Of a stretch of 64,000 bases of DNA, positions 1-64,000 are shown in pieces. Origin of the DNA: Hydrogenimonas urashimensis (GTDB lineage Bacteria; Campylobacterota; Campylobacteria; Campylobacterales; Hydrogenimonadaceae); NCBI RefSeq assembly GCF_016593255.1, contig NZ_AP023212.1:1104001-1168000 (forward strand). Direction: 5' to 3'. The notes under the pieces were generated by a model. That model had not been told where the DNA came from and did not search any database. It saw only the letters and a list, made by a program, of their open reading frames with translations. Position 1 is the first letter of the stretch. Every line of letters begins with the position of its first letter. The position numbers were made by a program, and so were the translations under genes.

Positions 1-1
1 G

Positions 2-106
2 GAGAAAGTCCTCCGTCGTCTCTATCGGGAGAGCGGTGACAATCCTGCGGTTAGGAAACTCCTAGCTGCCTCATGGCCCAATCTGTTTTCACAGGAAGCA
101 CAATGA
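2..106 (+). CDS. 3' end of an unidentified gene (partial)
   Basis: The first 106 bases hold an open frame that enters from outside the window and stops at TGA 104-106. It encodes about 34 residues ending in SWPNLFSQEAQ. The stop codon overlaps the preferred start of the next gene (ATG 103-105) in an ATGA junction, the same arrangement used by the genes that follow, so I take it as the upstream member of the operon. The fragment is too short and too featureless to assign a family. Its position suggests another envelope or glycosylation gene, but that is inference only. Confidence 0.6.
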   Translation, partial: EKVLRRLYRESGDNPAVRKLLAASWPNLFSQEAQ

Positions 107-1923
107 ATCTACCCGTCGAGCGGTTGAAGCTCTTTTTCAAGATCAACTTTTTCATCACTTCTCTCTTCTTTTTGGGTTTTCTGATATTCAACAAAGAGAC
201 GAAAACCCTCTATTTCACGATTCCCGCGGCCGTATCGACCGCCGCTTTGCTGTATCTGCTCTATTTCATTCTGCTGCGTCCCTTTTTCCGTTTTTACAGA
301 GTCGTCCTTCCTTTGATGACGGCTCTTTTCATCGTAACGAACTATCTGCTGCTCTTCGATTTTTTCCTATTTAGGATCTGGAAATTCCACATCAACGCCA
401 TGGTCCTCAACATCATCTTCTCTCCGGCGGCCTACGACAGCATCCAGGTAGGCTACGGCCCGCCGCTGGTAACGGCGCTTTACTTCACTCTTTTTACCGC
501 TTTGGAACTTTGGCTCATTCGTTTCATCAAACGCCACGATGAGCAACTTTTTTCTTGGAACCGCCTGTTCAACAAAACGGTATTGCCGGCCGTCATCGCG
601 CTGTTTTTGTGGGAGAAGGTCTATTACGGCCTGCAAAACATGAAAGCCAACGATCTGATATTAGAAAGCGTCAAACCCATTCCTCTCTATCAACCCTTCA
701 CTTTCGCGCGATTTGCAAGCAGATACCTGGGCATCGAAAAGGTTGAACGCAAAACGACCGACATCGCCACCCGCAAGGACGCCAAAGTCCACTATCCTCT
801 CGAGCCTGTCAAAATCGGAAAAACCCATCCCGTTCCCATCTTCATTTTTGGCTCCGATGCGGTTCGTACCGATATGATCACACAGGAAATCATGCCCAGC
901 GTCACGGCCTTTTCCCGAGATGCCACCTTTTACCGAGGCGTGATTACAGGCGGCAACTGTACCCGTTTCGGCCTCTTCAGCTTCTTCTACGGCCTCAACG
1001 CCCCTTACTGGTTCGCCTTTCTCCATGCCAAAAAGGGGCCGGTCCTCTTCGATGTCCTGAAACGTCTCCAATATCAGATCGGAATATTCTACAGCACCGA
1101 TACCCGCTGGCCGGAGTTTCGTCAAACGATCTTTTACGATGTCAAAACACGGATTCATGACCATATGCCGGGCGCACCGTGGCAAATGGATGCGACCCTG
1201 ACCGAAAAATGGCTGCAATGGATCGATGAACAGAATCTCTCCAAACCCATCTTCTCCTTCGTTTTCCTGGACGCTCCCCACGGTCGATCCTATCCCCAAG
1301 AGGCGGCCATATTCCAGCCCGACGGCGGGGGAAGAACCAACTACACCACCGCAAGCGCCAAAGACAGAAAAGAACTTTTCAACCAATACAAAAACGCCAT
1401 TCATTACGATGATGCGCTTTTGGGGAAAATGCTCGACAAACTCAAACGAACCGGACTCTACGATCGCTCCGTCATCGTTTTCATGTCCGACCACGGGGAG
1501 GAGTTTTTCGAACACGGCCATTTCAGCCACAACAACGCCTTCGACAAAGAGCAGACCAATTCATCTCTGATCGTGAAGCTTCCCGGACACTCTCCCAAGA
1601 GCATCGACCAACTCGCTTCAAGCATCGATTTCATCCCCTCACTTCTGAAATATTTGGGAGTAAGAAACGCCCTTTCCACTTTTTCCAATGCCCAAAACAT
1701 GTTCTCCAAATCCTATCACCGAACTTTCGCCACCTGCGGCAACTGGTACCACAATGCGATAATCACACCGAGTTATACTTTTGTCTTTTCCAATCTTCCC
1801 AACGAAATTTTGAAAACAAAAGTGTATAAAACCGACGATTACAGCCGCGTATACCATCCCAAAGGGGATATCAGCAAAATTATCTTAGAGGTTTTGAATG
1901 AAAACAGAAAATTCATCCAGTAA
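103..1923 (+). CDS. Inner-membrane YejM/LapC-like protein (DUF3413 plus sulfatase-fold domain)
   Basis: About five hydrophobic segments fill the first 190 residues. A periplasmic alkaline-phosphatase-superfamily domain follows. The motif GNCTRFGLFSFFYGL, around residue 285, closely resembles the corresponding stretch of E. coli YejM (PbgA/LapC), and a DHGEEFFEHGH metal-site motif lies near residue 470. In enterobacteria YejM senses LPS and controls LpxC turnover, but a hydrolase or phosphoethanolamine-transferase activity cannot be excluded here. An upstream ATG at 73 is in frame, but ATG 103 has AGGAAG at 93-98 and overlaps the previous stop, so I use 103 (606 residues). The gene heads an LPS-related operon and overlaps the next gene by 26 bases. 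Confidence 0.82.
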   Translation: MNLPVERLKLFFKINFFITSLFFLGFLIFNKETKTLYFTIPAAVSTAALLYLLYFILLRPFFRFYRVVLPLMTALFIVTNYLLLFDFFLFRIWKFHINAMVLNIIFSPAAYDSIQVGYGPPLVTALYFTLFTALELWLIRFIKRHDEQLFSWNRLFNKTVLPAVIALFLWEKVYYGLQNMKANDLILESVKPIPLYQPFTFARFASRYLGIEKVERKTTDIATRKDAKVHYPLEPVKIGKTHPVPIFIFGSDAVRTDMITQEIMPSVTAFSRDATFYRGVITGGNCTRFGLFSFFYGLNAPYWFAFLHAKKGPVLFDVLKRLQYQIGIFYSTDTRWPEFRQTIFYDVKTRIHDHMPGAPWQMDATLTEKWLQWIDEQNLSKPIFSFVFLDAPHGRSYPQEAAIFQPDGGGRTNYTTASAKDRKELFNQYKNAIHYDDALLGKMLDKLKRTGLYDRSVIVFMSDHGEEFFEHGHFSHNNAFDKEQTNSSLIVKLPGHSPKSIDQLASSIDFIPSLLKYLGVRNALSTFSNAQNMFSKSYHRTFATCGNWYHNAIITPSYTFVFSNLPNEILKTKVYKTDDYSRVYHPKGDISKIILEVLNENRKFIQ

Positions 1924-2989
1924 CCGACCGCCCTGCATCGTGCTTTTCAACATGACCCTCTCCGGGGGAGCGGGAAATTACATTGTCACACTGGCGGACG
2001 CCTTGGCGAAACAGGGGGTGCAAACCCATATCGTTATTTACAAAGATGCCGTCGATTACGCGATACCCCAGGGCGTTCAACTGCATAAACTTTTGGCGAA
2101 AAACAGAAAGGATCTCAAAGGCGAGTTGCGGAATCTGTTGGCGTCATTGAAGCCAGTCGATCTGATTCTCTCCAACTCCACTCCTTCGAACAAGATTCTC
2201 TCCAGCCTCCATCTGCCCAATGCGATGCACATAGTTCACAGTGCGGAGACCAAAACGTATCGCGGCTTTTTCGCTCCGCTGAAGTGGTGGTGGCGCAAAC
2301 GCACCTATCGAAAACTCTACTCAGACAAACACCTCATCACCGTCTCCAAAGGCTTGCAAGAATATATCGTCAATACCCTAAGCGCCCGCCCGCTTTCGAT
2401 TCATACCTTATACAACCCGTTCAATATCAAGGAAATTCGTCATCTTGCAGATCAAAAGCCAAAAGAGATTCCGGCAAGGCCCTATCTTCTGCATGTTGGG
2501 CGATTGAATGTCGGCCAAAAACGTCATGATTTGCTACTGGAAGCCTACAAAAAAGCTGCTATTCCTTACAAACTATATATCGTCGGCGAAGGACCGGATC
2601 GGGATCGCATTCAATCGCTCATCGATCAAATGGGCCTTACGGAGCAAGTGATTTTACAAGGACACAGTGACAATCCATACGCATGGATGCGCCATGCCAA
2701 ACTTTTAATTCTCTCCTCCGATTACGAAGGTTTTTCTCGGGTCCTCGCCGAAGCGCTGATCGTGGGGACTCCCGTCGTCAGTACTGATTGTCCCAGTGGA
2801 CCTTCGGAAATTCTTACCGGCCAATTGAAAGCCTATCTTTCCCCCCCCGGTAATTTCGATGCTTTGGCTCTTAATATTCAAAAAGCACTCAAGGCGTATC
2901 CGGATCTCTCAAGATTCGATCTCTCCCATTTAGATGCCGGGTGCATCGCCCAGGAATTGGTAAAATCCATAATGGCGATGAAAAAATGA
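1898..2989 (+). CDS. GT4-family glycosyltransferase
   Basis: This 363-residue protein has two Rossmann halves typical of GT-B enzymes. The N-terminal glycine-rich acceptor loop LSGGAGNY lies near residue 22. The C-terminal donor domain starts near residue 195 with LLHVGRLNVGQKRHD and contains the EGFSRVLAEAL motif, whose glutamates normally contact the nucleotide sugar. There is no signal peptide, so it should act at the cytoplasmic face of the inner membrane. It overlaps the preceding gene by 26 bases and ends in an ATGA overlap with the O-antigen ligase gene. That context suggests it adds a sugar to LPS core or O-antigen. Donor and acceptor cannot be deduced. Confidence 0.88.
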   Translation: MKTENSSSNRPPCIVLFNMTLSGGAGNYIVTLADALAKQGVQTHIVIYKDAVDYAIPQGVQLHKLLAKNRKDLKGELRNLLASLKPVDLILSNSTPSNKILSSLHLPNAMHIVHSAETKTYRGFFAPLKWWWRKRTYRKLYSDKHLITVSKGLQEYIVNTLSARPLSIHTLYNPFNIKEIRHLADQKPKEIPARPYLLHVGRLNVGQKRHDLLLEAYKKAAIPYKLYIVGEGPDRDRIQSLIDQMGLTEQVILQGHSDNPYAWMRHAKLLILSSDYEGFSRVLAEALIVGTPVVSTDCPSGPSEILTGQLKAYLSPPGNFDALALNIQKALKAYPDLSRFDLSHLDAGCIAQELVKSIMAMKK

Positions 2990-4230
2990 GCCTTATGCAA
3001 TACAATGACCGCTTAAAAAAACGGATTTCTTTTCTACTCAATCTCTTTTTGGTAGTTTATGCAGCACTGCTTCCTTTTTCATACGCATTCACCATCTATA
3101 CCGGTCCACTTCTGTTGGTTTTTTTGTGGTTGGCGGAAGGGGAGCTGCACCAAAAAACCAAAGCTCTGATTTCCAATAAAGCACTACTTTTTCTCTTGCT
3201 CTTTTTCGCTGTGCATATGCTCTCTGTGTTATGGAGTGACAACATTCATGCAGCTATGCGAATTTTGAAACACTATTTTGCAATCATCGTACTTATGGTC
3301 GTTATGTACACATCTTTGAAAAAATCTTTTGTACCCTATCTCCTCCTCACCTTTCTTTTTTCCATGTTCGTGAGCGAAATTCTTCTGTACGGCGTCTTTT
3401 TTGAATGGTGGCATTTCAAAAAAGCGTCAGTGGCCAACCCCTCTCCCATTATGCACCATGTTTTTTACAGTATCTTTGTGGCGGTTACCAGCCTGTTGCT
3501 CCTTTGGCAGCTTTTCAATCCGAAAAACCCATTAAAAATAAAAATATTGGAATTCTTCTTTCTAATATCGACCACCACCAATCTCTTTCTCAATAGCGGA
3601 AGAACCGGTCAGCTCGGCTTTATCTTTGCCCTGTTCGTGTTTACAATCAAATTTGCAGGATTCAAAAAAAAATATCTTCTTGGTACATTGAGCGCTTTGC
3701 TTGCTCTTTTCCTCTCAGCCTACCAATTCTCTCCCATCTTTCACGCAAAAGTTCACCAGGGAATTTCCGATGTCCGAGGTATCTTCCATGGAAATCTCGA
3801 CACATCTTGGGGGCTGAGAGTGGCCATGAAGAAAGTAGGCATCCGGATTGTCAAAGATCATCCACTGCTCGGGGTCGGTGTGGGAGATGTGATAGAGACT
3901 TTTCAAAGCTATCTCGAAAAGTCAAAAGAGAAAAAATATTCCTTTTTATCCACGATCACCCATGTTCACGACCAGTGGTTGCAGATCACGTTGCAAACCG
4001 GCATTGTCGGGCTTATCCTTTTTGTCCTCTCTCTTGTTCAACTTTACAAAATGCCTTTCCACGCCCCCTTGATCCAAGCGACCTTTCACGCGATACTCAC
4101 TATATTCATCGTCGCTTTTTTCACCGACGTTCCTTTGAGGAATTTCACGGCAGCGCTTTTCGGTTTTACCGTAGGCCTTTTTCTTTTCCTGAGCCGAACC
4201 TATTCTACTCTTGAGGAAAGTTATTCATGA
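2986..4230 (+). CDS. O-antigen ligase family protein (WaaL-like)
   Basis: This is a 414-residue polytopic membrane protein with about ten to twelve hydrophobic helices. Near residues 290-345 a large loop holds DHPLLGVGVGDV and then HVHDQWLQITLQTGIVGL, the histidine/glycine pattern of the Wzy_C (O-antigen ligase/polymerase) family. The frame is open from a GTG at 2941, but ATG 2986 makes an ATGA overlap with the preceding stop and is the better start. A ligase would transfer undecaprenyl-linked O-antigen to lipid A-core in the periplasm. A second Wzy-like protein is encoded in the O-antigen island at 17365-18672, so I favour ligase for this one and polymerase for that one, though sequence alone cannot separate them. 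Confidence 0.8.
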   Translation: MSLMQYNDRLKKRISFLLNLFLVVYAALLPFSYAFTIYTGPLLLVFLWLAEGELHQKTKALISNKALLFLLLFFAVHMLSVLWSDNIHAAMRILKHYFAIIVLMVVMYTSLKKSFVPYLLLTFLFSMFVSEILLYGVFFEWWHFKKASVANPSPIMHHVFYSIFVAVTSLLLLWQLFNPKNPLKIKILEFFFLISTTTNLFLNSGRTGQLGFIFALFVFTIKFAGFKKKYLLGTLSALLALFLSAYQFSPIFHAKVHQGISDVRGIFHGNLDTSWGLRVAMKKVGIRIVKDHPLLGVGVGDVIETFQSYLEKSKEKKYSFLSTITHVHDQWLQITLQTGIVGLILFVLSLVQLYKMPFHAPLIQATFHAILTIFIVAFFTDVPLRNFTAALFGFTVGLFLFLSRTYSTLEESYS

Positions 4231-4982
4231 AACATTCTCAACGTGTTGGCATTTTCGACAGCGGCGCCGGTGGCCTGACCGTCGTCAAGAGCATTATGGA
4301 GCACCGGTTTTTCGATGAAATCATCTACTACGGCGACACGGCGCGCGTCCCCTACGGCACCAAAGATGCCGCCACCATCACCCGTTACGCCCTCGAAGCA
4401 CTGGAATTTTTCAAAAATTTCGACATCGACCTGCTTATCACCGCCTGCAATTCCGTCAGCGCCCACGCCCTGCCGGAGATGCGCGCCAATGCCGAAATTC
4501 CCATCTACGGCGTCATCGACCCTGGTGTCAAAGCCCTGCAAAACAGTGGCCTCGACCCATCTTCGCGCATTCTGATTCTGGGTACCCGCGCCACGATCCA
4601 AAGCGGCCGCTATCAAAAAGGCATCGAGGCGATCGGGTACAAAAACATCGAATCGATCGCCCCTTCTCTTTTCGTTCCCGTGGTCGAAGAGGGTGTTTTC
4701 GAAGGACCCGTGCTTCAAAGCGTCATGACCCACTATTTCAAAGCCATCGAAACACCCGATGCTGTGATCCTTGGATGCACCCACTTTCCCCTCATCGCCG
4801 AAGCCATTCGCGACTATTTCCCCAACGCCCCTCTGCTCATTCACTCGGGGGAAGCGATCGCGGAGCATCTTGAAGAACAAGGATACCTGTCCAAGCGAGT
4901 GGAAAAGACCAAACTCAAAATTTTCGCATCGGAAAATCCCGACAATCTCAAGGCGATCGCCGCAAAATGGCTGCAGCAATGA
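4227..4982 (+). CDS. murI: Glutamate racemase
   Basis: MurI interconverts L- and D-glutamate for peptidoglycan synthesis in the cytoplasm. At 251 residues it has the usual length. The motif FDSGAGGLTV (residues 10-19) carries the conserved aspartate. Two catalytic cysteines are visible in TACNSVSA (near residue 75) and LGCTHFPL (near residue 185). The start overlaps the stop of the ligase gene (ATGA at 4227-4230) and its own stop overlaps the start of waaF in the same way. Placement of a peptidoglycan gene within an LPS operon implies translational coupling rather than a shared pathway. Confidence 0.96.
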   Translation: MKHSQRVGIFDSGAGGLTVVKSIMEHRFFDEIIYYGDTARVPYGTKDAATITRYALEALEFFKNFDIDLLITACNSVSAHALPEMRANAEIPIYGVIDPGVKALQNSGLDPSSRILILGTRATIQSGRYQKGIEAIGYKNIESIAPSLFVPVVEEGVFEGPVLQSVMTHYFKAIETPDAVILGCTHFPLIAEAIRDYFPNAPLLIHSGEAIAEHLEEQGYLSKRVEKTKLKIFASENPDNLKAIAAKWLQQ

Positions 4983-5977
4983 AAATTCTCGTCGAACTGC
5001 CCACCTGGCTGGGCGATGCCGTCATGACCACTCCGGCGCTTGAAAACCTTTTCGCCGCCTATCCCGATGCCCATATCACCCTCGTCGGCTCTTATGTGGC
5101 CACCGAAGCGCTTAAAGCCCACCCCCGTATCACCCAAACCGTCCTCGACACAACCAAATCGGAAGGATTCCGCCCCCTCAACGTCTATCGCCTTGCCAAA
5201 ACCCTCGGTTCCCACGACATCGCCCTGACTTTCCGCAGCCACCTCTACTCTAAACTGCTCTTGAAGCTGACCGGCTCAATAAAGATATTCCAATACAAAA
5301 AACCTTCCCACTTCTCACTCCCCACTTCTCACTCGGCTTCTGTCGCCTCCGTCCACCAGGTCCAACGCTACCAGGCTTTCATCGACACCGTCACTGGCCG
5401 ACACGACACACCCGGCATTCTGCTCCTCCATTGGCCTAAAAAAAGCTACGAGCGTCCGACACTGGGTATCAACCCCGGCGCGACCTACGGCAGCGCCAAG
5501 CGGTGGTACCCCGAAAAGTTCGCCGAAGTCGCCGCGACCCTCTCCGACCTCTTCGACATCGTCATCTTCGGAGGACCTGCAGAAACCGATATCGCCAGAG
5601 ACATTGAAACGATTCTCATACAAAAAGGGGTGGAGAACATTCTGAATCTCGCGGGAAAAACCACGATACCCGAACTCTGCAGCGCCATCGGCGGACTGGA
5701 TTTGTTCATCACCGGCGACAGCGGCCCCATGCACATCGCCGCCGCCTACCAGGTCCCCACCGTCGCCCTTTTCGGACCGACGAAGCACGAAGAGACCTGC
5801 CAATGGATGAACCCCCCAAGCACCATTGTCCGCCACGAAATGGCCTGCGCCCCCTGCATGAAACGCACCTGTCCTCTCAAACATCACGCCTGCATGAAAG
5901 AGATAACGCCCCAGGAGGTCGTGAACGCAGTCCATGCCATGATGAATAGAGTGTTCAAACAGGAGAAGAGAGAATAA
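4979..5977 (+). CDS. waaF: ADP-heptose:LPS heptosyltransferase II
   Basis: This 332-residue GT9-family enzyme adds the second L-glycero-D-manno-heptose of the LPS inner core. Family signatures are ILVELPTWLGDAVM at the N-terminus, NPGATYGSAKRWYP around residue 165, and TGDSGPMHIAAAY and ALFGPTKHEET in the ADP-heptose-binding half. A cysteine-rich C-terminus (CAPCMKRTCPL) is normal for the family. An upstream ATG at 4967 is possible, but ATG 4979 overlaps the murI stop as ATGA. Bases 5304-5338 within the gene form a heptamer repeat array encoding a SHFSLPT-like stretch, apparently a tolerated in-frame insertion in a loop. The heptose precursor genes lie just downstream on the other strand. Confidence 0.93.
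   Translation: MKILVELPTWLGDAVMTTPALENLFAAYPDAHITLVGSYVATEALKAHPRITQTVLDTTKSEGFRPLNVYRLAKTLGSHDIALTFRSHLYSKLLLKLTGSIKIFQYKKPSHFSLPTSHSASVASVHQVQRYQAFIDTVTGRHDTPGILLLHWPKKSYERPTLGINPGATYGSAKRWYPEKFAEVAATLSDLFDIVIFGGPAETDIARDIETILIQKGVENILNLAGKTTIPELCSAIGGLDLFITGDSGPMHIAAAYQVPTVALFGPTKHEETCQWMNPPSTIVRHEMACAPCMKRTCPLKHHACMKEITPQEVVNAVHAMMNRVFKQEKRE
5304..5338 (+). repeat. Heptamer array inside waaF
   Basis: Five consecutive 7-base units run without gaps. The units are variants of CTTCTCA (also CTTCCCA and CTCCCCA), followed by a degenerate CTCGGCT. The reverse complement reads as GTGAGAAG/GTGGGGAG-type units. The array is translated in the waaF frame, giving a protein segment with seven-residue periodicity (SHFSLPT then SHSASVA). 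Unit differences are mostly T/C transitions. Confidence 0.75.
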
Positions 5978-6004
5978 GGGAGCAAAAATCAGCAGCCTGC
6001 TTGA

Positions 6005-6141
6005 TGTAGCACACTGGACGCATGCAACGAATGTTCGGCTTATCTTCCTATTGATTGGCATATTGCCAAAGACACCATCGTCCAACCGGACAATCTCATT
6101 CTCTGCTATGAACCAACGGCAAGGTGTCAGAGACGACGGAT
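6005..6141 (+). pseudogene. Remnant of a Uma2-family (DUF820) nuclease gene
   Basis: Between waaF and the gmhA stop, the frame after TGA 6002-6004 reads in part ACNECSAYLPIDWHIAKD and then TIVQPDNLILCYEP. This resembles the core of Uma2/DUF820 restriction-like nucleases, where a VDW...DDTVVQPD block precedes a hydrophobic strand and C-[YG]-E. No start, no catalytic-domain remainder and no ribosome-binding site are present, so only a fragment of about 40 codons survives. The assignment comes from pattern memory and is moderate. Confidence 0.5.
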
Positions 6142-6708
6142 TTATCGATATTCGTTGTCCACCAGCTGACAAAGAATATGGCCGATGAGAATGTGCATCT
6201 CCTGAATGCGCGCCGTATCGTCGGAGGGCACGATGATATTAAGATCGCAGACATTGTTCATCTCTCCACCGCCCTTGCCGCTGAGGCCTATCGTTTTGCA
6301 TCCGAAATTTTTGGCCGTCTCCAGGGCATAGACGACGTTGAGGCTGTTGCCGCTGGTTGAGATGCCGATAAGCACATCCCCCTCATTCGCCAGGGCGGCC
6401 ACCTGACGGGAGAAAATCTGATCGAAACCGTAATCGTTTCCGATGGCTGTCAATGCCGATGTATCGGTTGTTAGAGCGATGCCCGGCAGCGGTTTTCTTT
6501 CGCTCTTGAAACGGCCCATCAGCTCCGCGGCGATATGCTGGGCGTCCGCCGCGCTGCCCCCGTTGCCGCAGAGCATCACCTTGTTTCCTGCCTGAAGCGC
6601 TTCCGTGACAATCACACCCGCCGTGTAGATGAAATGCTGCAATCCCACGACAGTCTGCTCCAGGACTTTTTTGTGCGCGTCTAACTCTTTTTCTATGACA
6701 CTCAGCAT
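6142..6708 (-). CDS. gmhA: Sedoheptulose-7-phosphate isomerase (phosphoheptose isomerase)
   Basis: GmhA converts sedoheptulose 7-phosphate to D-glycero-D-manno-heptose 7-phosphate, the first step of ADP-heptose synthesis. The 188 residues form one SIS domain with [18 protein letters not shown] (residues 46-63), the phosphosugar-binding GISTSGNS (residues 114-121) and the C-terminal [11 protein letters not shown] helix that carries conserved catalytic residues. AAAGGATAAAGCC precedes the ATG at 6708. It lies last in a minus-strand heptose set, 82 bases after hldE, and converges on waaF. Confidence 0.96.
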
Positions 6709-6790
6709 GGCTTTATCCTTTCATGTATCCATGGGCGTTGAAGTTCGCTTGCCAATCGACACCGGCTCGCTCTGCGTTTCTGGTTGCGTT

Positions 6791-8227
6791 TCACGATTTA
6801 GAGGCCGAGTCCCTCATTCTCTCTATGGTTTTCGTCGTGCTTTTCCCTTCGACGAAATCGACCAGCCGCACCTCTTTGGCGATATCGCTTCCTACAACCT
6901 CCTTACCCTCGTAATCACCTCCTTTGACCAGCACATCGGGCCGGACGACCTTGATGAGTTCGTAGGGGGTATCTTCATCAAAAATCGTTACGAAATCGAC
7001 CGAATCGAGAGCCGCCAGCAGGTAAGCACGGTCGAATTCCGGATTGACGGGACGCTCGGGACCCTTGAGGCGGCGTACCGACGCATCGGAATTGACGCCG
7101 ACGATCAGCACATCACCGAAACTTTTGGCTTTCTCGAGGTATTTGACGTGCCCCAGATGCAAAATGTCGAAACAGCCGTTGGTGAAGACAATGCGTTTGC
7201 CCCGGTTTTTCAAGCGCTCGACACTCTTTGCCAGCGCCTCCTGCGACTTGATGCGGTGCTCCGTCGTCGATTCGTGAAGCGCCGTTTCGTAGGCGATGAT
7301 CTCATCCCATGTCGCCGTAGCGCTGCCCAGCTTGCCCACGACCACCGCCGCGGCGGCGTTGGCGATGCGCGCCGCTTCATCGATGTCCCCGCCGCAGGCC
7401 AGCACGAACCCCAGAGTCGAAAGCACCGTATCGCCCGCTCCGGTCACATCGTAGACCTCCTGGGCCACCGTGGGAATCGTGCGCATCGTCTCGTCGAAAA
7501 TCGCCATCCCCTCTTCGGAGAGGGTAATCATCGCCATGTTGAGGTTCAGGTCGTTTTTCAGCCTAAAACCCGCTTCCCGCAAGCTCGCTTCGTCGACGAT
7601 GTCGATCCCCGTCGCTTCGCTCGCCTCTTTTTTGTTGGGCGTAACAAGCGTCGCGCCTGCATACTTGGAGTAATCCCTCCCCTTGGGGTCCACCAGCACC
7701 TTCACGCCGGCGGCCCGCGCCATTTCGATGACATGGCGCGTCAGACGTTCGCTGAGCACCCCTTTGCCGTAATCGGAAAGCAAAATGATGTCGGTCAGAA
7801 AAAGTTGGCGCTGTACTGAAGCGAGAATTTTATCCTCCGTCTCTTTGGCGATCTCCTGCCGCGTCTCGCTGTCGAACCGCACCACCTGCTGATGGGAGGC
7901 GATCACACGGCTCTTTCGGGTCGTCTTGCGCTGCGGTTCGGTCACAAGGGCATCGGTCTTGACCCCCAGCGATTTGAGCATCAGTCCCAACCGCCTGCCG
8001 TTTTCATCTTTTCCGATCGCCGAAGCGACGCTCACATCGGCTCCCAGGGCGATCAAGTTGTTCACCACGTTTCCCGCGCCGCCAAGCACTTCGCTCTCTT
8101 CCTGCACGTCGATCACTGGCACCGGTGCCTCCGGCGAAATCCGTTCCGTTTTTCCCCAGAGATAATGGTCGATCATCAGGTCGCCGACGACGAGAATGGC
8201 GGGTTTTAGGGTTTGGTATTTACGCAT
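6791..8227 (-). CDS. hldE: Bifunctional heptose-7-phosphate kinase / heptose-1-phosphate adenylyltransferase
   Basis: This 478-residue two-domain enzyme has the length of E. coli HldE. Residues 1-320 are a ribokinase-fold kinase with GGAGNVVNNLIALGADV and the catalytic DVTGAGDT motif. The C-terminal part is a nucleotidyltransferase with TNGCFDILHLGHVKYL, where HLGH is the HxGH signature. It phosphorylates heptose 7-phosphate at C1 and later, after GmhB, forms ADP-heptose. Two in-frame ATGs exist; 8227 is preferred over 8233 because AAAGGA sits at the right distance. The start overlaps the end of the four-helix-bundle gene by 8 bases, so the inserted gene is now translationally joined to hldE. 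Confidence 0.95.
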   Translation of the reverse strand: MRKYQTLKPAILVVGDLMIDHYLWGKTERISPEAPVPVIDVQEESEVLGGAGNVVNNLIALGADVSVASAIGKDENGRRLGLMLKSLGVKTDALVTEPQRKTTRKSRVIASHQQVVRFDSETRQEIAKETEDKILASVQRQLFLTDIILLSDYGKGVLSERLTRHVIEMARAAGVKVLVDPKGRDYSKYAGATLVTPNKKEASEATGIDIVDEASLREAGFRLKNDLNLNMAMITLSEEGMAIFDETMRTIPTVAQEVYDVTGAGDTVLSTLGFVLACGGDIDEAARIANAAAAVVVGKLGSATATWDEIIAYETALHESTTEHRIKSQEALAKSVERLKNRGKRIVFTNGCFDILHLGHVKYLEKAKSFGDVLIVGVNSDASVRRLKGPERPVNPEFDRAYLLAALDSVDFVTIFDEDTPYELIKVVRPDVLVKGGDYEGKEVVGSDIAKEVRLVDFVEGKSTTKTIERMRDSASKS

Positions 8228-8621
8228 GAACATCCTTTTCGGATGGGTCGTTAGTCGTTGGTCGTTGGTCGTTGGTTTTTTTCTCCAAAGACCGTCTCAA
8301 CCCATTGATCATACGCCCTATGCTTTCAAGTTCCCGAATCCCGCCTTTTCCTTTTTCCAACTCTATATAATTGATTTTCATGCCAATATAGATTTGGGTT
8401 TTCAGTTCCGCTGCAGAACCCAGTGCAATATCTAAAAAACGCCAACTCTCTTTGTCCGAATTCCTCTCCAACCCTTCAGCGATATTACTGGGAATGGAAA
8501 GCCCGGAACGTGTAATCTGATCTTTGAATCCGAAATTTTTCAGATCCCGAAATACAACATAATTTTCGGCACTCAAAGCATCTGCCTTCTTCCACACATC
8601 CAAGGACTCACATTTCATCAT
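8220..8621 (-). CDS. Four-helix-bundle protein (23S rRNA intervening-sequence S23 / Avd-like)
   Basis: The 133-residue product matches the TIGR02436/S23 pattern: LDVWKKADALS near the start, QITRSGLSIPSNIAEGLERNS in the middle and FLDIALGSAAELKTQI after it. Proteins of this family are encoded in intervening sequences of some 23S rRNA genes and are related to Avd, the accessory protein of diversity-generating retroelements. Molecular function is unknown. The last about 17 residues (TNDQRPT then TNDPSEK) are encoded by a heptamer array and do not look like part of the fold. The gene is unrelated to LPS yet sits between hldD and hldE, flanked by inverted heptamer arrays at 8247-8274 and 8664-8691. 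That arrangement suggests a mobile insertion. Confidence 0.88.
   Translation of the reverse strand: MMKCESLDVWKKADALSAENYVVFRDLKNFGFKDQITRSGLSIPSNIAEGLERNSDKESWRFLDIALGSAAELKTQIYIGMKINYIELEKGKGGIRELESIGRMINGLRRSLEKKTNDQRPTTNDPSEKDVHA
8247..8274 (+). repeat. Heptamer array (GTCGTTG family), left copy flanking the four-helix-bundle gene
   Basis: Four uninterrupted units: one GTCGTTA followed by three GTCGTTG. The array lies at the 3' end of the four-helix-bundle gene and encodes its repetitive tail. It is the inverted counterpart of the array at 8664-8691, so the two could pair in single-stranded nucleic acid with the gene in the loop. Confidence 0.88.
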
Positions 8622-8663
8622 TATCCCCTACTTTGCATACATTCAAGAGAAACACTCCCACTG

Positions 8664-8691
8664 ACGACCAACGACCAACGATTAACGACCA
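8664..8691 (-). repeat. Heptamer array (GTCGTTG family, inverted), right copy flanking the four-helix-bundle gene
   Basis: Four units on the + strand, three ACGACCA and one ACGATTA. These are reverse complements of the GTCGTTG-type units at 8247-8274. The array covers the last codons of hldD, whose terminal SGR and stop codon are made of repeat units. It lies about 43 bases upstream of the four-helix-bundle start. Confidence 0.88.
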
Positions 8692-9677
8692 CTAACCTCC
8701 GTCTCATAAAGCCGCTTGATCTCCGGCAAATACCGTCGTATACCCTCTTCCAGCGACACTTCCGGTTCGTATCCGAGACACTCTCTTGTCGGCTCGATGT
8801 CGGCCTGGGTGAAGAACTGGTATTGCCCGATGTAGGGGTTGGGGATGTAATCGCAGGGCAGGTCGGTGCCGAGCTGGGCCTGCAATATGTCGACGATATC
8901 CTGAAAACTCCGGGCTTTTCCGGTACCCACATTGTAGACGCCGCTTCGTTTGGGATTGCAGGCTCTGATGTTGGCCTGGATCACGTCGTCAATGTAGATG
9001 AAGTCGCGCAGAATTTTGTCGCTCCCTTCGAAGAGCCTCGGGTTCTTCCCCGCCAAAATCTGGTGCCCGAACTGCAGCACCATGGAAGCGGTTTTGTTTT
9101 TATAAAACTCCCGGGGGCCGTAGACGTTGAAATAGCGCAATCCCACCACCGGCAGGTCGGTCGTTTCCATCCAGTCATACGCCAGATGGTCCATCGCCAG
9201 TTTGCTGAAGCCATAGATGTTGGCGGGCTCTTCCCGCCCCACGGTCTGGGGCGCGGGAGCATTGCCGTAGGTGGCACCGGAGCTGGCGTATATCATCGCC
9301 GCTCCCATCTCTTCGGCCATTTTCAGAAGGTCTTTGAAAGCGTTGAGATTGGTGTCGATCATGATCTTCTGATCATATACCGTCGTGTCGCTGATGGCCG
9401 CCTCGTGGAATATGTAGTCGAACCTGAAATCTCTGAGCCTTTTCAAATCCTCGGGCTTCGTGATGTCTCCGGCGATGATTTCGCCCTTGAAACCTATCAG
9501 GTTTTTGTAGTGACCGAAACTTTTGAGATTGCCGTTGGAGAATGTCTCACCCGTTCTGAAAAGGTCGAACACCACCACTTTTGCGTCGGGATAATTGTCC
9601 TGAAAATAAAACGCCAGATTGGAGCCGATGAAACCCGCTCCTCCGGTAATGAGTATTGTTTTGCCATTAAAATCCAT
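8682..9677 (-). CDS. hldD: ADP-L-glycero-D-manno-heptose 6-epimerase
   Basis: HldD is the last enzyme of ADP-L,D-heptose synthesis. The 331-residue short-chain-dehydrogenase fold carries the NAD(P)-binding ILITGGAGFIGSNLA at the N-terminus. A serine/threonine-rich SSGATYG and the catalytic YGFSKLAMD follow, and then RYFNVYGPRE, all usual for the family. The gene overlaps the 3' end of gmhB by 11 bases. Its own 3' end runs into a heptamer array, so the last three residues (SGR) are repeat-encoded; the native C-terminus may have been replaced by one or a few codons without harm. Confidence 0.96.
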   Translation of the reverse strand: MDFNGKTILITGGAGFIGSNLAFYFQDNYPDAKVVVFDLFRTGETFSNGNLKSFGHYKNLIGFKGEIIAGDITKPEDLKRLRDFRFDYIFHEAAISDTTVYDQKIMIDTNLNAFKDLLKMAEEMGAAMIYASSGATYGNAPAPQTVGREEPANIYGFSKLAMDHLAYDWMETTDLPVVGLRYFNVYGPREFYKNKTASMVLQFGHQILAGKNPRLFEGSDKILRDFIYIDDVIQANIRACNPKRSGVYNVGTGKARSFQDIVDILQAQLGTDLPCDYIPNPYIGQYQFFTQADIEPTRECLGYEPEVSLEEGIRRYLPEIKRLYETEVSGR

Positions 9678-10152
9678 GCAATTCCTTTACATCAATTGTG
9701 CGATTTTTCTCTACCAGAAGCGTATGCCCCACGCCGGCACGTTTCGCCGCTTCCACGTCGCTCGGCTTGTCGCCGATCATCCACGATTGCGCCATGTCAA
9801 TACCAAAACGTTTTTGGGCGGCCAGAAACATGCCCGGCATCGGTTTCCGGCAGTCGCATCCCGCAGCCGGATCGTGGGGGCAAGAGAAAACCTGTTCACG
9901 GGTGATGTCGATACCCGCTTCTCTCATTTTCTCGATCATCCACGTTGTCAGCTTTTCGAAATCCTCTTCGCTGTAATACCCGCGACCGATACCGGACTGG
10001 TTGGTCACGATAACAGGCAGGTATCCCTTTTTCTGGGCTTTTTTGACAAACGCCAAAATCCCGTCGACAAATTCGAAATCTTCGATCCGGCTCACATACC
10101 CGTGATCGACATTGATAACCCCATCACGGTCTAGAAAGAGTGCTTTTCTCAT
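9667..10152 (-). CDS. gmhB: D-glycero-beta-D-manno-heptose-1,7-bisphosphate 7-phosphatase
   Basis: This HAD-superfamily phosphatase of 161 residues removes the C7 phosphate between the two HldE reactions. It starts with LFLDRDGVIN, containing the nucleophilic and acid/base aspartates. It has TNQSGIGRGYY and the zinc loop CPHDPAAGCDCRKPMPGM, which distinguishes GmhB from histidinol phosphatase. The frame is open from 10281, but MRKALFLDRDG begins at ATG 10152, which overlaps the stop of a 36-codon upstream ORF as ATGA. With gmhA, hldE and hldD this completes the pathway from sedoheptulose 7-phosphate. Confidence 0.95.
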   Translation of the reverse strand: MRKALFLDRDGVINVDHGYVSRIEDFEFVDGILAFVKKAQKKGYLPVIVTNQSGIGRGYYSEEDFEKLTTWMIEKMREAGIDITREQVFSCPHDPAAGCDCRKPMPGMFLAAQKRFGIDMAQSWMIGDKPSDVEAAKRAGVGHTLLVEKNRTIDVKELHGF

Positions 10153-10259
10153 CGTTTCTCGATCAGCCAAACCAGTCCCATGATCAACAAGATAAGTGCC
10201 GCCCAGGTCAGGAAACCGGGAAGTGCAGCGGTATTGACCGCATGACCACCCGTCGGCAT
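10149..10259 (-). CDS. 36-residue single-helix membrane protein of unknown function
   Basis: A 36-codon frame from ATG 10259 to TGA 10149 encodes a short polar N-terminus (MPTGGHAVNTAALPGF), one strongly hydrophobic helix (TWAALILLIMGLVWLI) and a basic tail EKR. Its stop overlaps the gmhB start as ATGA. It lies 70 bases downstream of ccoS on the same strand. Size and position suggest a small accessory membrane subunit, possibly tied to cbb3 oxidase assembly, but I do not recognise a family. The ribosome-binding site is not convincing, so a chance frame remains possible. Confidence 0.5.
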   Translation of the reverse strand: MPTGGHAVNTAALPGFLTWAALILLIMGLVWLIEKR

Positions 10260-10289
10260 ATAGGCAGGGCCCATACTCCATATCCTCCC

Positions 10290-10310
10290 ATTCTCAATTT
10301 TCAGTTTTCT
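10290..10310 (+). repeat. Short degenerate heptamer array between ccoS and the 36-codon ORF
   Basis: Three consecutive 7-base units ATTCTCA, ATTTTCA and GTTTTCT. They resemble the reverse complement of the TGAGAAT-type units found at 25263-25297. With only three units this could be chance; it is listed because it is intergenic and in phase. Confidence 0.45.
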
Positions 10311-10329
10311 CCCGATACCACTACGCGAC

Positions 10330-10560
10330 TCATTCGGGCATTACCCGTTTGTCTTTGCGCTTCTCTTCGATCTTTTTTCTCTTTTTTTCCATCATGACGG
10401 CGTCTTTGAGCTCATCTTCCCCGTCATAAAGCGCTCCGTCGAGAAATTTGTGTTTGTCTTCGAATTGGCCCGTTTTGTGACCCCACAGCAATGCAAACAG
10501 ACCGAACGCCCCTAGCAAAGTGGAGACGCCCAGCATCATTGCCAGAATACCCGAACTCAC
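10330..10560 (-). CDS. ccoS: cbb3-type cytochrome oxidase assembly protein CcoS
   Basis: The 76-residue protein has one N-terminal membrane helix (ILAMMLGVSTLLGAFGLFALLWG) followed by GQFEDKHKFLDGALYDGEDEL. This is the CcoS pattern in which a glycine-rich helix precedes a GQFDD-like motif. The C-terminus is lysine-rich. CcoS is needed with CcoI to load cofactors (heme b and CuB) into CcoN. It directly abuts the Dabb-domain gene upstream, and ccoI lies nearby on the same strand, forming a maturation cluster without the oxidase subunits. Confidence 0.85.
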   Translation of the reverse strand: MSSGILAMMLGVSTLLGAFGLFALLWGHKTGQFEDKHKFLDGALYDGEDELKDAVMMEKKRKKIEEKRKDKRVMPE

Positions 10561-10857
10561 TTACGCTTCCTTTTCGTAATCGACCACACGGCTCTCCAGC
10601 GTCACCTCCTTGATCACCGCAACGACCTTTTGGTGCGCCGGATGGATGCGGTAGCTCTCCAGCCCCGCTCTGTCGTCGAAAGTCGAAGTGAGCACCAGAT
10701 CCATCGAGCGTTCGGAGCGGGAGAAGTCGACCCCCACCTCCATCGACCGAAGTGACGGGATCTCTCGAGGCAAGGCCTCCAACATCGCTTTCACCTTTTC
10801 GATATTTTCACTTTTGTTCTCATCTTTAAACCGAAACATCACAATATGCACAACCAT
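10561..10857 (-). CDS. Dabb-family (stress-responsive A/B barrel) protein
   Basis: The 98-residue protein starts MVVHIVMFRFKD and contains SMEVGVDFSRSERSMDLVLTSTFDD and then LESYRIHPAHQKVV. This is the dimeric ferredoxin-like alpha/beta barrel (Dabb) pattern with its conserved HPxH motif. Physiological roles in bacteria are mostly unknown. No signal peptide is present, so it is cytoplasmic. It sits between a terminator hairpin (10880-10892) and ccoS, whose start follows its stop immediately. It is therefore probably first in a short transcript with ccoS and the genes beyond. Confidence 0.82.
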   Translation of the reverse strand: MVVHIVMFRFKDENKSENIEKVKAMLEALPREIPSLRSMEVGVDFSRSERSMDLVLTSTFDDRAGLESYRIHPAHQKVVAVIKEVTLESRVVDYEKEA

Positions 10858-10873
10858 ACCATCTCACCTTCTT

Positions 10874-10892
10874 AAAAAAGGGGCAAGGCCCC
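10874..10892 (-). terminator. Rho-independent terminator downstream of the ferredoxin-thioredoxin reductase gene
   Basis: Read on the minus strand, GGGGC, a CTT loop and GCCCC form a perfect five-pair stem followed by six T residues. It lies 36 bases after the stop at 10928 and just before the Dabb gene start. Two degenerate heptamers (ACGACCA and ACAATTA) sit beside it at 10899-10912. Confidence 0.8.
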
Positions 10893-10927
10893 ATTCAAAC
10901 GACCAACAATTAAACCCAAAGACGGAT

Positions 10928-11266
10928 TTAGTGATCATGCGTCGCGGCATACTCCGGCGTACAGAAGATACCGCAGTGACACTTGCCCTCTTCGGGAATC
11001 TCGTGCTCAATGGCGGGCTTGCAGGGGCACAGACGGTTGTCCGCGCTCACGTGATTGCCCTCTTCATCCTCGATCACCATATAGCAGGGGCACCATCGCT
11101 TGCCATAGAGCATCTTGTTGCGGGCCAATCCCATCATCACCCCTTCGTTGACATCCTCATTGGGGTTGTAGACCCAGCCAAACTGCTTGCAAACCTTGTC
11201 CGTGAACTTTTTCGTCTTTTCGAATTCCGCCAGGAACTCGTCCGAACTCATATCCACATATTCCAT
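10928..11266 (-). CDS. Ferredoxin-thioredoxin reductase catalytic (beta) chain family protein
   Basis: The 112-residue product has the FTR catalytic-chain cysteine pattern: WCPCYMV, then RLCPCKPA, then KCHCGIFC. In plant and cyanobacterial FTR these cysteines bind a [4Fe-4S] cluster and form the adjacent redox-active disulphide that reduces thioredoxin. No variable chain is seen nearby, as is usual for bacterial stand-alone FTR-like proteins. The electron donor is presumably a ferredoxin, and the partner thioredoxin is unknown. Its place between ccoI and ccoS hints at a role in redox or metal-site maturation, which is inference. Confidence 0.88.
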   Translation of the reverse strand: MEYVDMSSDEFLAEFEKTKKFTDKVCKQFGWVYNPNEDVNEGVMMGLARNKMLYGKRWCPCYMVIEDEEGNHVSADNRLCPCKPAIEHEIPEEGKCHCGIFCTPEYAATHDH

Positions 11267-11322
11267 TTTCCCGCCTTCTCTACAATATCGTTTATGCTAT
11301 CACGCCGACTCTGCATATCCAC

Positions 11323-13767
11323 TTAATTTTTCTTTTTAAAGGCACTCTTGATCCTCATCGAATTGCCGACAACCATCAGCGAGCTCAAACTCATCGACAG
11401 CGCCGCCACCAACGGTATGACATACCCAGCCACCGCCAGGGGGATCGTAACGGAGTTGTAGACGACCGAGAGGGCAAGATTCTGTTTGACGAACCTGAAG
11501 GTCCGACGGCTGATCAAAAAGGCATCCCGCAGTGAGGTGATGCGATCATCCAGCAAGACCACGTCGCTGACTTCCAATGCCACATCCGAACCGCTTCCCA
11601 TGGCGATGGCGATATCACTTTTGGAAAGCGCCAGGGCGTCGTTTATGCCGTCACCCGCCATCACGACGATACGCCCTTGGGCATGGAGTTTGTCTATCTT
11701 TTTTGCCTTCTCTTCGGGAAAAAGCGCGGCTTTGAACCGGGGAATGCCCACCTCTTCGGCGACCCTAGCCGCCGCTTTCTCGTTGTCACCGGTCAGCATG
11801 ATGACATCGATACCCAATTTTCCAATCTCTTCGATCGCCTCTTTCGCCCCCTGTTTCGGAAGATCCCGCAGCTCAAATCTCGCCACAGCCTTTCCATCCA
11901 CGGCGAAATAGAATAGTGTGTATTCGCTATCCTCTTTGACTTCGATGCCGAACTCCTCCATCATTTTCGCGTTGCCGCCCTGCAGGGTATGGCCATTGAA
12001 CTCGGCCGTGATCCCTCTGGCCTGCACCTGTTTTACCTGCTCCAACGGCACCTCCTCGAGGTACTCGTTGTGCGCTTTGAGATAATGGACGATCCCCTGA
12101 CTCACCGGATGGATGGAGCTTTTAACCAGCGAATAGAGCCAGTTCACATCGCATTGACCATAGGTTTCGTAGCTTACGACATGGGGTTTGCCCTCCGTAA
12201 TCGTCCCGGTTTTGTCCAGAACCAGCACATCGGCTTTGGCCATCGTCTCGATGAACGCCGCCTCTTTGAAAAGCACACCGCGCCGCGCCGCCAGGTTGAT
12301 GCCTATCAGTGTCGCCACGGGCGTCGCCAGCCCCAAAGCGCAGGGACAGGCGATGACGATGACCGATATGGAGACCACCAGCGCCCGTTCGAATTCGCCC
12401 GACATCCAGAGCCACCCTAAAAATGTCAAAAAAGCGATGCTCAGAATGGTCAGCGAAAACCAGCCCGAAATCTCGTTGGCAAGACGCTCGATTTTGGGCT
12501 TTTTGGTCAGCGACTCTTCCAACAGCCCCACCAGTGTCGTCAGCATGGAGGAGCTGTAGTCTTTCGTCGCCTCGTAGCGGACCACCCCGTCGATCGCCAC
12601 GCTGCCGCTGACAATCTCGTCACCCGGCCGCTTGTAGATGGGCTCGCTCTCGCCCGTTAGGGAGCTTTCATCAAAACTCCCCTCCCCCGAGACGACGACC
12701 CCGTCGATCGCCACCTTCTCTCCCGGCCGTACCTCGATAATGTCACCCGGCTGCACCTCTTCGACCGGAATCATCGCCTTTTCACCGTTTTGCACAACCG
12801 TCACTTCCGTGGGGAGGGCGCTGGTCAGTGCATCCATCGTATCCGCCGCGCGCTTCTTGCTCAAAACCTCCAGATATTTTCCTGCGAGCACGAAGGTAAT
12901 GATCATCGTCACCGAATCGAAATAGACCTCCCCTTTGCCCGTCACCATCGCCCACAGGGAGTAGAGATAGGCCAGTGACGCACCCGCCGCCACCAGAAGG
13001 TCCATGTTCACGAAGCGGTTTTTCAGTCCGTACCACGCCCCGCGGAAAAAGACCCATCCACTGTAAAAAAGCGTCGGCGTCGCCAGTACCCATTCGGCCA
13101 CATTGAGCACCTGCTTCACATCGCTGCGCATTCCAGTGAACATGCCCGTATATTGCGCCACCGCGATCCACATGATGTTCATCGTTGCGAAAATCGCCAC
13201 CAAAAGGCGGCTGTAGTAGTCCCGCCGCGCCCTGTTGGCCCGTTCCTCCTGCAGTTTCGGATCGTACGGATAGGCATTGTAGCCGATCGCCCGAATCTTT
13301 TCGATGATCTGCGAAAGCTTGATCTCCTCCGGGTCCCATACCACATGGGCCTTGTTGGTCGTGTAGTTGATCGTCGCTTCGACAATCCCCTGCGTCTGGT
13401 GCAGCACCTTTTCGTTTAGCCAGACACAGGCAGCGCAGTGAATCCCTTCGATGATCAGAAAGATTTCGTAAAGCCCGTCACTTCGCTCGACTATGTATTT
13501 CTTCTTGAATCCTTCCAGATCGAATTTGTGCAGATCGTCCGAAAGCTCTTTGGGCGGCTCGAGTCGATTCTTGCCAAGCTTGTCGTAAAAAGTATCGAGC
13601 CCTTCGGAGCGAAGAAGATGGTAGATCCCCTGACACCCTTTGCAGCAGAAATAGTGGGTGTCTTCTCCCTCTTTTTCGGTGATCATCACCGATTCGTCGA
13701 ACTCCAGGTGGCAGTGTGTGCATGGAACTTTGGCCAAAAAAAAATCCTCTTGTTGTTTTGAAGTCAA
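11323..13767 (-). CDS. ccoI: Copper-translocating P-type ATPase of cbb3 oxidase maturation (CcoI/FixI)
   Basis: This 814-residue P1B-type ATPase begins with a cysteine cluster (CTHCH at 16-20 and FCCKGC at 40-45) typical of CcoI/FixI. A heavy-metal-associated domain with CAAC at 111-114 follows. Transmembrane helices, the CPCALGLATP ion-binding motif, DKTGTITEGKP with the phosphorylated aspartate, an HP motif in HPVSQG and the hinge GDGINDALAL then appear in order. It exports copper to the periplasmic side of the inner membrane for CuB insertion into cytochrome cbb3. Together with ccoS at 10330 it marks microaerobic respiration. The region upstream is decayed mobile DNA, so its promoter must lie within 13768-13840. 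Confidence 0.93.
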   Translation of the reverse strand: MTSKQQEDFFLAKVPCTHCHLEFDESVMITEKEGEDTHYFCCKGCQGIYHLLRSEGLDTFYDKLGKNRLEPPKELSDDLHKFDLEGFKKKYIVERSDGLYEIFLIIEGIHCAACVWLNEKVLHQTQGIVEATINYTTNKAHVVWDPEEIKLSQIIEKIRAIGYNAYPYDPKLQEERANRARRDYYSRLLVAIFATMNIMWIAVAQYTGMFTGMRSDVKQVLNVAEWVLATPTLFYSGWVFFRGAWYGLKNRFVNMDLLVAAGASLAYLYSLWAMVTGKGEVYFDSVTMIITFVLAGKYLEVLSKKRAADTMDALTSALPTEVTVVQNGEKAMIPVEEVQPGDIIEVRPGEKVAIDGVVVSGEGSFDESSLTGESEPIYKRPGDEIVSGSVAIDGVVRYEATKDYSSSMLTTLVGLLEESLTKKPKIERLANEISGWFSLTILSIAFLTFLGWLWMSGEFERALVVSISVIVIACPCALGLATPVATLIGINLAARRGVLFKEAAFIETMAKADVLVLDKTGTITEGKPHVVSYETYGQCDVNWLYSLVKSSIHPVSQGIVHYLKAHNEYLEEVPLEQVKQVQARGITAEFNGHTLQGGNAKMMEEFGIEVKEDSEYTLFYFAVDGKAVARFELRDLPKQGAKEAIEEIGKLGIDVIMLTGDNEKAAARVAEEVGIPRFKAALFPEEKAKKIDKLHAQGRIVVMAGDGINDALALSKSDIAIAMGSGSDVALEVSDVVLLDDRITSLRDAFLISRRTFRFVKQNLALSVVYNSVTIPLAVAGYVIPLVAALSMSLSSLMVVGNSMRIKSAFKKKN

Positions 13768-13835
13768 ATTATATCTTATACTGAATATATGGGTTAACCC
13801 TCATTGGCATTTGATGATATTGTGCCAAAACAGAA

Positions 13836-13931
13836 GGTGCCTGTCCGATCAAAGAATTCTTGGCCTTCTACAACCGCAACCGACTTCATGCGTCACTGTA
13901 TAATGAATATGTGCCTCCACTATGCAGATAG
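13836..13931 (+). pseudogene. C-terminal remnant of an IS3-like transposase
   Basis: Within the 346-base interval between ccoI and the ugd pseudogene one frame reads CPIKEFLAFYNRNRLH and continues ASLYNEYVPPLCR before TAG. The FYN-x-x-R-x-H-xxL-Y pattern followed by PP is the end of the integrase core in IS3-family OrfB proteins (usually YYN..R.HSALGY.TP). Nothing else of the transposase or of terminal repeats is visible, and the upstream frame breaks. The remainder of the interval (13932-14113) is A+T-rich and I see no gene in it. Confidence 0.5.
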
Positions 13932-14113
13932 CGGTCTAAGATGCTTGAAAGATGGCCAGTGAAAAATATTGTCATGACAAATGTGGGCAGTTTACGATAG
14001 CCATTTTTGCTTTTAATGCATATTCAAAGACAATTAGGATATTATTCGCAACAAAAATCCATATAATCATATGAAAATCTATTCATCCAAAGAAAACAAT
14101 GCACTCCAATGAA

Positions 14114-15050
14114 ATGAAGAAGTATAGAATCGCCATAGCAGGGTCTAGGTATGTAGACCCCTCCAATGGCCTGCTTCTAGCCCAACACTCGGAAATCAAA
14201 ACAATTATCAAATCGATGACACCGATAGGATTTACAAAATTTCTCAAAAAGAAGTTCAAAACCGAAAACATCATCTTCTCTTCAAAATTTTCAAGAAAGA
14301 GCAAAACACTGTATTACAACCTCTACCCCGGCCATATTATCGTTAAAGAACAGAGTAAAAGAGTAGGAATTTTCGCCAATCTCCTTGCGCAAAGCGCCAA
14401 AGAAAGATGATATTTCAATGTTGTTTACCGAAAACACAGAAGCGGAAGCCATCAAATTTAATGCATACCTCGCTATGCGTATCACCTATTTCAACAAACT
14501 AAACAGCTACTGCGAAACCTCCTATGGGCTGAAAACACCACATATTATTGTTATTGGAATAGAAAGCGCAGGACTCGATCCTTGTATTGGCATACATTAC
14601 GACAATCCCTCGTTCGATTACAGTGGCTACTGCCCCTCGAAAGATACAGAACAGTTGTTCAGCAACTACAAAGACGTACCTTCTAATAATACGCGCCATC
14701 GTCGAAGCCAACCGAACCCACAAAGACTTCATCGCCAATCAGATCATTTCGAAATTGCCCAAAGACTCCCATGGGTTTCCAACAGTTATGGTAGAAATTT
14801 ATCATCTGACTATGAAACCGAGTTCGGACAATTTCAGAAGTTCAGCCATACAAGGCTTTATGAAGTGTATGAAAGCAAAAGGTATAGGTGTTATTCTCCA
14901 TGAACCGATATACAATGAATTTGAATTTTTATCTCCAAGGCTATAAGAAACATGAATGAATTTAAAAAGATGATTGACATTATACTCGCGAACAGACTTT
15001 ATGTTCAGAACAAAGTATATACTCATGATATTTTCGGCAGCAGTATTTGA
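14114..15050 (+). pseudogene. ugd: Decayed UDP-glucose 6-dehydrogenase gene
   Basis: Four fragments in shifting frames align in order with Ugd. They are MKKYRIAIAGSRYV and GLLLAQHSE from 14114, fused by an internal deletion to TPIGFTKFL and LYYNLYPGHIIVKEQ, then [15 protein letters not shown] and [13 protein letters not shown] from about 14385. [13 protein letters not shown] and [15 protein letters not shown] lie in the third frame to 14946, and a last piece from 14952 ends KVYTHDIFGSSI. Ugd makes UDP-glucuronate for capsule and O-antigen. Here about 70 codons are missing after the nucleotide-binding loop, the catalytic cysteine region is altered (GYCPSKD has lost the leucine) and at least three frameshifts are present, so it cannot be functional. 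It marks the left edge of the low-GC island. Confidence 0.85.
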
Positions 15051-15054
15051 ATAA

Positions 15055-16302
15055 ATGATTAAAATAGCAAAGGATAAAAGACAATTATTAGCTAATTTCT
15101 TTTCTTTATCGGTGCTGCAAGGTGCAAACTTCATTTTACCTTTAATTACTTTACCCTATCTCGTTCGAATTTTGGGAACAGAAAAATTTGGACTGGTTGC
15201 GTTTGCCCAAGCATTTATCATGTATTTCAATATTTTTGTAGATTATGGCTTCAATCTCTCGGCCACTAGAGAAATCTCCGTTCATAAAGAAAATCAACAA
15301 AAAATAATGGAAATATTTTCAGCAGTGATGACGCTCAAAATCATGTTGCTATTTTTTTCTTTTCTCGTTCTATTGTTTTTGACGAATGTATTTTCAAAAT
15401 TTGCATCCGATCGCCTACTATATCTACTGACTTTTGGTGTAGTTATTGGACAAGCCATTTTCCCCATTTGGTTTTTTCAAGGTATAGAAAAAATGAAATA
15501 TATTACAATTTTAAATATTTTAGCAAAACTAATTTTTACAATTGCGATTTTTTTATTCGTAAAGGAACCAAACAACTATTTATTCGTTCCAATTCTCAAC
15601 TCACTCGGTTTTATAATAGCGGGGATTTTATCTCTATTCATCATCAAATTTATTTTCCATATACATTGGATTTATCCAAAAAGAGACTCTGTCGTGCGTC
15701 TTTTCAAAGAAAGCACTCATTTGTTTATTTCCAATCTCTCCGTAACACTTTTTAGTGTCAGTAATACATTCATATTGGGAATACTTACAAACAATACAAT
15801 GGTTGGTATCTATGCAAGTATCGAAAAAGTCATTGTGGCAATCAAAAATCTATATGTTCCCCTTTATCAAGCCCTCTTTCCCTGGCTTTCAAAAAAGGAT
15901 CCTCAAAATATCAGAATGATTATAAAAAAGATGGTACCACTCATTTTTGCTGTAAGTTTCATCATTTTTCTGATACTTTTTGTTTTTGCAGAAGATATAC
16001 TAAGTTTATTGTACAACAACAATAATATTATAAAATATTCTTATATTTTCAAATTGTTTGCAATGATTTCTATTTTTGCCTCCTTGAATATGTTATTTAA
16101 TATGCTTTATCTTACATCTATAAAAGCCTATAAGGAGCGAATGTCCATCATGCTCAAAAGTGGTTTTTTCAGTATCGTGACAACTTTCACATGTACGTTT
16201 ATATTTGGAATAACCGGGACCGCTATTTCGGCCGTTTCGACGGAATTCTTATTGCTTATTCTTGGAGGCACTTATTATTTGAAAGCGGAAAAAAATGTCT
16301 AA
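15055..16302 (+). CDS. O-antigen flippase (Wzx-like, polysaccharide transport family)
   Basis: This 415-residue protein has about twelve hydrophobic helices and begins LANFFSLSVLQGANFILPLITLPYLVRILG, the standard N-terminal pattern of Wzx/RfbX flippases. Such proteins move undecaprenyl-diphosphate-linked oligosaccharide units to the periplasm. Base composition drops sharply compared with ccoI, as expected for a transferred O-antigen cluster. It starts five bases after the ugd remnant ends and overlaps the next transferase gene by 8 bases. Confidence 0.9.
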   Translation: MIKIAKDKRQLLANFFSLSVLQGANFILPLITLPYLVRILGTEKFGLVAFAQAFIMYFNIFVDYGFNLSATREISVHKENQQKIMEIFSAVMTLKIMLLFFSFLVLLFLTNVFSKFASDRLLYLLTFGVVIGQAIFPIWFFQGIEKMKYITILNILAKLIFTIAIFLFVKEPNNYLFVPILNSLGFIIAGILSLFIIKFIFHIHWIYPKRDSVVRLFKESTHLFISNLSVTLFSVSNTFILGILTNNTMVGIYASIEKVIVAIKNLYVPLYQALFPWLSKKDPQNIRMIIKKMVPLIFAVSFIIFLILFVFAEDILSLLYNNNNIIKYSYIFKLFAMISIFASLNMLFNMLYLTSIKAYKERMSIMLKSGFFSIVTTFTCTFIFGITGTAISAVSTEFLLLILGGTYYLKAEKNV

Positions 16303-17365
16303 ATTACTTATACTTCAAACTGCAGCACCAGATTACCGTAAAAAATTTTTTGATTTACTGCGACACAAATTGGGAAAAGATTTCATACTCTATGCAGGTG
16401 AGGACTATTTTGAACCTACCATTCAAACCAGCCCAAATATAAAATTCAGAAAACGGGTAAAAAATTTCTACTTTTTTGGAAGAAGATTTTTATGGCAAAG
16501 TGGAATGTGGAAGGATGCTTTATCATCGAATATCCTTGTGATGGAGATGAATCCTCGAATACTTTCCAATTGGATAATTCTTTGTATCAGAAAGACAATC
16601 GGTAAAAAAAATATTCTTTGGGGACATGCATGGCCAAGAAGCGGGAAAAACAGTCGTAGCGATATTGTAAGAAACACCATGCGGATGCTTGCAGATATTA
16701 TTGTTACATATACCAAAACTCAAGCAAAGGAACTAAAAGAAAGAATGCCGAATAAAGATATTCGGTATGCTCCCAATGCTTTATATTATAGCCATGAGAT
16801 GGTTCCATCAAACAACAGAAATCCAATAAATATCATTTATGTAGGAAGACTCACTAAAAACAAAAAGCCTTCTTTGCTGATTGAAGCCTTTGTGAAAGCC
16901 CTTCCTTATATTCCCATGGAAGCCAAACTCATCATGATCGGAGATGGAGATGAAAGAAAAAATATTGAAAAGCTGGTTAAAAAACTAAATATAGAAAATC
17001 GTGTAGAAATGCCGGGGCATATTGGTGATTATTATACATTAGCAAAACTATATGCCACTGCACTTTTCAGCGTATCACCAGGCTATGTAGGACTTTCTAT
17101 CACTCAAAGCTTTGGATTTGGGGTCCCCATGCTCATTTCAAGAGATGAAAACCATTCACCGGAAATTGAAGCGGCAATCGAAAATGAAAATTCAATTTTT
17201 TTTAACACCAATGACATTGAGGATTTTGCTGAAAAAATTTTGTTTTTTTATGAAAAAAAAATATCTTGGTTAAACAAAAGAAAAGCTATTTGTGACAATT
17301 GCAGAAGCTTTTACTCTATAGAAGCTATGGCTAATACTTTTTTAAATATAACAAAGAGTGAATAA
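16295..17365 (+). CDS. GT4-family glycosyltransferase
   Basis: This 356-residue transferase has the GT-B architecture. The acceptor half starts LLILQTAAPDYRKKFFDLL. The donor half has IIYVGRLTKNKKPSLLIEAF (from about residue 182) and LSITQSFGFGVPML, where the usual EX7E pattern is partly altered to a serine/glycine-rich loop. It presumably adds a sugar to the lipid-linked O-unit at the cytoplasmic face. The gene overlaps the flippase gene and shares one base with the polymerase gene, so these are co-translated. Confidence 0.85.
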   Translation: MSKLLILQTAAPDYRKKFFDLLRHKLGKDFILYAGEDYFEPTIQTSPNIKFRKRVKNFYFFGRRFLWQSGMWKDALSSNILVMEMNPRILSNWIILCIRKTIGKKNILWGHAWPRSGKNSRSDIVRNTMRMLADIIVTYTKTQAKELKERMPNKDIRYAPNALYYSHEMVPSNNRNPINIIYVGRLTKNKKPSLLIEAFVKALPYIPMEAKLIMIGDGDERKNIEKLVKKLNIENRVEMPGHIGDYYTLAKLYATALFSVSPGYVGLSITQSFGFGVPMLISRDENHSPEIEAAIENENSIFFNTNDIEDFAEKILFFYEKKISWLNKRKAICDNCRSFYSIEAMANTFLNITKSE

Positions 17366-18672
17366 TGTTTTTTTTAATTAAGTTGAACTTTTTTATTTTG
17401 TTTTTTTTGTATTTTTATGCTTTCATAAAATTAATAAAACAAAAAATGGGATTTTCTCTCGGTATAATATGTGGAGTTCTATATTTTATTTTTATACCTG
17501 TTGTTGTTTTTGTTTTTACAGAAAAAATTGAAATTTTTACAATAGACTTTTCAAATACTAATTTAACAGATGTAAATTTATCCACAAATATTTACACATC
17601 ACTTATATTGATGGCCTATCTTTATTCAATATTGATTTACATTTTTTTTTCGGAATTTTATAAAAAAGAAAGGATTCATTATTTTTTTAATAATCCTTCA
17701 GTCAATTGGAAATTTTATTTTTCAATATCTATTTTTCTTGGATTCATAATTTTTCTTGCAGCAGGTATTATGGAAGGGGGCAATTGGTATGTTAGCAGGG
17801 AAGAATTTTTCAAAAAAAGTGGAATTTTAGGACTGATACTAATAGATAGTTTTGCAGCGATGAAGATACTATTTATTGCATCTTTAATATATGAATATTA
17901 TATCTATAAAAAACTTTCAACCATTATTTTTATCACTATTATTTTTTTATTTTCTGTAATAGATATTATAATGACTGGAAATAGGATATATGTATTTGTT
18001 GTATTCGCTATAGTTTTTATCGAGTTAATAAAAGCATATGCTGGAAAAATATTATGGATTATTGTTGCTCTTATACCTTTTGGTTACATGATGTCTATTT
18101 ATAGACATATTCGTGGAAACCTTTTTATTGAGGGATTACCTACAGGAAGCGACTTATTCAGATTGATTCAAGAAACAATTGAAAAGGAACCTCCTGCTAT
18201 AAAAAATTTTCTATTGGGTATAAGTGAGTCTGTAAATTTCAATGTTTTATATGAAATATTTCACCACACCACATTTCAAAATGCATTATGGGGAAGTACA
18301 TTTATAAAAACTGTTGTTTTTTTTATCCCAAGATCATTGTGGCCTGACAAACCTTTAAGTATTACTCAGGTGGCGGGAAAATATTTTGCTCCACAGGCGG
18401 AACATTTATCCCTTGTAACAACTTTGATTGGAGAAGTACATATGAATTTTTACTTTTTTGGCATAGTTTTTTTACCTTTTATATTAATATTCACAAAGTT
18501 CCTCCTAGAAAAATTATTTAATCAAAATAATTTTACTCAAATATTATTATTTATTTTTGGATTATTGATTTTTAGAATGCCATATTCAGATATTTTATTG
18601 TTATCTTTTTTTGTTCTTTTTTACTATAAATTCATTTTAATTATAAAAAAGTTCGGAGTACAAATTATATGA
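17365..18672 (+). CDS. O-antigen polymerase (Wzy-like) membrane protein
   Basis: This very hydrophobic 435-residue protein has about eleven transmembrane segments and a large loop around residues 250-345 containing SIYRHIRGN and FFIPRSLWPDKP. The latter RxxWPDKP-type motif is common in O-antigen/exopolysaccharide polymerases related to Wzy. It would join repeat units in the periplasm, with Wzz setting length. It is the most A+T-rich gene in the window. Its stop overlaps a following 39-codon ORF as ATGA. Confidence 0.8.
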   Translation: MFFLIKLNFFILFFLYFYAFIKLIKQKMGFSLGIICGVLYFIFIPVVVFVFTEKIEIFTIDFSNTNLTDVNLSTNIYTSLILMAYLYSILIYIFFSEFYKKERIHYFFNNPSVNWKFYFSISIFLGFIIFLAAGIMEGGNWYVSREEFFKKSGILGLILIDSFAAMKILFIASLIYEYYIYKKLSTIIFITIIFLFSVIDIIMTGNRIYVFVVFAIVFIELIKAYAGKILWIIVALIPFGYMMSIYRHIRGNLFIEGLPTGSDLFRLIQETIEKEPPAIKNFLLGISESVNFNVLYEIFHHTTFQNALWGSTFIKTVVFFIPRSLWPDKPLSITQVAGKYFAPQAEHLSLVTTLIGEVHMNFYFFGIVFLPFILIFTKFLLEKLFNQNNFTQILLFIFGLLIFRMPYSDILLLSFFVLFYYKFILIIKKFGVQII

Positions 18673-18788
18673 ATTTATTATTAACAAACCCTCAATCAAA
18701 CCCAATAAAGGGATTACATTTTGAAAATCAAGCAATGTTAAACTTTCTGTCCACCCATTGTGAGTCAAACTTTTTGGAATTGTTATGA
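18669..18788 (+). CDS. 39-codon ORF between polymerase and transferase genes
   Basis: This short frame starts at ATG 18669, overlapping the polymerase stop, and ends at TGA 18786-18788, overlapping the ATG of the next transferase at 18785. Having ATGA junctions on both sides is unlikely by chance and argues for translation, at least as a coupling leader. The product (MNLLLTNPQSNPIKG then LHFENQAMLNFLS and a short tail) has no membrane helix and no recognisable domain. It could also be the start of a truncated transferase. Confidence 0.45.
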   Translation: MNLLLTNPQSNPIKGLHFENQAMLNFLSTHCESNFLELL

Positions 18789-19861
18789 AAATCTTACTAA
18801 TAGGCCCTTTGCCAAAACCAATCACCGGTGTAAGTCTAGCAAATCAAATAGTTGCAAACTATTTACCGAAATATACTAATACACAAGTAGATATTATCAA
18901 TACAAGTTATAAAGTTTTGAAAGAAGATATTGGAAGATTTAGCATTAAAAAAATTTTACATTATCTCATACAATACAAAGAACTTCATAAAATTAAAAGA
19001 GCTAATAAAGTTTATATTACTATCGGTCAGACATTTTTTGGCGTAGTAAAATATTATCCATTTTTTTTAATAGCCAATATCTATAAAAAAGAAATCATAG
19101 TTCATGTTCACGGCAACCATTTATGGAAAGAGTACCTTGATTTGAATGGCATAAAGAAAAAAATCTTTTACAGTATACTGTCTATGGCAGAAAAAGGCAT
19201 CGTGCTTTCAAAATCACTAGAAAAAAATATGCTACCTTTCATAGATAAGAAGAATATTTATATTCTTGAAAATTTTGTTGAGGATTTTTTGTTTGAGAAG
19301 ATTAAACCTAAAAAATTTGATTGTTTAAAAATAATTTTTTTAAGCAATTTAATGGAAGAAAAAGGAATAATCGATTTACTTGAAGCATTAATAATATTAA
19401 AAAAACAAGGTGTTCCATTTCAAGCTAAAATAGCAGGAGGAATGGATGTTTCAATGCAAGATAAACTAAATGATTATTTTGAGCAATTAAAAAAGAATGT
19501 TGAATACTTCGGTTTGGTATATGGAAAAGAAAAAAAAGAATTATTAGATTGGGGAAATGTTTTTGTTTTTCCAACTTATTATAGTATGGAAGGGCAACCC
19601 ATATCTTTATTCGAAGCTATGGCAACTGGCAATATTATCTTAACTACTCAGCATGCTGGAATACCCGATGTGTTTAAAGAAAATATCAATGGTTTTTATG
19701 TAGACAAACAATCCCCACTTTCGATTGCTAATAAACTAATTGAACTAGACAAAAACTTGCGGAGCTACAAATATATATCTGACAACAACATGAATGAAGC
19801 AAAAAGGAAATATAGGGTTGAAAACTTTATATTGAAATTAAATGACATTTTGGAAAAATAA
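18785..19861 (+). CDS. GT4-family glycosyltransferase
   Basis: This 358-residue GT-B enzyme begins KILLIGPLPKPITGVSLANQ, the glycine-containing acceptor loop. The donor half contains IIFLSNLMEEKGIIDLLEAL and FPTYYSMEGQPISLFEAMATGN with the EGQPISLFEA glutamates of family GT4. It is cytoplasmic or peripheral to the membrane. It is coupled to its neighbours by an ATGA on the left and a one-base stop/start overlap with the acetyltransferase gene on the right. Confidence 0.88.
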   Translation: MKILLIGPLPKPITGVSLANQIVANYLPKYTNTQVDIINTSYKVLKEDIGRFSIKKILHYLIQYKELHKIKRANKVYITIGQTFFGVVKYYPFFLIANIYKKEIIVHVHGNHLWKEYLDLNGIKKKIFYSILSMAEKGIVLSKSLEKNMLPFIDKKNIYILENFVEDFLFEKIKPKKFDCLKIIFLSNLMEEKGIIDLLEALIILKKQGVPFQAKIAGGMDVSMQDKLNDYFEQLKKNVEYFGLVYGKEKKELLDWGNVFVFPTYYSMEGQPISLFEAMATGNIILTTQHAGIPDVFKENINGFYVDKQSPLSIANKLIELDKNLRSYKYISDNNMNEAKRKYRVENFILKLNDILEK

Positions 19862-20412
19862 TGCAAAAATTAAACAGATTCAAACTTCCAAAAAAATTCC
19901 GAGGTCGTTCAAATTTAGTCGTGCAATTCTGGTGGTTTACTGATTTTTTTTTCTTTAAACTCTCTCCACAGGTCATGTATGGCTGGAGAAGATTTCTACT
20001 GCGTTTGTTTGGTGCAAAGATAGGCAAAGATGTCCTCATTCGTCCAAGTGTCACTATTACATATCCTTGGAAAGTTTCTATAGGCGATTACAGTTGGATA
20101 GGCGATAATGTAGAACTTTATAGTTTAGGGGAAATTAAAATCGGTTCAAATGTTGTCATTTCGCAAAAGTCGTATCTTTGTGCTGCTTCACATGACTACA
20201 ATAAAGAAGATTTTCCTATATGGTCGAAGAAAATCACCATAGAAGATGAGTGTTGGCTAGCGACCGATGTTTATGTGGCTCCTGGTATTACGATAGGAAA
20301 AGGTACAATCGTGGGTGCGAGAAGTAGTGTATTTAAAGATTTACCTCCAGGAAAAGTGTGTGTCGGCTCTCCTGCGAAACCCATAAAGGACCGAGTGGTT
20401 GAAAAAAAATAA
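19861..20412 (+). CDS. WcaF-like sugar O-acetyltransferase (left-handed beta-helix)
   Basis: This 183-residue protein has an N-terminal segment with VVQFWWFTDFFFFKLSPQ, characteristic of WcaF-type acetyltransferases. Hexapeptide repeats follow from residue 60 (IGKDVLIRPSVTI, SIGDYSWIGDNVEL, KIGSNVVISQKSYL), then the catalytic histidine in AASHDYNKEDF. GITIGKGTIVGARSSV and VGSPAKPI close the domain. It likely O-acetylates a sugar of the O-unit. It is followed without a gap by the WcaI-like transferase, the same pairing seen in colanic-acid clusters. Confidence 0.88.
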   Translation: MQKLNRFKLPKKFRGRSNLVVQFWWFTDFFFFKLSPQVMYGWRRFLLRLFGAKIGKDVLIRPSVTITYPWKVSIGDYSWIGDNVELYSLGEIKIGSNVVISQKSYLCAASHDYNKEDFPIWSKKITIEDECWLATDVYVAPGITIGKGTIVGARSSVFKDLPPGKVCVGSPAKPIKDRVVEKK

Positions 20413-21628
20413 TATTACGATCATAGGTGTAAATTTTTACCCTGAAGACAGTTCCACGGGTCTTTATACTACCCAAATGGCCGAGTATCTTTCGAAAAAA
20501 GACTACGAAGTCAGTGTCATAACCGGATTTCCCTATTACCCGGAATGGAAAATACGAAAAGAGTATAAAGATAAACCAAAGTATATTGTGGAAACAAAAG
20601 AGAATATAACGATATACAGATACAAACAATATGTTCCCACCAATCCGACATTCAAAACCAGAACCTTCCATCTTCTCGATTTTACATTAGGTAGTTTTTT
20701 CAACCTCTTCAAGATTGAAAAATGCGATCTTGTCATTTCCGTCGTGCCGTTTACCAGTACCATTTTTATTGGTAAGCTTCTATCTTGGCGAAAAAATGCC
20801 AAACTTTGGGCGCATATTCAGGATTTCGAAGTTGACGCAATTTTAGACAGCGGGATCGCATCAAATTCAACTGGCTTCAAAAAACTTCTTTTCACTCTAC
20901 TTTTTGGAATAGAGAAAAAATTATTAGACAGTGCCGATATCACAAGCACCATCAGTTTTTCCATGATGGAAAAACTCAAAAGCAAAACAACAACACCCCA
21001 TTACTACTTTCCAAACTGGATCGATGATGATTTTATCGATCCGAAAAAAGCGCAACGGCACCCCTATCTCGAAAGCGATCGGTTTAAAATTCTCTACTCT
21101 GGTAACATCGGTGCGAAGCAGGATTGGGATTTTTTTCTTCGCATCGTAAGACATTTTCAGAATCACTCGGATATTGAGTTTATCGTTGTAGGAGCGGGGG
21201 CCAAAAAAGAGTGGCTTGTCGAACAGACTAAAGAGATAGAAAACGTCATACACCACATGCCCGTGGAATACGAAGAACTTCCCGATCTGCTCTGCAGTGC
21301 CGATATGCATATACTTTTTCAAAAGAACGACGTCATCGATGCTGTCATGCCTTCAAAACTGCTGGGAATGATGGGAAGTAAAAAACCTTCGGTCGTTACC
21401 GGCAATGTGGCTTCGGAAGTGGCGACAGTATTTAAAAAATCGAATGGTGGACTTTTTTTCGACAGCAGCGATTTCGAAGGCGTCGTAGAAGCGATAAAAA
21501 TGCTTTCGAAATCTCCCAACAGACGTGATCAAATGGGACGCAATGCAAGAGAATATATCATTGAACATTTCGCAAAAGAGAAAGTATTGAAAAACTTCGA
21601 GAAACAAATACAAAGTTTACTGCGCTGA
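20399..21628 (+). CDS. WcaI-like glycosyltransferase
   Basis: This 409-residue GT4 enzyme starts ITIIGVNFYPEDSSTGLYTTQMAEYL and contains TGFPYYPEWKI, both signatures of WcaI (colanic-acid fucosyl/galactosyl-type transferase). The donor half carries ILYSGNIGAKQDWDFFL and MPSKLLGMMGSKKP. The start is a TTG at 20399 inside the end of the acetyltransferase gene; no in-frame ATG lies upstream. Codon usage moves back toward the genome average in this gene, so the island edge may lie near here. Confidence 0.85.
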   Translation: MKKNNITIIGVNFYPEDSSTGLYTTQMAEYLSKKDYEVSVITGFPYYPEWKIRKEYKDKPKYIVETKENITIYRYKQYVPTNPTFKTRTFHLLDFTLGSFFNLFKIEKCDLVISVVPFTSTIFIGKLLSWRKNAKLWAHIQDFEVDAILDSGIASNSTGFKKLLFTLLFGIEKKLLDSADITSTISFSMMEKLKSKTTTPHYYFPNWIDDDFIDPKKAQRHPYLESDRFKILYSGNIGAKQDWDFFLRIVRHFQNHSDIEFIVVGAGAKKEWLVEQTKEIENVIHHMPVEYEELPDLLCSADMHILFQKNDVIDAVMPSKLLGMMGSKKPSVVTGNVASEVATVFKKSNGGLFFDSSDFEGVVEAIKMLSKSPNRRDQMGRNAREYIIEHFAKEKVLKNFEKQIQSLLR

Positions 21629-21711
21629 TATTGTGTAAAATCTTTCATCACTCGATAAGCTCAAATTAGTTACTATATAAATTTAAATAACTCATATTGG
21701 GAAAGATCACA

Positions 21712-23031
21712 TTGAACAGATATATAGCAAAAATTATTCTCGTGTTTCTCGATATTTTGGCTATTTTTCTGTCAATCGTGACTGCCTATATATTTAGAAC
21801 CCTCTTTGCTCCTCTTTTTGGAACACAGCATGCTGTACCAATGTCCTATTATACTGATTACTGGCCTGCCTATGGTGTCATTCTTCTGATGTTTTTCTAC
21901 GAAGGCATTTATACACGCCGTTACGACTTTTGGCATGAAAGCAGACAGATACTCAAAGCGCTTTTTTTCTCATTTTTGATTGTCATGGCGATTCTTTCGC
22001 TTTCGAAGACTCCTTACAGCTATTCCCGAACTGTCATTGTTCTGGCTTTCGTTTTTATGTCGTTTTTCATTCCTCTTTTAAAAAACATTACCAAAAAGCT
22101 CCTTTTCAAAGTGGGAATATGGAAAAGAGCCGCCACTATATTCGGAGATGACACATTTATACGCGAGGAAATATTCGGAAACCCTTACCTGGGATATATC
22201 GAAGCGGATGAAAACAAATCCCAAACTGTATTTGTAAATTCGAAAGGATACGATGCCGAAAGATTGCGTGAAATCATCGATAAAGAGATTTCCAAAAGAA
22301 AAGAGGTCGTTTTCATTCCCCTTGTCAACAGTTACGATCTTACCCAGTCCATTATTTATGAATTAACCCATGCTAGAACCAATCTTATCGTCTTCCAAAA
22401 CCGCCTCAAAAGCGTTCCACGACGTCTTTTTAAAACTTCTTTTGACTATGTCGTAAGTATTCTACTTCTTCCTCTACTGCTTCCGATTCTTGGGATAATT
22501 GCACTGTTGATAAAAAGGGAGGAGCCTCACGCCTCGATTCTTTTCAAACAGAAAAGATTGGGTGAAGGTGGCAAACTTTTCGTATGTTACAAATTTCGTA
22601 CTATGGTAGAAGATGGCGATGAAATATTGAAAATCTATCTCGAAAAACATCCGGAAGAGATACAGTATTACAACAAATACCACAAATACATGAATGACCC
22701 CCGCATTACGAAAGTGGGAACTTTTTTACGTAAAACATCCCTGGATGAACTTCCCCAAATTTTCAACGTTCTAAAAAATGAAATGAGCCTCGTGGGGCCG
22801 CGTCCCTATCTGCCGGATGAAAAACAGAAAATGGGAGCAGCCGCCGAGACCATTCTTCTCGTCAAACCCGGCATTACCGGTCTGTGGCAGGTGAGCGGCA
22901 GAAGTGAGGTCGATTTCTTTCAGCGAATCGACATGGATGTCTGGTACATCAGAAACTGGAACCTGTGGATGGATATATTGATTTTGCTGAAAACCGTAAA
23001 GACCGTTATCGTCCGCGAAGGCGCATCTTGA
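21712..23031 (+). CDS. Undecaprenyl-phosphate sugar phosphotransferase (WcaJ/WbaP-like)
   Basis: This 439-residue polyprenyl glycosylphosphotransferase should start O-unit synthesis by putting a sugar phosphate on undecaprenyl phosphate. Four N-terminal helices and a nucleotide-binding-like central domain precede the catalytic core. That core has [34 protein letters not shown] and [12 protein letters not shown], followed by [17 protein letters not shown] 21712 is preceded by GGGAAAG at 21699-21705 and is preferred over a TTG at 21697. An 83-base intergenic space before it may hold a promoter. Confidence 0.9.
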
Positions 23032-23050
23032 TTATGGAGAAACAACCAAC

Positions 23051-24241
23051 ATGAATGAAAAGAAAAATCCGTCCGAGAACGAACCCCAAATCGTCATGCC
23101 CTACGGCTATATGCCGTACTGCCTGCCGGAAGAAGAAAAAATAGATTTACGGGAATTGTGGGAAATTCTGAAACGGCGGAAAAAAACCGTTTGGCTGACA
23201 ACTTTGTTATTCGGTATTCTGGCAGGCATTTACCTTCTTTTCGCGCAGCCAATCTACGAAGCGAAAGCGACCATAGCGATAGGCAAACAGCTTGTTAAAA
23301 AGAGTGACGGCACACTGGAGACCAAATATTTCGACAATGCCACGACTTTGAAAAAAATGCTCGATGTCAAATACGACACAGCGGGAAAATATCGGGATGA
23401 CAATGTAACGACCTATGTCGCAAGCGTTGAGGTCCCTAAAAAAACGGAAAATTTTTTGACAATTACAGCGGCCGGTCCCGGAAACAAAGAGGCCGTCGCT
23501 ATGCTGAAAAAACCGATTGACGAGATTCTTTCGAAACATCAAGTCTATATGCAAAGCATCCTTGACGTTGCCAAGCACAAAATGGAAACACTTTCGGAAC
23601 AGTTGGAGTACTATAAAACCATAGAGCTGACACGATTGAAAAAAGAATTGGATCTTGTTCAAAAGATCGATCTGAAAAAGATCGACGACAAAATCGCTTT
23701 GATCAAAGAGACACAAATCCCCGCTTTGCAACAGAAAATCGACGAATCGAAAAAAGAGATTGAAGAAAAAAAGAAAAACATAGCCGATCTTCAAAGAAAA
23801 GTCGATGAAACAGCCAGAAAAGATCCGGCGCTCGCCGCCATGACATCGATGCAATTGGCCAATCTGCAAAACGATGTCGTTCGACTCTCCATGAAGATTA
23901 TCGACTACCGGTCCAAAATAAAAGAGTTGAGAAAAATCACCATTCCAAACCTCGAAAAAGAGAAAAAGAAAATCGTTGAAAAGATCCTGCCCGCCAAAAA
24001 AGCGGCGATTAAAAAACTGGAGTCCATGACCATTCCGCAACTGGAATCTGAAATAGATGAACTGAAAGTCTCCATGAAACCTCCCTATATCGAACAGACC
24101 GCCATTGTAGGCAAAATCTTCACACACGACCATCCGGCAAAACCCAAAAAGAAACTGATCCTTGCCGTTTCGTTGATTACCGGTTTGATGCTTGGTGTTT
24201 TCCTGGCGTTCTTTTTGGAGTTCCTAGGAAAAGAGAAATAG
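23051..24241 (+). CDS. Wzz/Kdp-type chain-length determinant (polysaccharide co-polymerase)
   Basis: The 396-residue protein has the PCP layout. A cytoplasmic N-terminus ([20 protein letters not shown]) leads into the first helix around residues 54-74. A long coiled-coil periplasmic domain rich in KK and EK repeats follows, and a second helix near residue 375 ([23 protein letters not shown]) is preceded by the proline-rich HPAKPKKK. It should set O-antigen chain length with the Wzy protein. GGAGA precedes the ATG by about nine bases. Confidence 0.88.
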
Positions 24242-24254
24242 AAGGGGAATCGTA

Positions 24255-25265
24255 TTGAAAAAAATTTTCGTCACCGGCGGGGCCGGCTACATCGGATCGC
24301 ATACATGCGTGGAACTGCTGAATGCAGGATACGACGTCGTCGTTTACGACAACCTGAGTAACGCCAGTATCGAGGCGCTTCGGCGGATAGAGAAGATTAC
24401 AGGCAGACCCGTGACATTCATCAAAGGGGACATAAGAGACGCCAAAATGCTTGAGAGCGCAATGCAAGGATGCGATGCGATCATCCATTTCGCGGGCCTC
24501 AAGGCTGTGGGGGAGTCGGTCGAGAAGCCACTGGAATATTACGACAACAACGTCTGCGGAACTCTGTGCCTGCTTGAGACGATGAAAAAAATAGGTCTGA
24601 AAACCATCGTCTTCAGCTCTTCGGCGACCGTGTATGGCGATCCCGATTTTCTCCCTCTGACGGAAGATCATCCGCTCCGCACCACCAATCCGTACGGCCA
24701 GACGAAGCTGGTCATCGAAGAGATGCTGCGCGATCTTTTCCGATCGGACGAAAGCTGGCGCATCAGCATCCTGCGCTATTTCAATCCCGTGGGTGCGCAT
24801 GAGAGCGGACTCATCGGCGAGGATCCTCAGGGTATCCCCAACAACCTGATGCCTTTCGTATCGCAGGTGGCGGTGGGACGCCGCGACCATCTGAATGTTT
24901 TCGGCGGCGACTACGAGACCCACGACGGAACGGGTGTACGGGACTACATCCATGTGATAGACCTGGCTCTGGGCCATTTGAAAGCGCTCGAATCGCTCGA
25001 AAAACCCCAGTGCGAAGCGATCAACCTCGGCACCGGAAAGGGCTACAGCGTCCTGGATGTGGTCAAAGCGTTCGAAGAGGCATCGGGACGGAATGTCCCC
25101 TACAAAATCGTCGGAAGACGGCCCGGAGACATCGCCTCATGCTACGCCGATCCTTCCAAAGCCAAAGAGCTGCTGGGCTGGGAAGCGACAAGAGATATGC
25201 GGAAAATGTGCGAAGACACTTGGCGGTGGCAATCGAACAACCCGGAGGGATACGCAGACTATTGA
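24255..25265 (+). CDS. galE: UDP-glucose 4-epimerase
   Basis: GalE interconverts UDP-glucose and UDP-galactose (or the N-acetyl forms) and so supplies galactose-type donors for the O-antigen. The 336-residue extended SDR starts [19 protein letters not shown]. It has [12 protein letters not shown] and [12 protein letters not shown], the latter holding the YxxxK catalytic pair, and [12 protein letters not shown]. The start codon is TTG (24255) with AAGGGG upstream. The stop codon lies in the first unit of a heptamer array. Confidence 0.95.
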
Positions 25266-25297
25266 AAATCGAGAATGGATAATTGAGAATTGGAAAT
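25263..25297 (+). repeat. Heptamer array (TGAGAAT family) after galE
   Basis: Five gapless units: TGAAAAT, CGAGAAT, GGATAAT, TGAGAAT and TGGAAAT. The first three bases are the galE stop codon and the last unit includes the putative TTG start of the next gene. No inverted partner array is visible within the following 400 bases. Confidence 0.8.
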
Positions 25298-25685
25298 AGG
25301 ATACTCGGAACTTTTCGTTCTGGTTCTGCTCGGCTGTGAAATATTCGAAAGCTGGTGGCAGCACGATGGTACTCTTGGAGGGGTACTGGTGAAGATTCGG
25401 TACCATTTCCACACCCATCTTTTTTTGCTGTTTGCGATGCATCCATCATTTTGGTTCCTTCTTTTTCTTTTTGTCGCCCGCGGTTTTCACGGGACGCTGC
25501 TTGGCCTGATACTGGTCATGAAAGCTTCCGATATCGCCTTCAAACTCTGGATCGTCAAAAAGATCGACGAAGATGCCCTTTCACCCGATTTCCGTGCAAT
25601 GCTCGCCATGCCGCTTTCACCATGGATGCCATGGATAAATGTGGTTATCTACCCCGCTTTGCTGGCATTGTCCCTGCAAACCTGA
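25290..25685 (+). CDS. Small membrane protein of unknown function
   Basis: The 131-residue frame encodes three or four hydrophobic segments: SELFVLVLLGCEIFE, HLFLLFAMHPSFWFLLFLFVA, GTLLGLILVMKASDI and PWINVVIYPALLALSL. A conserved-looking H-x-H-x-H pattern (YHFHTH, near residue 40) precedes the second helix. The only plausible start is TTG 25290, which lies in the heptamer array and lacks a good ribosome-binding site. The real start may therefore have been altered by the repeat. I do not recognise the family. Confidence 0.6.
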   Translation: MEIGYSELFVLVLLGCEIFESWWQHDGTLGGVLVKIRYHFHTHLFLLFAMHPSFWFLLFLFVARGFHGTLLGLILVMKASDIAFKLWIVKKIDEDALSPDFRAMLAMPLSPWMPWINVVIYPALLALSLQT

Positions 25686-25724
25686 TACAATATTTCATGA
25701 TCAATGGTCGGGGAGGTTCACAGG

Positions 25725-25754
25725 TTGACAAAAAATTCCCAAAATTGATACAAT
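25725..25754 (+). promoter_or_regulatory. Sigma-70-type promoter of rho
   Basis: TTGACA at 25725-25730 and TACAAT at 25749-25754 are separated by 18 bases. Transcription would start near 25761, leaving a leader of about 97 bases before the rho ATG at 25858. This is the clearest consensus promoter in the window. A long leader is common for rho, which is autoregulated in many bacteria, but I see no definite attenuator. Confidence 0.75.
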
Positions 25755-25857
25755 AGTCCCATCAAAACAATCTGACATTTTACTGTTTACTGTGCCACGG
25801 CACTTCTACAATCCTGCCAGAATTCTGCAAAATTACAATTCACAAAGAGAAGGAATC

Positions 25858-27168
25858 ATGAGCGAAACCTCCAACCGTACCAACAACAAGCGAACCCATA
25901 TCCCGGTGGAAGGATACAAGATCGAAGATCTTCGTCAAAAGAGCCTGGAAGAGCTGATCGCCATCGCCAAAGAGCTGGGTGTCGAAAACCCCAACGAGCT
26001 CAAGCGCCAGGATCTGATGTTCGAGATCCTCAAATCGCAGGTGAGCAAAGGCGGCTACATCCTCTTTACCGGTATTTTGGAGATCACGAACGAGGGGTAC
26101 GGTTTCCTTCGCGCCATGGACGCCAACTTCTCCAACTCCAGCAACGACGCCTATGTCTCGAGCACCCAGATACGCAAATTTGCTCTCCGAAACGGTGACG
26201 TGGTCACGGGCCAGGTGCGCCCGCCAAAAGAGCAGGAGCGCTATTATGCGTTGCTCAAAATCGAGGCGATCAACTACATGCCCGTCGCCGAGAGCAAGAA
26301 TCGGCCGCTTTTTGACAACCTCACGCCGCTCTATCCCCAGGAGAAACTCAAACTCGAATACAACCCGACCAAACTGACCGGCCGTGTTCTGGATCTTTTC
26401 ACACCCATCGGCAAAGGTCAGCGCGGTCTTATCGTTGCCCCTCCCCGCAGCGGCAAGACAGAACTGATGAAAGAGCTTGCCCACGGCATTACGCACAATC
26501 ATCCCGAAGTGGAGCTCATCGTCCTGCTGGTGGACGAGCGCCCCGAAGAGGTTACCGACATGGAGCGAAGCGTACGGGGCGAAGTCTACAGCTCCACTTT
26601 CGACCTGCCGGCACAAAATCATGTGCGTGTAGCGGAACTGGTCATCGAAAAAGCCAAACGTCGCGTCGAAATGGGCAAAGACGTTGTGATTCTTCTCGAT
26701 TCCATCACCCGCCTCGCTCGCGCCTACAACACGGTCACCCCAAGCTCCGGCAAAGTCCTCTCGGGCGGTGTGGACGCCAACGCCCTGCACAAACCCAAGC
26801 GTTTCTTCGGCGCCGCGCGGAACATCGAAAATGGCGGCAGCCTGACCATCATCGCCACCGCCCTTGTCGATACCGGCAGCCGCATGGACGAGGTCATTTT
26901 CGAAGAGTTCAAGGGAACGGGCAACAGTGAAATCGTCCTCAGCCGCGCCATCGCCGACCGCCGCATCTATCCGGCCATCGACATCATCAAGTCGGGCACG
27001 CGAAAAGAGGAGCTTTTGACCGACCCGAACACGCTTCCTAAAATATGGGCGCTGCGTAATGCGATGCACCAGATGGACGAAGTGGAAGCCCTCAAATTTC
27101 TCTACTCCAAAATGCTCAAGACCAAAAACAACGAGGAGTTTCTGAGCATCATGAATGAAGGGGCGTGA
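25858..27168 (+). CDS. rho: Transcription termination factor Rho
   Basis: Rho is the hexameric RNA-dependent ATPase that ends transcription. The 436-residue protein has an N-terminal helical domain ([20 protein letters not shown]), the cold-shock-like RNA-binding fold with GYGFLR and an ATPase domain. In that domain the P-loop is [13 protein letters not shown], Walker B is [16 protein letters not shown] and the R-loop region is GTRKEELL. The frame is open further upstream, but ATG 25858 has AGAAGGAA at the right distance. A possible four-helix-bundle remnant bounded by heptamer arrays follows the stop codon. Confidence 0.97.
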
Positions 27169-27170
27169 TT

Positions 27171-27205
27171 TTGAAATTGACAATTGATAATGCAGGATTG
27201 ATAAT
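27171..27205 (+). repeat. Heptamer array (TGATAAT family), left copy in the rho-dnaX interval
   Basis: Five gapless units: TTGAAAT, TGACAAT, TGATAAT, GCAGGAT and TGATAAT. It starts two bases after the rho stop. It is inverted relative to the array at 27313-27340. Confidence 0.8.
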
Positions 27206-27207
27206 TG

Positions 27208-27312
27208 TGTGATGATCGAGAATATCCCATGGCAGGCGAATCATTTCGGTTTGAAGAACTTATCAAGCTTCTTACTTCTATAATCGAAACTGCAAAGCAG
27301 ACCGCTCGATGA
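27208..27312 (+). pseudogene. Possible C-terminal remnant of a four-helix-bundle gene
   Basis: Between the two inverted arrays a frame runs to TGA 27310-27312 and reads DDREYPMAGESF, then RFEELIKLLTSIIETAKQTAR. The end resembles the last helix of one subgroup of four-helix-bundle (S23/Avd-like) proteins, which finish with ELIKIFxxSIKTAK-type sequences. An ATG at 27229 would give 27 codons but no good ribosome-binding site precedes it. The stop codon directly abuts the right-hand array, as at the intact gene at 8220-8621. The family call is from memory and tentative. Confidence 0.45.
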
Positions 27313-27340
27313 ATTGTTTATTGTCAATCATCAATTTTGG
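27313..27340 (-). repeat. Heptamer array (inverted TGATAAT family), right copy in the rho-dnaX interval
   Basis: Four gapless units on the + strand: ATTGTTT, ATTGTCA, ATCATCA and ATTTTGG. The second is the exact reverse complement of the TGACAAT unit in the left array. The last unit contributes to the GGAGA ribosome-binding site of dnaX at 27339-27343. Confidence 0.75.
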
Positions 27341-27350
27341 AGAATGAATA

Positions 27351-29078
27351 GTGTCACAAGCGCTCGCACTCAAATACCGCCCCCGCCGCTTCGAAGACCT
27401 GATCGGACAGGATTCCATCTCCCAGACGCTGGCGATGGCACTGGATCAGAACAGGCTGGGACACGCCTATCTCTTTTCCGGGCTACGCGGCAGTGGAAAA
27501 ACCTCGACGGCACGCATCTTTTCCAAAGCGCTCCTGTGCGAAAACGGCCCGACCTCCAAGCCATGCGACACCTGCGAACAGTGCCGCATGGCCAACGAGG
27601 GACGGCACATCGACATCATCGAGATGGATGCCGCCTCCAGCCGGAAAATCGACGATATCCGCGACCTCATCGAACATACCAAATACAAGCCCTCCGTGGG
27701 CCGCTACAAAGTCTTCATCATCGACGAAGTGCATATGCTCACGAAGGAGGCGTTCAACGCCCTTCTCAAGACCCTGGAAGAGCCGCCTGAATTCGTCAAA
27801 TTCATCCTGGCCACGACCGACCCGCTCAAGCTTCCCGCCACGATTCTCAGCCGCACCCAGCATTTTCGCTTCAAGAAAATCGCCAAACCGCTGGTCATCA
27901 AGCATCTGGAGCATATACTCAATTCTGAGAAGATCGCTTTCGAACCCGAAGCTCTCGACATTCTGGCACGCAGCGGCAGCGGCTCTTTGCGCGATACGCT
28001 GACGCTTCTGGACCAGGCCATCGTCTACTCCAAAAGCCACGTGGATGTCACGACGGTGACCCAGATGCTCGGCATCATCGATCCCGAATTCCTGGAGAAA
28101 CTTTTCGATGCCGTTTTGCAAAAAGAGGAAGAGAGGCTGCGGGAGTATCTCAAGGATCTCGAAAACTACGAAGCGGAGATGGTGATCGACGAAATGAGCC
28201 TCTTTCTGAAAGAGAAACTCCTGCAGAACGATCCGAAATTCTCCCCGATGCTGCTTGAACGCTTCTACCACATTCTGGCCGAAGCGAAACCCCTGCTGGC
28301 ACTGGGCACCGACGGCGATTTCGTCCTCTCCCTCACTCTCTTCAAACTCGTCGAAGCCATGAACATCAAGCAGATCGACGAGATGCTCGAGATGCTCGAA
28401 GAGGAGCTTGCCGGAATGAAACCGGCGACAGGAGGCATAGAACAGGTTGCGGTGAACAGGGAAACGAAATCGGCCCGAAGCCCAAAACCCTCAGCCAAAA
28501 ACCAGCCATCCGATCAGCACCCTTCCCTCACCAATCGCCCATCGGGTCTACAGCCCGACAACGCTCTCCGCTTCAAAAAACTGGTCGAAAAGCTCTACGA
28601 CCGCAACGCGGAACTGGGCAAAGCGTTCGAGGAGAGCATCGAGTTCGTCGACTTCAAAGAGGGAGTACTCTCGTGGGCAAGCCATGCGGAGGGGAAAAAC
28701 AGGGAGCTTCTTAAAACCCATTTCGGCATCGTGCGCCATATCGTGCAGGACGTTTTCGGTGTCGGCACAAAAATATCGCTGGTCAAATCGGAGAATCCGG
28801 CGCCCCCAAAGCGTGAAGCTCCTGCGCAGGAGCTTGAAACGGACACGGATACCTCCGGGCCGGAAGAGACCCAGAGCGAAGACGCCAACGGCGCTACCCA
28901 TACCGGTTCGATGATCGAAGATATCGACTGCAACAGTGCCGGATGCGTTACGGGAAACTGCAGCGAAGAGGAGCCGAGCAGGGAGTATGACGCCAAGGAT
29001 ATTCTCAACGACCCGATGGTCAAGCGGGCACAGGAGCTTTTCGGCGCCAAAAAGATCGTTATCCGTTCCAAAGTGTAG
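27351..29078 (+). CDS. dnaX: DNA polymerase III subunit gamma/tau
   Basis: This 575-residue clamp-loader ATPase begins ALALKYRPRRFEDLIGQD. It has the P-loop GLRGSGKTSTARIF, a four-cysteine zinc site (CENGPTSKPCDTCEQC), Walker B IIDEVHML and the SRC-like ILSRTQHFRF. Domain III ends near residue 355. A low-complexity linker then contains a degenerate heptamer-like stretch (about 28505-28555, coding for SDQHPSLTNRPSG), followed by a tau-like C-terminal part. The GTG start at 27351 has GGAGA at 27339-27343. Confidence 0.95.
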   Translation: MSQALALKYRPRRFEDLIGQDSISQTLAMALDQNRLGHAYLFSGLRGSGKTSTARIFSKALLCENGPTSKPCDTCEQCRMANEGRHIDIIEMDAASSRKIDDIRDLIEHTKYKPSVGRYKVFIIDEVHMLTKEAFNALLKTLEEPPEFVKFILATTDPLKLPATILSRTQHFRFKKIAKPLVIKHLEHILNSEKIAFEPEALDILARSGSGSLRDTLTLLDQAIVYSKSHVDVTTVTQMLGIIDPEFLEKLFDAVLQKEEERLREYLKDLENYEAEMVIDEMSLFLKEKLLQNDPKFSPMLLERFYHILAEAKPLLALGTDGDFVLSLTLFKLVEAMNIKQIDEMLEMLEEELAGMKPATGGIEQVAVNRETKSARSPKPSAKNQPSDQHPSLTNRPSGLQPDNALRFKKLVEKLYDRNAELGKAFEESIEFVDFKEGVLSWASHAEGKNRELLKTHFGIVRHIVQDVFGVGTKISLVKSENPAPPKREAPAQELETDTDTSGPEETQSEDANGATHTGSMIEDIDCNSAGCVTGNCSEEEPSREYDAKDILNDPMVKRAQELFGAKKIVIRSKV

Positions 29079-29091
29079 CCAGGAGAGTGCC

Positions 29092-30378
29092 GTGCTGCGC
29101 ACCCTTTTTCTGCTGACGGTCTCGCTTTTTCTGACGACAGGATGTGCGCCCAAACAACCCGCAGTTCCGAAGATCTCCGTATCGCTCGAGGGTTTCGTCT
29201 GCCAGGCACCCCCACCCCTCACCGACTCTCAACGCAAAAGGCTCTATATCGATTTTCTGGCCCATCGGTACGCCCCGTGGCTGACGGATGAACTCAACGC
29301 CACCGGCTCGGAAGCCACATGGGCCGTCGATTTTTTCAAAAAGAGGTCACTGTACGGTGAAAACAGGCTGCCCCTGCCCAAAAAACGACTCAACGGATGG
29401 ATCACCAATGCAAACTACAGCGCATTCAACACGCTCAAACGGCATGCCATCGTCATCCACCCCACCTCTTTGAGACTCCTGCCGACGCACCGTCCCGTCT
29501 TTTTCGATCCCACACAGCCGGGCGAAGGGTATCCGTTCGACTACAACCAAAACAGCACCGTCAAAGCGATGACACCGATCATCGTCTCCCATGAGAGTCT
29601 GGATGGCGGCTGGCTCTTCGTTCAAACCCCTTTCGCACTGGGGTGGCTGCCCCTGCGTGATGTCGCCTATGTTTCACAATCAGAGATCGATCGTATCATG
29701 GCTCTTGCGAACGTTGTTCTGCTCAAAGAGGAGACGCCGATTTATGACGCGAACCAGAGTTACCTTTTCCGCGCCAAAATGGCGACACTGTTCCCATCAA
29801 GCGGTACGGAATCCTCTTTGTATGCCATCCTGGTTCCCAAAAAGGAGGGCACGAGCCTTCGTCTGGAGCTGTCGATGCTTCCCAAAGCTTTCAGCGCACC
29901 GATGCCCCTGAGGATGGATAAGGCGGAAATCCGCCGCGTTGCCGAGGAGTTACTGGGCGAACCCTACGGATGGGGCGGTATGGCGGAAGACCGCGACTGT
30001 TCGGCCATGACACGGGACTTCTTCGCACCGTTTGGCATCTGGCTGCCGCGCAACTCCAAGCAGCAGGCACGGGTGGGAAAAGTGATCGATCTATCGAACC
30101 ATTCAACGGCAAGCAAAGAGAGAGTCATCGTCGAAAAAGGTGTGCCTTTTCGTACCCTTCTCTATCTGCCCGGACACATCATGCTCTATGTGGGCCACAA
30201 AAACGGCAGAGCCTATGTCATGCACAATCTTTGGGGTATCCGCACCAAAGGAAACGGCCGCTATATCATAGGCCGGGCCGTCGTCACCGATCTCTATCTG
30301 GGCAAGAACCTTCTCAACGCCGACACCGGCGCGCTGCTGATCAAAAGAATCGTTTCGATGAACATTGTCGGGCAATGA
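29092..30378 (+). CDS. SH3-domain NlpC/P60 family lipoprotein
   Basis: The frame is open within dnaX, but GTG 29092, preceded by AGGAGAG, gives MLRTLFLLTVSLFLTTGCAP, a short lipoprotein signal with the lipid-acceptor cysteine at 18. The mature part has an N-terminal domain (DFLAHRYAPWL...NGWITNANYSAFN) and an SH3-like section with WLFVQTPFALGWL. The C-terminal NlpC/P60 peptidase has YGWGGMAEDRDCSAMTRDFF (catalytic cysteine) and LPGHIMLYVGHKNG (catalytic histidine). It probably cleaves peptide cross-links or stem peptides in peptidoglycan at the periplasmic side. It is monocistronic and converges on magIII. Confidence 0.87.
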   Translation: MLRTLFLLTVSLFLTTGCAPKQPAVPKISVSLEGFVCQAPPPLTDSQRKRLYIDFLAHRYAPWLTDELNATGSEATWAVDFFKKRSLYGENRLPLPKKRLNGWITNANYSAFNTLKRHAIVIHPTSLRLLPTHRPVFFDPTQPGEGYPFDYNQNSTVKAMTPIIVSHESLDGGWLFVQTPFALGWLPLRDVAYVSQSEIDRIMALANVVLLKEETPIYDANQSYLFRAKMATLFPSSGTESSLYAILVPKKEGTSLRLELSMLPKAFSAPMPLRMDKAEIRRVAEELLGEPYGWGGMAEDRDCSAMTRDFFAPFGIWLPRNSKQQARVGKVIDLSNHSTASKERVIVEKGVPFRTLLYLPGHIMLYVGHKNGRAYVMHNLWGIRTKGNGRYIIGRAVVTDLYLGKNLLNADTGALLIKRIVSMNIVGQ

Positions 30379-30414
30379 TTTTTAAACGAAGCTTCGCTCC
30401 TCTTTGAATGTGGT

Positions 30415-31077
30415 TTATCTTTGCAAGGGAGCGATATCGACCCGCTTTCCTTTCTTGTACCGTTTGCAGTACTCCACGATCATGCCATGAAAAAGGGCGT
30501 AGATCTGCGCCCTTGGCTGCGTCGGAAAGAGTGCCCTCACTTTGATATCGTAATCTTTGAGTCCTTCGATCAGCCACGCCTGGATGCCTCTGTAATCTTC
30601 GAACTCGTATTCCAAGGCCCTCAGCAAGGCGGCGGTATAGGCATCCACGACCATCGCTTCCCGATAGCAGGCGTAGTTCAAAATGGCATCCGCCGTCTCT
30701 TCGCCGATCCCCTTTTTGCCAAGAAGCCAATGACGGTCCACCTCGACCTGAAACGTTTCAAAATCTCCGAATTTGTCGCCGATGGCCTGATTGAGCAGTT
30801 TGAGGCGTTTGGCCTTGGTGTTGTAGAAACCGGCGGGTTTGATCGCTTCCCGCAAAAGCGCTTCATCGAGCCTCGCCAAACCTTCGATAGAAAGAGCATC
30901 GAGTGCGCGAAGGTTCTGTAGCGCCGCTTCCACCTTCTGCCATTTCGTGTTCTGCGTCAGCACGGCCCCGATGACCACTTCGTAGGTGCCGCTGCTTGGC
31001 CACCACCATGGATCTCTCTCCTGCACCGGTAAATTTTGCGCGTGCAACGCTTCAAGAAGCTCGTAACTGCTTGTCAT
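30415..31077 (-). CDS. magIII: 3-methyladenine DNA glycosylase MagIII-like
   Basis: This 220-residue protein of the endonuclease III superfamily has WWWP near residue 24, GAVLTQNTKW, GFYNTKAKRL and the helix-hairpin-helix LLGKKGIGEETADAIL, followed by the catalytic aspartate in MVVDAYTAAL. It lacks the four-cysteine iron-sulphur cluster of Nth and closely resembles H. pylori MagIII, which removes 3-methyladenine and other alkylated bases. It stands alone between convergent and same-strand neighbours. Confidence 0.88.
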   Translation of the reverse strand: MTSSYELLEALHAQNLPVQERDPWWWPSSGTYEVVIGAVLTQNTKWQKVEAALQNLRALDALSIEGLARLDEALLREAIKPAGFYNTKAKRLKLLNQAIGDKFGDFETFQVEVDRHWLLGKKGIGEETADAILNYACYREAMVVDAYTAALLRALEYEFEDYRGIQAWLIEGLKDYDIKVRALFPTQPRAQIYALFHGMIVEYCKRYKKGKRVDIAPLQR

Positions 31078-31165
31078 TTCAACTCTTTATGCTATTATTA
31101 AATCGATGAGTAGAAATTTGTTGTGGTCGACGGGGTGGCAAACCCTCAGTCTCAAACGACAAAGA

Positions 31166-31178
31166 GGGGCTTCGCCCC
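31166..31178. other. Short perfect hairpin upstream of magIII
   Basis: GGGGC, a TTC loop and GCCCC form a five-pair stem in the 119-base space between magIII and the phosphoesterase gene. Read on the minus strand it could terminate the phosphoesterase transcript, but no T-run follows directly. Similar short stems with a three-base loop occur beside heptamer arrays at 10880-10892 and 32013-32027. Confidence 0.45.
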
Positions 31179-31196
31179 GTTCCAAAGACAAACGAC

Positions 31197-32009
31197 TCAT
31201 TCCTCTTTTCTAGCCTTCAAAGAGACTTGTATCTCCCCATCGTCGTAACACCGGATTTTATAGGCGTCAACCGCCCGCCCGTTTTCGAACGTCGCCACGA
31301 TCATTTGCAAAATCGTACGGCACTTGTCGGGAACCTCGAACCGTCCCGGAAGCCCCGTCAAGAAACGCTCGATCGGCACTTTCGCGTCCATGCCGATCAC
31401 ATTGTCCCGGCATCCGGTCAGGCCGATGTCGGTCACATAGGCGCAGCCGCAATCGATTACCAGGTCATCGCTGCCTACATGCGTATGGGTCCCGACGATG
31501 GCACTCACCCTCTCGCGAAGCATCATTAGAAGCGCCCTCTTTTCGCTGGTTGCTTCCGCATGCATGTCGATGAAAATATATCGGACACCTTCAAAGACGA
31601 GAACATCTACGATTCTGTTGGCCGCGATAAAGGGGTTGTCCACCATCGGCATGGCGAAATGGCCCATCACATTGACCACGGCGAGCTTTTCCCCGCCGAT
31701 TTCAAAGATCCTGACACCCCGTCCGGGAACCCCGTCCGGATAGTTGACGGGGCGAAGAAGCGGGAGCGATTCGAGCAATCCTCTGATCTCTTTTTTGTCC
31801 CAGGTATGGTTGCCCCCCGTCATCACGTCGATGCCAGCCGCAAAAAGCTCTTTGGCGTTTTTTTCCGTCAGCCCGAAGCCGTGGCTGGCGTTTTCGTAGT
31901 TGGCCACGACAAAATCGAGCCCCTCGCTCTCACGAAGTTTCGATACGAAGCGTTTCACCATCTGCCGTCCCGGCCGCCCGACGATGTCGCCGATGAAACC
32001 TATTTTCAT
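31197..32009 (-). CDS. YmdB-type (TIGR00282) metallophosphoesterase
   Basis: The 270-residue protein begins KIGFIGDIVGRPGRQMV and has NYENASHGFGLT, TGGNHTWDKKEI, VVNVMGHFAMPM, FIDMHAEATSEK and GTHTHVGSDD. These are the metal-binding and active-site blocks of the Bacillus YmdB/Deinococcus DR1281 family. Members hydrolyse 2',3'-cyclic nucleotides and influence RNA-dependent development in Bacillus; the role in Campylobacterota is unknown. It is cytoplasmic. Confidence 0.9.
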   Translation of the reverse strand: MKIGFIGDIVGRPGRQMVKRFVSKLRESEGLDFVVANYENASHGFGLTEKNAKELFAAGIDVMTGGNHTWDKKEIRGLLESLPLLRPVNYPDGVPGRGVRIFEIGGEKLAVVNVMGHFAMPMVDNPFIAANRIVDVLVFEGVRYIFIDMHAEATSEKRALLMMLRERVSAIVGTHTHVGSDDLVIDCGCAYVTDIGLTGCRDNVIGMDAKVPIERFLTGLPGRFEVPDKCRTILQMIVATFENGRAVDAYKIRCYDDGEIQVSLKARKEE

Positions 32010-32012
32010 GTG

Positions 32013-32027
32013 CGCTCCTTCGGAGCG
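32013..32027. other. Short perfect hairpin beside a heptamer array
   Basis: CGCTCC, a TTC loop and GGAGCG form a six-pair stem four bases upstream of the phosphoesterase ATG. It immediately precedes the heptamer array at 32034. It covers the place where the ribosome-binding site of the phosphoesterase should be (GGAGCG on the message), so it may weaken translation. Confidence 0.5.
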
Positions 32028-32033
32028 GAAGAT

Positions 32034-32061
32034 GGCGATTGGTGATGAGTGATTAGTGATT
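32034..32061 (+). repeat. Heptamer array (AGTGATT family)
   Basis: Four gapless units: GGCGATT, GGTGATG, AGTGATT and AGTGATT. It lies in the 75-base space between sixA and the phosphoesterase gene, followed after 13 bases by an array of another family. Confidence 0.72.
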
Positions 32062-32074
32062 TGATATTCATAAA

Positions 32075-32109
32075 TTTTTAGTTTTCAACTTTTAGTTTTT
32101 AGTTTTTTA
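32075..32109 (+). repeat. Heptamer array (TTTTTAG family) at the end of sixA
   Basis: Five gapless units: TTTTTAG, TTTTCAA, CTTTTAG, TTTTTAG and TTTTTTA. On the minus strand it encodes the last residues of SixA (KKLKTKS) and the TGA stop. Two different heptamer families are therefore juxtaposed at one locus. Confidence 0.78.
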
Positions 32110-32588
32110 GGGTACTCGAAAAGAATCGTATGCCCTTTCATCCGGCACGCTTCTTCCCATTTGGAGGTATCAAACGTGATGGCCACGATACCCGCCGTCG
32201 GGATATTCTCTATCGCAATGTCCCCCAGAATGTTGGCCAGCATCGTCAAGCCGGGATTGTGACCGACGACCATGACCTTTTTCGCATTTGCCGGAAGCTG
32301 GCAGACAAGATAGAGCAGTGCCTGGGCAGATGCCTCGTAAATACGCTCATCCCAGACAATCTTCTCTTCTTCGTAACCCAGTTTTTCCGCCACGATCTTC
32401 GCCGTCTTCTTTGCCCGCTTGGCCGGCGAAGCGACGATCAGATCGGGATGGATACCGAGTCCGGCCAGATATTCGCCCATCAAAGGCGCATCCTCCTTTC
32501 CCCGTCTGTTCAGGGGGCGATCGAAATCGCTCAATTCCGGATCGTCCCAGCTCGATTTGGCATGGCGCAGGATGAAGAGTTCTTTCAT
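32085..32588 (-). CDS. sixA: SixA-type phosphohistidine phosphatase
   Basis: This 167-residue histidine-phosphatase-superfamily protein has FILRHAKSSWDDPELSDFDRPLNRRG, where RHAK contains the nucleophilic histidine. The second catalytic histidine is in VVGHNPGL. It would dephosphorylate phosphohistidine in HPt domains or the nitrogen phosphotransferase protein. The C-terminus KKLKTKS is encoded by a heptamer array, so the native end has probably been replaced. It lies 12 bases after the protease gene and may be cotranscribed with it. Confidence 0.9.
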   Translation of the reverse strand: MKELFILRHAKSSWDDPELSDFDRPLNRRGKEDAPLMGEYLAGLGIHPDLIVASPAKRAKKTAKIVAEKLGYEEEKIVWDERIYEASAQALLYLVCQLPANAKKVMVVGHNPGLTMLANILGDIAIENIPTAGIVAITFDTSKWEEACRMKGHTILFEYPKKLKTKS

Positions 32589-32600
32589 TTCGGTTTTCTC

Positions 32601-33737
32601 CTAGGGAAGGATATCGAATGCATGTTCGACATTGATTTTTCCATATCCGTAATAATCGTTTCTGCCGTCGTTTCCGTAAGATTTTTCGCCGATCTTGTCC
32701 GCACTCTCTTCCAGAATGGCCATGATCTCTTCCCGCGTCAGATCGGGATTTGCTTCCAGCATCAGCGCGACGACGGCTGTGACGATCGGTGCAGCGGCCG
32801 ACGTTCCGCCAAAAGCGTTTTCATCGTTGTAGAGAAGATAGTTCGCGCGCAATGTGGCCATGCCGGCATCATCCATCTGATCGAGTGTCGTGATCCCGAT
32901 ATGTTCCCCGCCCGGAGCCATCAGGTCGAGTTCGGGACCGTAGTTGCTGTAGGTTGTTCGAAGGTTGTTGATATTCGTCGCACCCACCGCCAGTACTTCC
33001 GGAATGGAAGCCTCGTCGTTGCCGATCGGTTCATCTTCGTTGCCGGCGGCAAAGACGATGACGGTGCCTTTCCCGTTTCGTCCGTTTTTCGCCAGGTCGA
33101 CGATGGCCTCTTCGACCAGTTGGGGCACGTCCCCGCTTCCCCAGCTGCAGTTGACCACATCCACACCCCACTCTTTCGCCTTCTCGAAAGCTTCGTAGAT
33201 CTGCGACGCACTGATGTTCGCACCGAATGGGAGCTTGATAAAATAGATTTCGGCATCCGGTGCGATGCCGCTGAGCCCCAGCGTGTTGCTTCTGGCGCCT
33301 ATGACACCCGTCACCTCGGTGCCGTGGTTCTGGGTATCGTAGAATGGGCGCACATCGCTGCTATGCGTTTCGACATTGTAGGTTTTTTTGACCGCGCCGA
33401 AAAGATCTTCGTGATCCACATCGAGTGCATCGTCGATGATGGCGACCTTCACGCCTTTGCCCGTGTATTTCTGTGTCGGCAGCGGATGAATGTGTGCATC
33501 GGGGTCGGGATTGATGCCATAGGAGGCGTTCAGTTTCTGGTAGAAAGAGGCATCGTAGTGAAAATACCACTGCTGCGGGTAGAGGGGGTTTTCGTCGTAA
33601 GAGAGCGTAGGGGGCGGAGGCATCACGATCGGATGATCGTTCGACGGATCGGAACTGTAGGAAGAGCCGCCCCCGCCGCATCCGTCCAAAAGCAGAAGAA
33701 GCGAGAAGACCGGCGCCAAAAGAGCGATCCGTTTCAT
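32601..33737 (-). CDS. Subtilisin-like (S8) serine protease lipoprotein without its own propeptide
   Basis: The 378-residue product starts MKRIALLAPVFSLLLLLDGCGGGG, a lipoprotein signal with the acceptor cysteine at about residue 20. The S8 catalytic triad is visible: aspartate in VAIIDDALDVDHED, histidine in NHGTEVTGVIGA and serine in GGTSAAAPIVTAVV. The oxyanion asparagine is in FAAGNEDE. No I9-type propeptide precedes the catalytic domain; it is encoded by the gene immediately upstream. Of two ATGs, 33737 is preferred over 33749 because it overlaps the propeptide gene stop as ATGA. The mature enzyme should be membrane-anchored in the periplasm or on the outer membrane. Confidence 0.9.
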   Translation of the reverse strand: MKRIALLAPVFSLLLLLDGCGGGGSSYSSDPSNDHPIVMPPPPTLSYDENPLYPQQWYFHYDASFYQKLNASYGINPDPDAHIHPLPTQKYTGKGVKVAIIDDALDVDHEDLFGAVKKTYNVETHSSDVRPFYDTQNHGTEVTGVIGARSNTLGLSGIAPDAEIYFIKLPFGANISASQIYEAFEKAKEWGVDVVNCSWGSGDVPQLVEEAIVDLAKNGRNGKGTVIVFAAGNEDEPIGNDEASIPEVLAVGATNINNLRTTYSNYGPELDLMAPGGEHIGITTLDQMDDAGMATLRANYLLYNDENAFGGTSAAAPIVTAVVALMLEANPDLTREEIMAILEESADKIGEKSYGNDGRNDYYGYGKINVEHAFDILP

Positions 33738-34129
33738 CGTAGTCTCCATCGCTGCATGATATCCGGCTGGGCGTAGATGACAGAAGGGTTCAAAGAGAGT
33801 GCGTTGGCCACATCCAGGGCCGCTTTGGGCGAACGGGTCTTCAAAAGATAAAGGCCGTCGCGGTACTTTCGAAGTATTTGCACATCCGTGTTTGCCAAAA
33901 TCGCATCGATCGAGGCCTCCGGCGCGATTTTGACGACCAGACGGTTCGGTATCAGGATCTCGGTACCCTTCGCCGTTTTGAACGCAAGAGGCGCAGCGCT
34001 GCCGCGCAAACGGACCGATCCGTCGGGCAGGGGCGTCAGTTCGACCCGCTTTCCTTTATGGATATAGAAATATTCTCCGCCGACCGCAAAAACGGCACAC
34101 AGAGAAAACAGGAGAGTTTTTTTGATCAT
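33734..34129 (-). CDS. Stand-alone propeptide/inhibitor-like partner of the S8 protease
   Basis: This 131-residue protein has a signal peptide (IKKTLLFSLCAVFAVGG) and a domain with LIPNRLVVKIAPEASIDAIL, YRDGLYLLKTRSP and LNPSVIYAQPDI. In ordinary subtilases the sequence NPxVxYAQPD ends the propeptide just before the catalytic domain. Here the frame stops about ten residues later, and the protease begins at the overlapping ATGA with a new lipoprotein signal. I infer a separately exported folding chaperone or inhibitor for the neighbouring protease, made in equal amounts by coupled translation. Confidence 0.78.
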   Translation of the reverse strand: MIKKTLLFSLCAVFAVGGEYFYIHKGKRVELTPLPDGSVRLRGSAAPLAFKTAKGTEILIPNRLVVKIAPEASIDAILANTDVQILRKYRDGLYLLKTRSPKAALDVANALSLNPSVIYAQPDIMQRWRLR

Positions 34130-34172
34130 AGCAGACTTTTCTTGGATGATATTTGTTTTTATATCGGCATTT

Positions 34173-37169
34173 TCACTGTTTCCTCAACGATTCCAGCACC
34201 GTGGCGATCAGATCGTCGTCGTCCCGGCTGCGTGCCTTGAGATACTCTTTTTTTTCGTCATTATACTGTATCGTGATGTTTTCGTTGTAGTTGCTGATCC
34301 GTTCGACACCCTTTTGAGCCGCCAGGACTTTGATGGTAACCAGGTCGAGAAACTGCCGCGTCGGCAGGTCGGGTTTGCCGAAACGGTCCTCGATTTCGCT
34401 CTCGATCTCGATAACGTCGTGCGGCTCGCTGCATCCGCTGAGCCTTCGGTAAAGCTCCAGACGCACGCGATCGTGTGGAACGAGTTCGTCGGAGATATAG
34501 GCGGTGATCGAGAGTTTGACCTCCACACTTTGGCGCTTGGGCATCGCTTCGTGAGTTAATGTACGGATGGCGTCTTCGAGCATCTTCAGATAGAGAGCGT
34601 ATCCGATCTGCTTGATGTGGCCGCTCTGGCTCTCGCCGATCAGGTTGCCGCCGCCGCGAATCTCCAGGTCGTGGTAGGCCAGTACCGCCCCGCTGCCCAG
34701 GAAGCTGTTGGATTCCAAAGCTATGAGCCGCCGTTTCGCCTGCTCGCTCAAAGCCTCCTTGTTCTCCACCAGAAAATAGCAGTACCCCTCCACTTTGCCC
34801 CGTCCTACGCGCCCGCGCAGCTGGTGCAGGTCGGCCATGCCGAAGCGGTCGGCTCCGTCGACGATCATTGTGTTGACCTTGGGCAGGTGGATGCCCGACT
34901 CGATGATGGAGGTCGAAAGCAGCAGGTCGTATTCGCCCGCCTCGAAGCGGAGCATCTCCTTCTCGGTCTGGGCCGCCGTGATCTTCGAGTGGAGTATCAG
35001 GATGCGAAGCTTCGGCAGAATCTCCAGAATTTCCGCCTTCTTGCTCTCGATGCCGGCGATGGAGTTGTAAACATAGAAGATCTGCCCGCCCCGGCGCAGC
35101 TCGCGCATCACCGCCTCCTTCACCACCGTTTCGTCGAAACTCTTGACGAAGGTGCGCACCCCTTTGCGCTCCGTCGGCGGGGTGCGCAGTTCGCTGTATC
35201 CCTTGATTTTGGATAGCGCCATGTTGAGGCTGCGGGGAATCGGTGTGGCGCTCATGGAGAGCACGTGCACATCGGCGCTCATCTTTTTGAGGGCCTCTTT
35301 CTGCTTGACGCCGAATTTGTGCTCCTCGTCGATAATCACCAGTCCCAGGTCGGCGAATTTCGCCCCAAGCAAAGCGTGGGTGCCGATCACCAGGTCGAGT
35401 TCGCCTTTTTCGAGACCTTCGAGAATCTGCCGTTTGTGCTTGGCTGTCGTGAAACGGTCGAGTTTGTCGATGCGCACCCCAAAAGGCTCCAGTCGCGCTT
35501 TGACGCTTTTGTAGTGCTGGGCGCTCAGGAGGGTTGTCGGCACGACGAAGACGCTCTGGTACCCCGATTTCGCCACAGCCAAAATGGCGTTCATCGCCAC
35601 CTCGGTCTTGCCGAATCCCACGTCGCCGCTGAGCAGCCTGTCCATCACCCGCCCGCTGGAGAGGTCGGCGAAAATCTCCTCCACCGCCGTCACCTGGTCG
35701 GGGGTGTACTCGAATCCCGCCGATGCCCTGAACCGGGCCAGCTCCGGGAAATCGGTCCGTATCACCGCCCCTTTGATCAGCATCCGTTTCGCCGACATGC
35801 TGACGATCTCGCCGGCGATGGCAAAGAGGCGCTCCTTGACTTTCGCCTTGAGCTTGCCGAATCCCCCTTTGCCCAGGCGGTCGAGCACCGGCAGGGTGCC
35901 CCCCTCGGCGATATAGCGGTCGATCATGTCGAGGTTTTCGACCGGCAGCAGCAGCGTATCGTCGTTTTGGTACTGGATATGGACGAAATCCCGCACGGCG
36001 CCAAGCACCTGGTGGGGTTCGATCCCCTTGAAGATGCCGACACCGTAGTTTTCGTGCACCACGTAATCGCCCGGTTTCAGGTCGTCCAGCAGTATCGTGG
36101 GCCGTTTGACGGCCCGTTTTCTGAAAGGTTTGTTGAGGGAGACGATGATTTTGTCGGGTGTCAGCAGATTGACGATCCCCTCGTCTTTGACGACGGTGGC
36201 TTTGGCGATCTCTTTGATGGGGCTTCGACGCACCAGCGCTTCGTTGGCGGCGACGATAACCAGTTTGCGATCGGGATAGTTGTCGGTCAGAAGATCGACA
36301 TTGATCGGCTCGATCGCCTTGATACGTGTCGTTTCGGGAACGACGGGCACATCGAAACGCTCCCTAGGCAGGGCGTTGAGTGCGTGTTCGTAGGCAAAGG
36401 CCACCTCGCCGGAGAGATCCTTCGCCGCAACGATTCTTCTGCCCGATGCCAGATCCTGTGCCAGATCCTCCAGATACCAGAGCCCCAGGGAGGAGACATC
36501 CTTGACGAAGACATCGCTTTCGCTCTCTTCGCACCGTTTCTGCAGCGCCTCGAAGGCCGCTTTCTGAAGCGAAAAAAGCGCCGGTTCGATCTCGATTCTC
36601 TCGATCTCCTCGTTCTTGTCGGATTTCTGGGTCTCCACCTCGAAGGTACGGATGCTCTCGACCTCCGTATCGAAAAGGCTGATACGCCACGGCTTTTCAC
36701 TGCCCGGGCTGAAGATATCGATGATATCGCCCCGCATGGAAACCTCCCCCTTCGCCTCAACGACGTCGACGAAGGTGTATCCCCAGGCGTAGAGTCTCTC
36801 CTTGAGACTCTTTAGATCGATATCTTCGCCGAATTCGACAAAAAAGGTTTGCAGAAGCTCCGGTTTGGGCAGAGGATAAAGAAGCGTATGAAACGGCGCG
36901 ATCAGCAACACCCCGCTCCCTGTTCTTGATTTCCGATTCCCGATTTCCGCATAGTAGCGTTTCAGCGCATCGTTCAGCGCGAAAAGCTCCTCCTGCCAGC
37001 TGCGAAGATCTTCGCCCCAGGCGGCTCTGAAATCGGGAAGCACCCTCGCGGTGATGCCGTGGAGTTTCGCTACCGTGGCGGCACTCTGCGCCTCTTTGTC
37101 ATCCTCGACGAGCAGGATGTCGGGGATCTTCCGCTTTTGAAAATAGTCGTAGAGATTCGCTTCGATCAT
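34173..37169 (-). CDS. mfd: Transcription-repair coupling factor
   Basis: Mfd removes stalled RNA polymerase and recruits UvrA. At 998 residues it is shorter than the E. coli protein (1148) but of usual size for the phylum. The UvrB-like N-terminus includes DIIDIFSPGSEKPWRI. The polymerase-interaction domain has LKPGDYVVHENYGVGIFKGIE. The RecG-like motor has RLLSGDVGFGKTEVAMNA (P-loop), IIDEEHKFGVKQKE, MSATPIPRSLNMAL and QLRGRVGRGKVEGYCYFL. A heptamer array (36923-36950) is translated near residue 75 as EIGNRKSRTGSG. Its start overlaps the bactofilin stop (ATGA). Confidence 0.96.
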   Translation of the reverse strand: MIEANLYDYFQKRKIPDILLVEDDKEAQSAATVAKLHGITARVLPDFRAAWGEDLRSWQEELFALNDALKRYYAEIGNRKSRTGSGVLLIAPFHTLLYPLPKPELLQTFFVEFGEDIDLKSLKERLYAWGYTFVDVVEAKGEVSMRGDIIDIFSPGSEKPWRISLFDTEVESIRTFEVETQKSDKNEEIERIEIEPALFSLQKAAFEALQKRCEESESDVFVKDVSSLGLWYLEDLAQDLASGRRIVAAKDLSGEVAFAYEHALNALPRERFDVPVVPETTRIKAIEPINVDLLTDNYPDRKLVIVAANEALVRRSPIKEIAKATVVKDEGIVNLLTPDKIIVSLNKPFRKRAVKRPTILLDDLKPGDYVVHENYGVGIFKGIEPHQVLGAVRDFVHIQYQNDDTLLLPVENLDMIDRYIAEGGTLPVLDRLGKGGFGKLKAKVKERLFAIAGEIVSMSAKRMLIKGAVIRTDFPELARFRASAGFEYTPDQVTAVEEIFADLSSGRVMDRLLSGDVGFGKTEVAMNAILAVAKSGYQSVFVVPTTLLSAQHYKSVKARLEPFGVRIDKLDRFTTAKHKRQILEGLEKGELDLVIGTHALLGAKFADLGLVIIDEEHKFGVKQKEALKKMSADVHVLSMSATPIPRSLNMALSKIKGYSELRTPPTERKGVRTFVKSFDETVVKEAVMRELRRGGQIFYVYNSIAGIESKKAEILEILPKLRILILHSKITAAQTEKEMLRFEAGEYDLLLSTSIIESGIHLPKVNTMIVDGADRFGMADLHQLRGRVGRGKVEGYCYFLVENKEALSEQAKRRLIALESNSFLGSGAVLAYHDLEIRGGGNLIGESQSGHIKQIGYALYLKMLEDAIRTLTHEAMPKRQSVEVKLSITAYISDELVPHDRVRLELYRRLSGCSEPHDVIEIESEIEDRFGKPDLPTRQFLDLVTIKVLAAQKGVERISNYNENITIQYNDEKKEYLKARSRDDDDLIATVLESLRKQ
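36923..36950 (-). repeat. Heptamer array inside mfd
   Basis: Four gapless units on the + strand: TTCTTGA, TTTCCGA, TTCCCGA and TTTCCGC. They correspond to CGGAAAT/CGGGAAT-type units on the coding strand. It lies in the UvrB-like N-terminal domain and keeps the frame. Confidence 0.72.
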
Positions 37170-37492
37170 TGGGTTGCCGTATCCTTGTTGATTTTGAACG
37201 CTTCGATGCTGCCGCGACAGACGCCGGTATCACTCTGATCCACCTCAAGAGCCCAGATGTCGCCGATAACGGTGCCGCCCAGATAGACCTCCGCCGCGTG
37301 CACTTCACCGTGAATCACGGCCCCTTTGGCGACGATGACATAGCTTTTGGCTTCGACATTTCCCAGCACCTCGCCATCGACATGGACCCCTCCGGCGCTG
37401 CGGATATCTCCTGTTACGGTCGTTGCTGGTGCGATGACGGTGGTAGGGCCTGTGCGGCCATATGACTCACCAGTGCGATGAAAGATTCCCAT
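37166..37492 (-). CDS. ccmA: Bactofilin (CcmA-type polymer-forming cytoskeletal protein)
   Basis: Starting at ATG 37492 the protein has 108 residues: a short disordered N-terminus (MGIFHRTGES), then the beta-helical bactofilin domain with TVIAPATTVTGDIRSAGGVHVDGEVLGNV, IVAKGAVIHGEVHAAEVYLGG and GSIEAF. In H. pylori CcmA forms filaments that organise the Csd endopeptidases for helical cell shape. The frame is open to ATG 37543, but the shorter start fits the family. In either case the 5' end lies inside the 3' end of the M23 gene in a different frame (79 or 130 bases shared). Confidence 0.88.
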   Translation of the reverse strand: MGIFHRTGESYGRTGPTTVIAPATTVTGDIRSAGGVHVDGEVLGNVEAKSYVIVAKGAVIHGEVHAAEVYLGGTVIGDIWALEVDQSDTGVCRGSIEAFKINKDTATQ

Positions 37493-38328
37493 GGTACCTG
37501 TTTCACTTTCCTGAAGATGGAGCGGTATCTCTCTTTTTTCCATCGGATAAACCAGTACGGGTTGACGGGCCGTGTCAAAAAACGTATTTCGTAATGCAGA
37601 TGGGGCGCCGTGCTGAGCCCCGTATTGCCGCTCAGTCCGATGAGGTCTCCCTTGACGAGTGTGTCTCCTTTGTGGACACTCCTTGTTTTCAGATGCCCGT
37701 AATAGGTCTTGAAACCGAAACCGTGATCGACGATGACGAGATTGCCGTAGCCGCTTCGCTTGTGGTATCCCGAATATTCGACCACCCCGTCTGCCGTCGT
37801 CCAGACCGGATTGCCCCGTTTCGCCCGCAGATCGATGCCGGGATGAAACTCACGGCTCTTTCGTATCGGATGCCTGCGCCATCCGAAAGCGCTTGTCACA
37901 CCCTCCATCGGCAGGGGCTCCCCGTTGGGTACTATCGAAAAGAGCAGGGCGATCTGGGCGGCCGAGAGCGTGACGTTTTCGAGCCGGGTCGATGTCGAAA
38001 AGTTCGTATCCGGCTTTTGACCGACCAGAACCTCCAGGTCGCTGAGCCGGTCTCCGAGACGATCGAGCTCGCGCTGACGCACCTCGATGTGCCGATTGAG
38101 CGTCGAAATATTGTGTTCCAGCGTCCCGATCTGCCTTTCAAGGACCTTCTGGCGGAGTTTCGCTTCGTCGTACGCGTCTTCGAGCCACTCGAGATAGAAC
38201 CATGTCGCCGCCCCCGTTACGACAAGACCCCCGATCACCGCCAGTCCGATCCCTTTGACGATCTGTTTGAGCGTGTACTGCCGGAACGTCTTCGTATCGG
38301 TGATCGTGACAAGGAATCTGTTTTTCAC
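37414..38328 (-). CDS. M23 (LytM) endopeptidase, Csd1-like
   Basis: The 304-residue protein has one N-terminal membrane helix (GIGLAVIGGLVVTGAATWFYLEWL), a coiled coil around residues 55-100 and a LytM domain. That domain has EFHPGIDLRAKRG, YYGHLKTRSV and the zinc ligands HLHYEIRF. It faces the periplasm and would trim peptidoglycan cross-links. The neighbouring bactofilin gene matches the csd1-ccmA cell-shape pair of Helicobacter. The C-terminal 26-43 codons overlap the bactofilin gene, and the very end (ALPPSSHQQRP) looks unstructured. Confidence 0.9.
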   Translation of the reverse strand: MKNRFLVTITDTKTFRQYTLKQIVKGIGLAVIGGLVVTGAATWFYLEWLEDAYDEAKLRQKVLERQIGTLEHNISTLNRHIEVRQRELDRLGDRLSDLEVLVGQKPDTNFSTSTRLENVTLSAAQIALLFSIVPNGEPLPMEGVTSAFGWRRHPIRKSREFHPGIDLRAKRGNPVWTTADGVVEYSGYHKRSGYGNLVIVDHGFGFKTYYGHLKTRSVHKGDTLVKGDLIGLSGNTGLSTAPHLHYEIRFLTRPVNPYWFIRWKKERYRSIFRKVKQVPWESFIALVSHMAAQALPPSSHQQRP

Positions 38329-38330
38329 GC

Positions 38331-39488
38331 TTAGACTTCAAATCTTTTCAAGAATGCCTCGGCCACGAGGAACGACCCGAATACCAGATAATTCTCCGTG
38401 GGTGTCACACCCCGGAATCTGCTAACATCAAGACCGGCATGTGACGCGGCTTCGGCGAGCTTCTCAGGCGCCATGGCGCGATCGCTTTCGATAGCGATGA
38501 TCTCCAGACGTTTGACGACAGGCTTTAGAGTCTTCAGTATCGCTTCGGCATCTTTGTCGCTCAGGGCATTGTATACCAAAACCACCTTCTTCCCGTCAAG
38601 GGCTTCGGCGACACGCCGGGCACCGAGCAGGTTGTGCCCCACATCGAGCACGACATTGGGGGCAATCCGTTCGAACCGTCCCCTCATACGCACCGCCGCC
38701 AGCGCCTCCCAGGGAACCGGATCTCTTGTTAGCAGGGTGTATGCGGCGGCGGCCGTCATCGCGTTTTCACGGTAAAAGTCGGGCCATCCGCACTTTTTGG
38801 CCACTTTCTTGATCTCGTGGCGGCAGGTCGCGTTACAAAGCGTTCGGGCACGAAAAAGCGCCACCCCTTTTTTGGAAGCGATCTCTTCCGCGACTCTGCA
38901 GACGAGCGGATCGGTCTGAGGGGCCAGAAGAAGCCGCTTTTGAACGCTTCGGATCTTCGTGGCGGCGATCTCTTCGATCGTCTCTCCGAGAAAGGCCTGA
39001 TGGTCGATGCCTACCGGCGTCACCACCGTCAGCGAGTTCGGAACCACGCTTGTGGCGTCGAACTCCCCGCCGAGTCCCGCTTCAAGAACGATAAACTCCA
39101 GCGATTCAAAGGCGACAAGAGCCAGCAGAGTGGTATACTCGAAGTAGCTCAGCGTTTCGGCTCTTTCCGGGGCGAGCCATTTCATCAGTTTCCGGTGAGC
39201 GCGCTGCAGTGTCGCATCGTCCGCATCTTTCCCGTCGATCCAGATACGCTCGTTGAATTTCACAATATGGGGAGAGCTGTAGTGGCCGACGTGCGCCCCT
39301 TTTTGCCGCAGCATCGTCGCCAACATCCGGCCCGTGCTCCCTTTCGCGTTGGTTCCTACCAGATGCACGACGGTTCCGAGCCGCAGATGGGACTCGACCT
39401 CCCTGAAGGCGCCGGGCATGCGTGCCAGATCGATCCGGTCGTAGTAGAGAGGTTTCGTCGCGAGAAAATCGGAAAGATTCTGTTCCAT
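38331..39488 (-). CDS. folC: Bifunctional folylpolyglutamate/dihydrofolate synthase
   Basis: FolC adds glutamate to dihydropteroate and to folates in the cytoplasm. The 385-residue Mur-ligase-like protein has the P-loop GTNAKGSTGRML (a variant of GTNGKGST). HYSSPHIVKFNERI, LEAGLGGEFDAT, VTPVGIDHQAFLG and the C-terminal LDVGHNLLGA follow. The position between the csd1-like gene and lptE/leuS matches the Helicobacter order, apart from the GGDEF gene now lying between folC and lptE. Its start touches the stop of the GGDEF gene. Confidence 0.94.
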   Translation of the reverse strand: MEQNLSDFLATKPLYYDRIDLARMPGAFREVESHLRLGTVVHLVGTNAKGSTGRMLATMLRQKGAHVGHYSSPHIVKFNERIWIDGKDADDATLQRAHRKLMKWLAPERAETLSYFEYTTLLALVAFESLEFIVLEAGLGGEFDATSVVPNSLTVVTPVGIDHQAFLGETIEEIAATKIRSVQKRLLLAPQTDPLVCRVAEEIASKKGVALFRARTLCNATCRHEIKKVAKKCGWPDFYRENAMTAAAAYTLLTRDPVPWEALAAVRMRGRFERIAPNVVLDVGHNLLGARRVAEALDGKKVVLVYNALSDKDAEAILKTLKPVVKRLEIIAIESDRAMAPEKLAEAASHAGLDVSRFRGVTPTENYLVFGSFLVAEAFLKRFEV

Positions 39489-41023
39489 CAGGCTGCGATT
39501 TTGTTGCGACCGCCCTCTTTGGCCTGGTAGAGATTCTCATCGGCCCGTTTGAGCATCTCTTCCATGCTTGCATTGGAGACCCTGTCGGCGACGCCGCCGC
39601 TGATCGTGATCGGGATGCGCTCGCCCTTGTACATGAATTTGCTCCTGGAGACCACATCTCGCAGTTTTTCAGCGAAGCGCATGGCTCCCTCGCGGCCGGT
39701 CTTGGGCAGGACCACGAGAAACTCCTCGCCACCCCACCGTCCGACGAAATCGACCTCCCGGCTGTAGCGGCGCAGCATCTTACCGAAAGAGGCCAGCACC
39801 ACGTCGCCCGCATCGTGCCCGTAATTGTCGTTGACCGCTTTGAAGTGGTCGATGTCGAAAAGGACGACGGCGTAGTTGTCCCCGTAGCGCTTGAATGTCG
39901 CCTCCTGTTTTTTGATGAAATCGTCGATGGCCCGGCGGTTCGGCAGTTTCGTCAGGGTATCGGTTCCCGATTTTTTCCGCTCTTTCCGCAGCGCCTCTTC
40001 AAGTATTCGCACCTTTTGACGCAGTTCGGCGATCTCTTCCCTGCTCTTTTTCATCTCGTCGCCCAGTACCCGCGTCTCCGTCTCGAGCGACGTCGCGATG
40101 GAGCGTAGTTTGGTGTGGATCACTTCGAACGAATCGCTTTTTAGATTGACGTCGCCGAGCTCTCCCTGGATTTTGCAGATGGCGTCGTAGTTGTTCTCTC
40201 CGCAGTCGATCACTCTCACCAGCGCCATGTTGATATGTTCGATGATCGAATCGATTTCGCTCATCTGCGTCGTCACCGCTTTCTTGTCGAGCTCGATCCG
40301 CTTTTTGATGATGTAGCGGACATCCTCGATCATCGCCTGCGAAGTGAGAAGTTCGGGGTTGGAGCGGATCTGGGCACTGATCGTCGCGATCTCGTCGTTC
40401 ATGCCCGAGGCGATGGAGGGGGCAAGGGCCGCGACGAGTATCTGCGCGACGATCGTAAAATCGCCTCCGCCTCCGCTGTAGGATTTCAGGCACTCCGCCA
40501 ATCCGTTGACCATTGTCTCGAGATCATCGGTTTCGGTCGCGCAGTAGGGGGAGATCTTTTTCAAGAAGCTGTCGTCATACTCCATGACGAAGCGGTTCCA
40601 GTGGTCGCGGATTTCGTCGATTTCACTCTTCGTCAGATAGGCCGCGATCTTTTTGCCGTCCCGGGCCGCCATCTCCGCGGCTTTCCTGTTGTGAAGCATC
40701 GAAACGGCCTGCAGCAGCCGCTTGATTAGAAGGACATACGCCTGGATGATCTCCGAGCTTTTGGAAGAACCGGCACGCATCACCTCCGATCCGAGATACT
40801 GGATCAGCTGATCGACACTTGAGACATGACGGCTTTTGACACTCTTTTGAAGCTCCGGCGAGAGCCGTTTGAGAAATTTATCGAGCTTCTGGCACTCCTC
40901 CAATATGACATTGGCTTTTTTGGCGTGTTTGCAGAAAATGTCGCCATAAACTTCCGGTGTAAGTTGCAATCCGCGCGATTTGATCTCCCGCAGCGACTCT
41001 TTGATGATCTCCTGAACGGTCAT
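39488..41023 (-). CDS. Diguanylate cyclase (GGDEF) with long helical N-terminus
   Basis: In this 511-residue protein the C-terminal 170 residues form a GGDEF domain. LTKLPNRRAIDDF and FDIDHFKAVNDNYGH lead to the active-site RWGGEEFLVVLP. An RxxD inhibitory site (REVD) lies five residues before GGEEF, so product inhibition is likely. Residues 1-330 are predicted helical, with a coiled coil near 320-350, and carry no recognised sensor domain. There are no membrane segments, so it is cytoplasmic. It makes cyclic di-GMP. It is an addition to an otherwise conserved housekeeping operon and overlaps lptE by four bases. Confidence 0.9.
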   Translation of the reverse strand: MTVQEIIKESLREIKSRGLQLTPEVYGDIFCKHAKKANVILEECQKLDKFLKRLSPELQKSVKSRHVSSVDQLIQYLGSEVMRAGSSKSSEIIQAYVLLIKRLLQAVSMLHNRKAAEMAARDGKKIAAYLTKSEIDEIRDHWNRFVMEYDDSFLKKISPYCATETDDLETMVNGLAECLKSYSGGGGDFTIVAQILVAALAPSIASGMNDEIATISAQIRSNPELLTSQAMIEDVRYIIKKRIELDKKAVTTQMSEIDSIIEHINMALVRVIDCGENNYDAICKIQGELGDVNLKSDSFEVIHTKLRSIATSLETETRVLGDEMKKSREEIAELRQKVRILEEALRKERKKSGTDTLTKLPNRRAIDDFIKKQEATFKRYGDNYAVVLFDIDHFKAVNDNYGHDAGDVVLASFGKMLRRYSREVDFVGRWGGEEFLVVLPKTGREGAMRFAEKLRDVVSRSKFMYKGERIPITISGGVADRVSNASMEEMLKRADENLYQAKEGGRNKIAA

Positions 41024-41589
41024 AGTCTACCTCCTCGCAGCGTAATGCGCGAAACAAACGCATCGAGTGCTTTGCCCGACCCCTCTTTGATCGCCTGAAA
41101 ACGGAGGGCATCCGAAATGATCGCACGGGGCTGGATAGGGAAATCGTAAAATCCCGAAACTGTCTCGGTGCCGTGTTTTTTTGAAGAAGTATAACGGATA
41201 TTCAATGAAACTTTCGCACGATAGTAGATGGCGTAGCCGTTGACATCGTACTGAATCGGTGTGAAGGAGACACTGTTGAATTTGACGTGCAGCCTCGTCG
41301 TCGCACTCTCTTTGTCGGCGACAGCTGCACCGAAGCGGCTGACGATCGCTTCGTTCAAAGCGTCCTTGACAAGAACGGCGTTTTCAGGATCTCTGAGATA
41401 GACCTCGATTTCCGTATAGATCTTGTCGGTGAATACCTTTTGCGTGAAAGCCGTCGTCGGTTTGTAGCCGCAACCGATGAGAGTGAACAGTGAATAGTGG
41501 ATGGTGAACAGTGAGAGAAAAAAGATACGCAGTGATGGCCGTTTCCACTTTCTGGCGACCGACGACCAACGACCAACGACTTGTTTCAT
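41020..41589 (-). CDS. lptE: LPS-assembly lipoprotein LptE-like
   Basis: The 189-residue lipoprotein sits between leuS and the GGDEF gene, the position of lptE in Helicobacter. LIGCGYKP is a good lipobox with the acceptor cysteine near residue 39. The mature part has QKVFTDKIYTEIEVYLRDPENAVL, FNSVSFTPIQYDVNGYAIYYRAKVSL and DFPIQPRAI, a pattern of beta strands as in LptE, the plug of the LptD LPS translocon. The N-terminus is remarkable: VVGRWSSV and SLFTIHYSLFTL are both encoded by heptamer arrays, so the signal peptide is repeat-derived. ATG 41589 overlaps the leuS stop (TAATG). Confidence 0.8.
   Translation of the reverse strand: MKQVVGRWSSVARKWKRPSLRIFFLSLFTIHYSLFTLIGCGYKPTTAFTQKVFTDKIYTEIEVYLRDPENAVLVKDALNEAIVSRFGAAVADKESATTRLHVKFNSVSFTPIQYDVNGYAIYYRAKVSLNIRYTSSKKHGTETVSGFYDFPIQPRAIISDALRFQAIKEGSGKALDAFVSRITLRGGRL
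41482..41516 (+). repeat. Heptamer array (AGTGAAT family) forming the LptE signal-peptide core
   Basis: Five gapless units: AGTGAAC, AGTGAAT, AGTGGAT, GGTGAAC and AGTGAGA. On the minus strand it is translated as SLFTIHY then SLFTL, a seven-residue periodic hydrophobic segment directly before the LIGC lipobox. Confidence 0.85.
41556..41576 (-). repeat. Heptamer array (GTCGTTG family) at the start of lptE
   Basis: Three gapless units on the + strand: CGACCGA, CGACCAA and CGACCAA. These belong to the family also seen at 8247, 8664 and 53901. On the minus strand it encodes the VVGRWSSV segment just after the lptE start. Confidence 0.8.
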
Positions 41590-44033
41590 TATTTGACGAC
41601 CAGATTCACCAGTTTGTTCGGCACCACGATCTCCTTGACGACGGTTTTGCCCTCCAGCCATTTGGGCACGGCGGCTTTGGCGGTGGCGATAATCATCTCC
41701 TTGTCGGCGTCGGGCGCCACTTCGATCTGGGCTCTGGGTTTGCCGTTGATGGAGACGGCCATGGGGATGGCGTCGACTTCGAACACCTCTTCCTTCATCT
41801 GTAGCAAGCCAAAATTGTTCCGTTTGAAAAGACGGTCGCTCAGTTCCCAGGCGATATGGGGCACGATGGGCTCCAAGAGGTTGAGCAGAATCCACATCCC
41901 CTCCTGCCAAAGCAGCGGGTTTTCTTGCTTGTCCAGGGCGTTGATCGCTTCCATGCAGGCGGCGATAAGGGTGTTGAACGTAAAGCGCTCGGCATAGACC
42001 TCTTCGGCGCGTTTGAGGGCTTCGTAGACTTTGCGTCTCGCCTCTTTTTCGCTCTTTTCCAAGACTTGGTGATCGATGGCCGGCAGTGCGTCGCAGGGTT
42101 CGGTTTTCAGCGCCCGGTCGTAGAGTTTGCGCAGGAACCGGTGGGCCCCTTCGACGGCGCTGTCGTTCCACTCCAGCTCCTGGGTCGGCGGCGCGGCGAA
42201 GAGGATGAAAAGGCGCGCCGTGTCGGCGCCGTATCGGGCCACCAACTCGTCGGGGTCGACGACGTTGCCTTTGGATTTGCTCATCTTCGCCCCGTCTTTG
42301 AGCACCATGCCCTGGGTCAGCAGTCTCGAAAAAGGCTCGTCGATCTTCACGTACCCCAGATCCCGCAGCGCCTTGGTGAAAAAGCGGGCGTAGAGCAGGT
42401 GCAAAATGGCGTGTTCGATCCCACCGATATACTGGTCCACCGGCATCCAGTACTCCACATCCTCTTTGCTGAAAGGCACCTCTTCCCATAATTTGCGCGG
42501 CGTCGTGTAACGCAGGAAATACCAGCTGCTCTGAATGAAGGTGTCGAGCGTATCGGTCTCGCGCAAAGCGTCGCTTCCGCATCGTGGGCACTTTGTGTGC
42601 TTCCATGTGGGATGGTGGTCCAGCGGGTTGCCCTCCCCGGTAATCTCCACGTCGTCGGGCAATGTAACCGGAAGATGCTCTTTCGCTTCCGGCACCACGC
42701 CGCATCGGGGGCAGTGGATCATCGGAATGGGCGCCCCCCAGTAGCGCTGGCGGCTGACCCCCCAGTCTTTGAGACGGAAGTTGACCACTTTTTTCCCGAG
42801 GCCCTCCTTCTCGAACCAGGCGATGATGGCATCCCGGGCCGCCTGGCCGAAGAGGCCGTCGAACTCCCCGCACCCTTTGACCACGCCCTCTTCGGTGTAA
42901 GCGGCGTTTTCGGGGAGTTCCCCCTCTTTGGGGAAGACCACGTATTTGACGCTCAGGTCGTACTTTTTAGCAAAATCGTAATCCCTGCTGTCATGGGCCG
43001 GCACCGCCATCACCGCCCCGCTGCCGTACTCCATCAAAACGAAATTGGCGGTCCAGACCGGTACTCTCTCTTTGGTGACGGGATGGAGGGCGAAAATCCC
43101 CAGCGGCACCCCCTCTTTTTCGGCCATGTTGCGCTCACGGACCGGCATCCGCCGCATCGCTTCGATTTTCGCTTTCGCCGCATCGTCCAGCAACCCTTTT
43201 TTCAGCAGCGCTTCCACCAGCGGATGCTCAGGCGCCACGGCGGCGTAGGTGACGCCACAGATCGTGTCGGGACGGGTCGTGAAGACTTCGAAGCTCTCGA
43301 TACCCGTCTTTTTAGCGCTCTCCTCATCCAGTTGGAAGGCGAACTCCAGCCCCGTACTCTTGCCGATCCAGTTGCGCTGCATCGCGATGACCTGCGGCGG
43401 CCATCCACCTTCGAGCTTTTTCAGATCTTCCAGCAGCTCGTCGGCATAGTCGGTGATTTTGATGTAGTACTGGTACATCTCTTTCTGCACGATCGGCGTA
43501 TCGCACCGCCAGCAGCAGCCATCCACCACCTGCTCGTTGGCCAGTACCGTCTGATCGTGGGGGCACCAGTTGAGATACCCCTTTTTGCGGTAGATGAGCC
43601 CCTTCTCCCACAGATCGATGAAGAACGCCTGTTCGTATTTGGTATAGAGGGGGTCGCAGGTGGCGAATTCCCGCTCTTTGGAGAAGCTGAGCCCCAGGGA
43701 AGCGAGCTCTTTGCGCATATAATTGATATTTTCGTAGGTCCACTTTTTCGGGTGTACCTTGTGCTTGATGGCGGCATTTTCCGCCGGCATCCCGAAAGCG
43801 TCCCACCCGATGGGATGCAGCACATTGTGCCCCTTCTTGCGCCAGTAGCGGGCGATGGCGTCGCCTATGGCGTAGTTGCGCACATGCCCCATGTGGATCC
43901 GTCCGCTGGGGTAGGGAAACATACTCAGCACATACTTCTTGGGTTTCTCTTTGCCGCTTTCTGGCTCGAAACTTTCATGCTCGTCCCAGTATCGTTGCCA
44001 CTTCTTCTCGATTTCGGAAGGATTGTATTTCAT
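41589..44033 (-). CDS. leuS: Leucyl-tRNA synthetase
   Basis: LeuS charges tRNA-Leu. At 814 residues it is a complete class I synthetase. It has [17 protein letters not shown] (HIGH motif HMGH) near residue 41, a zinc-ligand set in [23 protein letters not shown], a CP1 editing domain with [14 protein letters not shown] and the catalytic loop [22 protein letters not shown] lies ahead of ATG 44033. A paired heptamer element occupies the space between leuS and secF upstream. Confidence 0.97.
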
Positions 44034-44043
44034 CGACCACCTT

Positions 44044-44078
44044 TTTTAGTGAATGGTGAAAAGTGAAGAGTGAAAAGT
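44044..44078 (+). repeat. Heptamer array (GAAAAGT family), left copy between leuS and secF
   Basis: Units are TTTTAGT, GAATGGT, GAAAAGT, GAAGAGT and GAAAAGT, gapless. It is the inverted counterpart of 44140-44167. The complementarity extends into AGTTGTG (44079-44085) and CACAACT (44136-44142). Confidence 0.82.
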
Positions 44079-44139
44079 AGTTGTGAACCGCTATCGCGGA
44101 CCATTTTTTTAATAAAAGGGAGCGAAGCGACCCTCCACA

Positions 44140-44167
44140 ACTTTTCACTTTTAGTTTTTAACTTTTA
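44140..44167 (-). repeat. Heptamer array (inverted GAAAAGT family), right copy between leuS and secF
   Basis: Units on the + strand are ACTTTTC, ACTTTTA, GTTTTTA and ACTTTTA, gapless. The 50-60 bases between this and the left copy contain two small stems (CCGC/GCGG at 44088-44099 and GGG/CCC at 44118-44133) but no open frame of note. Confidence 0.82.
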
Positions 44168-44177
44168 ACTCAAAAAA

Positions 44178-44197
44178 CGGGCAAAAGCCCGTTTTTT
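44178..44197 (-). terminator. Bidirectional terminator hairpin at the end of secF
   Basis: CGGGC, an AAAA loop and GCCCG are flanked by A6 on the left and T6 on the right, so it can act on either strand. The secF stop codon (44196-44198) lies at the edge of the T-run. It should reduce read-through from secF into leuS and separate the sec and leuS transcripts. Confidence 0.8.
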
Positions 44198-45167
44198 AAA
44201 CCGTTCCCTGTTCGTACATGGCGCGAAGTTTCTCTTTCTCCTGTTCGCGCTTCTTCTTCTCGGCCAGTTTCTGGCGATATTTTTCCACGTCAAAGCCCAT
44301 CATCATCAACAGCGGGGAGGCGATGAAGATGGAGCTGTAGGTACCGACGACGATGCCCACCAGCAGCGTAAAGCTGAAGCCGTGGATGATTTCGCCGCCC
44401 ATGGCAAAAAGGGTCAGGACCACGAAGAAGGTGGTCAGCGAGGTCAGGGTCGTACGCGAGAGGGTGCGGGTGACCGACTCGTCGATGACATCGGCCAGTT
44501 TTGAACTCCTGACAGTCGTCAGACCTTCGCGGATGCGGTCGAAGACGATGATCGTGTCGTTGAGCGAGTAGCCAAGAATCGTCAGCAGTGCCGCCAGAAT
44601 GTCCAGGTTGACCTCCACGTTGAAAAGCACCAGTGCCCCCATCGCGATGGAGATGTCGTGCACCAGCGCCATGACCGACGCCACGGCGAAACGCCACTCG
44701 AAACGGAAGCTGACGTAAAGCAGGATGCCGGCAATCGCCAGCACCAGCGCCATGAGTCCCTTCTCGCGCAGTTCGCTGCCCACTTTCGGGCCCACCATAT
44801 CGACCCGTCGAATTTCGAACGTTCCGGTTCCCTCCAGCAGTTTGCGCGCTTCATCCCCAATGTCGGTCCCAAGTTTTTTCGAGCTCGTACGCACCTTGAT
44901 AACGATTTCGTCCTCGCTGCCGAAATAGTTGACCGAAGCCCCTTCGAAGGTTTTGGAAGCTTTCACCGCTTCACGCACTTTCTGCAGAGGGACTTTGCCT
45001 TCGTATTTGACCTGCACCAGCGTACCGCCGGCGAAGTCGATGCCGTAGTTGAACCCCTTGAAAGCGATGAGCGCCCAGGAGGCCAGGACGGCGATGATCG
45101 AAACGGCGAAGAATATTTTCGCCTTCGCCATCAGCGGGATCGGTTTTTTATATCTGAATAATTCCAT
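44196..45167 (-). CDS. secF: Protein translocase subunit SecF
   Basis: SecF works with SecD in the SecYEG holotranslocon, using proton motive force to help protein export. The 323 residues show an N-terminal helix, the periplasmic domain after FKGFNYGIDFAGGTLVQVKYEG, and five C-terminal helices. SLNDTIIVFDRIRE is the SecF signature. The C-terminus is lysine-rich and cytoplasmic. It follows secD after 118 bases in which I see no gene. Confidence 0.95.
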   Translation of the reverse strand: MELFRYKKPIPLMAKAKIFFAVSIIAVLASWALIAFKGFNYGIDFAGGTLVQVKYEGKVPLQKVREAVKASKTFEGASVNYFGSEDEIVIKVRTSSKKLGTDIGDEARKLLEGTGTFEIRRVDMVGPKVGSELREKGLMALVLAIAGILLYVSFRFEWRFAVASVMALVHDISIAMGALVLFNVEVNLDILAALLTILGYSLNDTIIVFDRIREGLTTVRSSKLADVIDESVTRTLSRTTLTSLTTFFVVLTLFAMGGEIIHGFSFTLLVGIVVGTYSSIFIASPLLMMMGFDVEKYRQKLAEKKKREQEKEKLRAMYEQGTV

Positions 45168-45285
45168 TAAAATCCCTCCTTGCGTCGGGACACGGTCGCC
45201 GAACCAAGTTCGTCAACCTTCGCTAACGCTGAGTTCGCTTCGGCAGCGGGCCCACGCGCAGCCAAACCGCGCTTATAAATTTCTA

Positions 45286-46863
45286 TCATGCATTTCCTCC
45301 CGCCACTTTGATGCCGAACCATTTGTTCAGACCTCCCTTCTCTATCTTCTGTTCCACCATCTGCCAGATACCGTGGGTTCCCAGAATCGCCGTAAGCATC
45401 GACGCCAGAATACCGATACTCATCGTGATGGCGAATCCCTTGATGGGGCCCGTTCCGTAGGCGTAGAGCACGACGGCCGCGATCAGTGTCGTGATGTTGG
45501 CATCAAGAATAGCGCTGAAAGCGTTGGCGTATCCCTGTTCGATCGCCTTGGCAACGCTTTTGCCTTCATACAGCAACTCGCGGATCCGTTCGTTGATGAT
45601 GACGTTGGCATCCACCGCCATACCGACGGTCAGGACGATACCGGCCATACCCGGCAGCGTCAGCGTCGCACCGAAGAGTGCCATAACTGCCAGGATAAGG
45701 AAAAGGTTGACCACCAGTGCCACATCGGCGATGACACCGGCGATACCATAGTAAAGAACCATGAAGAGCACGACCGCAAGGAAGCCGGTGATGAGGGCGA
45801 TCATCGAAGCTTTGATGCTGTCGGCACCCAGGCTGGGTCCCACGCTGCGTTTCTCTTCCATGAAGACCGGCGCCAACAGGGCACCGGAGCGAAGGGCGAT
45901 GGCCACGTCGTGGGCCTCCTTGACGCTGAAACCGCCGCTAATCTGGCCGCTGCCGCCGCCGATGCGCTCACGGATGACTGGCGCACTGTAGACTTTGTTG
46001 TCGAGCACGACCGCGAGCCGTTTGCCCACATTCTTGCCGGTAAAGTCTCCGAAAATCTGCGCACCCTGGGAATTGAGGGAGAAGTTGATAACCGGCTGGT
46101 TGTTGCGGTCGAAAGCCACCCGCGCGTCGGTCAGCATCGATCCGTCGAGAATGGGAATCTCCTTGACCAGATACTTCCGGTCCGGATTCTGGGCATCGGG
46201 CAGAATGACATCCCCGTATTTGGCCGCTTCGGCCGGCGTCATCTGATCGACCCGAGCCGCCCGCTCCTCGTCGATCGCCATCAGCTGCAGGTGGGCCGCC
46301 TTGGCGATGAGCTCACGAATACGCTGCTCCTGTTCGGGCGTTTTGATACCCGGCACCTCCACGAGAATTTTGTCGGCGCCCTGCTTGGCCACCGTCGGCT
46401 CCGCCAAACCAAACTGATCGAGCCGATTCCGGATCGTGTCGACTGCCTGGGTAATGGCGTACTTTTTGACCGACGCCACCTCTTCGGGTGTCAGGGAGAT
46501 CGTATATTTCATCCCCTCTTTTCCTATGGCGATCCCTTCGATCTTTTTCAAAATCTCATCCATCTTCGGAATGTCGTCTTTGTCGAGAAGCTCGAAAGAG
46601 ATCTTTCCGTCGCGTACCTTGAATTCGTCAATGATCAGATCCTCATCCTCGGCCGCGTACTTGATCGAAGAGGCCAGAGACTTGATCTTCGATCGGATCG
46701 CCTCGGCGGTATCGACCCCCAAAAGCATGTGCAGCCCTCCCTGCAGATCGAGTCCGAGAGTGATCTTTGGCCCTTTTGCAAGACTCAATAGAGACGGGGC
46801 CGAGAGGGCCAGACCGAAAATCGCCGCGGCGATGAAGACCAAAACGCGGTAATTAAGCTTCAT
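45286..46863 (-). CDS. secD: Protein translocase subunit SecD
   Basis: The 525-residue protein has an N-terminal helix, [16 protein letters not shown] near residue 40, a P1 periplasmic domain with [15 protein letters not shown] and [11 protein letters not shown], and six C-terminal helices. [16 protein letters not shown] is typical of SecD. It partners SecF and YajC. The start overlaps the yajC end by 11 bases, showing a coupled yajC-secD-secF operon. Confidence 0.96.
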
Positions 46864-47137
46864 CCTCGAACTTTCTCGCTACATAATCGGGTACGAGTTT
46901 GACGATCGTTTCGTCGTTAAGCTTCACTTTGATAAAATCCTCCTCAGGTTTGACCACTTCGGCGATCAACCCGCCGCTGGTCACGATCCTGTCACCTTTT
47001 TTCAGCGATGCAATCATCTCTTTGTGCTGTTTCGCCTGCTTCTGCTGCGGACGAATCACCAGAAAATAGAAAATTGCGAACAGAATCAGAAGCGGAAACA
47101 ATGAAGCCAGAATGCCACCTTGCGAAGCATCATTCAT
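46853..47137 (-). CDS. yajC: Preprotein translocase subunit YajC
   Basis: The 94-residue protein has one helix ([19 protein letters not shown]) followed by the family motif [27 protein letters not shown]. It associates with SecDF at the inner membrane. The frame is open to 47233, but ATG 47137 is preceded by AAAGGATAATCGT, so I take it as the start. A TAAAAT on the minus strand at 47173-47178 may be its -10 element, which would put the promoter inside lnt. Confidence 0.92.
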
Positions 47138-47153
47138 ACGATTATCCTTTGTC

Positions 47154-48395
47154 ATGAAAAATTTGATGCAATATTTTACCACTCCAACCATAAGTTTAGG
47201 CTTTTTTTCGGCTATCAGTGCCTCCGCCTTCATCTACATGTCACATTTGGGCCTTCATGCGCCCTGGCTGCAGGCCTTTTTGGGAATGGCCGCTCTTTTT
47301 GCCTGGCTCCGCATCCCGGTGCCCGCAATGGCATGGAGCGGCTTTTTCACCGGCATTTTCTGGTTCTGGTGGATCGGCATGAGTTTCCGCTACTACGATT
47401 TGGGGTGGATGATTCCGCTGATCGTTCTCTCCATCGGAGGCGTCTACGGCATCGTCTTCTGGCTTCTGTCGCTTCTGCGCCATCCGCTCATGCGTGCCGC
47501 GGGAGTGGGGCTGATCGAGTTTCTCCACCCCTTCGGCTTCGACTGGTTCCGCCCGGCGCTGCTTTTTACAGGCTCGGTTCTGGGAGACAGCCTCTGGCAG
47601 CTCTGGACCGTTCTTGCCGCGCTCGCCCTCTTCCTCTCCTTCCGTCATCCGGGCCGGTATGCGGCGCTTTTGCTGATTCCTCTCGCCCTGCATCGGCCGC
47701 CGGCTGAGGATCTCCATTCGGAGGCTTCCGCACTGAAACGGCAGATCCAGCTGACACGGACAAACATCGATCAGGGGAACAAGTGGAAGCCGCGTTATCG
47801 CAACGCCATCGTCGAACTCAACCTCCACGCCATCGATCTGGCGGTCGAACAGGGCAAAAGGGCGGTCATACTGCCTGAGAGCGCCTTTCCGCTTTACCTG
47901 AATCTCGACATCGATCTGATCCGGAAGCTTCTGAAGATGAGCCGACGCATCACGATCGTCACGGGCGCTCTTTACTACGAAAAAGGAAACGCCTACAACT
48001 CCACCTATCTCTTTCGAAAAGAAAAACTGCGGGTTATGCACAAGGTGGTGCTCGTCCCCTTCGGGGAAGCGGTTCCCCTTCCCAAATGGATAGGCCACTG
48101 GATCAACGATCTCTTTTTCGACGGAGCCAGCGACTACCGCACCGCATCCCGACCGAGCGATTTCGAAATGCTGGGCAGAAAATGGCGCAACGCCATCTGC
48201 TATGAAGCGACCTGCGAGCGGCTCTACGAAGAAGATCCGCGTTACATGGTCGCCCTCAGCAACAATGCATGGTTCATCCCCTCCACCGAACCGACTCTCC
48301 AGCGCCTTCTGCTTCAACTGCAGGCCAACCGCCACAAGACCATCATTTTCCATGCCACAAACGGACCGATCACGGATGTGATCGTTCCCCAATAG
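47154..48395 (+). CDS. lnt: Apolipoprotein N-acyltransferase
   Basis: Lnt completes lipoprotein maturation by N-acylating the N-terminal cysteine at the inner membrane. At 413 residues it is shorter than the E. coli enzyme (512). Several helices are followed by a nitrilase-fold domain from about residue 190 with the catalytic glutamate in [11 protein letters not shown], lysine in [14 protein letters not shown] and cysteine in [16 protein letters not shown] 47154 is chosen; an in-frame ATG at 47112 would overlap yajC. The two divergent starts lie only 16 bases apart. Several lipoproteins in this window are its likely substrates. Confidence 0.88.
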
Positions 48396-48505
48396 CGACA
48401 GTAGCCCGGTCTCCTCGAAGATCCTCATGGACTTTTTCCCATCCATCGCGAACTCCCCGTCCGAAGCTATTCGCACAATCAACTTTTTATTTATTTTTCT
48501 TATGT

Positions 48506-48511
48506 TATACT
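48506..48511 (+). promoter_or_regulatory. Probable -10 element upstream of cysK
   Basis: TATACT at 48506-48511 lies 27 bases before the ATG, in an A+T-rich stretch rich in T-runs upstream (48483-48500), as is common for Campylobacterota promoters, which often lack a clear -35. Expected start of transcription is near 48518. Confidence 0.5.
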
Positions 48512-48537
48512 GGGCTAAAACCGGAAGGAGAATCACC

Positions 48538-49458
48538 ATGCATATCGCCAACGACGTTTCCGAACTGATAGGAAACACCCCTCTCGTAAAACTGGGATTC
48601 GCAAGCCGTGAAACGGGATGTACGATTCTGGGAAAATGCGAATTCATGAATCCCGGCGGTTCGGTCAAGGACCGGATCGGGAAAAACATGATCCAGCGGG
48701 CGCTGGAACGGGGCCTCATCGACAAAGACAGCACCATCATCGAACCAACCAGCGGCAATACCGGCATCGCACTCGCCAGCATCTGCGCCTCCAAAGGGCT
48801 GCGTCTGATTCTAACGATGCCCGAATCGATGAGCCTGGAACGCAGAAAACTGCTCAAGGCCCTGGGAGCGCAGCTCGAACTGACACCGGCGGCCGAGGGA
48901 ATGAAAGGGGCGATCGCCAGGGCAGAAGCGCTTCAAAAAGAACTCGACAACGCGATCATTCTTCAGCAGTTCGAAAATCCGGACAATCCCGATGCCCACC
49001 GCCATACCACCGCACTCGAAATCATCCGCAACACCGAGGGCAACGTGGATATTTTCGTCGCGGCCGTCGGAACGGGCGGTACGATCACGGGCACCGGAGA
49101 GGTTCTCAAAGCGAGAATTCCCGATATCAAAATCTACGCCGTGGAACCCGAAGCCTCTCCGGTACTTGCCGGCGGTGCGCCCGGCCCCCACAAAATTCAG
49201 GGCATCGGTGCCGGATTCATTCCCAAAATTCTCGACAGGTCGGTCTACGAAGAGGTGATCGAGGTGGGCAACGAGGAGGCGTTCGCGACAAGCCGCCGAA
49301 TCGCCAAAGAGGAAGGGCTTCTCGTGGGCATCTCCTCCGGCGCCAATGTCCATGCCGCCATGCAGGTGGCGGCACGCCCCGAAAACAGAGGGAAAATCGT
49401 CGTCACCATTCTCTGTGACACGGGGGAGCGTTACCTCAGCACCGAACTTTTCGAATGA
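48538..49458 (+). CDS. cysK: Cysteine synthase (O-acetylserine sulfhydrylase)
   Basis: This 306-residue PLP enzyme makes cysteine from O-acetylserine and sulphide. The PLP lysine lies in [16 protein letters not shown], the substrate loop is [13 protein letters not shown], the phosphate-binding glycine loop is [17 protein letters not shown], and [11 protein letters not shown] is near the C-terminus. The frame is open from 48427, but ATG 48538 has GGAAGGAGA upstream. The LysR gene facing it at 50709-51614 could be its regulator, although two genes lie between. Confidence 0.95.
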
Positions 49459-49596
49459 AAAAAGCTAAGGAGGAAGCGATTTTTCCTAGACACGGCAAGA
49501 ACACAGACCGATGTTTCCGGAATCCTTCGCCATCAGGGTGTTTCGTCGGTTCCGTTAATATCCACTACCCAATCATCAGCAACCCGGAGGTTGTCC

Positions 49597-50169
49597 ATGC
49601 TTTTTGAAACCATTTGCATCCATAACGGCGCCATCCAGCATCTCTCTCTCCATCAGATGCGCCTTGAGAGAAGTCAGGCGGCCCTCTTTGAAGAGTATGA
49701 ACCGATCGATCTGGGCAAAGTGGTGCGGCCGCCTTCGGGAAAAGGGGTTCTAAAGTGCCGTGTTCTCTATGCACAGAGGCTTGCAGAGGTCACCTACGAA
49801 CCCTACCGGCCCCGGCCCGTCAGTACGCTCAAAGCCATCGAAGCCCGAATCGACTACGCCCACAAATTCAGCGACCGGGAAGCGATAGAGGATCTTTTTG
49901 CGCGGCGCGGGGAGGCCGACGACATACTCATCATCCGCGAAGGAATGGTCACCGACACCTCGGTTGCCAATATCGCCTTTTTGAAAGATAGGCATTGGTA
50001 CACGCCAAAAAACCCTCTGCTGAAAGGGACAACCCGGGAGAGACTTCTGCGAAGCGGCTTTCTGATACCCCGGGAGATTCGGCTCGATGAGCTTTCCTCC
50101 TTCGAAGGGTTCGCCCTGCTCAATGCGATGATCGGTTTCCAGCCGGTCAAACATGGTAAAATAGTCTGA
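49597..50169 (+). CDS. Class IV aminotransferase family protein (PabC-like)
   Basis: The 190-residue protein is short for the class IV fold (usually about 270). It contains ARIDYAHKFSDR, with the likely PLP lysine, then DDILIIREGMVTDTSVANIAFL and TPKNPLLKGTTRERLL, which are family hallmarks. Such short forms in Campylobacterota are generally annotated as aminodeoxychorismate lyase (folate synthesis) or as unspecified. ATG 49597 has GGAGG at 49586-49590; a TTG at 49591 is less likely. A 138-base gap with no gene precedes it. Confidence 0.82.
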   Translation: MLFETICIHNGAIQHLSLHQMRLERSQAALFEEYEPIDLGKVVRPPSGKGVLKCRVLYAQRLAEVTYEPYRPRPVSTLKAIEARIDYAHKFSDREAIEDLFARRGEADDILIIREGMVTDTSVANIAFLKDRHWYTPKNPLLKGTTRERLLRSGFLIPREIRLDELSSFEGFALLNAMIGFQPVKHGKIV

Positions 50170-50197
50170 CATCTATTCTATTCAAAGTGATACCGCC

Positions 50198-50650
50198 ATG
50201 CTTATCGATATGATCAAAAAAAGAGAGTTCCAGGAGATGATGGAAACGCACATAAGGGAGATGATTCTTTACATGCTCAACAACGATCAGCCCTTCGGAA
50301 TCCTGTGCAATCTCGAACATGTCACCTTCGATCCGCCGCTTCCTGATGAACTCGCCAAGGTCCTGCAGGATGTCACGCTCTTCATGATCGCGGGATATAC
50401 CTTCGAAAGTTTCCAGATGGAAGATCATACCCTCTTTTTCGAAGCGGGATTCGGACCCCAGAACTTCGGCAGCGTAGTCAGCATGCCCCTTCTGGCCATT
50501 TTGCAGATAGTCGTCGAAGAGACACCTCTGCTGATCAACATGGCCCATCCCATGCTCGACTACCGAAAAGAGAAGGAAGAATCGGGCATCAAGAGTTCGC
50601 TCGAGACGTTTCTCAACAATCCGGAAAACAAAAAGTTTCTGAAAAAATAG
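50198..50650 (+). CDS. SspB-like protein of unknown function
   Basis: In this 150-residue acidic protein, residues 15-45 (HIREMILYMLNNDQPFGILCNLEHVTFDPPLP) and 80-115 (LFFEAGFGPQNFG then SVVSMPLLAILQIVVE) resemble the fold-defining segments of SspB. SspB is the adaptor that brings ssrA-tagged proteins to ClpXP. In SspB the corresponding pieces are a helix ending in N-x-x-TPHLVVDV and F-x-ARFGG...VSVPLxAVLAIYA. The tmRNA partner smpB lies about 7 kb away. The adaptor function is inference; I know of no characterised homologue in this phylum. Confidence 0.7.
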   Translation: MLIDMIKKREFQEMMETHIREMILYMLNNDQPFGILCNLEHVTFDPPLPDELAKVLQDVTLFMIAGYTFESFQMEDHTLFFEAGFGPQNFGSVVSMPLLAILQIVVEETPLLINMAHPMLDYRKEKEESGIKSSLETFLNNPENKKFLKK

Positions 50651-50656
50651 AAAGAA

Positions 50657-50671
50657 GGCCGTCAAACGGCC
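50657..50671. terminator. Hairpin between convergent sspB-like and lysR genes
   Basis: GGCCGT, a CAA loop and ACGGCC form a perfect six-pair stem six bases after the upstream stop codon. The T-runs that follow (TCTTTT and TTTTTG) are 9-20 bases away, so it is an imperfect terminator or a partial one serving both genes. Confidence 0.5.
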
Positions 50672-50708
50672 CGGCATCTCTTTTGGGAATTTTTGACTTT
50701 CCGAAAAC

Positions 50709-51614
50709 TCAGCATTTGTGCTGCTGCAGATAGCTGACGACATTCTCGATAAAAGCGTCGTGCTTGCGCTCTTTGGAGTATGCGATGTAGAGTTTTCTTT
50801 TAATGCGGTGACCACGCAGTTTCGCTTCGAAAAGCTGTCCGTTTTCCACCTCGTCGGAGATCGCCACATGGGAGATGAAAGAGACGATCGGAGGCTGGCT
50901 TTCATCTTTTTCCGCCTTGAGTATCGCGGCTTTGAGTGTCGCGGAGCTGTCGACCTCATAGAGCACATTGAGATTTTTGCACTCGATGCCGAGATCCTCG
51001 AAAACTTCCTTGACCATTTTTCGCGTATGGGAAGCCTCGTCACGGCAGATCCAGCGGTAGTTGTTCAGATCTTCGGGCTTGAGCGTCTTGGGAAGTGGCC
51101 GGTTGCTGAAGATCACCAGTTCATCCTCCAGCCATTCGCGATAGATCACGTCCTCTTTGAATATCGGTGATTCGATGAGCCCCAGATCGATCTGCTTGTT
51201 CAAAATGTCGTCGATCACCTGTTCGGAGAGCTCCACTTTGATCTGGACATCATTGTGGATCACCTGCTTGATGTTGTTGAGACATTTTCCGGGAATGATG
51301 AAGTTGCCGATCGTGAACGACGCGCCGATGCGGAACGTGATCTCCTTGTTGATGATCTTGATGAGATCGCGCTCGGCATTGTTGATGCACTTTTCAAGGC
51401 GCAACGCGATACGGTAGAGGTCCTCTCCCTCTTTCGTCAGTATCACCCCGTTTTTTTTCCGCTCGATCACCTTGCAGTCGAGATATTTTTCGATGAATTT
51501 GATCTGCTGAGTCACCGCCGGCTGTGAAATTCCCAGCTTCGCCGAGGCTTTGGAGAAGCTGTGTTCGCGTATGACCGTCAGGAAGGTCTCCCATTTCGCG
51601 AAATCTTTCAACAT
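50709..51614 (-). CDS. LysR-family transcriptional regulator
   Basis: The 301-residue protein has an N-terminal winged helix-turn-helix: FLTVIREHSFSKASAKLGISQPAVTQQIKFIEKYL fits the LysR pattern. An effector-binding periplasmic-binding-protein-like domain follows (FRIGASFTIGNFIIPGKCL, DLGLIESP). A role in sulphur metabolism with cysK is suggested by proximity only. The gene is divergent from the helicase gene, separated by 237 bases that hold their promoters. Confidence 0.9.
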   Translation of the reverse strand: MLKDFAKWETFLTVIREHSFSKASAKLGISQPAVTQQIKFIEKYLDCKVIERKKNGVILTKEGEDLYRIALRLEKCINNAERDLIKIINKEITFRIGASFTIGNFIIPGKCLNNIKQVIHNDVQIKVELSEQVIDDILNKQIDLGLIESPIFKEDVIYREWLEDELVIFSNRPLPKTLKPEDLNNYRWICRDEASHTRKMVKEVFEDLGIECKNLNVLYEVDSSATLKAAILKAEKDESQPPIVSFISHVAISDEVENGQLFEAKLRGHRIKRKLYIAYSKERKHDAFIENVVSYLQQHKC

Positions 51615-51813
51615 AACAATTCCTTAATATTTTTATTTGTTATTCTATCAAATTATATTTCCAAAAGCAATAATATTTAGTTATCTTTGAAATAATCGTT
51701 TGATATGCCGGCGGTCGGCGGCCATCCCGGTCCCTGGCCCTCCTTTCCACCGCTTTTTAACCGATGTTGCACGGCCCGTAAAGAAAATCATGAGGGGTTA
51801 AATATATTTTTGC

Positions 51814-51819
51814 TATACT
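51814..51819 (+). promoter_or_regulatory. Probable -10 element upstream of the helicase gene
   Basis: TATACT at 51814-51819 lies 32 bases before the ATG at 51852, in an A+T-rich stretch. No convincing -35 is seen. The rest of the 237-base divergent interval (51615-51800) holds no gene. Confidence 0.45.
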
Positions 51820-51851
51820 AAATACACTTTATAAAGCAGACAGAAGAAAAC

Positions 51852-53897
51852 ATGGACAGAATACTCGATCAACTCAACGAAGCTCAACGGCAGGCGGCGC
51901 AACATATCGACGGGCCGATGCTCATTCTCGCCGGTGCCGGCAGCGGAAAAACCAAAACCATCACAACGCGGCTGGCCTATCTATTGTCACTGGGCATCGA
52001 TCCCGCCAACACGCTGACGCTCACCTTCACCAACAAAGCGGCCCGCGAGATGCGCGAGCGCGCCCTTTCGATGATCGAAAACCCCGTCTACCCGCCGCTT
52101 CTTTGCACCTTTCACAAATTCGGTCTGCTCTTTCTCAAATTCCATATCGAAAAACTGGGAAGAAAGAACGATTTCGTCGTCATCGACACCGACGACAAGA
52201 AGCGAATCATCAAACAGATCGACAAAGAGCTGCCTACCCCCCTGGTCGCCAGCGAAATCTCCCGGTACAAAAACTCCTTGATCAAGCCCGACCAGGCGAT
52301 CGCCCAGGCGGAACACCCCCAGTACAAGAAGATCGCCGCCATCTACAAGACCTATCAGGAGTATATCACCGAAAACAACCTGGTCGATTTCGACGATCTT
52401 CTGATGCTGACCCACGAACTGCTCGAAACGGACGAGATGCTCAGAAAAAGTGTGAGCGAACGCTACCGATACATCATGGTCGACGAGTACCAGGACACCA
52501 ACGAGCTTCAGCTGCAGCTGCTCAAAAAGCTCTGCGACACCCATACCAACCTCTGTGTCGTAGGTGACGACGACCAGAGCATCTACGGCTGGCGCGGGGC
52601 GAACATACGCAACATCCTCGAATTTTCGAATATGTTCGAAAAGACCAGGGTCATCAAACTCGAAAACAACTACCGATCGACCGAAGAGATCCTCACGGCC
52701 GCCAACCTGCTTATCCAGCACAACCGCAGCCGCCTCGGCAAAACCCTCATCAGCACCAAAGGGAAAGGCAAACCGGTCGAACTCTTTCAAAGCAGTGATG
52801 AAAACGAAGAGTCCGACAAGATCGCCCGGGCGATCAAACAGCTGATCGACAGCGGCGTGCCCCCGGGAGAAATCGCCGTGCTCTACCGCATCAACGCCCT
52901 CTCCCGCTCGCTGGAAGAGGGGCTGGGCCGCGCCGGCATCGCCTACCAGCTCGTCGGCGGTGTCCGCTTCTACGAACGGGCCGAGATCAAGGACGCCATC
53001 AGCTACCTGCGCATCATCGCCAACAGCCACGACGACTTCAGCTTCAAACGGGTCATCAACCGCCCCAAGCGGGGCATCGGCAAGGCGACAATCGACAAGA
53101 TCGAAAAAGCGGCCTACGAGAAGCATCTCTCGTTGTACCAATTCCTCAGCGAAACGCCCAAAACAGAGCTTTCCAAACTGCTCAGCAAAAAGGCTTACGC
53201 CGCCATCAACCGTTTCATCAACGACCTGGAGATTCTGCAGGAGACGCTGGAGCACTCGATCATGGAGTTCATCGACCAGTTCGACAAAACGATCGGCCTC
53301 AAAGAGTATTACGCCGCACTGCCCGACGGGATGGAGCGGGTATTGAACCTCGACGAATTCTACGGCCTTTTCCGCGACATGGTCAAAAAAAATCCAGACA
53401 TGACGCTCGATGCCTTCCTGAACGAAATTTCGCTCCAGAGCGACCAGGACCAGATCAAAGGAGAGCAGATCTCCATCATGAGCGTCCACGCCTCCAAAGG
53501 ACTGGAGTTCACCCACCTCTTCGTCATCGGGATGGAGGAGGAGTTCTTCCCGCTGCTGGGCGACGGATGCGACATGGAGGAGGAGCGAAGGCTTGGGTAC
53601 GTGGCCATGACCCGCGCCAAGGAGACCCTGACTCTCTCGACGGTGCAGAGCCGCTTCCACAAAGGTCGCCGGAAGCACCTGGAAAAGAGCCGTTTCCTGA
53701 CTGAAGCGGGCCTGCTCAAAGGGGCACTCTCCATCGAAAAGAGCACCGGTTACAAAAAAGGGGACCTGGTCAAGCACAAACTCTTCGGTATCGGCCGCGT
53801 GCTGGAGGTGAGCCGCGCCGGACGGGACTACAAACTCAAGATCAATTTCGGGGGCAACCGGCGGGACATCCTCTCCTCTTTCGTGGAGAAGGTTTGA
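51852..53897 (+). CDS. UvrD/PcrA-type superfamily 1 DNA helicase
   Basis: This 681-residue helicase has the motifs Q (LNEAQRQAAQ), I (ILAGAGSGKTKTITTR), Ia (LTFTNKAAREMRER), II (VDEYQDTNELQ), III (VVGDDDQSIYGWRGA), IV (KLENNYRSTEEIL), V (IMSVHASKGLEFTHLFVIG) and VI (RLGYVAMTRAKE). It probably acts in nucleotide-excision and mismatch-independent repair and in replication fork clearance, as the H. pylori protein annotated PcrA/UvrD. A GTCGTTG array begins four bases after the stop. Confidence 0.93.
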   Translation: MDRILDQLNEAQRQAAQHIDGPMLILAGAGSGKTKTITTRLAYLLSLGIDPANTLTLTFTNKAAREMRERALSMIENPVYPPLLCTFHKFGLLFLKFHIEKLGRKNDFVVIDTDDKKRIIKQIDKELPTPLVASEISRYKNSLIKPDQAIAQAEHPQYKKIAAIYKTYQEYITENNLVDFDDLLMLTHELLETDEMLRKSVSERYRYIMVDEYQDTNELQLQLLKKLCDTHTNLCVVGDDDQSIYGWRGANIRNILEFSNMFEKTRVIKLENNYRSTEEILTAANLLIQHNRSRLGKTLISTKGKGKPVELFQSSDENEESDKIARAIKQLIDSGVPPGEIAVLYRINALSRSLEEGLGRAGIAYQLVGGVRFYERAEIKDAISYLRIIANSHDDFSFKRVINRPKRGIGKATIDKIEKAAYEKHLSLYQFLSETPKTELSKLLSKKAYAAINRFINDLEILQETLEHSIMEFIDQFDKTIGLKEYYAALPDGMERVLNLDEFYGLFRDMVKKNPDMTLDAFLNEISLQSDQDQIKGEQISIMSVHASKGLEFTHLFVIGMEEEFFPLLGDGCDMEEERRLGYVAMTRAKETLTLSTVQSRFHKGRRKHLEKSRFLTEAGLLKGALSIEKSTGYKKGDLVKHKLFGIGRVLEVSRAGRDYKLKINFGGNRRDILSSFVEKV

Positions 53898-53900
53898 ACG

Positions 53901-53928
53901 GTCGTTGGTCGTTAGTCGTCGGTCGTTG
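53901..53928 (+). repeat. Heptamer array (GTCGTTG family) between the helicase gene and truB
   Basis: Four gapless units: GTCGTTG, GTCGTTA, GTCGTCG and GTCGTTG. It is intergenic, starting four bases after the helicase stop. Differences between units are transitions only. No inverted partner is present before truB at 53977. Confidence 0.87.
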
Positions 53929-53976
53929 GAATAGGCTTTGTTGCCCTTTTGAGATCTCTTTTTTGGAAACTAATCG

Positions 53977-54816
53977 ATGAAATGTTCTAACCGACTTTTT
54001 GTCGCTCGTAAGCCGATGTTCGTGGGATCGAACGCCTTTCTCTCCTCCATCAAACGCCGTTACGGTGTCAAAAAAGCGGGCTTTTCGGGCACGCTGGACC
54101 CTTTCGCCTGCGGCGTGCTCATCATCGCCTTCGGGCAGTATACCAAACTCTTCCGATTTCTGAAAAAGAGTCCCAAAACCTACCGGGCGACCCTCTGGCT
54201 GGGCGCACTCAGCGAGACTCTCGACATCGAAGGCATCAAAGAGATCGAAGAGGTGGCACCTTTTACCAAAGAGAGGATACGCGACACCCTCCTCTCGTTC
54301 AAGGGGAATTTTACCTACACCCCGCCCCGATTCAGCGCCAAAAAGGTCGCAGGCGTACGCGCTTACGACCTGGCACGCAACGACAAAGAGGTGGTGCTGC
54401 CAATCATCACTTCCGAAATCCTCGATATACGGCTGCTGCACTACCGCCACCCCTTCGTGACCTTTGAAGCCGACGTGAGCGAAGGCACCTACATCCGTTC
54501 GCTGGGAGAGGCCATCGCGGAAAAACTGGCATGCCGAGGCGCCCTGAGCCACCTGGAGCGACTGCGCGAAGGGCACTTTCGTTTCCAGCAGGAAAAAGCC
54601 CTCAACCCGCTGGAATACCTCGATCCCCCACAGAACAGGTATCTCGGAAATCCCGATGACTTGACCCTCGGGAAAAAACTTCGCGCGGACTCTTTCGAAA
54701 CGAACGCCCCCGGCCGCTACAGCGTTGTTTTTGACCAATATTTTGCTATTATAGAGATAGAAAAGAGCGGTAAAGTCAACTACCTGCTCAACAAGGTGAA
54801 ACTATGCTCGTACTGA
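53977..54816 (+). CDS. truB: tRNA pseudouridine(55) synthase
   Basis: TruB makes pseudouridine 55 in the T-loop of tRNAs. The 279-residue protein has GFSGTLDPFACGVLIIAFG with the catalytic aspartate, KTYRATLWLGALSETLD, and VSEGTYIRSLGEAIAEKL. It is the first gene of the truB-csrA-ispE run typical of the phylum and overlaps csrA by 13 bases. Confidence 0.95.
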   Translation: MKCSNRLFVARKPMFVGSNAFLSSIKRRYGVKKAGFSGTLDPFACGVLIIAFGQYTKLFRFLKKSPKTYRATLWLGALSETLDIEGIKEIEEVAPFTKERIRDTLLSFKGNFTYTPPRFSAKKVAGVRAYDLARNDKEVVLPIITSEILDIRLLHYRHPFVTFEADVSEGTYIRSLGEAIAEKLACRGALSHLERLREGHFRFQQEKALNPLEYLDPPQNRYLGNPDDLTLGKKLRADSFETNAPGRYSVVFDQYFAIIEIEKSGKVNYLLNKVKLCSY

Positions 54817-55037
54817 CCCGCAAACAGGATGAAGCGATCCGGATAGGTGATGATATCGTCATCAAAATCGTCTCGACGGACAGAAACAGTGTGCGCCTCG
54901 GCATCGAAGCGCCCGGCAATGTGACGATTCTAAGAGAAGAGCTCGTACAGGCCGTCAAAACGGAAAACAGAAAAGCGGTCGGCGAAACGGACAAAGAAGC
55001 GCTGGCCGACCTGAAAGCGAAACTCCTGAAGCCATGA
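54804..55037 (+). CDS. csrA: Carbon storage regulator CsrA
   Basis: The 77-residue RNA-binding protein begins MLVLTRKQDEAIRIGDDIVIKIV and has GIEAPGNVTILREEL with the RNA-contacting arginine. CsrA dimers bind GGA motifs and control translation of, for example, flagellar genes. In this phylum FliW is the usual antagonist, and none is in the window. It overlaps truB (13 bases) and ispE (ATGA). Confidence 0.96.
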   Translation: MLVLTRKQDEAIRIGDDIVIKIVSTDRNSVRLGIEAPGNVTILREELVQAVKTENRKAVGETDKEALADLKAKLLKP

Positions 55038-55831
55038 CGTTCAAAGCCTACGCCAAAGTCAACATATTTCTCAAAATCACCGGTGTTAGGGGGCCGTATC
55101 ATGAGCTGCGCTCCCGGTTCGTGCGCGTCGATTCGCTCTTTGACTCCCTCACCTTTTCAAGAAAGAAATCTCCCGCCCCGGGCTTCGAACTCATCTCCTC
55201 CGTACCGCTCCCTCGGATCAATACGCTGACACGCGCCTACGAACTTCTCAAAGAAGCAGCGCCCGGCATCGAAAAGTTTTTCGAAACCCACAAGGTGATT
55301 CTTGAAAAAAGAATCCCGCAGGGCGCGGGGCTGGGAGGCGGCAGCTCCGATGCGGCAGCGTTCCTGAACGCCTGCAACGAACTGTACGGTCTGCATCTGT
55401 CCAAAGAGAACCTGGCCCGTATCGGGGAGAAGATCGGCGCGGATGTCCCCTTCTTCGTCCATGGCTACGCCAGCGCCAATGTGGAAGGAGTCGGTGAACG
55501 CATCGAACCGTTCGAAGAGGATGTCCCGAAACTTCAGCTCCTCACGCCTCCTCTGCACTGCGATACCGGACTGGTTTACAGGGCTTTTCGCGAACACTTC
55601 ATCCAGGAAGCCGACCGGGAGGCGGCGGCATCGTGGAAAGATATGAAAAGCGATGAGCTGCTTAAAACACTCGATCCCGTCGAGGCCAACGATCTCTACA
55701 AAGCGGCGCTGACCGTCTATCCCCGCCTTCACCGATTCGCCACGCCGAACCGTTTTTTCAGCGGCAGCGGCAGTACCTTTTTCCATCTGCCCGAGCAACC
55801 GTCCAGCAGAAGAGTTCAATCAGGGCAGTGA
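55034..55831 (+). CDS. ispE: 4-diphosphocytidyl-2-C-methyl-D-erythritol kinase
   Basis: IspE phosphorylates CDP-methylerythritol in the non-mevalonate isoprenoid pathway. The 265-residue GHMP kinase has FKAYAKVNIFLKITG at the start, the ATP-binding PQGAGLGGGSSDAAAFL and a C-terminal SGSGSTFFHL. Its 3' end overlaps the end of the convergent DUF4382 gene by 12 bases. That overlap suggests later insertion of the DUF4382 gene between ispE and smpB. Confidence 0.94.
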   Translation: MTFKAYAKVNIFLKITGVRGPYHELRSRFVRVDSLFDSLTFSRKKSPAPGFELISSVPLPRINTLTRAYELLKEAAPGIEKFFETHKVILEKRIPQGAGLGGGSSDAAAFLNACNELYGLHLSKENLARIGEKIGADVPFFVHGYASANVEGVGERIEPFEEDVPKLQLLTPPLHCDTGLVYRAFREHFIQEADREAAASWKDMKSDELLKTLDPVEANDLYKAALTVYPRLHRFATPNRFFSGSGSTFFHLPEQPSSRRVQSGQ

Positions 55832-57565
55832 TAGCGAAGAGGTGTTGAGATCGACAGTGCTCACACCGTTTTTTCTGACGGGCACTCCCTCACGAAGGCC
55901 GAGGAGCCGGCTGTAGCTACCGTCGATATACTCCGCGACAGCCAGGTCGTACGTGCCTTCCGCAAGATAGGCGACAGTGTAGGTTCCGCTCGTCATGTTC
56001 ACATCGCCTGCACCCACGGCATGAACGAAGCGTGTTCCATTTTCATCGGGTTCGGTTTCGTCGCTTTCGAATCCATTCTCTTTGTAGGCGAAGACGACCA
56101 GGGCATCTTTGGAGGCGTTGTAATCTTGCCAATCCCTCACCGTACCATTGATCTCCCCGGAGAGTTCGTTGACCACCAGGCGAATGGTCGGCTTTAGAAT
56201 GTATTTGCCGCTGTGTCCGGCCTTTACGATCGATTTATGCACATCGAAATCCGCTGTCACTTCGACTTTGGAATCGACGGTGACATTGAACTCTCCCACC
56301 GCCTTGTAGCCGCTTTGCGCGCCCCCTGGCACAAAGAGGGGCTGCGTGGAATTGTCGTCGAAAAGAATATGGCAACCGGGGTTGTGTCTGCTCTTTCCGT
56401 CTCCTTCGGTCGGATCGAGCCTGAACCTGATCTGCGTGTAATGTCCCGCCGGCAGTACGATATCCGACAGATGGATGCTTTTGCCGTTTTGCAGTGTAAG
56501 CAGATTGATCGATTCGGTGCCGTTGAAGTCGGGCGCGGAAACCCACCGGCCGTTGTGATGGTAGAGTATGTCGTTGATTTTTATATAGACACCTTTGACA
56601 TTCCTACCCAGGAAAGGGGCATCGCTCAGACGCAAAGAGATGGTGCCCGTCCCCTCGCTCGGGGAGATGGCCGCGGTATCGATTTGAATGGTGGTTGTCT
56701 TGCCTTTTTCGACTTCCACATCCTCCCGGATTCCCAGAATATCGGTATAGTTTCCATCTTCATCGTATTCGGCAATGGCAAGATCATATTTGCCTTCGGC
56801 AAGGCAGGAAAGAACGAATCCTCCGTCTGTCATGTTCACTTCCGCACTCGTGAGGGCATTGGAAAATCGGGTGCCGTTTTCATCCGGAACCGTTTCATGG
56901 AAAGAATAGCTTCCATGCCTGTAGGCATGGACCATCAGATGGTCGCCAAAGTCGGCGACATTGGCTATGGTCCCGTTGATCTCTCCAGAGAGTTCGTTGA
57001 CCACCAAACGAATCGTCGGTTTGAGTATCCAGCGACCGTTGCCCGTTTTGTGGAGTCCCTTCAGTATGTTGAAATCGGCGGTTACCTCGACTTTTGCATC
57101 GGCGCTGATGTCGAATTCGCCGATCCCTTTGTATCCCGATTGCTCTGCGCTTGGCAGATCGATCGATGTGTTGGAGTCGTCATCGAATACCACGTAGCAT
57201 CCGGGATTGTGATCGTGGCCCACATTCTCACGAAGCATGAATCTCAACTGCGTGTAATGTCCCGCGGGCAAGAGAAGATCCCCCAGCGCTTTGAACTTCC
57301 CGTTTTGCAGCTCGAGCAGGTTGAACGGCTCCGTTTCATTGAAATCTTCGACTTCAATCCACCCGCTGCCGCTTTTATGTACCCGCAGGCCCACGACCTG
57401 TATGTAGACCGCTTTGATACCCGGCAACGCCGGAGCGTCCGTCACATTCAACGAGAGTGTACCCGTCCCGCTTCCGCCGTCCGATGAGCCTGAACCTCCG
57501 CCGCAAGCAGCGAAAAAGAATACCATTATGAGCGAGAGCAACAAAGCTGCTGTTTGTTTCATCAT
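55820..57565 (-). CDS. Lipoprotein with two DUF4382 domains
   Basis: The 581-residue protein has a lipoprotein signal (MKQTAALLLSLIMVFFFAACGGG). Two homologous halves follow, roughly 35-290 and 295-581. Each starts GTLSLNVTDAP or GTISLRLSDAP, continues with a KAVYIQV/KGVYIKI strand, LLELQNG or LLTLQNG, LPAGHYTQLRF and GCYVVFDDDS or GCHILFDDNS, and ends with KPTIRLVVNELSGEINGTV and a carboxypeptidase-regulatory-like beta domain. DUF4382 proteins are surface or periplasmic and of unknown function. The gene is inserted in reverse orientation in a conserved operon. Confidence 0.88.
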   Translation of the reverse strand: MMKQTAALLLSLIMVFFFAACGGGSGSSDGGSGTGTLSLNVTDAPALPGIKAVYIQVVGLRVHKSGSGWIEVEDFNETEPFNLLELQNGKFKALGDLLLPAGHYTQLRFMLRENVGHDHNPGCYVVFDDDSNTSIDLPSAEQSGYKGIGEFDISADAKVEVTADFNILKGLHKTGNGRWILKPTIRLVVNELSGEINGTIANVADFGDHLMVHAYRHGSYSFHETVPDENGTRFSNALTSAEVNMTDGGFVLSCLAEGKYDLAIAEYDEDGNYTDILGIREDVEVEKGKTTTIQIDTAAISPSEGTGTISLRLSDAPFLGRNVKGVYIKINDILYHHNGRWVSAPDFNGTESINLLTLQNGKSIHLSDIVLPAGHYTQIRFRLDPTEGDGKSRHNPGCHILFDDNSTQPLFVPGGAQSGYKAVGEFNVTVDSKVEVTADFDVHKSIVKAGHSGKYILKPTIRLVVNELSGEINGTVRDWQDYNASKDALVVFAYKENGFESDETEPDENGTRFVHAVGAGDVNMTSGTYTVAYLAEGTYDLAVAEYIDGSYSRLLGLREGVPVRKNGVSTVDLNTSSLSLP

Positions 57566-57672
57566 TCCATCCTTGTGGTTTTACAATCTCTTCTGAACAT
57601 TATACATCGATAAGTGTCAGCGAAGTCTAAGCAAGTATGAATGGAGATTAATCCGGAGGCAGAATGATGCTG

Positions 57673-57678
57673 TATAAT
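57673..57678 (+). promoter_or_regulatory. Consensus -10 element upstream of smpB
   Basis: TATAAT at 57673-57678 lies 34 bases ahead of the smpB ATG at 57712, in the 146-base space after the start of the divergent DUF4382 gene. No good -35 is visible. It gives smpB its own promoter now that it is separated from ispE. Confidence 0.55.
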
Positions 57679-57711
57679 AGCAGATCCAATTTACCCTAAA
57701 AAGTGACAGCC

Positions 57712-58170
57712 ATGCCGATCAAAATCGTTGCCAAAAACAAAAAAGCCTTTCACGACTACGAAATCATCGAAAAGCTGGAAGCGGGTATCGAACTGCTCGG
57801 CAGCGAAGTCAAATCGATCCGAATGGGACGGGTCAACCTCAAAGACAGTTATGTGCGGATTGTCAAAGGCGAAGCTTGGGTCTTCGGCATGCATATCTCG
57901 TTCCTGGAAAGCACCAATCCCCACTACAAACCCGACGAAAAACGCCCGAGAAAACTACTGTTGCACCGCAAACAGATCGACAAATGGTTGGGAAGAGTCA
58001 AACAGGAGGGACTTGCCATCGTCCCGCTGATGCTCTATTTCAACGAGCGCAACAAGGCGAAGCTGCAGATAGCCCTGGCCAAAGGGAAAAAGTTACATGA
58101 CAAAAGAGAGACGCTGAAGAGAAAAACCGCCGAACGCGAAGCCCGGGCGGCAATGAAACAGCGCTATTAG
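57712..58170 (+). CDS. smpB: SsrA-binding protein SmpB
   Basis: SmpB brings tmRNA to stalled ribosomes. The 152-residue protein has [58 protein letters not shown] and a basic C-terminal tail ([19 protein letters not shown]) that enters the mRNA channel. ATG 57712 is preferred to an in-frame GTG at 57703. The tmRNA gene itself is not in the window. Confidence 0.95.
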
Positions 58171-58176
58171 CAGGGC

Positions 58177-58269
58177 TCAGTGCTTTTTGAGTTGAAAAAT
58201 TGTCCATGTCGGTGCGATGCTGACAGCAGCAAGCGCATAGACAGATGCAACAAGTTCCATGGGTGTCAT
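58177..58269 (-). CDS. 30-residue single-helix membrane protein
   Basis: A 30-codon frame from ATG 58269 to TGA 58177 encodes MTPMELVASVYALAAVSIAP followed by TWTIFQLKKH. It forms one hydrophobic helix and a basic end, as in small inner-membrane accessory proteins. The ribosome-binding site is excellent: AAAGGAGT at 58275-58282 on the minus strand, five bases before the ATG. The region upstream (58283-58380) is A+T-rich and could hold its promoter. I do not recognise a family. It faces smpB and lies only six bases from its stop codon. Confidence 0.65.
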   Translation of the reverse strand: MTPMELVASVYALAAVSIAPTWTIFQLKKH

Positions 58270-58567
58270 CGGCTACTCCTTTAAAATAAATTTTGATAAT
58301 AGTATTCTTCCTTCGTCATACTTTATTTTTGTTGAATTTGCTGATTATTTTTTCCATATTCATTAAATATATTTTATTGTTATGAAAACCAGAACGCCCG
58401 TTTATCGATGCTGTCCGAGCCCGTATGGCCGACACACACGAAAGCGTCAAACCGGCGGATTCCCGCAGCTTTTCTCAATCCCTCTGTTGTGTCTCATTCT
58501 TTTCTTATGCGAATGTATGCGGTTTTTTGGCACAATTAACGGTAGAGAACAAACAAAGGAGTCTCCC

Positions 58568-59650
58568 ATGTTTTCAACCATGCAGCATCAAAAACGGGCC
58601 GAAGAGTTGATCGACGATGCGAAAAACCTCGTTTCCTCCATCGACGAAAGGTTCGCAAAAGCCAAAGAGCGACTGGAAAAAAAGCTTGCCGAAATCGATG
58701 CCCTCCGATCGCAATTGATCAAACAGACCCTTGCGAAATTCCGAAAACGGTTCGAGAGTATCGAAAACGAACCTGCCATCGAACTCACACCGGTGGCCGA
58801 AGCTCCCCTTGGTGAACAGTTGCAGCCACTCTATGAAAAATCGGATATCGAACCCGTGGAAATCAAGGATGTGCGGGGAGGCAAAGGCGGCGCTTTCTTC
58901 GTTTCGCTGCTCGCCGCGCTCCTCACCGTGGCTGTCGCCCTTCTCATCGGCGCCGTAGGAACCGGTCAGCCGGTGGCAAAGGAGACATTCACCGACATCC
59001 TCCGCCTCGAAAAGATTTTGGCCTGGCTGAGCGGGGGCGCCTTCGATCCCGATATGGGAAGCCCCGTTTTCGGCATCGTCGTCCTCGCCATCGCCGCCAT
59101 CGCCGCATGGATGATCGCATGGTCGATCATGATGGCAAAGAGCGCGAGGCGCAATCTTCAGACCGCCGAAGGGATCTATGGCGAAGCGGAAAAGTACCAC
59201 GAAGTGAAAAACCGTTACGCACAGGCTCTGGACGAACTGGCGGACGAGCTCGACAAACTCGGAAAAATTCTGGAAACCTGCGATATCTATATGCAGGAAT
59301 TCAATGCGGTGCTGCAGCGCATCATCCATACGGAAGGGAGTGATTTCGAAGCGTACCGCAACCCCTCCAAGGATGCCGTCAAGCGTGCTACTGAGTGCGC
59401 CGAAGCGCTGATTCCTCTGCTTAATATCGCCATTGTCACAACGGAAGGAACACCCTCCAGGCAGCTCTCCGACGCGATCACCCACGGCGAGAAGATCGTT
59501 TTGGCGCTGATGGAGAATCATCCCATGCCAAAGATGGAAACATCGGAGCAGGAGCAGTATGCGGAAGAAGGTCTTTCCCTTCCACCGGAGAGCGAAGAGG
59601 CGGCAGAGTCCCTGGAGATCGAAACAAAAGAGGAGGGAAAGATCCTCTAA
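58568..59650 (+). CDS. Coiled-coil membrane protein of unknown function
   Basis: The frame is open from 58382, but ATG 58568 with GGAG upstream gives 360 residues. Residues 5-65 form a charged coiled coil. Two hydrophobic helices lie at 108-131 (GAFFVSLLAALLTVAVALLIGAV) and 167-190 (VFGIVVLAIAAIAAWMIAWSIMMA), with a short loop between. A C-terminal helical domain then runs to about 315, with an acidic tail. The layout resembles a membrane-anchored scaffold. No family is recognised. It converges on the GGDEF-EAL gene with a four-base overlap of ends. Confidence 0.8.
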   Translation: MFSTMQHQKRAEELIDDAKNLVSSIDERFAKAKERLEKKLAEIDALRSQLIKQTLAKFRKRFESIENEPAIELTPVAEAPLGEQLQPLYEKSDIEPVEIKDVRGGKGGAFFVSLLAALLTVAVALLIGAVGTGQPVAKETFTDILRLEKILAWLSGGAFDPDMGSPVFGIVVLAIAAIAAWMIAWSIMMAKSARRNLQTAEGIYGEAEKYHEVKNRYAQALDELADELDKLGKILETCDIYMQEFNAVLQRIIHTEGSDFEAYRNPSKDAVKRATECAEALIPLLNIAIVTTEGTPSRQLSDAITHGEKIVLALMENHPMPKMETSEQEQYAEEGLSLPPESEEAAESLEIETKEEGKIL

Positions 59651-61899
59651 GAGGTGCTCTCTTCCATCTTCTTGTCTCTTTTTCTCAGAAGCGATGCGAT
59701 GTGCGTGGGCGGTACCGGTTTGCTGAAGAGATATCCCTGCATTTCATCGCATCCCATCTCTTTTAAAATCTCTTTCTGTTTCTCCGTTTCGACCCCTTCG
59801 GCGATGGTCGAAAGGCCGAGCGCCTTGGCAAGAGCAATCGACGCTTTGACGATGGCCCTGTCCGACTCGTTCTTTTCGATATCCATGATAAACGTACGGT
59901 CGATCTTCAGCTTGTCCAAAGTAAACTGCTTGAGGTTCGCCAAAGAAGAATAACCCGTGCCAAAATCGTCGATGGAAAAACGAAATCCCATCTTCTGCAA
60001 CGATGTGATCGTCCGATATCCCTGCTTTTTGGAGTGCATGAAAGTCGTCTCGGTAATCTCGAATTCGATATTGGAAGGATCGACGTCATATCTTTGAATC
60101 GTCGTTTCGACAAAGGCGCTCCAACTTTCGTCCATCAGCTGTTTGCGTGAGAGGTTGACCGCCACAAGCAGATCCTCGATTCCCTCCTTTCGCCACCGGA
60201 CGATCTGGCGACAGCACTCTTTAAAAACCCATTTGCCAATTTTGATGATCAGGTCGCTCTCCTCAGCGATGGGTATGAATTCGGCCGGAGAGATGAGTCC
60301 TAAAATCGTCTCATCGACCCGCAGCAGCGCCTCGACACCCGTCACCTTTTCTTTCTTGAGGCCAAGTTGCGGCTGATAGAGAAGATAGTAGCTTTCACGG
60401 CGCAGCGCATCCTTGAGCGCCCGTTCGATCATGTAGTGGCGCTTGACGTTGCTGTCGAGCGATTTGGAATAGTACTGGAACCTGTTTTTTCCCTTCTCTT
60501 TTGCCCGATACATCGCCATGTCCGCAAACTGGACGAGCTCTTCTGCCTCGCTGCTGTCATCGGGAAAAAATGCGATACCGATACTGGCACCCAGGTCATA
60601 GCTCTCTTCCCCCACGACAAAAGGGTGATTGATCTCGCGAAGTATCTTCTGTGCCACATGCATCGAGGCATCGGCTTGTTTGATGTTTTCCGTTATCAAT
60701 AAAAACTCGTCTCCTCCCAGTCGTCCGAAAGTGTCGGTCTCCCGCAGAACGTTCTTGATGCGCCGGGAACATTCGATCAGCACTCTGTCTCCCGCACCGT
60801 GCCCTGCGGTATCGTTGATTTCCTTGAAATTGTCCAGATCGATAAAAAAGAGCGCACCCTTTCCGCCGTAGCGTTTGGCGCGTTTGAGTGCCCCATCCAG
60901 CCGCTCGAAAAGATGCATTCTGTTGGGTAGTTTCGTGAGCATGTCGTGGGTTGCGGTAAAATGGAGTTTCTCCCGGGAAGACTGCAGTTCGGAGATATCC
61001 GTGAGCATCGCCACCCGATAGGTCGCTTCACCCTTCTCATTGAAAACGGTATCGATCGACAACCAGGCCAGAAGCTTCGTTGCGTCACGTCGCCTGATGG
61101 TCACTTCACCGTGAAAAAGGTTTTTCTCCTCGAGAGAGGAGACGATGTTCTCCATCGTCTCGTCATCGAAAAAGGGGCGGAAATCGACGAGCCGATATCC
61201 GGGAAGCTGATGCTTCATGATACCGAGCATTCGGCAGAAGGCATCGTTGACTTCCAGATAGTGACCCTCGCGCGAAGCGATCATGATCCCCTCCGTCGCA
61301 TCTTCAAATATCTTTTTAATCACATTGAGATACTCCGTCGACTTCTTTTGTGCCGTCATGTCCCTGACGATGGTGATTGTCGTGCGTTTTCCGTTCTCCT
61401 TGATGTTTGTCGGCATGATGCGCGCTTCGTAGAAGCATCTTTCGTTTTTAAGATTCATCGGGTAGTTGATGATTTTAAGGGAATTGGTCCGAATCGCTTC
61501 GACCGTGGCTTCGTAAAAGAGTTTTGCGTATTCGGGAGGAAAGATTTCATCGATTCTCCTTCCGATAATCTCGTCACGGGGAAGGTAAAGAAGGTCGTCC
61601 TTGCCACGAGAAAGAACATCGAGATACTTGCCATCCTCGTCGACATAGAAAATGAGATCGGGAATAACTTTGATGAGCGCGGAAATCCGCCGCTGATAGC
61701 TCTCTTTGGAAGCTTCGAGCAGCTGTTCCATCTCCTGGGACGAGATTTCCAGTGAACGCTCGAGCAGATACCGGTCCTCGTCGTGACTGATATATGTCTC
61801 GTCCAGTTTATCGAGAAATTTCTTCCACCCCTCGATGGAGGGTACGGTGTCGGGAGAGAGACCGCTCTTTTTGAGAATACGCCGAAGGAGCCGGTGCAT
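59647..61899 (-). CDS. PAS-GGDEF-EAL cyclic-di-GMP signalling protein
   Basis: The 750-residue protein has an N-terminal coiled helix (1-70) and two PAS domains (about 71-190 and 191-310). A GGDEF domain follows with LTKLPNRMHLFERL, FFIDLDNFKEIND and an intact RLGGDEFLLI. The EAL domain has GVEALLRVD, VNLSRKQL, EFEITETTF, DDFGTGYSSL, LKIDRTFI, AEGVETEKQ and QGYLFSKPVPP, so all metal and catalytic motifs are present. It could make and break cyclic di-GMP. No membrane helix is seen, so the PAS domains sense a cytoplasmic signal. It follows the FIST gene directly. Confidence 0.93.
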   Translation of the reverse strand: MHRLLRRILKKSGLSPDTVPSIEGWKKFLDKLDETYISHDEDRYLLERSLEISSQEMEQLLEASKESYQRRISALIKVIPDLIFYVDEDGKYLDVLSRGKDDLLYLPRDEIIGRRIDEIFPPEYAKLFYEATVEAIRTNSLKIINYPMNLKNERCFYEARIMPTNIKENGKRTTITIVRDMTAQKKSTEYLNVIKKIFEDATEGIMIASREGHYLEVNDAFCRMLGIMKHQLPGYRLVDFRPFFDDETMENIVSSLEEKNLFHGEVTIRRRDATKLLAWLSIDTVFNEKGEATYRVAMLTDISELQSSREKLHFTATHDMLTKLPNRMHLFERLDGALKRAKRYGGKGALFFIDLDNFKEINDTAGHGAGDRVLIECSRRIKNVLRETDTFGRLGGDEFLLITENIKQADASMHVAQKILREINHPFVVGEESYDLGASIGIAFFPDDSSEAEELVQFADMAMYRAKEKGKNRFQYYSKSLDSNVKRHYMIERALKDALRRESYYLLYQPQLGLKKEKVTGVEALLRVDETILGLISPAEFIPIAEESDLIIKIGKWVFKECCRQIVRWRKEGIEDLLVAVNLSRKQLMDESWSAFVETTIQRYDVDPSNIEFEITETTFMHSKKQGYRTITSLQKMGFRFSIDDFGTGYSSLANLKQFTLDKLKIDRTFIMDIEKNESDRAIVKASIALAKALGLSTIAEGVETEKQKEILKEMGCDEMQGYLFSKPVPPTHIASLLRKRDKKMEESTS

Positions 61900-63042
61900 C
61901 TACGCTTCCCAGAGCAATGTCAGCGTCATGGTTTGGTTGTGCAGGTCGCACATACCCGAATGCATCGGAGAGATCTCTCCGTAGGAGTAGAATCCGATCT
62001 GCCTGACACCTTTGGGCAGGACATCCAGGGCCGCTTCGAGTTCCTCTTCTGTCCGCTGTTTCAAAAGAAGCTTTCTGCCCACACAGCTGATGGCGATACT
62101 GAGCGCGTCCATTGTCACCGTCTGCCCTTCCGCCATCGTTTCCGCCGCTTCATAGGCACCGTCGATAAGCCGGTCGAAATTGGCTTTCATGAATGTCGCA
62201 AATCCGCCTTCTGGCATGTCCCCGGCGAAAGTGATCGACTGATCCTCCTCGCTGACGGCCAATACGGTTCTTACCTTCGTCTCCGCGCTCTCTTTGGATT
62301 CGCGAATGGCCAGAGGAAACAGGAGCGCACTGGCGGGCAGCTCGTCGGCGTGCTTTCCCAGATACCGCTTGTAGACTTCGAGCGCCGGTTCGTTGTTGAG
62401 GGTATATAAAACGTTCTTTTTCGACGAGGTGATCTCCCGTTCGATGCCGAACCTGTCCCATCCTCCCTGATACCCTGATGCTATTCGGAAATGGTCGCCG
62501 TAAAACCCGATGGCACTAACCATCCTGGGCAGCGCGGAACACTGGTCGTCGACGACGAATGTCTTTTCGAACCGGTCATCGTCTCCGGCAAGACCGCCCG
62601 TGACGACGATATCCCGCGGTAGCACGCTGTTGATGCCTCTTGTCAGTTCCGAACCGTTGATCGTCAGACCTTCGCTTAGTACCAGAACCGCTTTGAGCTC
62701 CTTCTCCTTCATCAGTGAACGGGCCAGTTCGGCACCGATTCTTTTCGATTCGTCGGGAGAATCAATCGGAAACGCCACTTTTTTCACTCTGCTTTTCTCC
62801 AGCCGCACGACGGCAACGACCAGCGAATGTTCGAACAATTCATCGTCGAATATCTCCCCTGCGCCGGAACATCCCGCCTTGATGGCCAGGGGATAGGCTT
62901 CGCACACTTCCTGCAACGCAGCGTCGAGCGCTTTTTCTCTGTCTATCGCACCAAACATCAGCACCACGGTCGATTCGGAATCGAGCGATCTGTCGAAAGG
63001 TTCACTCCATCGGTCGGAGAATCGATACATACGAACTTTCAT
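61900..63042 (-). CDS. FIST-domain sensory protein
   Basis: The 380-residue protein has a FIST N domain (VVLMFGA, LAIKAGCSGAGEIFDD, LVLSEGLTINGSELTRGINSVLP, VTGGLAGDDDRFEKTFV) and a FIST C domain (IGFYGDHFRIASGYQGGWDRFG, PALEVYKRYLGKHA, and near the end GFYSYGEISPM). FIST modules are thought to bind small ligands such as amino acids. Here FIST stands alone, with its putative output, the PAS-GGDEF-EAL protein, encoded directly downstream with no gap. ATG 63042 has GGAG upstream and is preferred over ATG 63069. Confidence 0.88.
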   Translation of the reverse strand: MKVRMYRFSDRWSEPFDRSLDSESTVVLMFGAIDREKALDAALQEVCEAYPLAIKAGCSGAGEIFDDELFEHSLVVAVVRLEKSRVKKVAFPIDSPDESKRIGAELARSLMKEKELKAVLVLSEGLTINGSELTRGINSVLPRDIVVTGGLAGDDDRFEKTFVVDDQCSALPRMVSAIGFYGDHFRIASGYQGGWDRFGIEREITSSKKNVLYTLNNEPALEVYKRYLGKHADELPASALLFPLAIRESKESAETKVRTVLAVSEEDQSITFAGDMPEGGFATFMKANFDRLIDGAYEAAETMAEGQTVTMDALSIAISCVGRKLLLKQRTEEELEAALDVLPKGVRQIGFYSYGEISPMHSGMCDLHNQTMTLTLLWEA

Positions 63043-63117
63043 ACTGCTTTCTCCACAAATTCTGTTCATATAGTATCGATAAAAACAGTAATTTTGTTAG
63101 ATATCTATTGGAATATC

Positions 63118-63699
63118 CTAATGTTTTGTGGCAAAAGAGTCCACCATTGTCGCTTTGAGTATTTTGACGGTTCGCAGCGGGCGGTCCCTCCTGTCGGTCG
63201 GTGTGTTGGATATCTCAAAGACCGTTTTCATCCCCTCTTTGACCCTGCCGAAAATCGTGTAGTGTCCGTTCAGCCATGGCGAGCGGCCCACCGTGATGAA
63301 AAACTGGCTTCGGTTGGTATTGGGTCCGGCATTGGCCATCGCGAGGATTCCGGGTTTGTCGAAAACCACATTGGGAGCGAATTCGTCCCTGAAGGGTCTG
63401 TGCCAGATCGAATCACCCCCACTCCCCGTACCGGTGGGATCGCCGCTTTGTATCATGAATCCCCGGATGACCCGGTGAAAAGAGACGCCGTCGTAGTAGC
63501 CCTCTTTGACATGCCCAAGAAAGTTTTCGCTCGCCAAAGGGGCCCAGTCAGGACGAATTTCAAGCACAATATCTCCCATCGTCGTCTGGAGTCTCACCAG
63601 GGGGTGCTCATCGACACGGGTGCGCACTTTCGTATCGTTTGCCGAAAAAAGAGGCATGCAAAACAGAGTGAGAGAAAAAATGAGGATAAAGAGTCGCAT
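63118..63699 (-). CDS. Periplasmic cyclophilin-type peptidyl-prolyl isomerase
   Basis: The 193-residue protein has a signal peptide (LFILIFSLTLFCMPLFSA) and a compact bacterial cyclophilin domain: VSFHRVIRGFMIQSGDPTGTGSGG with the catalytic arginine, LAMANAGPNTNRSQFFIT, and YTIFGRVKEGM. It should assist folding of exported proteins. The tryptophan that confers cyclosporin binding is in SPWLNGHYTIFG. It is followed downstream by the FIST gene after a 75-base gap. Confidence 0.92.
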   Translation of the reverse strand: MRLFILIFSLTLFCMPLFSANDTKVRTRVDEHPLVRLQTTMGDIVLEIRPDWAPLASENFLGHVKEGYYDGVSFHRVIRGFMIQSGDPTGTGSGGDSIWHRPFRDEFAPNVVFDKPGILAMANAGPNTNRSQFFITVGRSPWLNGHYTIFGRVKEGMKTVFEISNTPTDRRDRPLRTVKILKATMVDSFATKH

Positions 63700-63765
63700 G
63701 AAAATTCCAATGGCAGAAATTATGGAATCATTTTAGCCAAAAAGGATTGAAAGAAAAGATGAGAG

Positions 63766-63799
63766 AAAAAGCGTCGGACCCCAAAGGGAAGGGGGCCGA
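63766..63799 (-). terminator. Terminator after rplS
   Basis: On the minus strand TCGGCCCC and GGGGTCCGA form a stem with one bulge around a nine-base loop, followed by CGCTTTTT. It begins a few bases after the rplS stop at 63806 and separates the ribosomal transcript from the cyclophilin gene. Confidence 0.65.
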
Positions 63800-63805
63800 A
63801 AAAAA

Positions 63806-64000
63806 TCACTTGCGGCGAAGTTCCTTGATACGAGCCGCTTTACCGCGGAGGTTTCGCAGATAGTAGAGTTTCGCGCGTCGGACACGACCGCGTCGGACCA
63901 CCTCGATACTTTCGATGCTGTCGCTATAAAGCGGGAAAATACGCTCGACACCAACGTTGTTCGCACCGATTTTTCGTACGGTGAAGCTTTTGCCTGTCCC
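63806..64000 (-). CDS. rplS: Ribosomal protein L19, C-terminal part (runs off the window)
   Basis: The last 64 codons of rplS are present. The product reads [15 protein letters not shown], then [38 protein letters not shown] and [10 protein letters not shown], which is the conserved C-terminal half of L19 at the 30S-50S interface. The 5' part lies beyond base 64000. trmD and rimM are expected upstream from usual bacterial gene order. Confidence 0.96.

Follow-up and report, generated by a model that had tools for sequence, protein, structure and literature searches.

The window, by which we mean the whole 64,000-nucleotide stretch of the Hydrogenimonas urashimensis contig analysed here, carries rho (25792–27168; Pfam Rho_N, Rho_RNA_bind and ATP-synt_ab) and, downstream of it on the same forward strand, dnaX (27351–29078; also assigned with Pfam). 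The rho stop codon occupies 27166–27168, and the 182 bases between it and dnaX hold two degenerate, mutually inverted heptamer arrays with a 27-residue frame between them. The left array (about 27171–27207, forward strand) begins straight after the rho stop and reads TTGAAA-TTGACAA-TTGATAA-TGCAGGA-TTGATAA-TTG, which fits the left-array consensus N-A-R-T-K-R-A; the right array (about 27313–27341, forward strand) is inverted with respect to it, its reverse complement being AATTGATGATTGACAATAAACAATTC. Both are worn, with lag-7 self-matches of 0.61 and 0.57. When aligned in inverted orientation, they agree at 21 of 29 positions (score 13), and a score as high is reached by 0.15% of shuffles (p = 0.0015) and by one of 1709 pairs of the same geometry across the window; on both counts, the inverted copies that the initial annotation had placed between rho and dnaX are confirmed. 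A search of the segment against its own genome returned only its own locus and chance matches and, therefore, it does not represent a DNA repeat family.

The same junction was compared among those congeners whose contigs show the rho–dnaX region. Five Hydrogenimonas species have an intact TIGR02436/PF05635 gene between inverted heptamer arrays: in G003, G004, G016 and G017 the order is rho, array, four-helix-bundle gene, array, murI (with a worn left array in G017). G009 has the same order up to the second array, but dnaX comes next, murI being missing from the junction there as it is in the window. The rho-site genes match TIGR02436 (E = 1e-31), PF05635 (E = 7.5e-28) and PDB entry 2RLD (3e-42), and the G003 orthologue satisfies the membership cut-offs of both families (109 bits against 24 for TIGR02436, and 97 bits against 33.8 for PF05635). 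The stop codons of these orthologues lie just ahead of the right array, as at 27312 in the window, and the array units vary by species (GGAGAAT, ATGATGG, GATGGAA and ATAATGG, with TTGACAA in the window). A sixth congener, G013, has only a right-array scar, at the start of murI, and the four-helix-bundle gene is absent from the region in G002, G007, G008, G011 and G012: some of these have murI alone, some have a small gene pair of toxin–antitoxin appearance, and G007 has nothing. At five loci (L012, L013, L020, L023 and L025), we observed a small pair like a CopG-like antitoxin and a RelE-like toxin at the rho/murI–dnaX junction, which would be a second kind of insert there, albeit on resemblance only.

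The murI gene is placed between rho and dnaX in most congeners; that of the window genome is found elsewhere (window positions 4248–4976; 75% identity to the MurI of G003). At L012, L014, L019 and L022, the start codon of murI falls within the right array, such that the first 10–15 residues of MurI (MKKSSILHPPSSIS...), which vary between species, are a translation of the array; intact MurI proteins of relatives begin MKKSSILHPPSSISK... and MKQSSIFHLPSSISK.... Direct reading of the window reveals a 12-codon open reading frame on the forward strand (MNCLLSIINFGE and a stop; 27309–27347), which runs through the right array from the ATG (27309–27311) that opens it and that overlaps the TGA of the 27-residue frame. 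Judged by its sequence, it is probably a relic of the MurI N-terminal extension known from the congeners.

The 27-residue frame itself (MAGESFRFEELIKLLTSIIETAKQTAR and a stop) spans 27229–27312 on the forward strand. A locus-specific profile of the C-terminal 30 residues of the five rho-site proteins was searched against the six-frame translation of the window. It gave one significant match, in the frame at 27205 (E = 5.5e-6, against 0.33 for the runner-up), and the top match of the G003 gene in the window by blastn lies at 27253–27281 (86%, E = 4e-4). The frame consists of MAGESFRF followed by EELIKLLTSIIETAKQTAR: after its opening it continues EELIKLLTSIIETAK, and the corresponding stretches of the G003 protein are LERSFRF, close to the start, and EELIKLLTSITITSK, at the end. 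MAFFT aligns SFRF with the N-terminus and EELIKLLTSI with the C-terminus of the G003 orthologue. The simplest reading is apparently that of an intact four-helix-bundle (TIGR02436) gene that would have lost its middle in frame; the N-terminal match comprises only four residues and is weak by itself. The end of the frame had been taken for the last helix of a four-helix-bundle protein, and its homology to the C-terminus of the congener orthologues bears this out. The translated segment found no match in the profile libraries, S23/TIGR02436 included, even with E-value limits of 1 or 10, because 27 residues are too short; the argument is therefore one of synteny and of the locus-specific profile. 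Since it is detected by that profile alone, we describe it as a remnant of a TIGR02436/PF05635 gene and not as a member of the family (PDB codes: 2RLD and 2GSC; five chains each): the intact rho-site orthologues score as members, whereas the window keeps only an N-terminal scrap fused to the last helix.

An intact element is also present in the window, at the hldD–hldE junction. Its gene lies on the reverse strand (8220–8621; PF05635, 103 bits; TIGR02436, 5e-29), as do its left array (8664–8691; units of GGTCGTT type when read in the direction of the gene) and its right array (8246–8276). The latter is read through as the protein's C-terminus (KKTNDQRPTTND), and it does not come after the stop. 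The initial annotation had the stop abutting the right array alike at both loci; this holds at 27312, but not at 8220–8621. The window presents a decay series, from the intact gene (8220) through the 27-codon gene (27229) to gene-less array pairs (secF–leuS and leuS–lptE) and single arrays. The arrays of the gene-less pairs are matched in some cases and unmatched in others; their descent from gene-bearing pairs is an inference, and no congener has a four-helix-bundle gene beside leuS.

At the leuS–lptE junction (41482–41580) there are two heptamer arrays that do not match, and the LptE signal peptide, FFLSLFTIHYSLFTLIGC, is encoded by the right-hand one; right arrays have, then, become coding sequence both here and in the MurI N-termini of the congeners, which have other arrays, or none, between leuS and lptE. 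At the secF–leuS junction (44048–44170), a gene-less mini-element comprises a heptamer array, a GC hairpin and an inverted array, and congeners have versions with other units. Abutting arrays of GATTAGT and TTTTTAG types occur between histidine phosphatase and YmdB-like genes (32037–32107), and lone left-type arrays, with no clear right partner, occur right after the stops of a galE-like gene and uvrD (25266–25301 and 53900–53929, respectively); the uvrD–truB junction of G009 also has arrays, with different units. A further array, CCCACTTCTCACTC, lies in frame (5304–5334) within a glycosyltransferase-like open reading frame (4967–5977). Only three further strong period-7 arrays were found in 340 kb of sampled stretches of the same genome outside the window.

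PF05635 is present in 17 of 18 genus genomes and in 84 of 299 genomes of the order. Across 77 loci of the order, the inverted match between left and right flanks is well above that of mismatched pairs: it exceeds the 95th percentile of the null in 55, and the 99th percentile of shuffles in 53, compared with seven for the direct orientation. A scan of species genomes for the rho-type protein gave 80 loci, chiefly from Clostridia, and otherwise from Bacteroidota, Verrucomicrobia, candidate phyla and one cyanobacterium; outside Campylobacterota, the best self-period is 7 in 59 of 64 left flanks and 62 of 64 right flanks. With a threshold for strong arrays that 0.7% of shuffled flanks pass, both arrays are present at 91 of 157 family loci, the other 66 being without one or both, and in 62 of the 91 the partner from the same locus ranks in the top 5% of all arrays. 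Outside the phylum, the immediate surroundings of the gene have 5.21 period-7 arrays per kb, compared with 0.085 in the remainder of those loci, a 61-fold difference, and the corresponding values in the order are 2.68 and 0.204 (13-fold); other periods give no comparable excess, the exception being a small one of period 8 in the order. The consensus unit upstream of the gene, read on the sense strand, is N-A-R-T-K-R-A, and G exceeds C in 85 of the 91 left arrays. The arrays, therefore, go with the four-helix-bundle family generally and across several phyla, and the proposal that a decayed element at this locus would support such an association is sustained well beyond rho–dnaX. At orthologous sites, similarity is 0.71 within a locus and 0.64–0.66 between species, which is no more than suggestive of concerted evolution of the paired arrays, there being only 15 usable pairs; an earlier comparison that included the gene ends was discarded, as conserved flanks confounded the result.

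By simple longest-ORF calls, 102 loci have the gene on the strand of both neighbours and four have it opposed to both, against a background of 143 same-strand pairs among 229 adjacent gene pairs. Some GC-rich loci are miscalled (L001, L045 and L121 are known to be co-directional), and so the ratio of 102:4 understates the bias. The occupied junctions include hldD–hldE, cysD–cysN, emrA–emrB, gspF–gspG and rho–murI; other than hldD, hldE, rho and dnaX, the gene names at junctions are our own reading of the sequences. In the protein tree, the genus members of one site mostly cluster, and other families of the order have unrelated lineages at the same junction. A single origin per junction is rejected by the AU test for rho (p = 2e-4), emrA–emrB (p = 5e-5) and hldD–hldE (p = 4e-82), with groups defined by flanking genes and a tree that rests on few columns and leaves many forks unresolved. 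Additionally, direct reading of L104 finds a different subfamily, with different units, at the rho–murI junction. On this evidence, these junctions were occupied by unrelated lineages independently of one another. Nothing points to recent movement: the sampled loci contain no near-identical copies at different sites, the best cross-site pair having 80% nucleotide identity. Neither a clean empty site nor a target-site duplication could be delimited, the congener flanks being too diverged to define the junction, and no transposase was found inside the element.

A link from these operon loci to the intervening sequences (IVSs) of rRNA is provided by G096, where one copy of the gene lies inside the 23S rRNA (Rfam LSU; L096, 1521–5086) and is flanked by inverted ATTACAG-type arrays. 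The S23 gene of this genome occurs at three positions. Heptamers in an rRNA IVS are already known: the IVS of Coxiella burnetii, in helix 45, has tandem GACAGAT heptamers ahead of its S23p ORF, and its 28-bp terminal stem is cut by RNase III (PMC4990558). The elements resemble 23S rRNA IVSs in having a single S23/PF05635 ORF that runs in the same direction as the host RNA, in the decay of that ORF, in tandem heptamers upstream of it and in complementary ends that form a stem. Indeed, the intact G003 element folds with its arrays as the closing stem (z = −3.6), thereby meeting the IVS criterion of complementary termini, whereas these termini are worn in the window copy, the fold of which is no better than those of shuffles (z = 0.19). 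The window copy differs in that it lies in a protein operon (rho–murI–dnaX) and not inside a 23S rRNA gene; moreover, by comparison with the Coxiella IVS, its heptamer units are unlike, most of its gene is missing, and cutting by RNase III has not been demonstrated.

We consider it likely, with a probability of roughly 0.85, that the locus is a decayed IVS-type insertion element that resides in a protein-coding operon instead of rRNA. An intact element would consist of one TIGR02436/PF05635 gene framed by two inverted heptamer arrays of the above consensus, and would sit between co-transcribed genes in the host sense, often with its stop overlapping the next start, a position in which the host transcript would carry and express it. 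The same operon junctions would have been entered more than once, with copies then mostly inherited vertically; later, the gene may lose its middle (in frame at the window locus), the arrays may drift, and the right array may be absorbed into the N-terminus of the next gene. What has been demonstrated is the homology at this site, the frame of arrays, the sense orientation, the repeated occupation of junctions, the decay and the one case in 23S rRNA. That the element is or was mobile is inferred, the chemistry of transposition not being known, and it is likewise by inference that we regard the arrays as the ends of the element, matched when they were laid down, and those of intact copies as able to pair in the transcript.

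This pairing raises the possibility that the arrays are kept inverted for the sake of an RNA stem around the gene, which would be cut by RNase III as in the rRNA IVS, and which would process or insulate the host mRNA. Such an explanation accords with the closing stem of the intact G003 element, the cleavage of the Coxiella stem, the nearly invariable sense orientation, and the greater strength of duplexes between a locus's own left and right arrays than of swapped ones (medians of −54 and −36 kcal/mol, respectively). Transition mismatches that still pair as G–U in the sense RNA are, however, not favoured (144 against 162, p = 0.84), the remnant folds no better than shuffles, and several gene-less pairs in the window have arrays that are dissimilar to one another; we regard the explanation as unlikely, though not to be set aside, and selection for RNA pairing is not claimed. 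On the negative G–U result, the matching of the arrays is better explained by a step at the DNA level, in which the two would arise jointly or one would be corrected to the other, although this inference comes from a single test.

An RNA-borne route, in which an Avd-related protein would help a reverse transcriptase in trans to copy the excised RNA into transcribed sites, is improbable. Avd of diversity-generating retroelements is a related four-helix-bundle protein, its homology to PF05635 has been noted (PMC10053308), and both sense orientation and insertion into transcripts would suit such a route; the profile similarity of the G003 orthologue to Avd is, however, weak (E = 1.5e-4) and, at 22 bits against a curated cut-off of 80, does not qualify. 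Moreover, there is no reverse transcriptase (RVT_1) match in the window genome, and matches occur in two of 18 genus genomes, whereas the family is present in 17 of 18.

Still less credible is that a Y1 transposase of the IS200/IS605 or RAYT kind mobilizes the arrays as REP- or MITE-like repeats, and that the four-helix-bundle gene merely travels along with them. Small, inverted, gene-less array pairs at operon junctions, some with a hairpin, recall such repeats, and Y1 transposases are present in eight of 18 genus genomes; but the window genome has no Y1_Tnp match (the only transposase family searched genome-wide), the units vary between copies, unlike a REP consensus, and the arrays are concentrated by one protein family across phyla. 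The family showed no link in its occurrence with either reverse transcriptase or Y1 transposase. Lastly, the short gap upstream of an essential gene might suggest that the segment is a regulatory leader or attenuator of dnaX in which a short ORF occurs by chance, and conservation as a leader was what the initial annotation had named as refuting its reading. This can be dismissed, as the junction varies among congeners, being filled by an intact gene, marked by an array scar, occupied by other inserts or empty, and the remnant matches its profile at the syntenic place.

Intergenic TAACTGA heptamer arrays have been described in Beggiatoaceae, Cyanobacteria and Bacteroidetes (MacGregor 2015, PMC4679880). 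These share the period of 7 and an intergenic position upstream of genes, and their unit is one base off N-A-R-T-K-R-A; they differ in being direct repeats, for which a translational role was proposed, and no S23 or four-helix protein is mentioned. We found no paper that joins the IVS heptamers with the TAACTGA arrays, nor one that reports S23-family loci of protein operons to be bounded on either side by heptamer arrays. As a conjecture to which we give somewhat less than even odds, S23/TIGR02436 genes and inverted heptamer arrays may constitute one widespread class of mobile element that has no transposase and inserts in the sense orientation at operon junctions and in rRNA: IVSs with an S23 ORF would be its best-known instances and orphan intergenic arrays its relics, and the arrays would be matched by the DNA-level step, possibly guided by the protein.

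Three things reported separately would thereby unite as one element, namely, rRNA IVSs with their unexplained S23 protein, the likewise unexplained intergenic heptamer arrays, and the ‘four helix bundle protein’, a very common hypothetical protein in bacterial genomes. Inverted period-7 arrays offer a simple mark for annotating such elements and their scars, and the origin and movement of IVSs, a question that is decades old, becomes testable in the protein operons of bacteria that are harmless and in culture.
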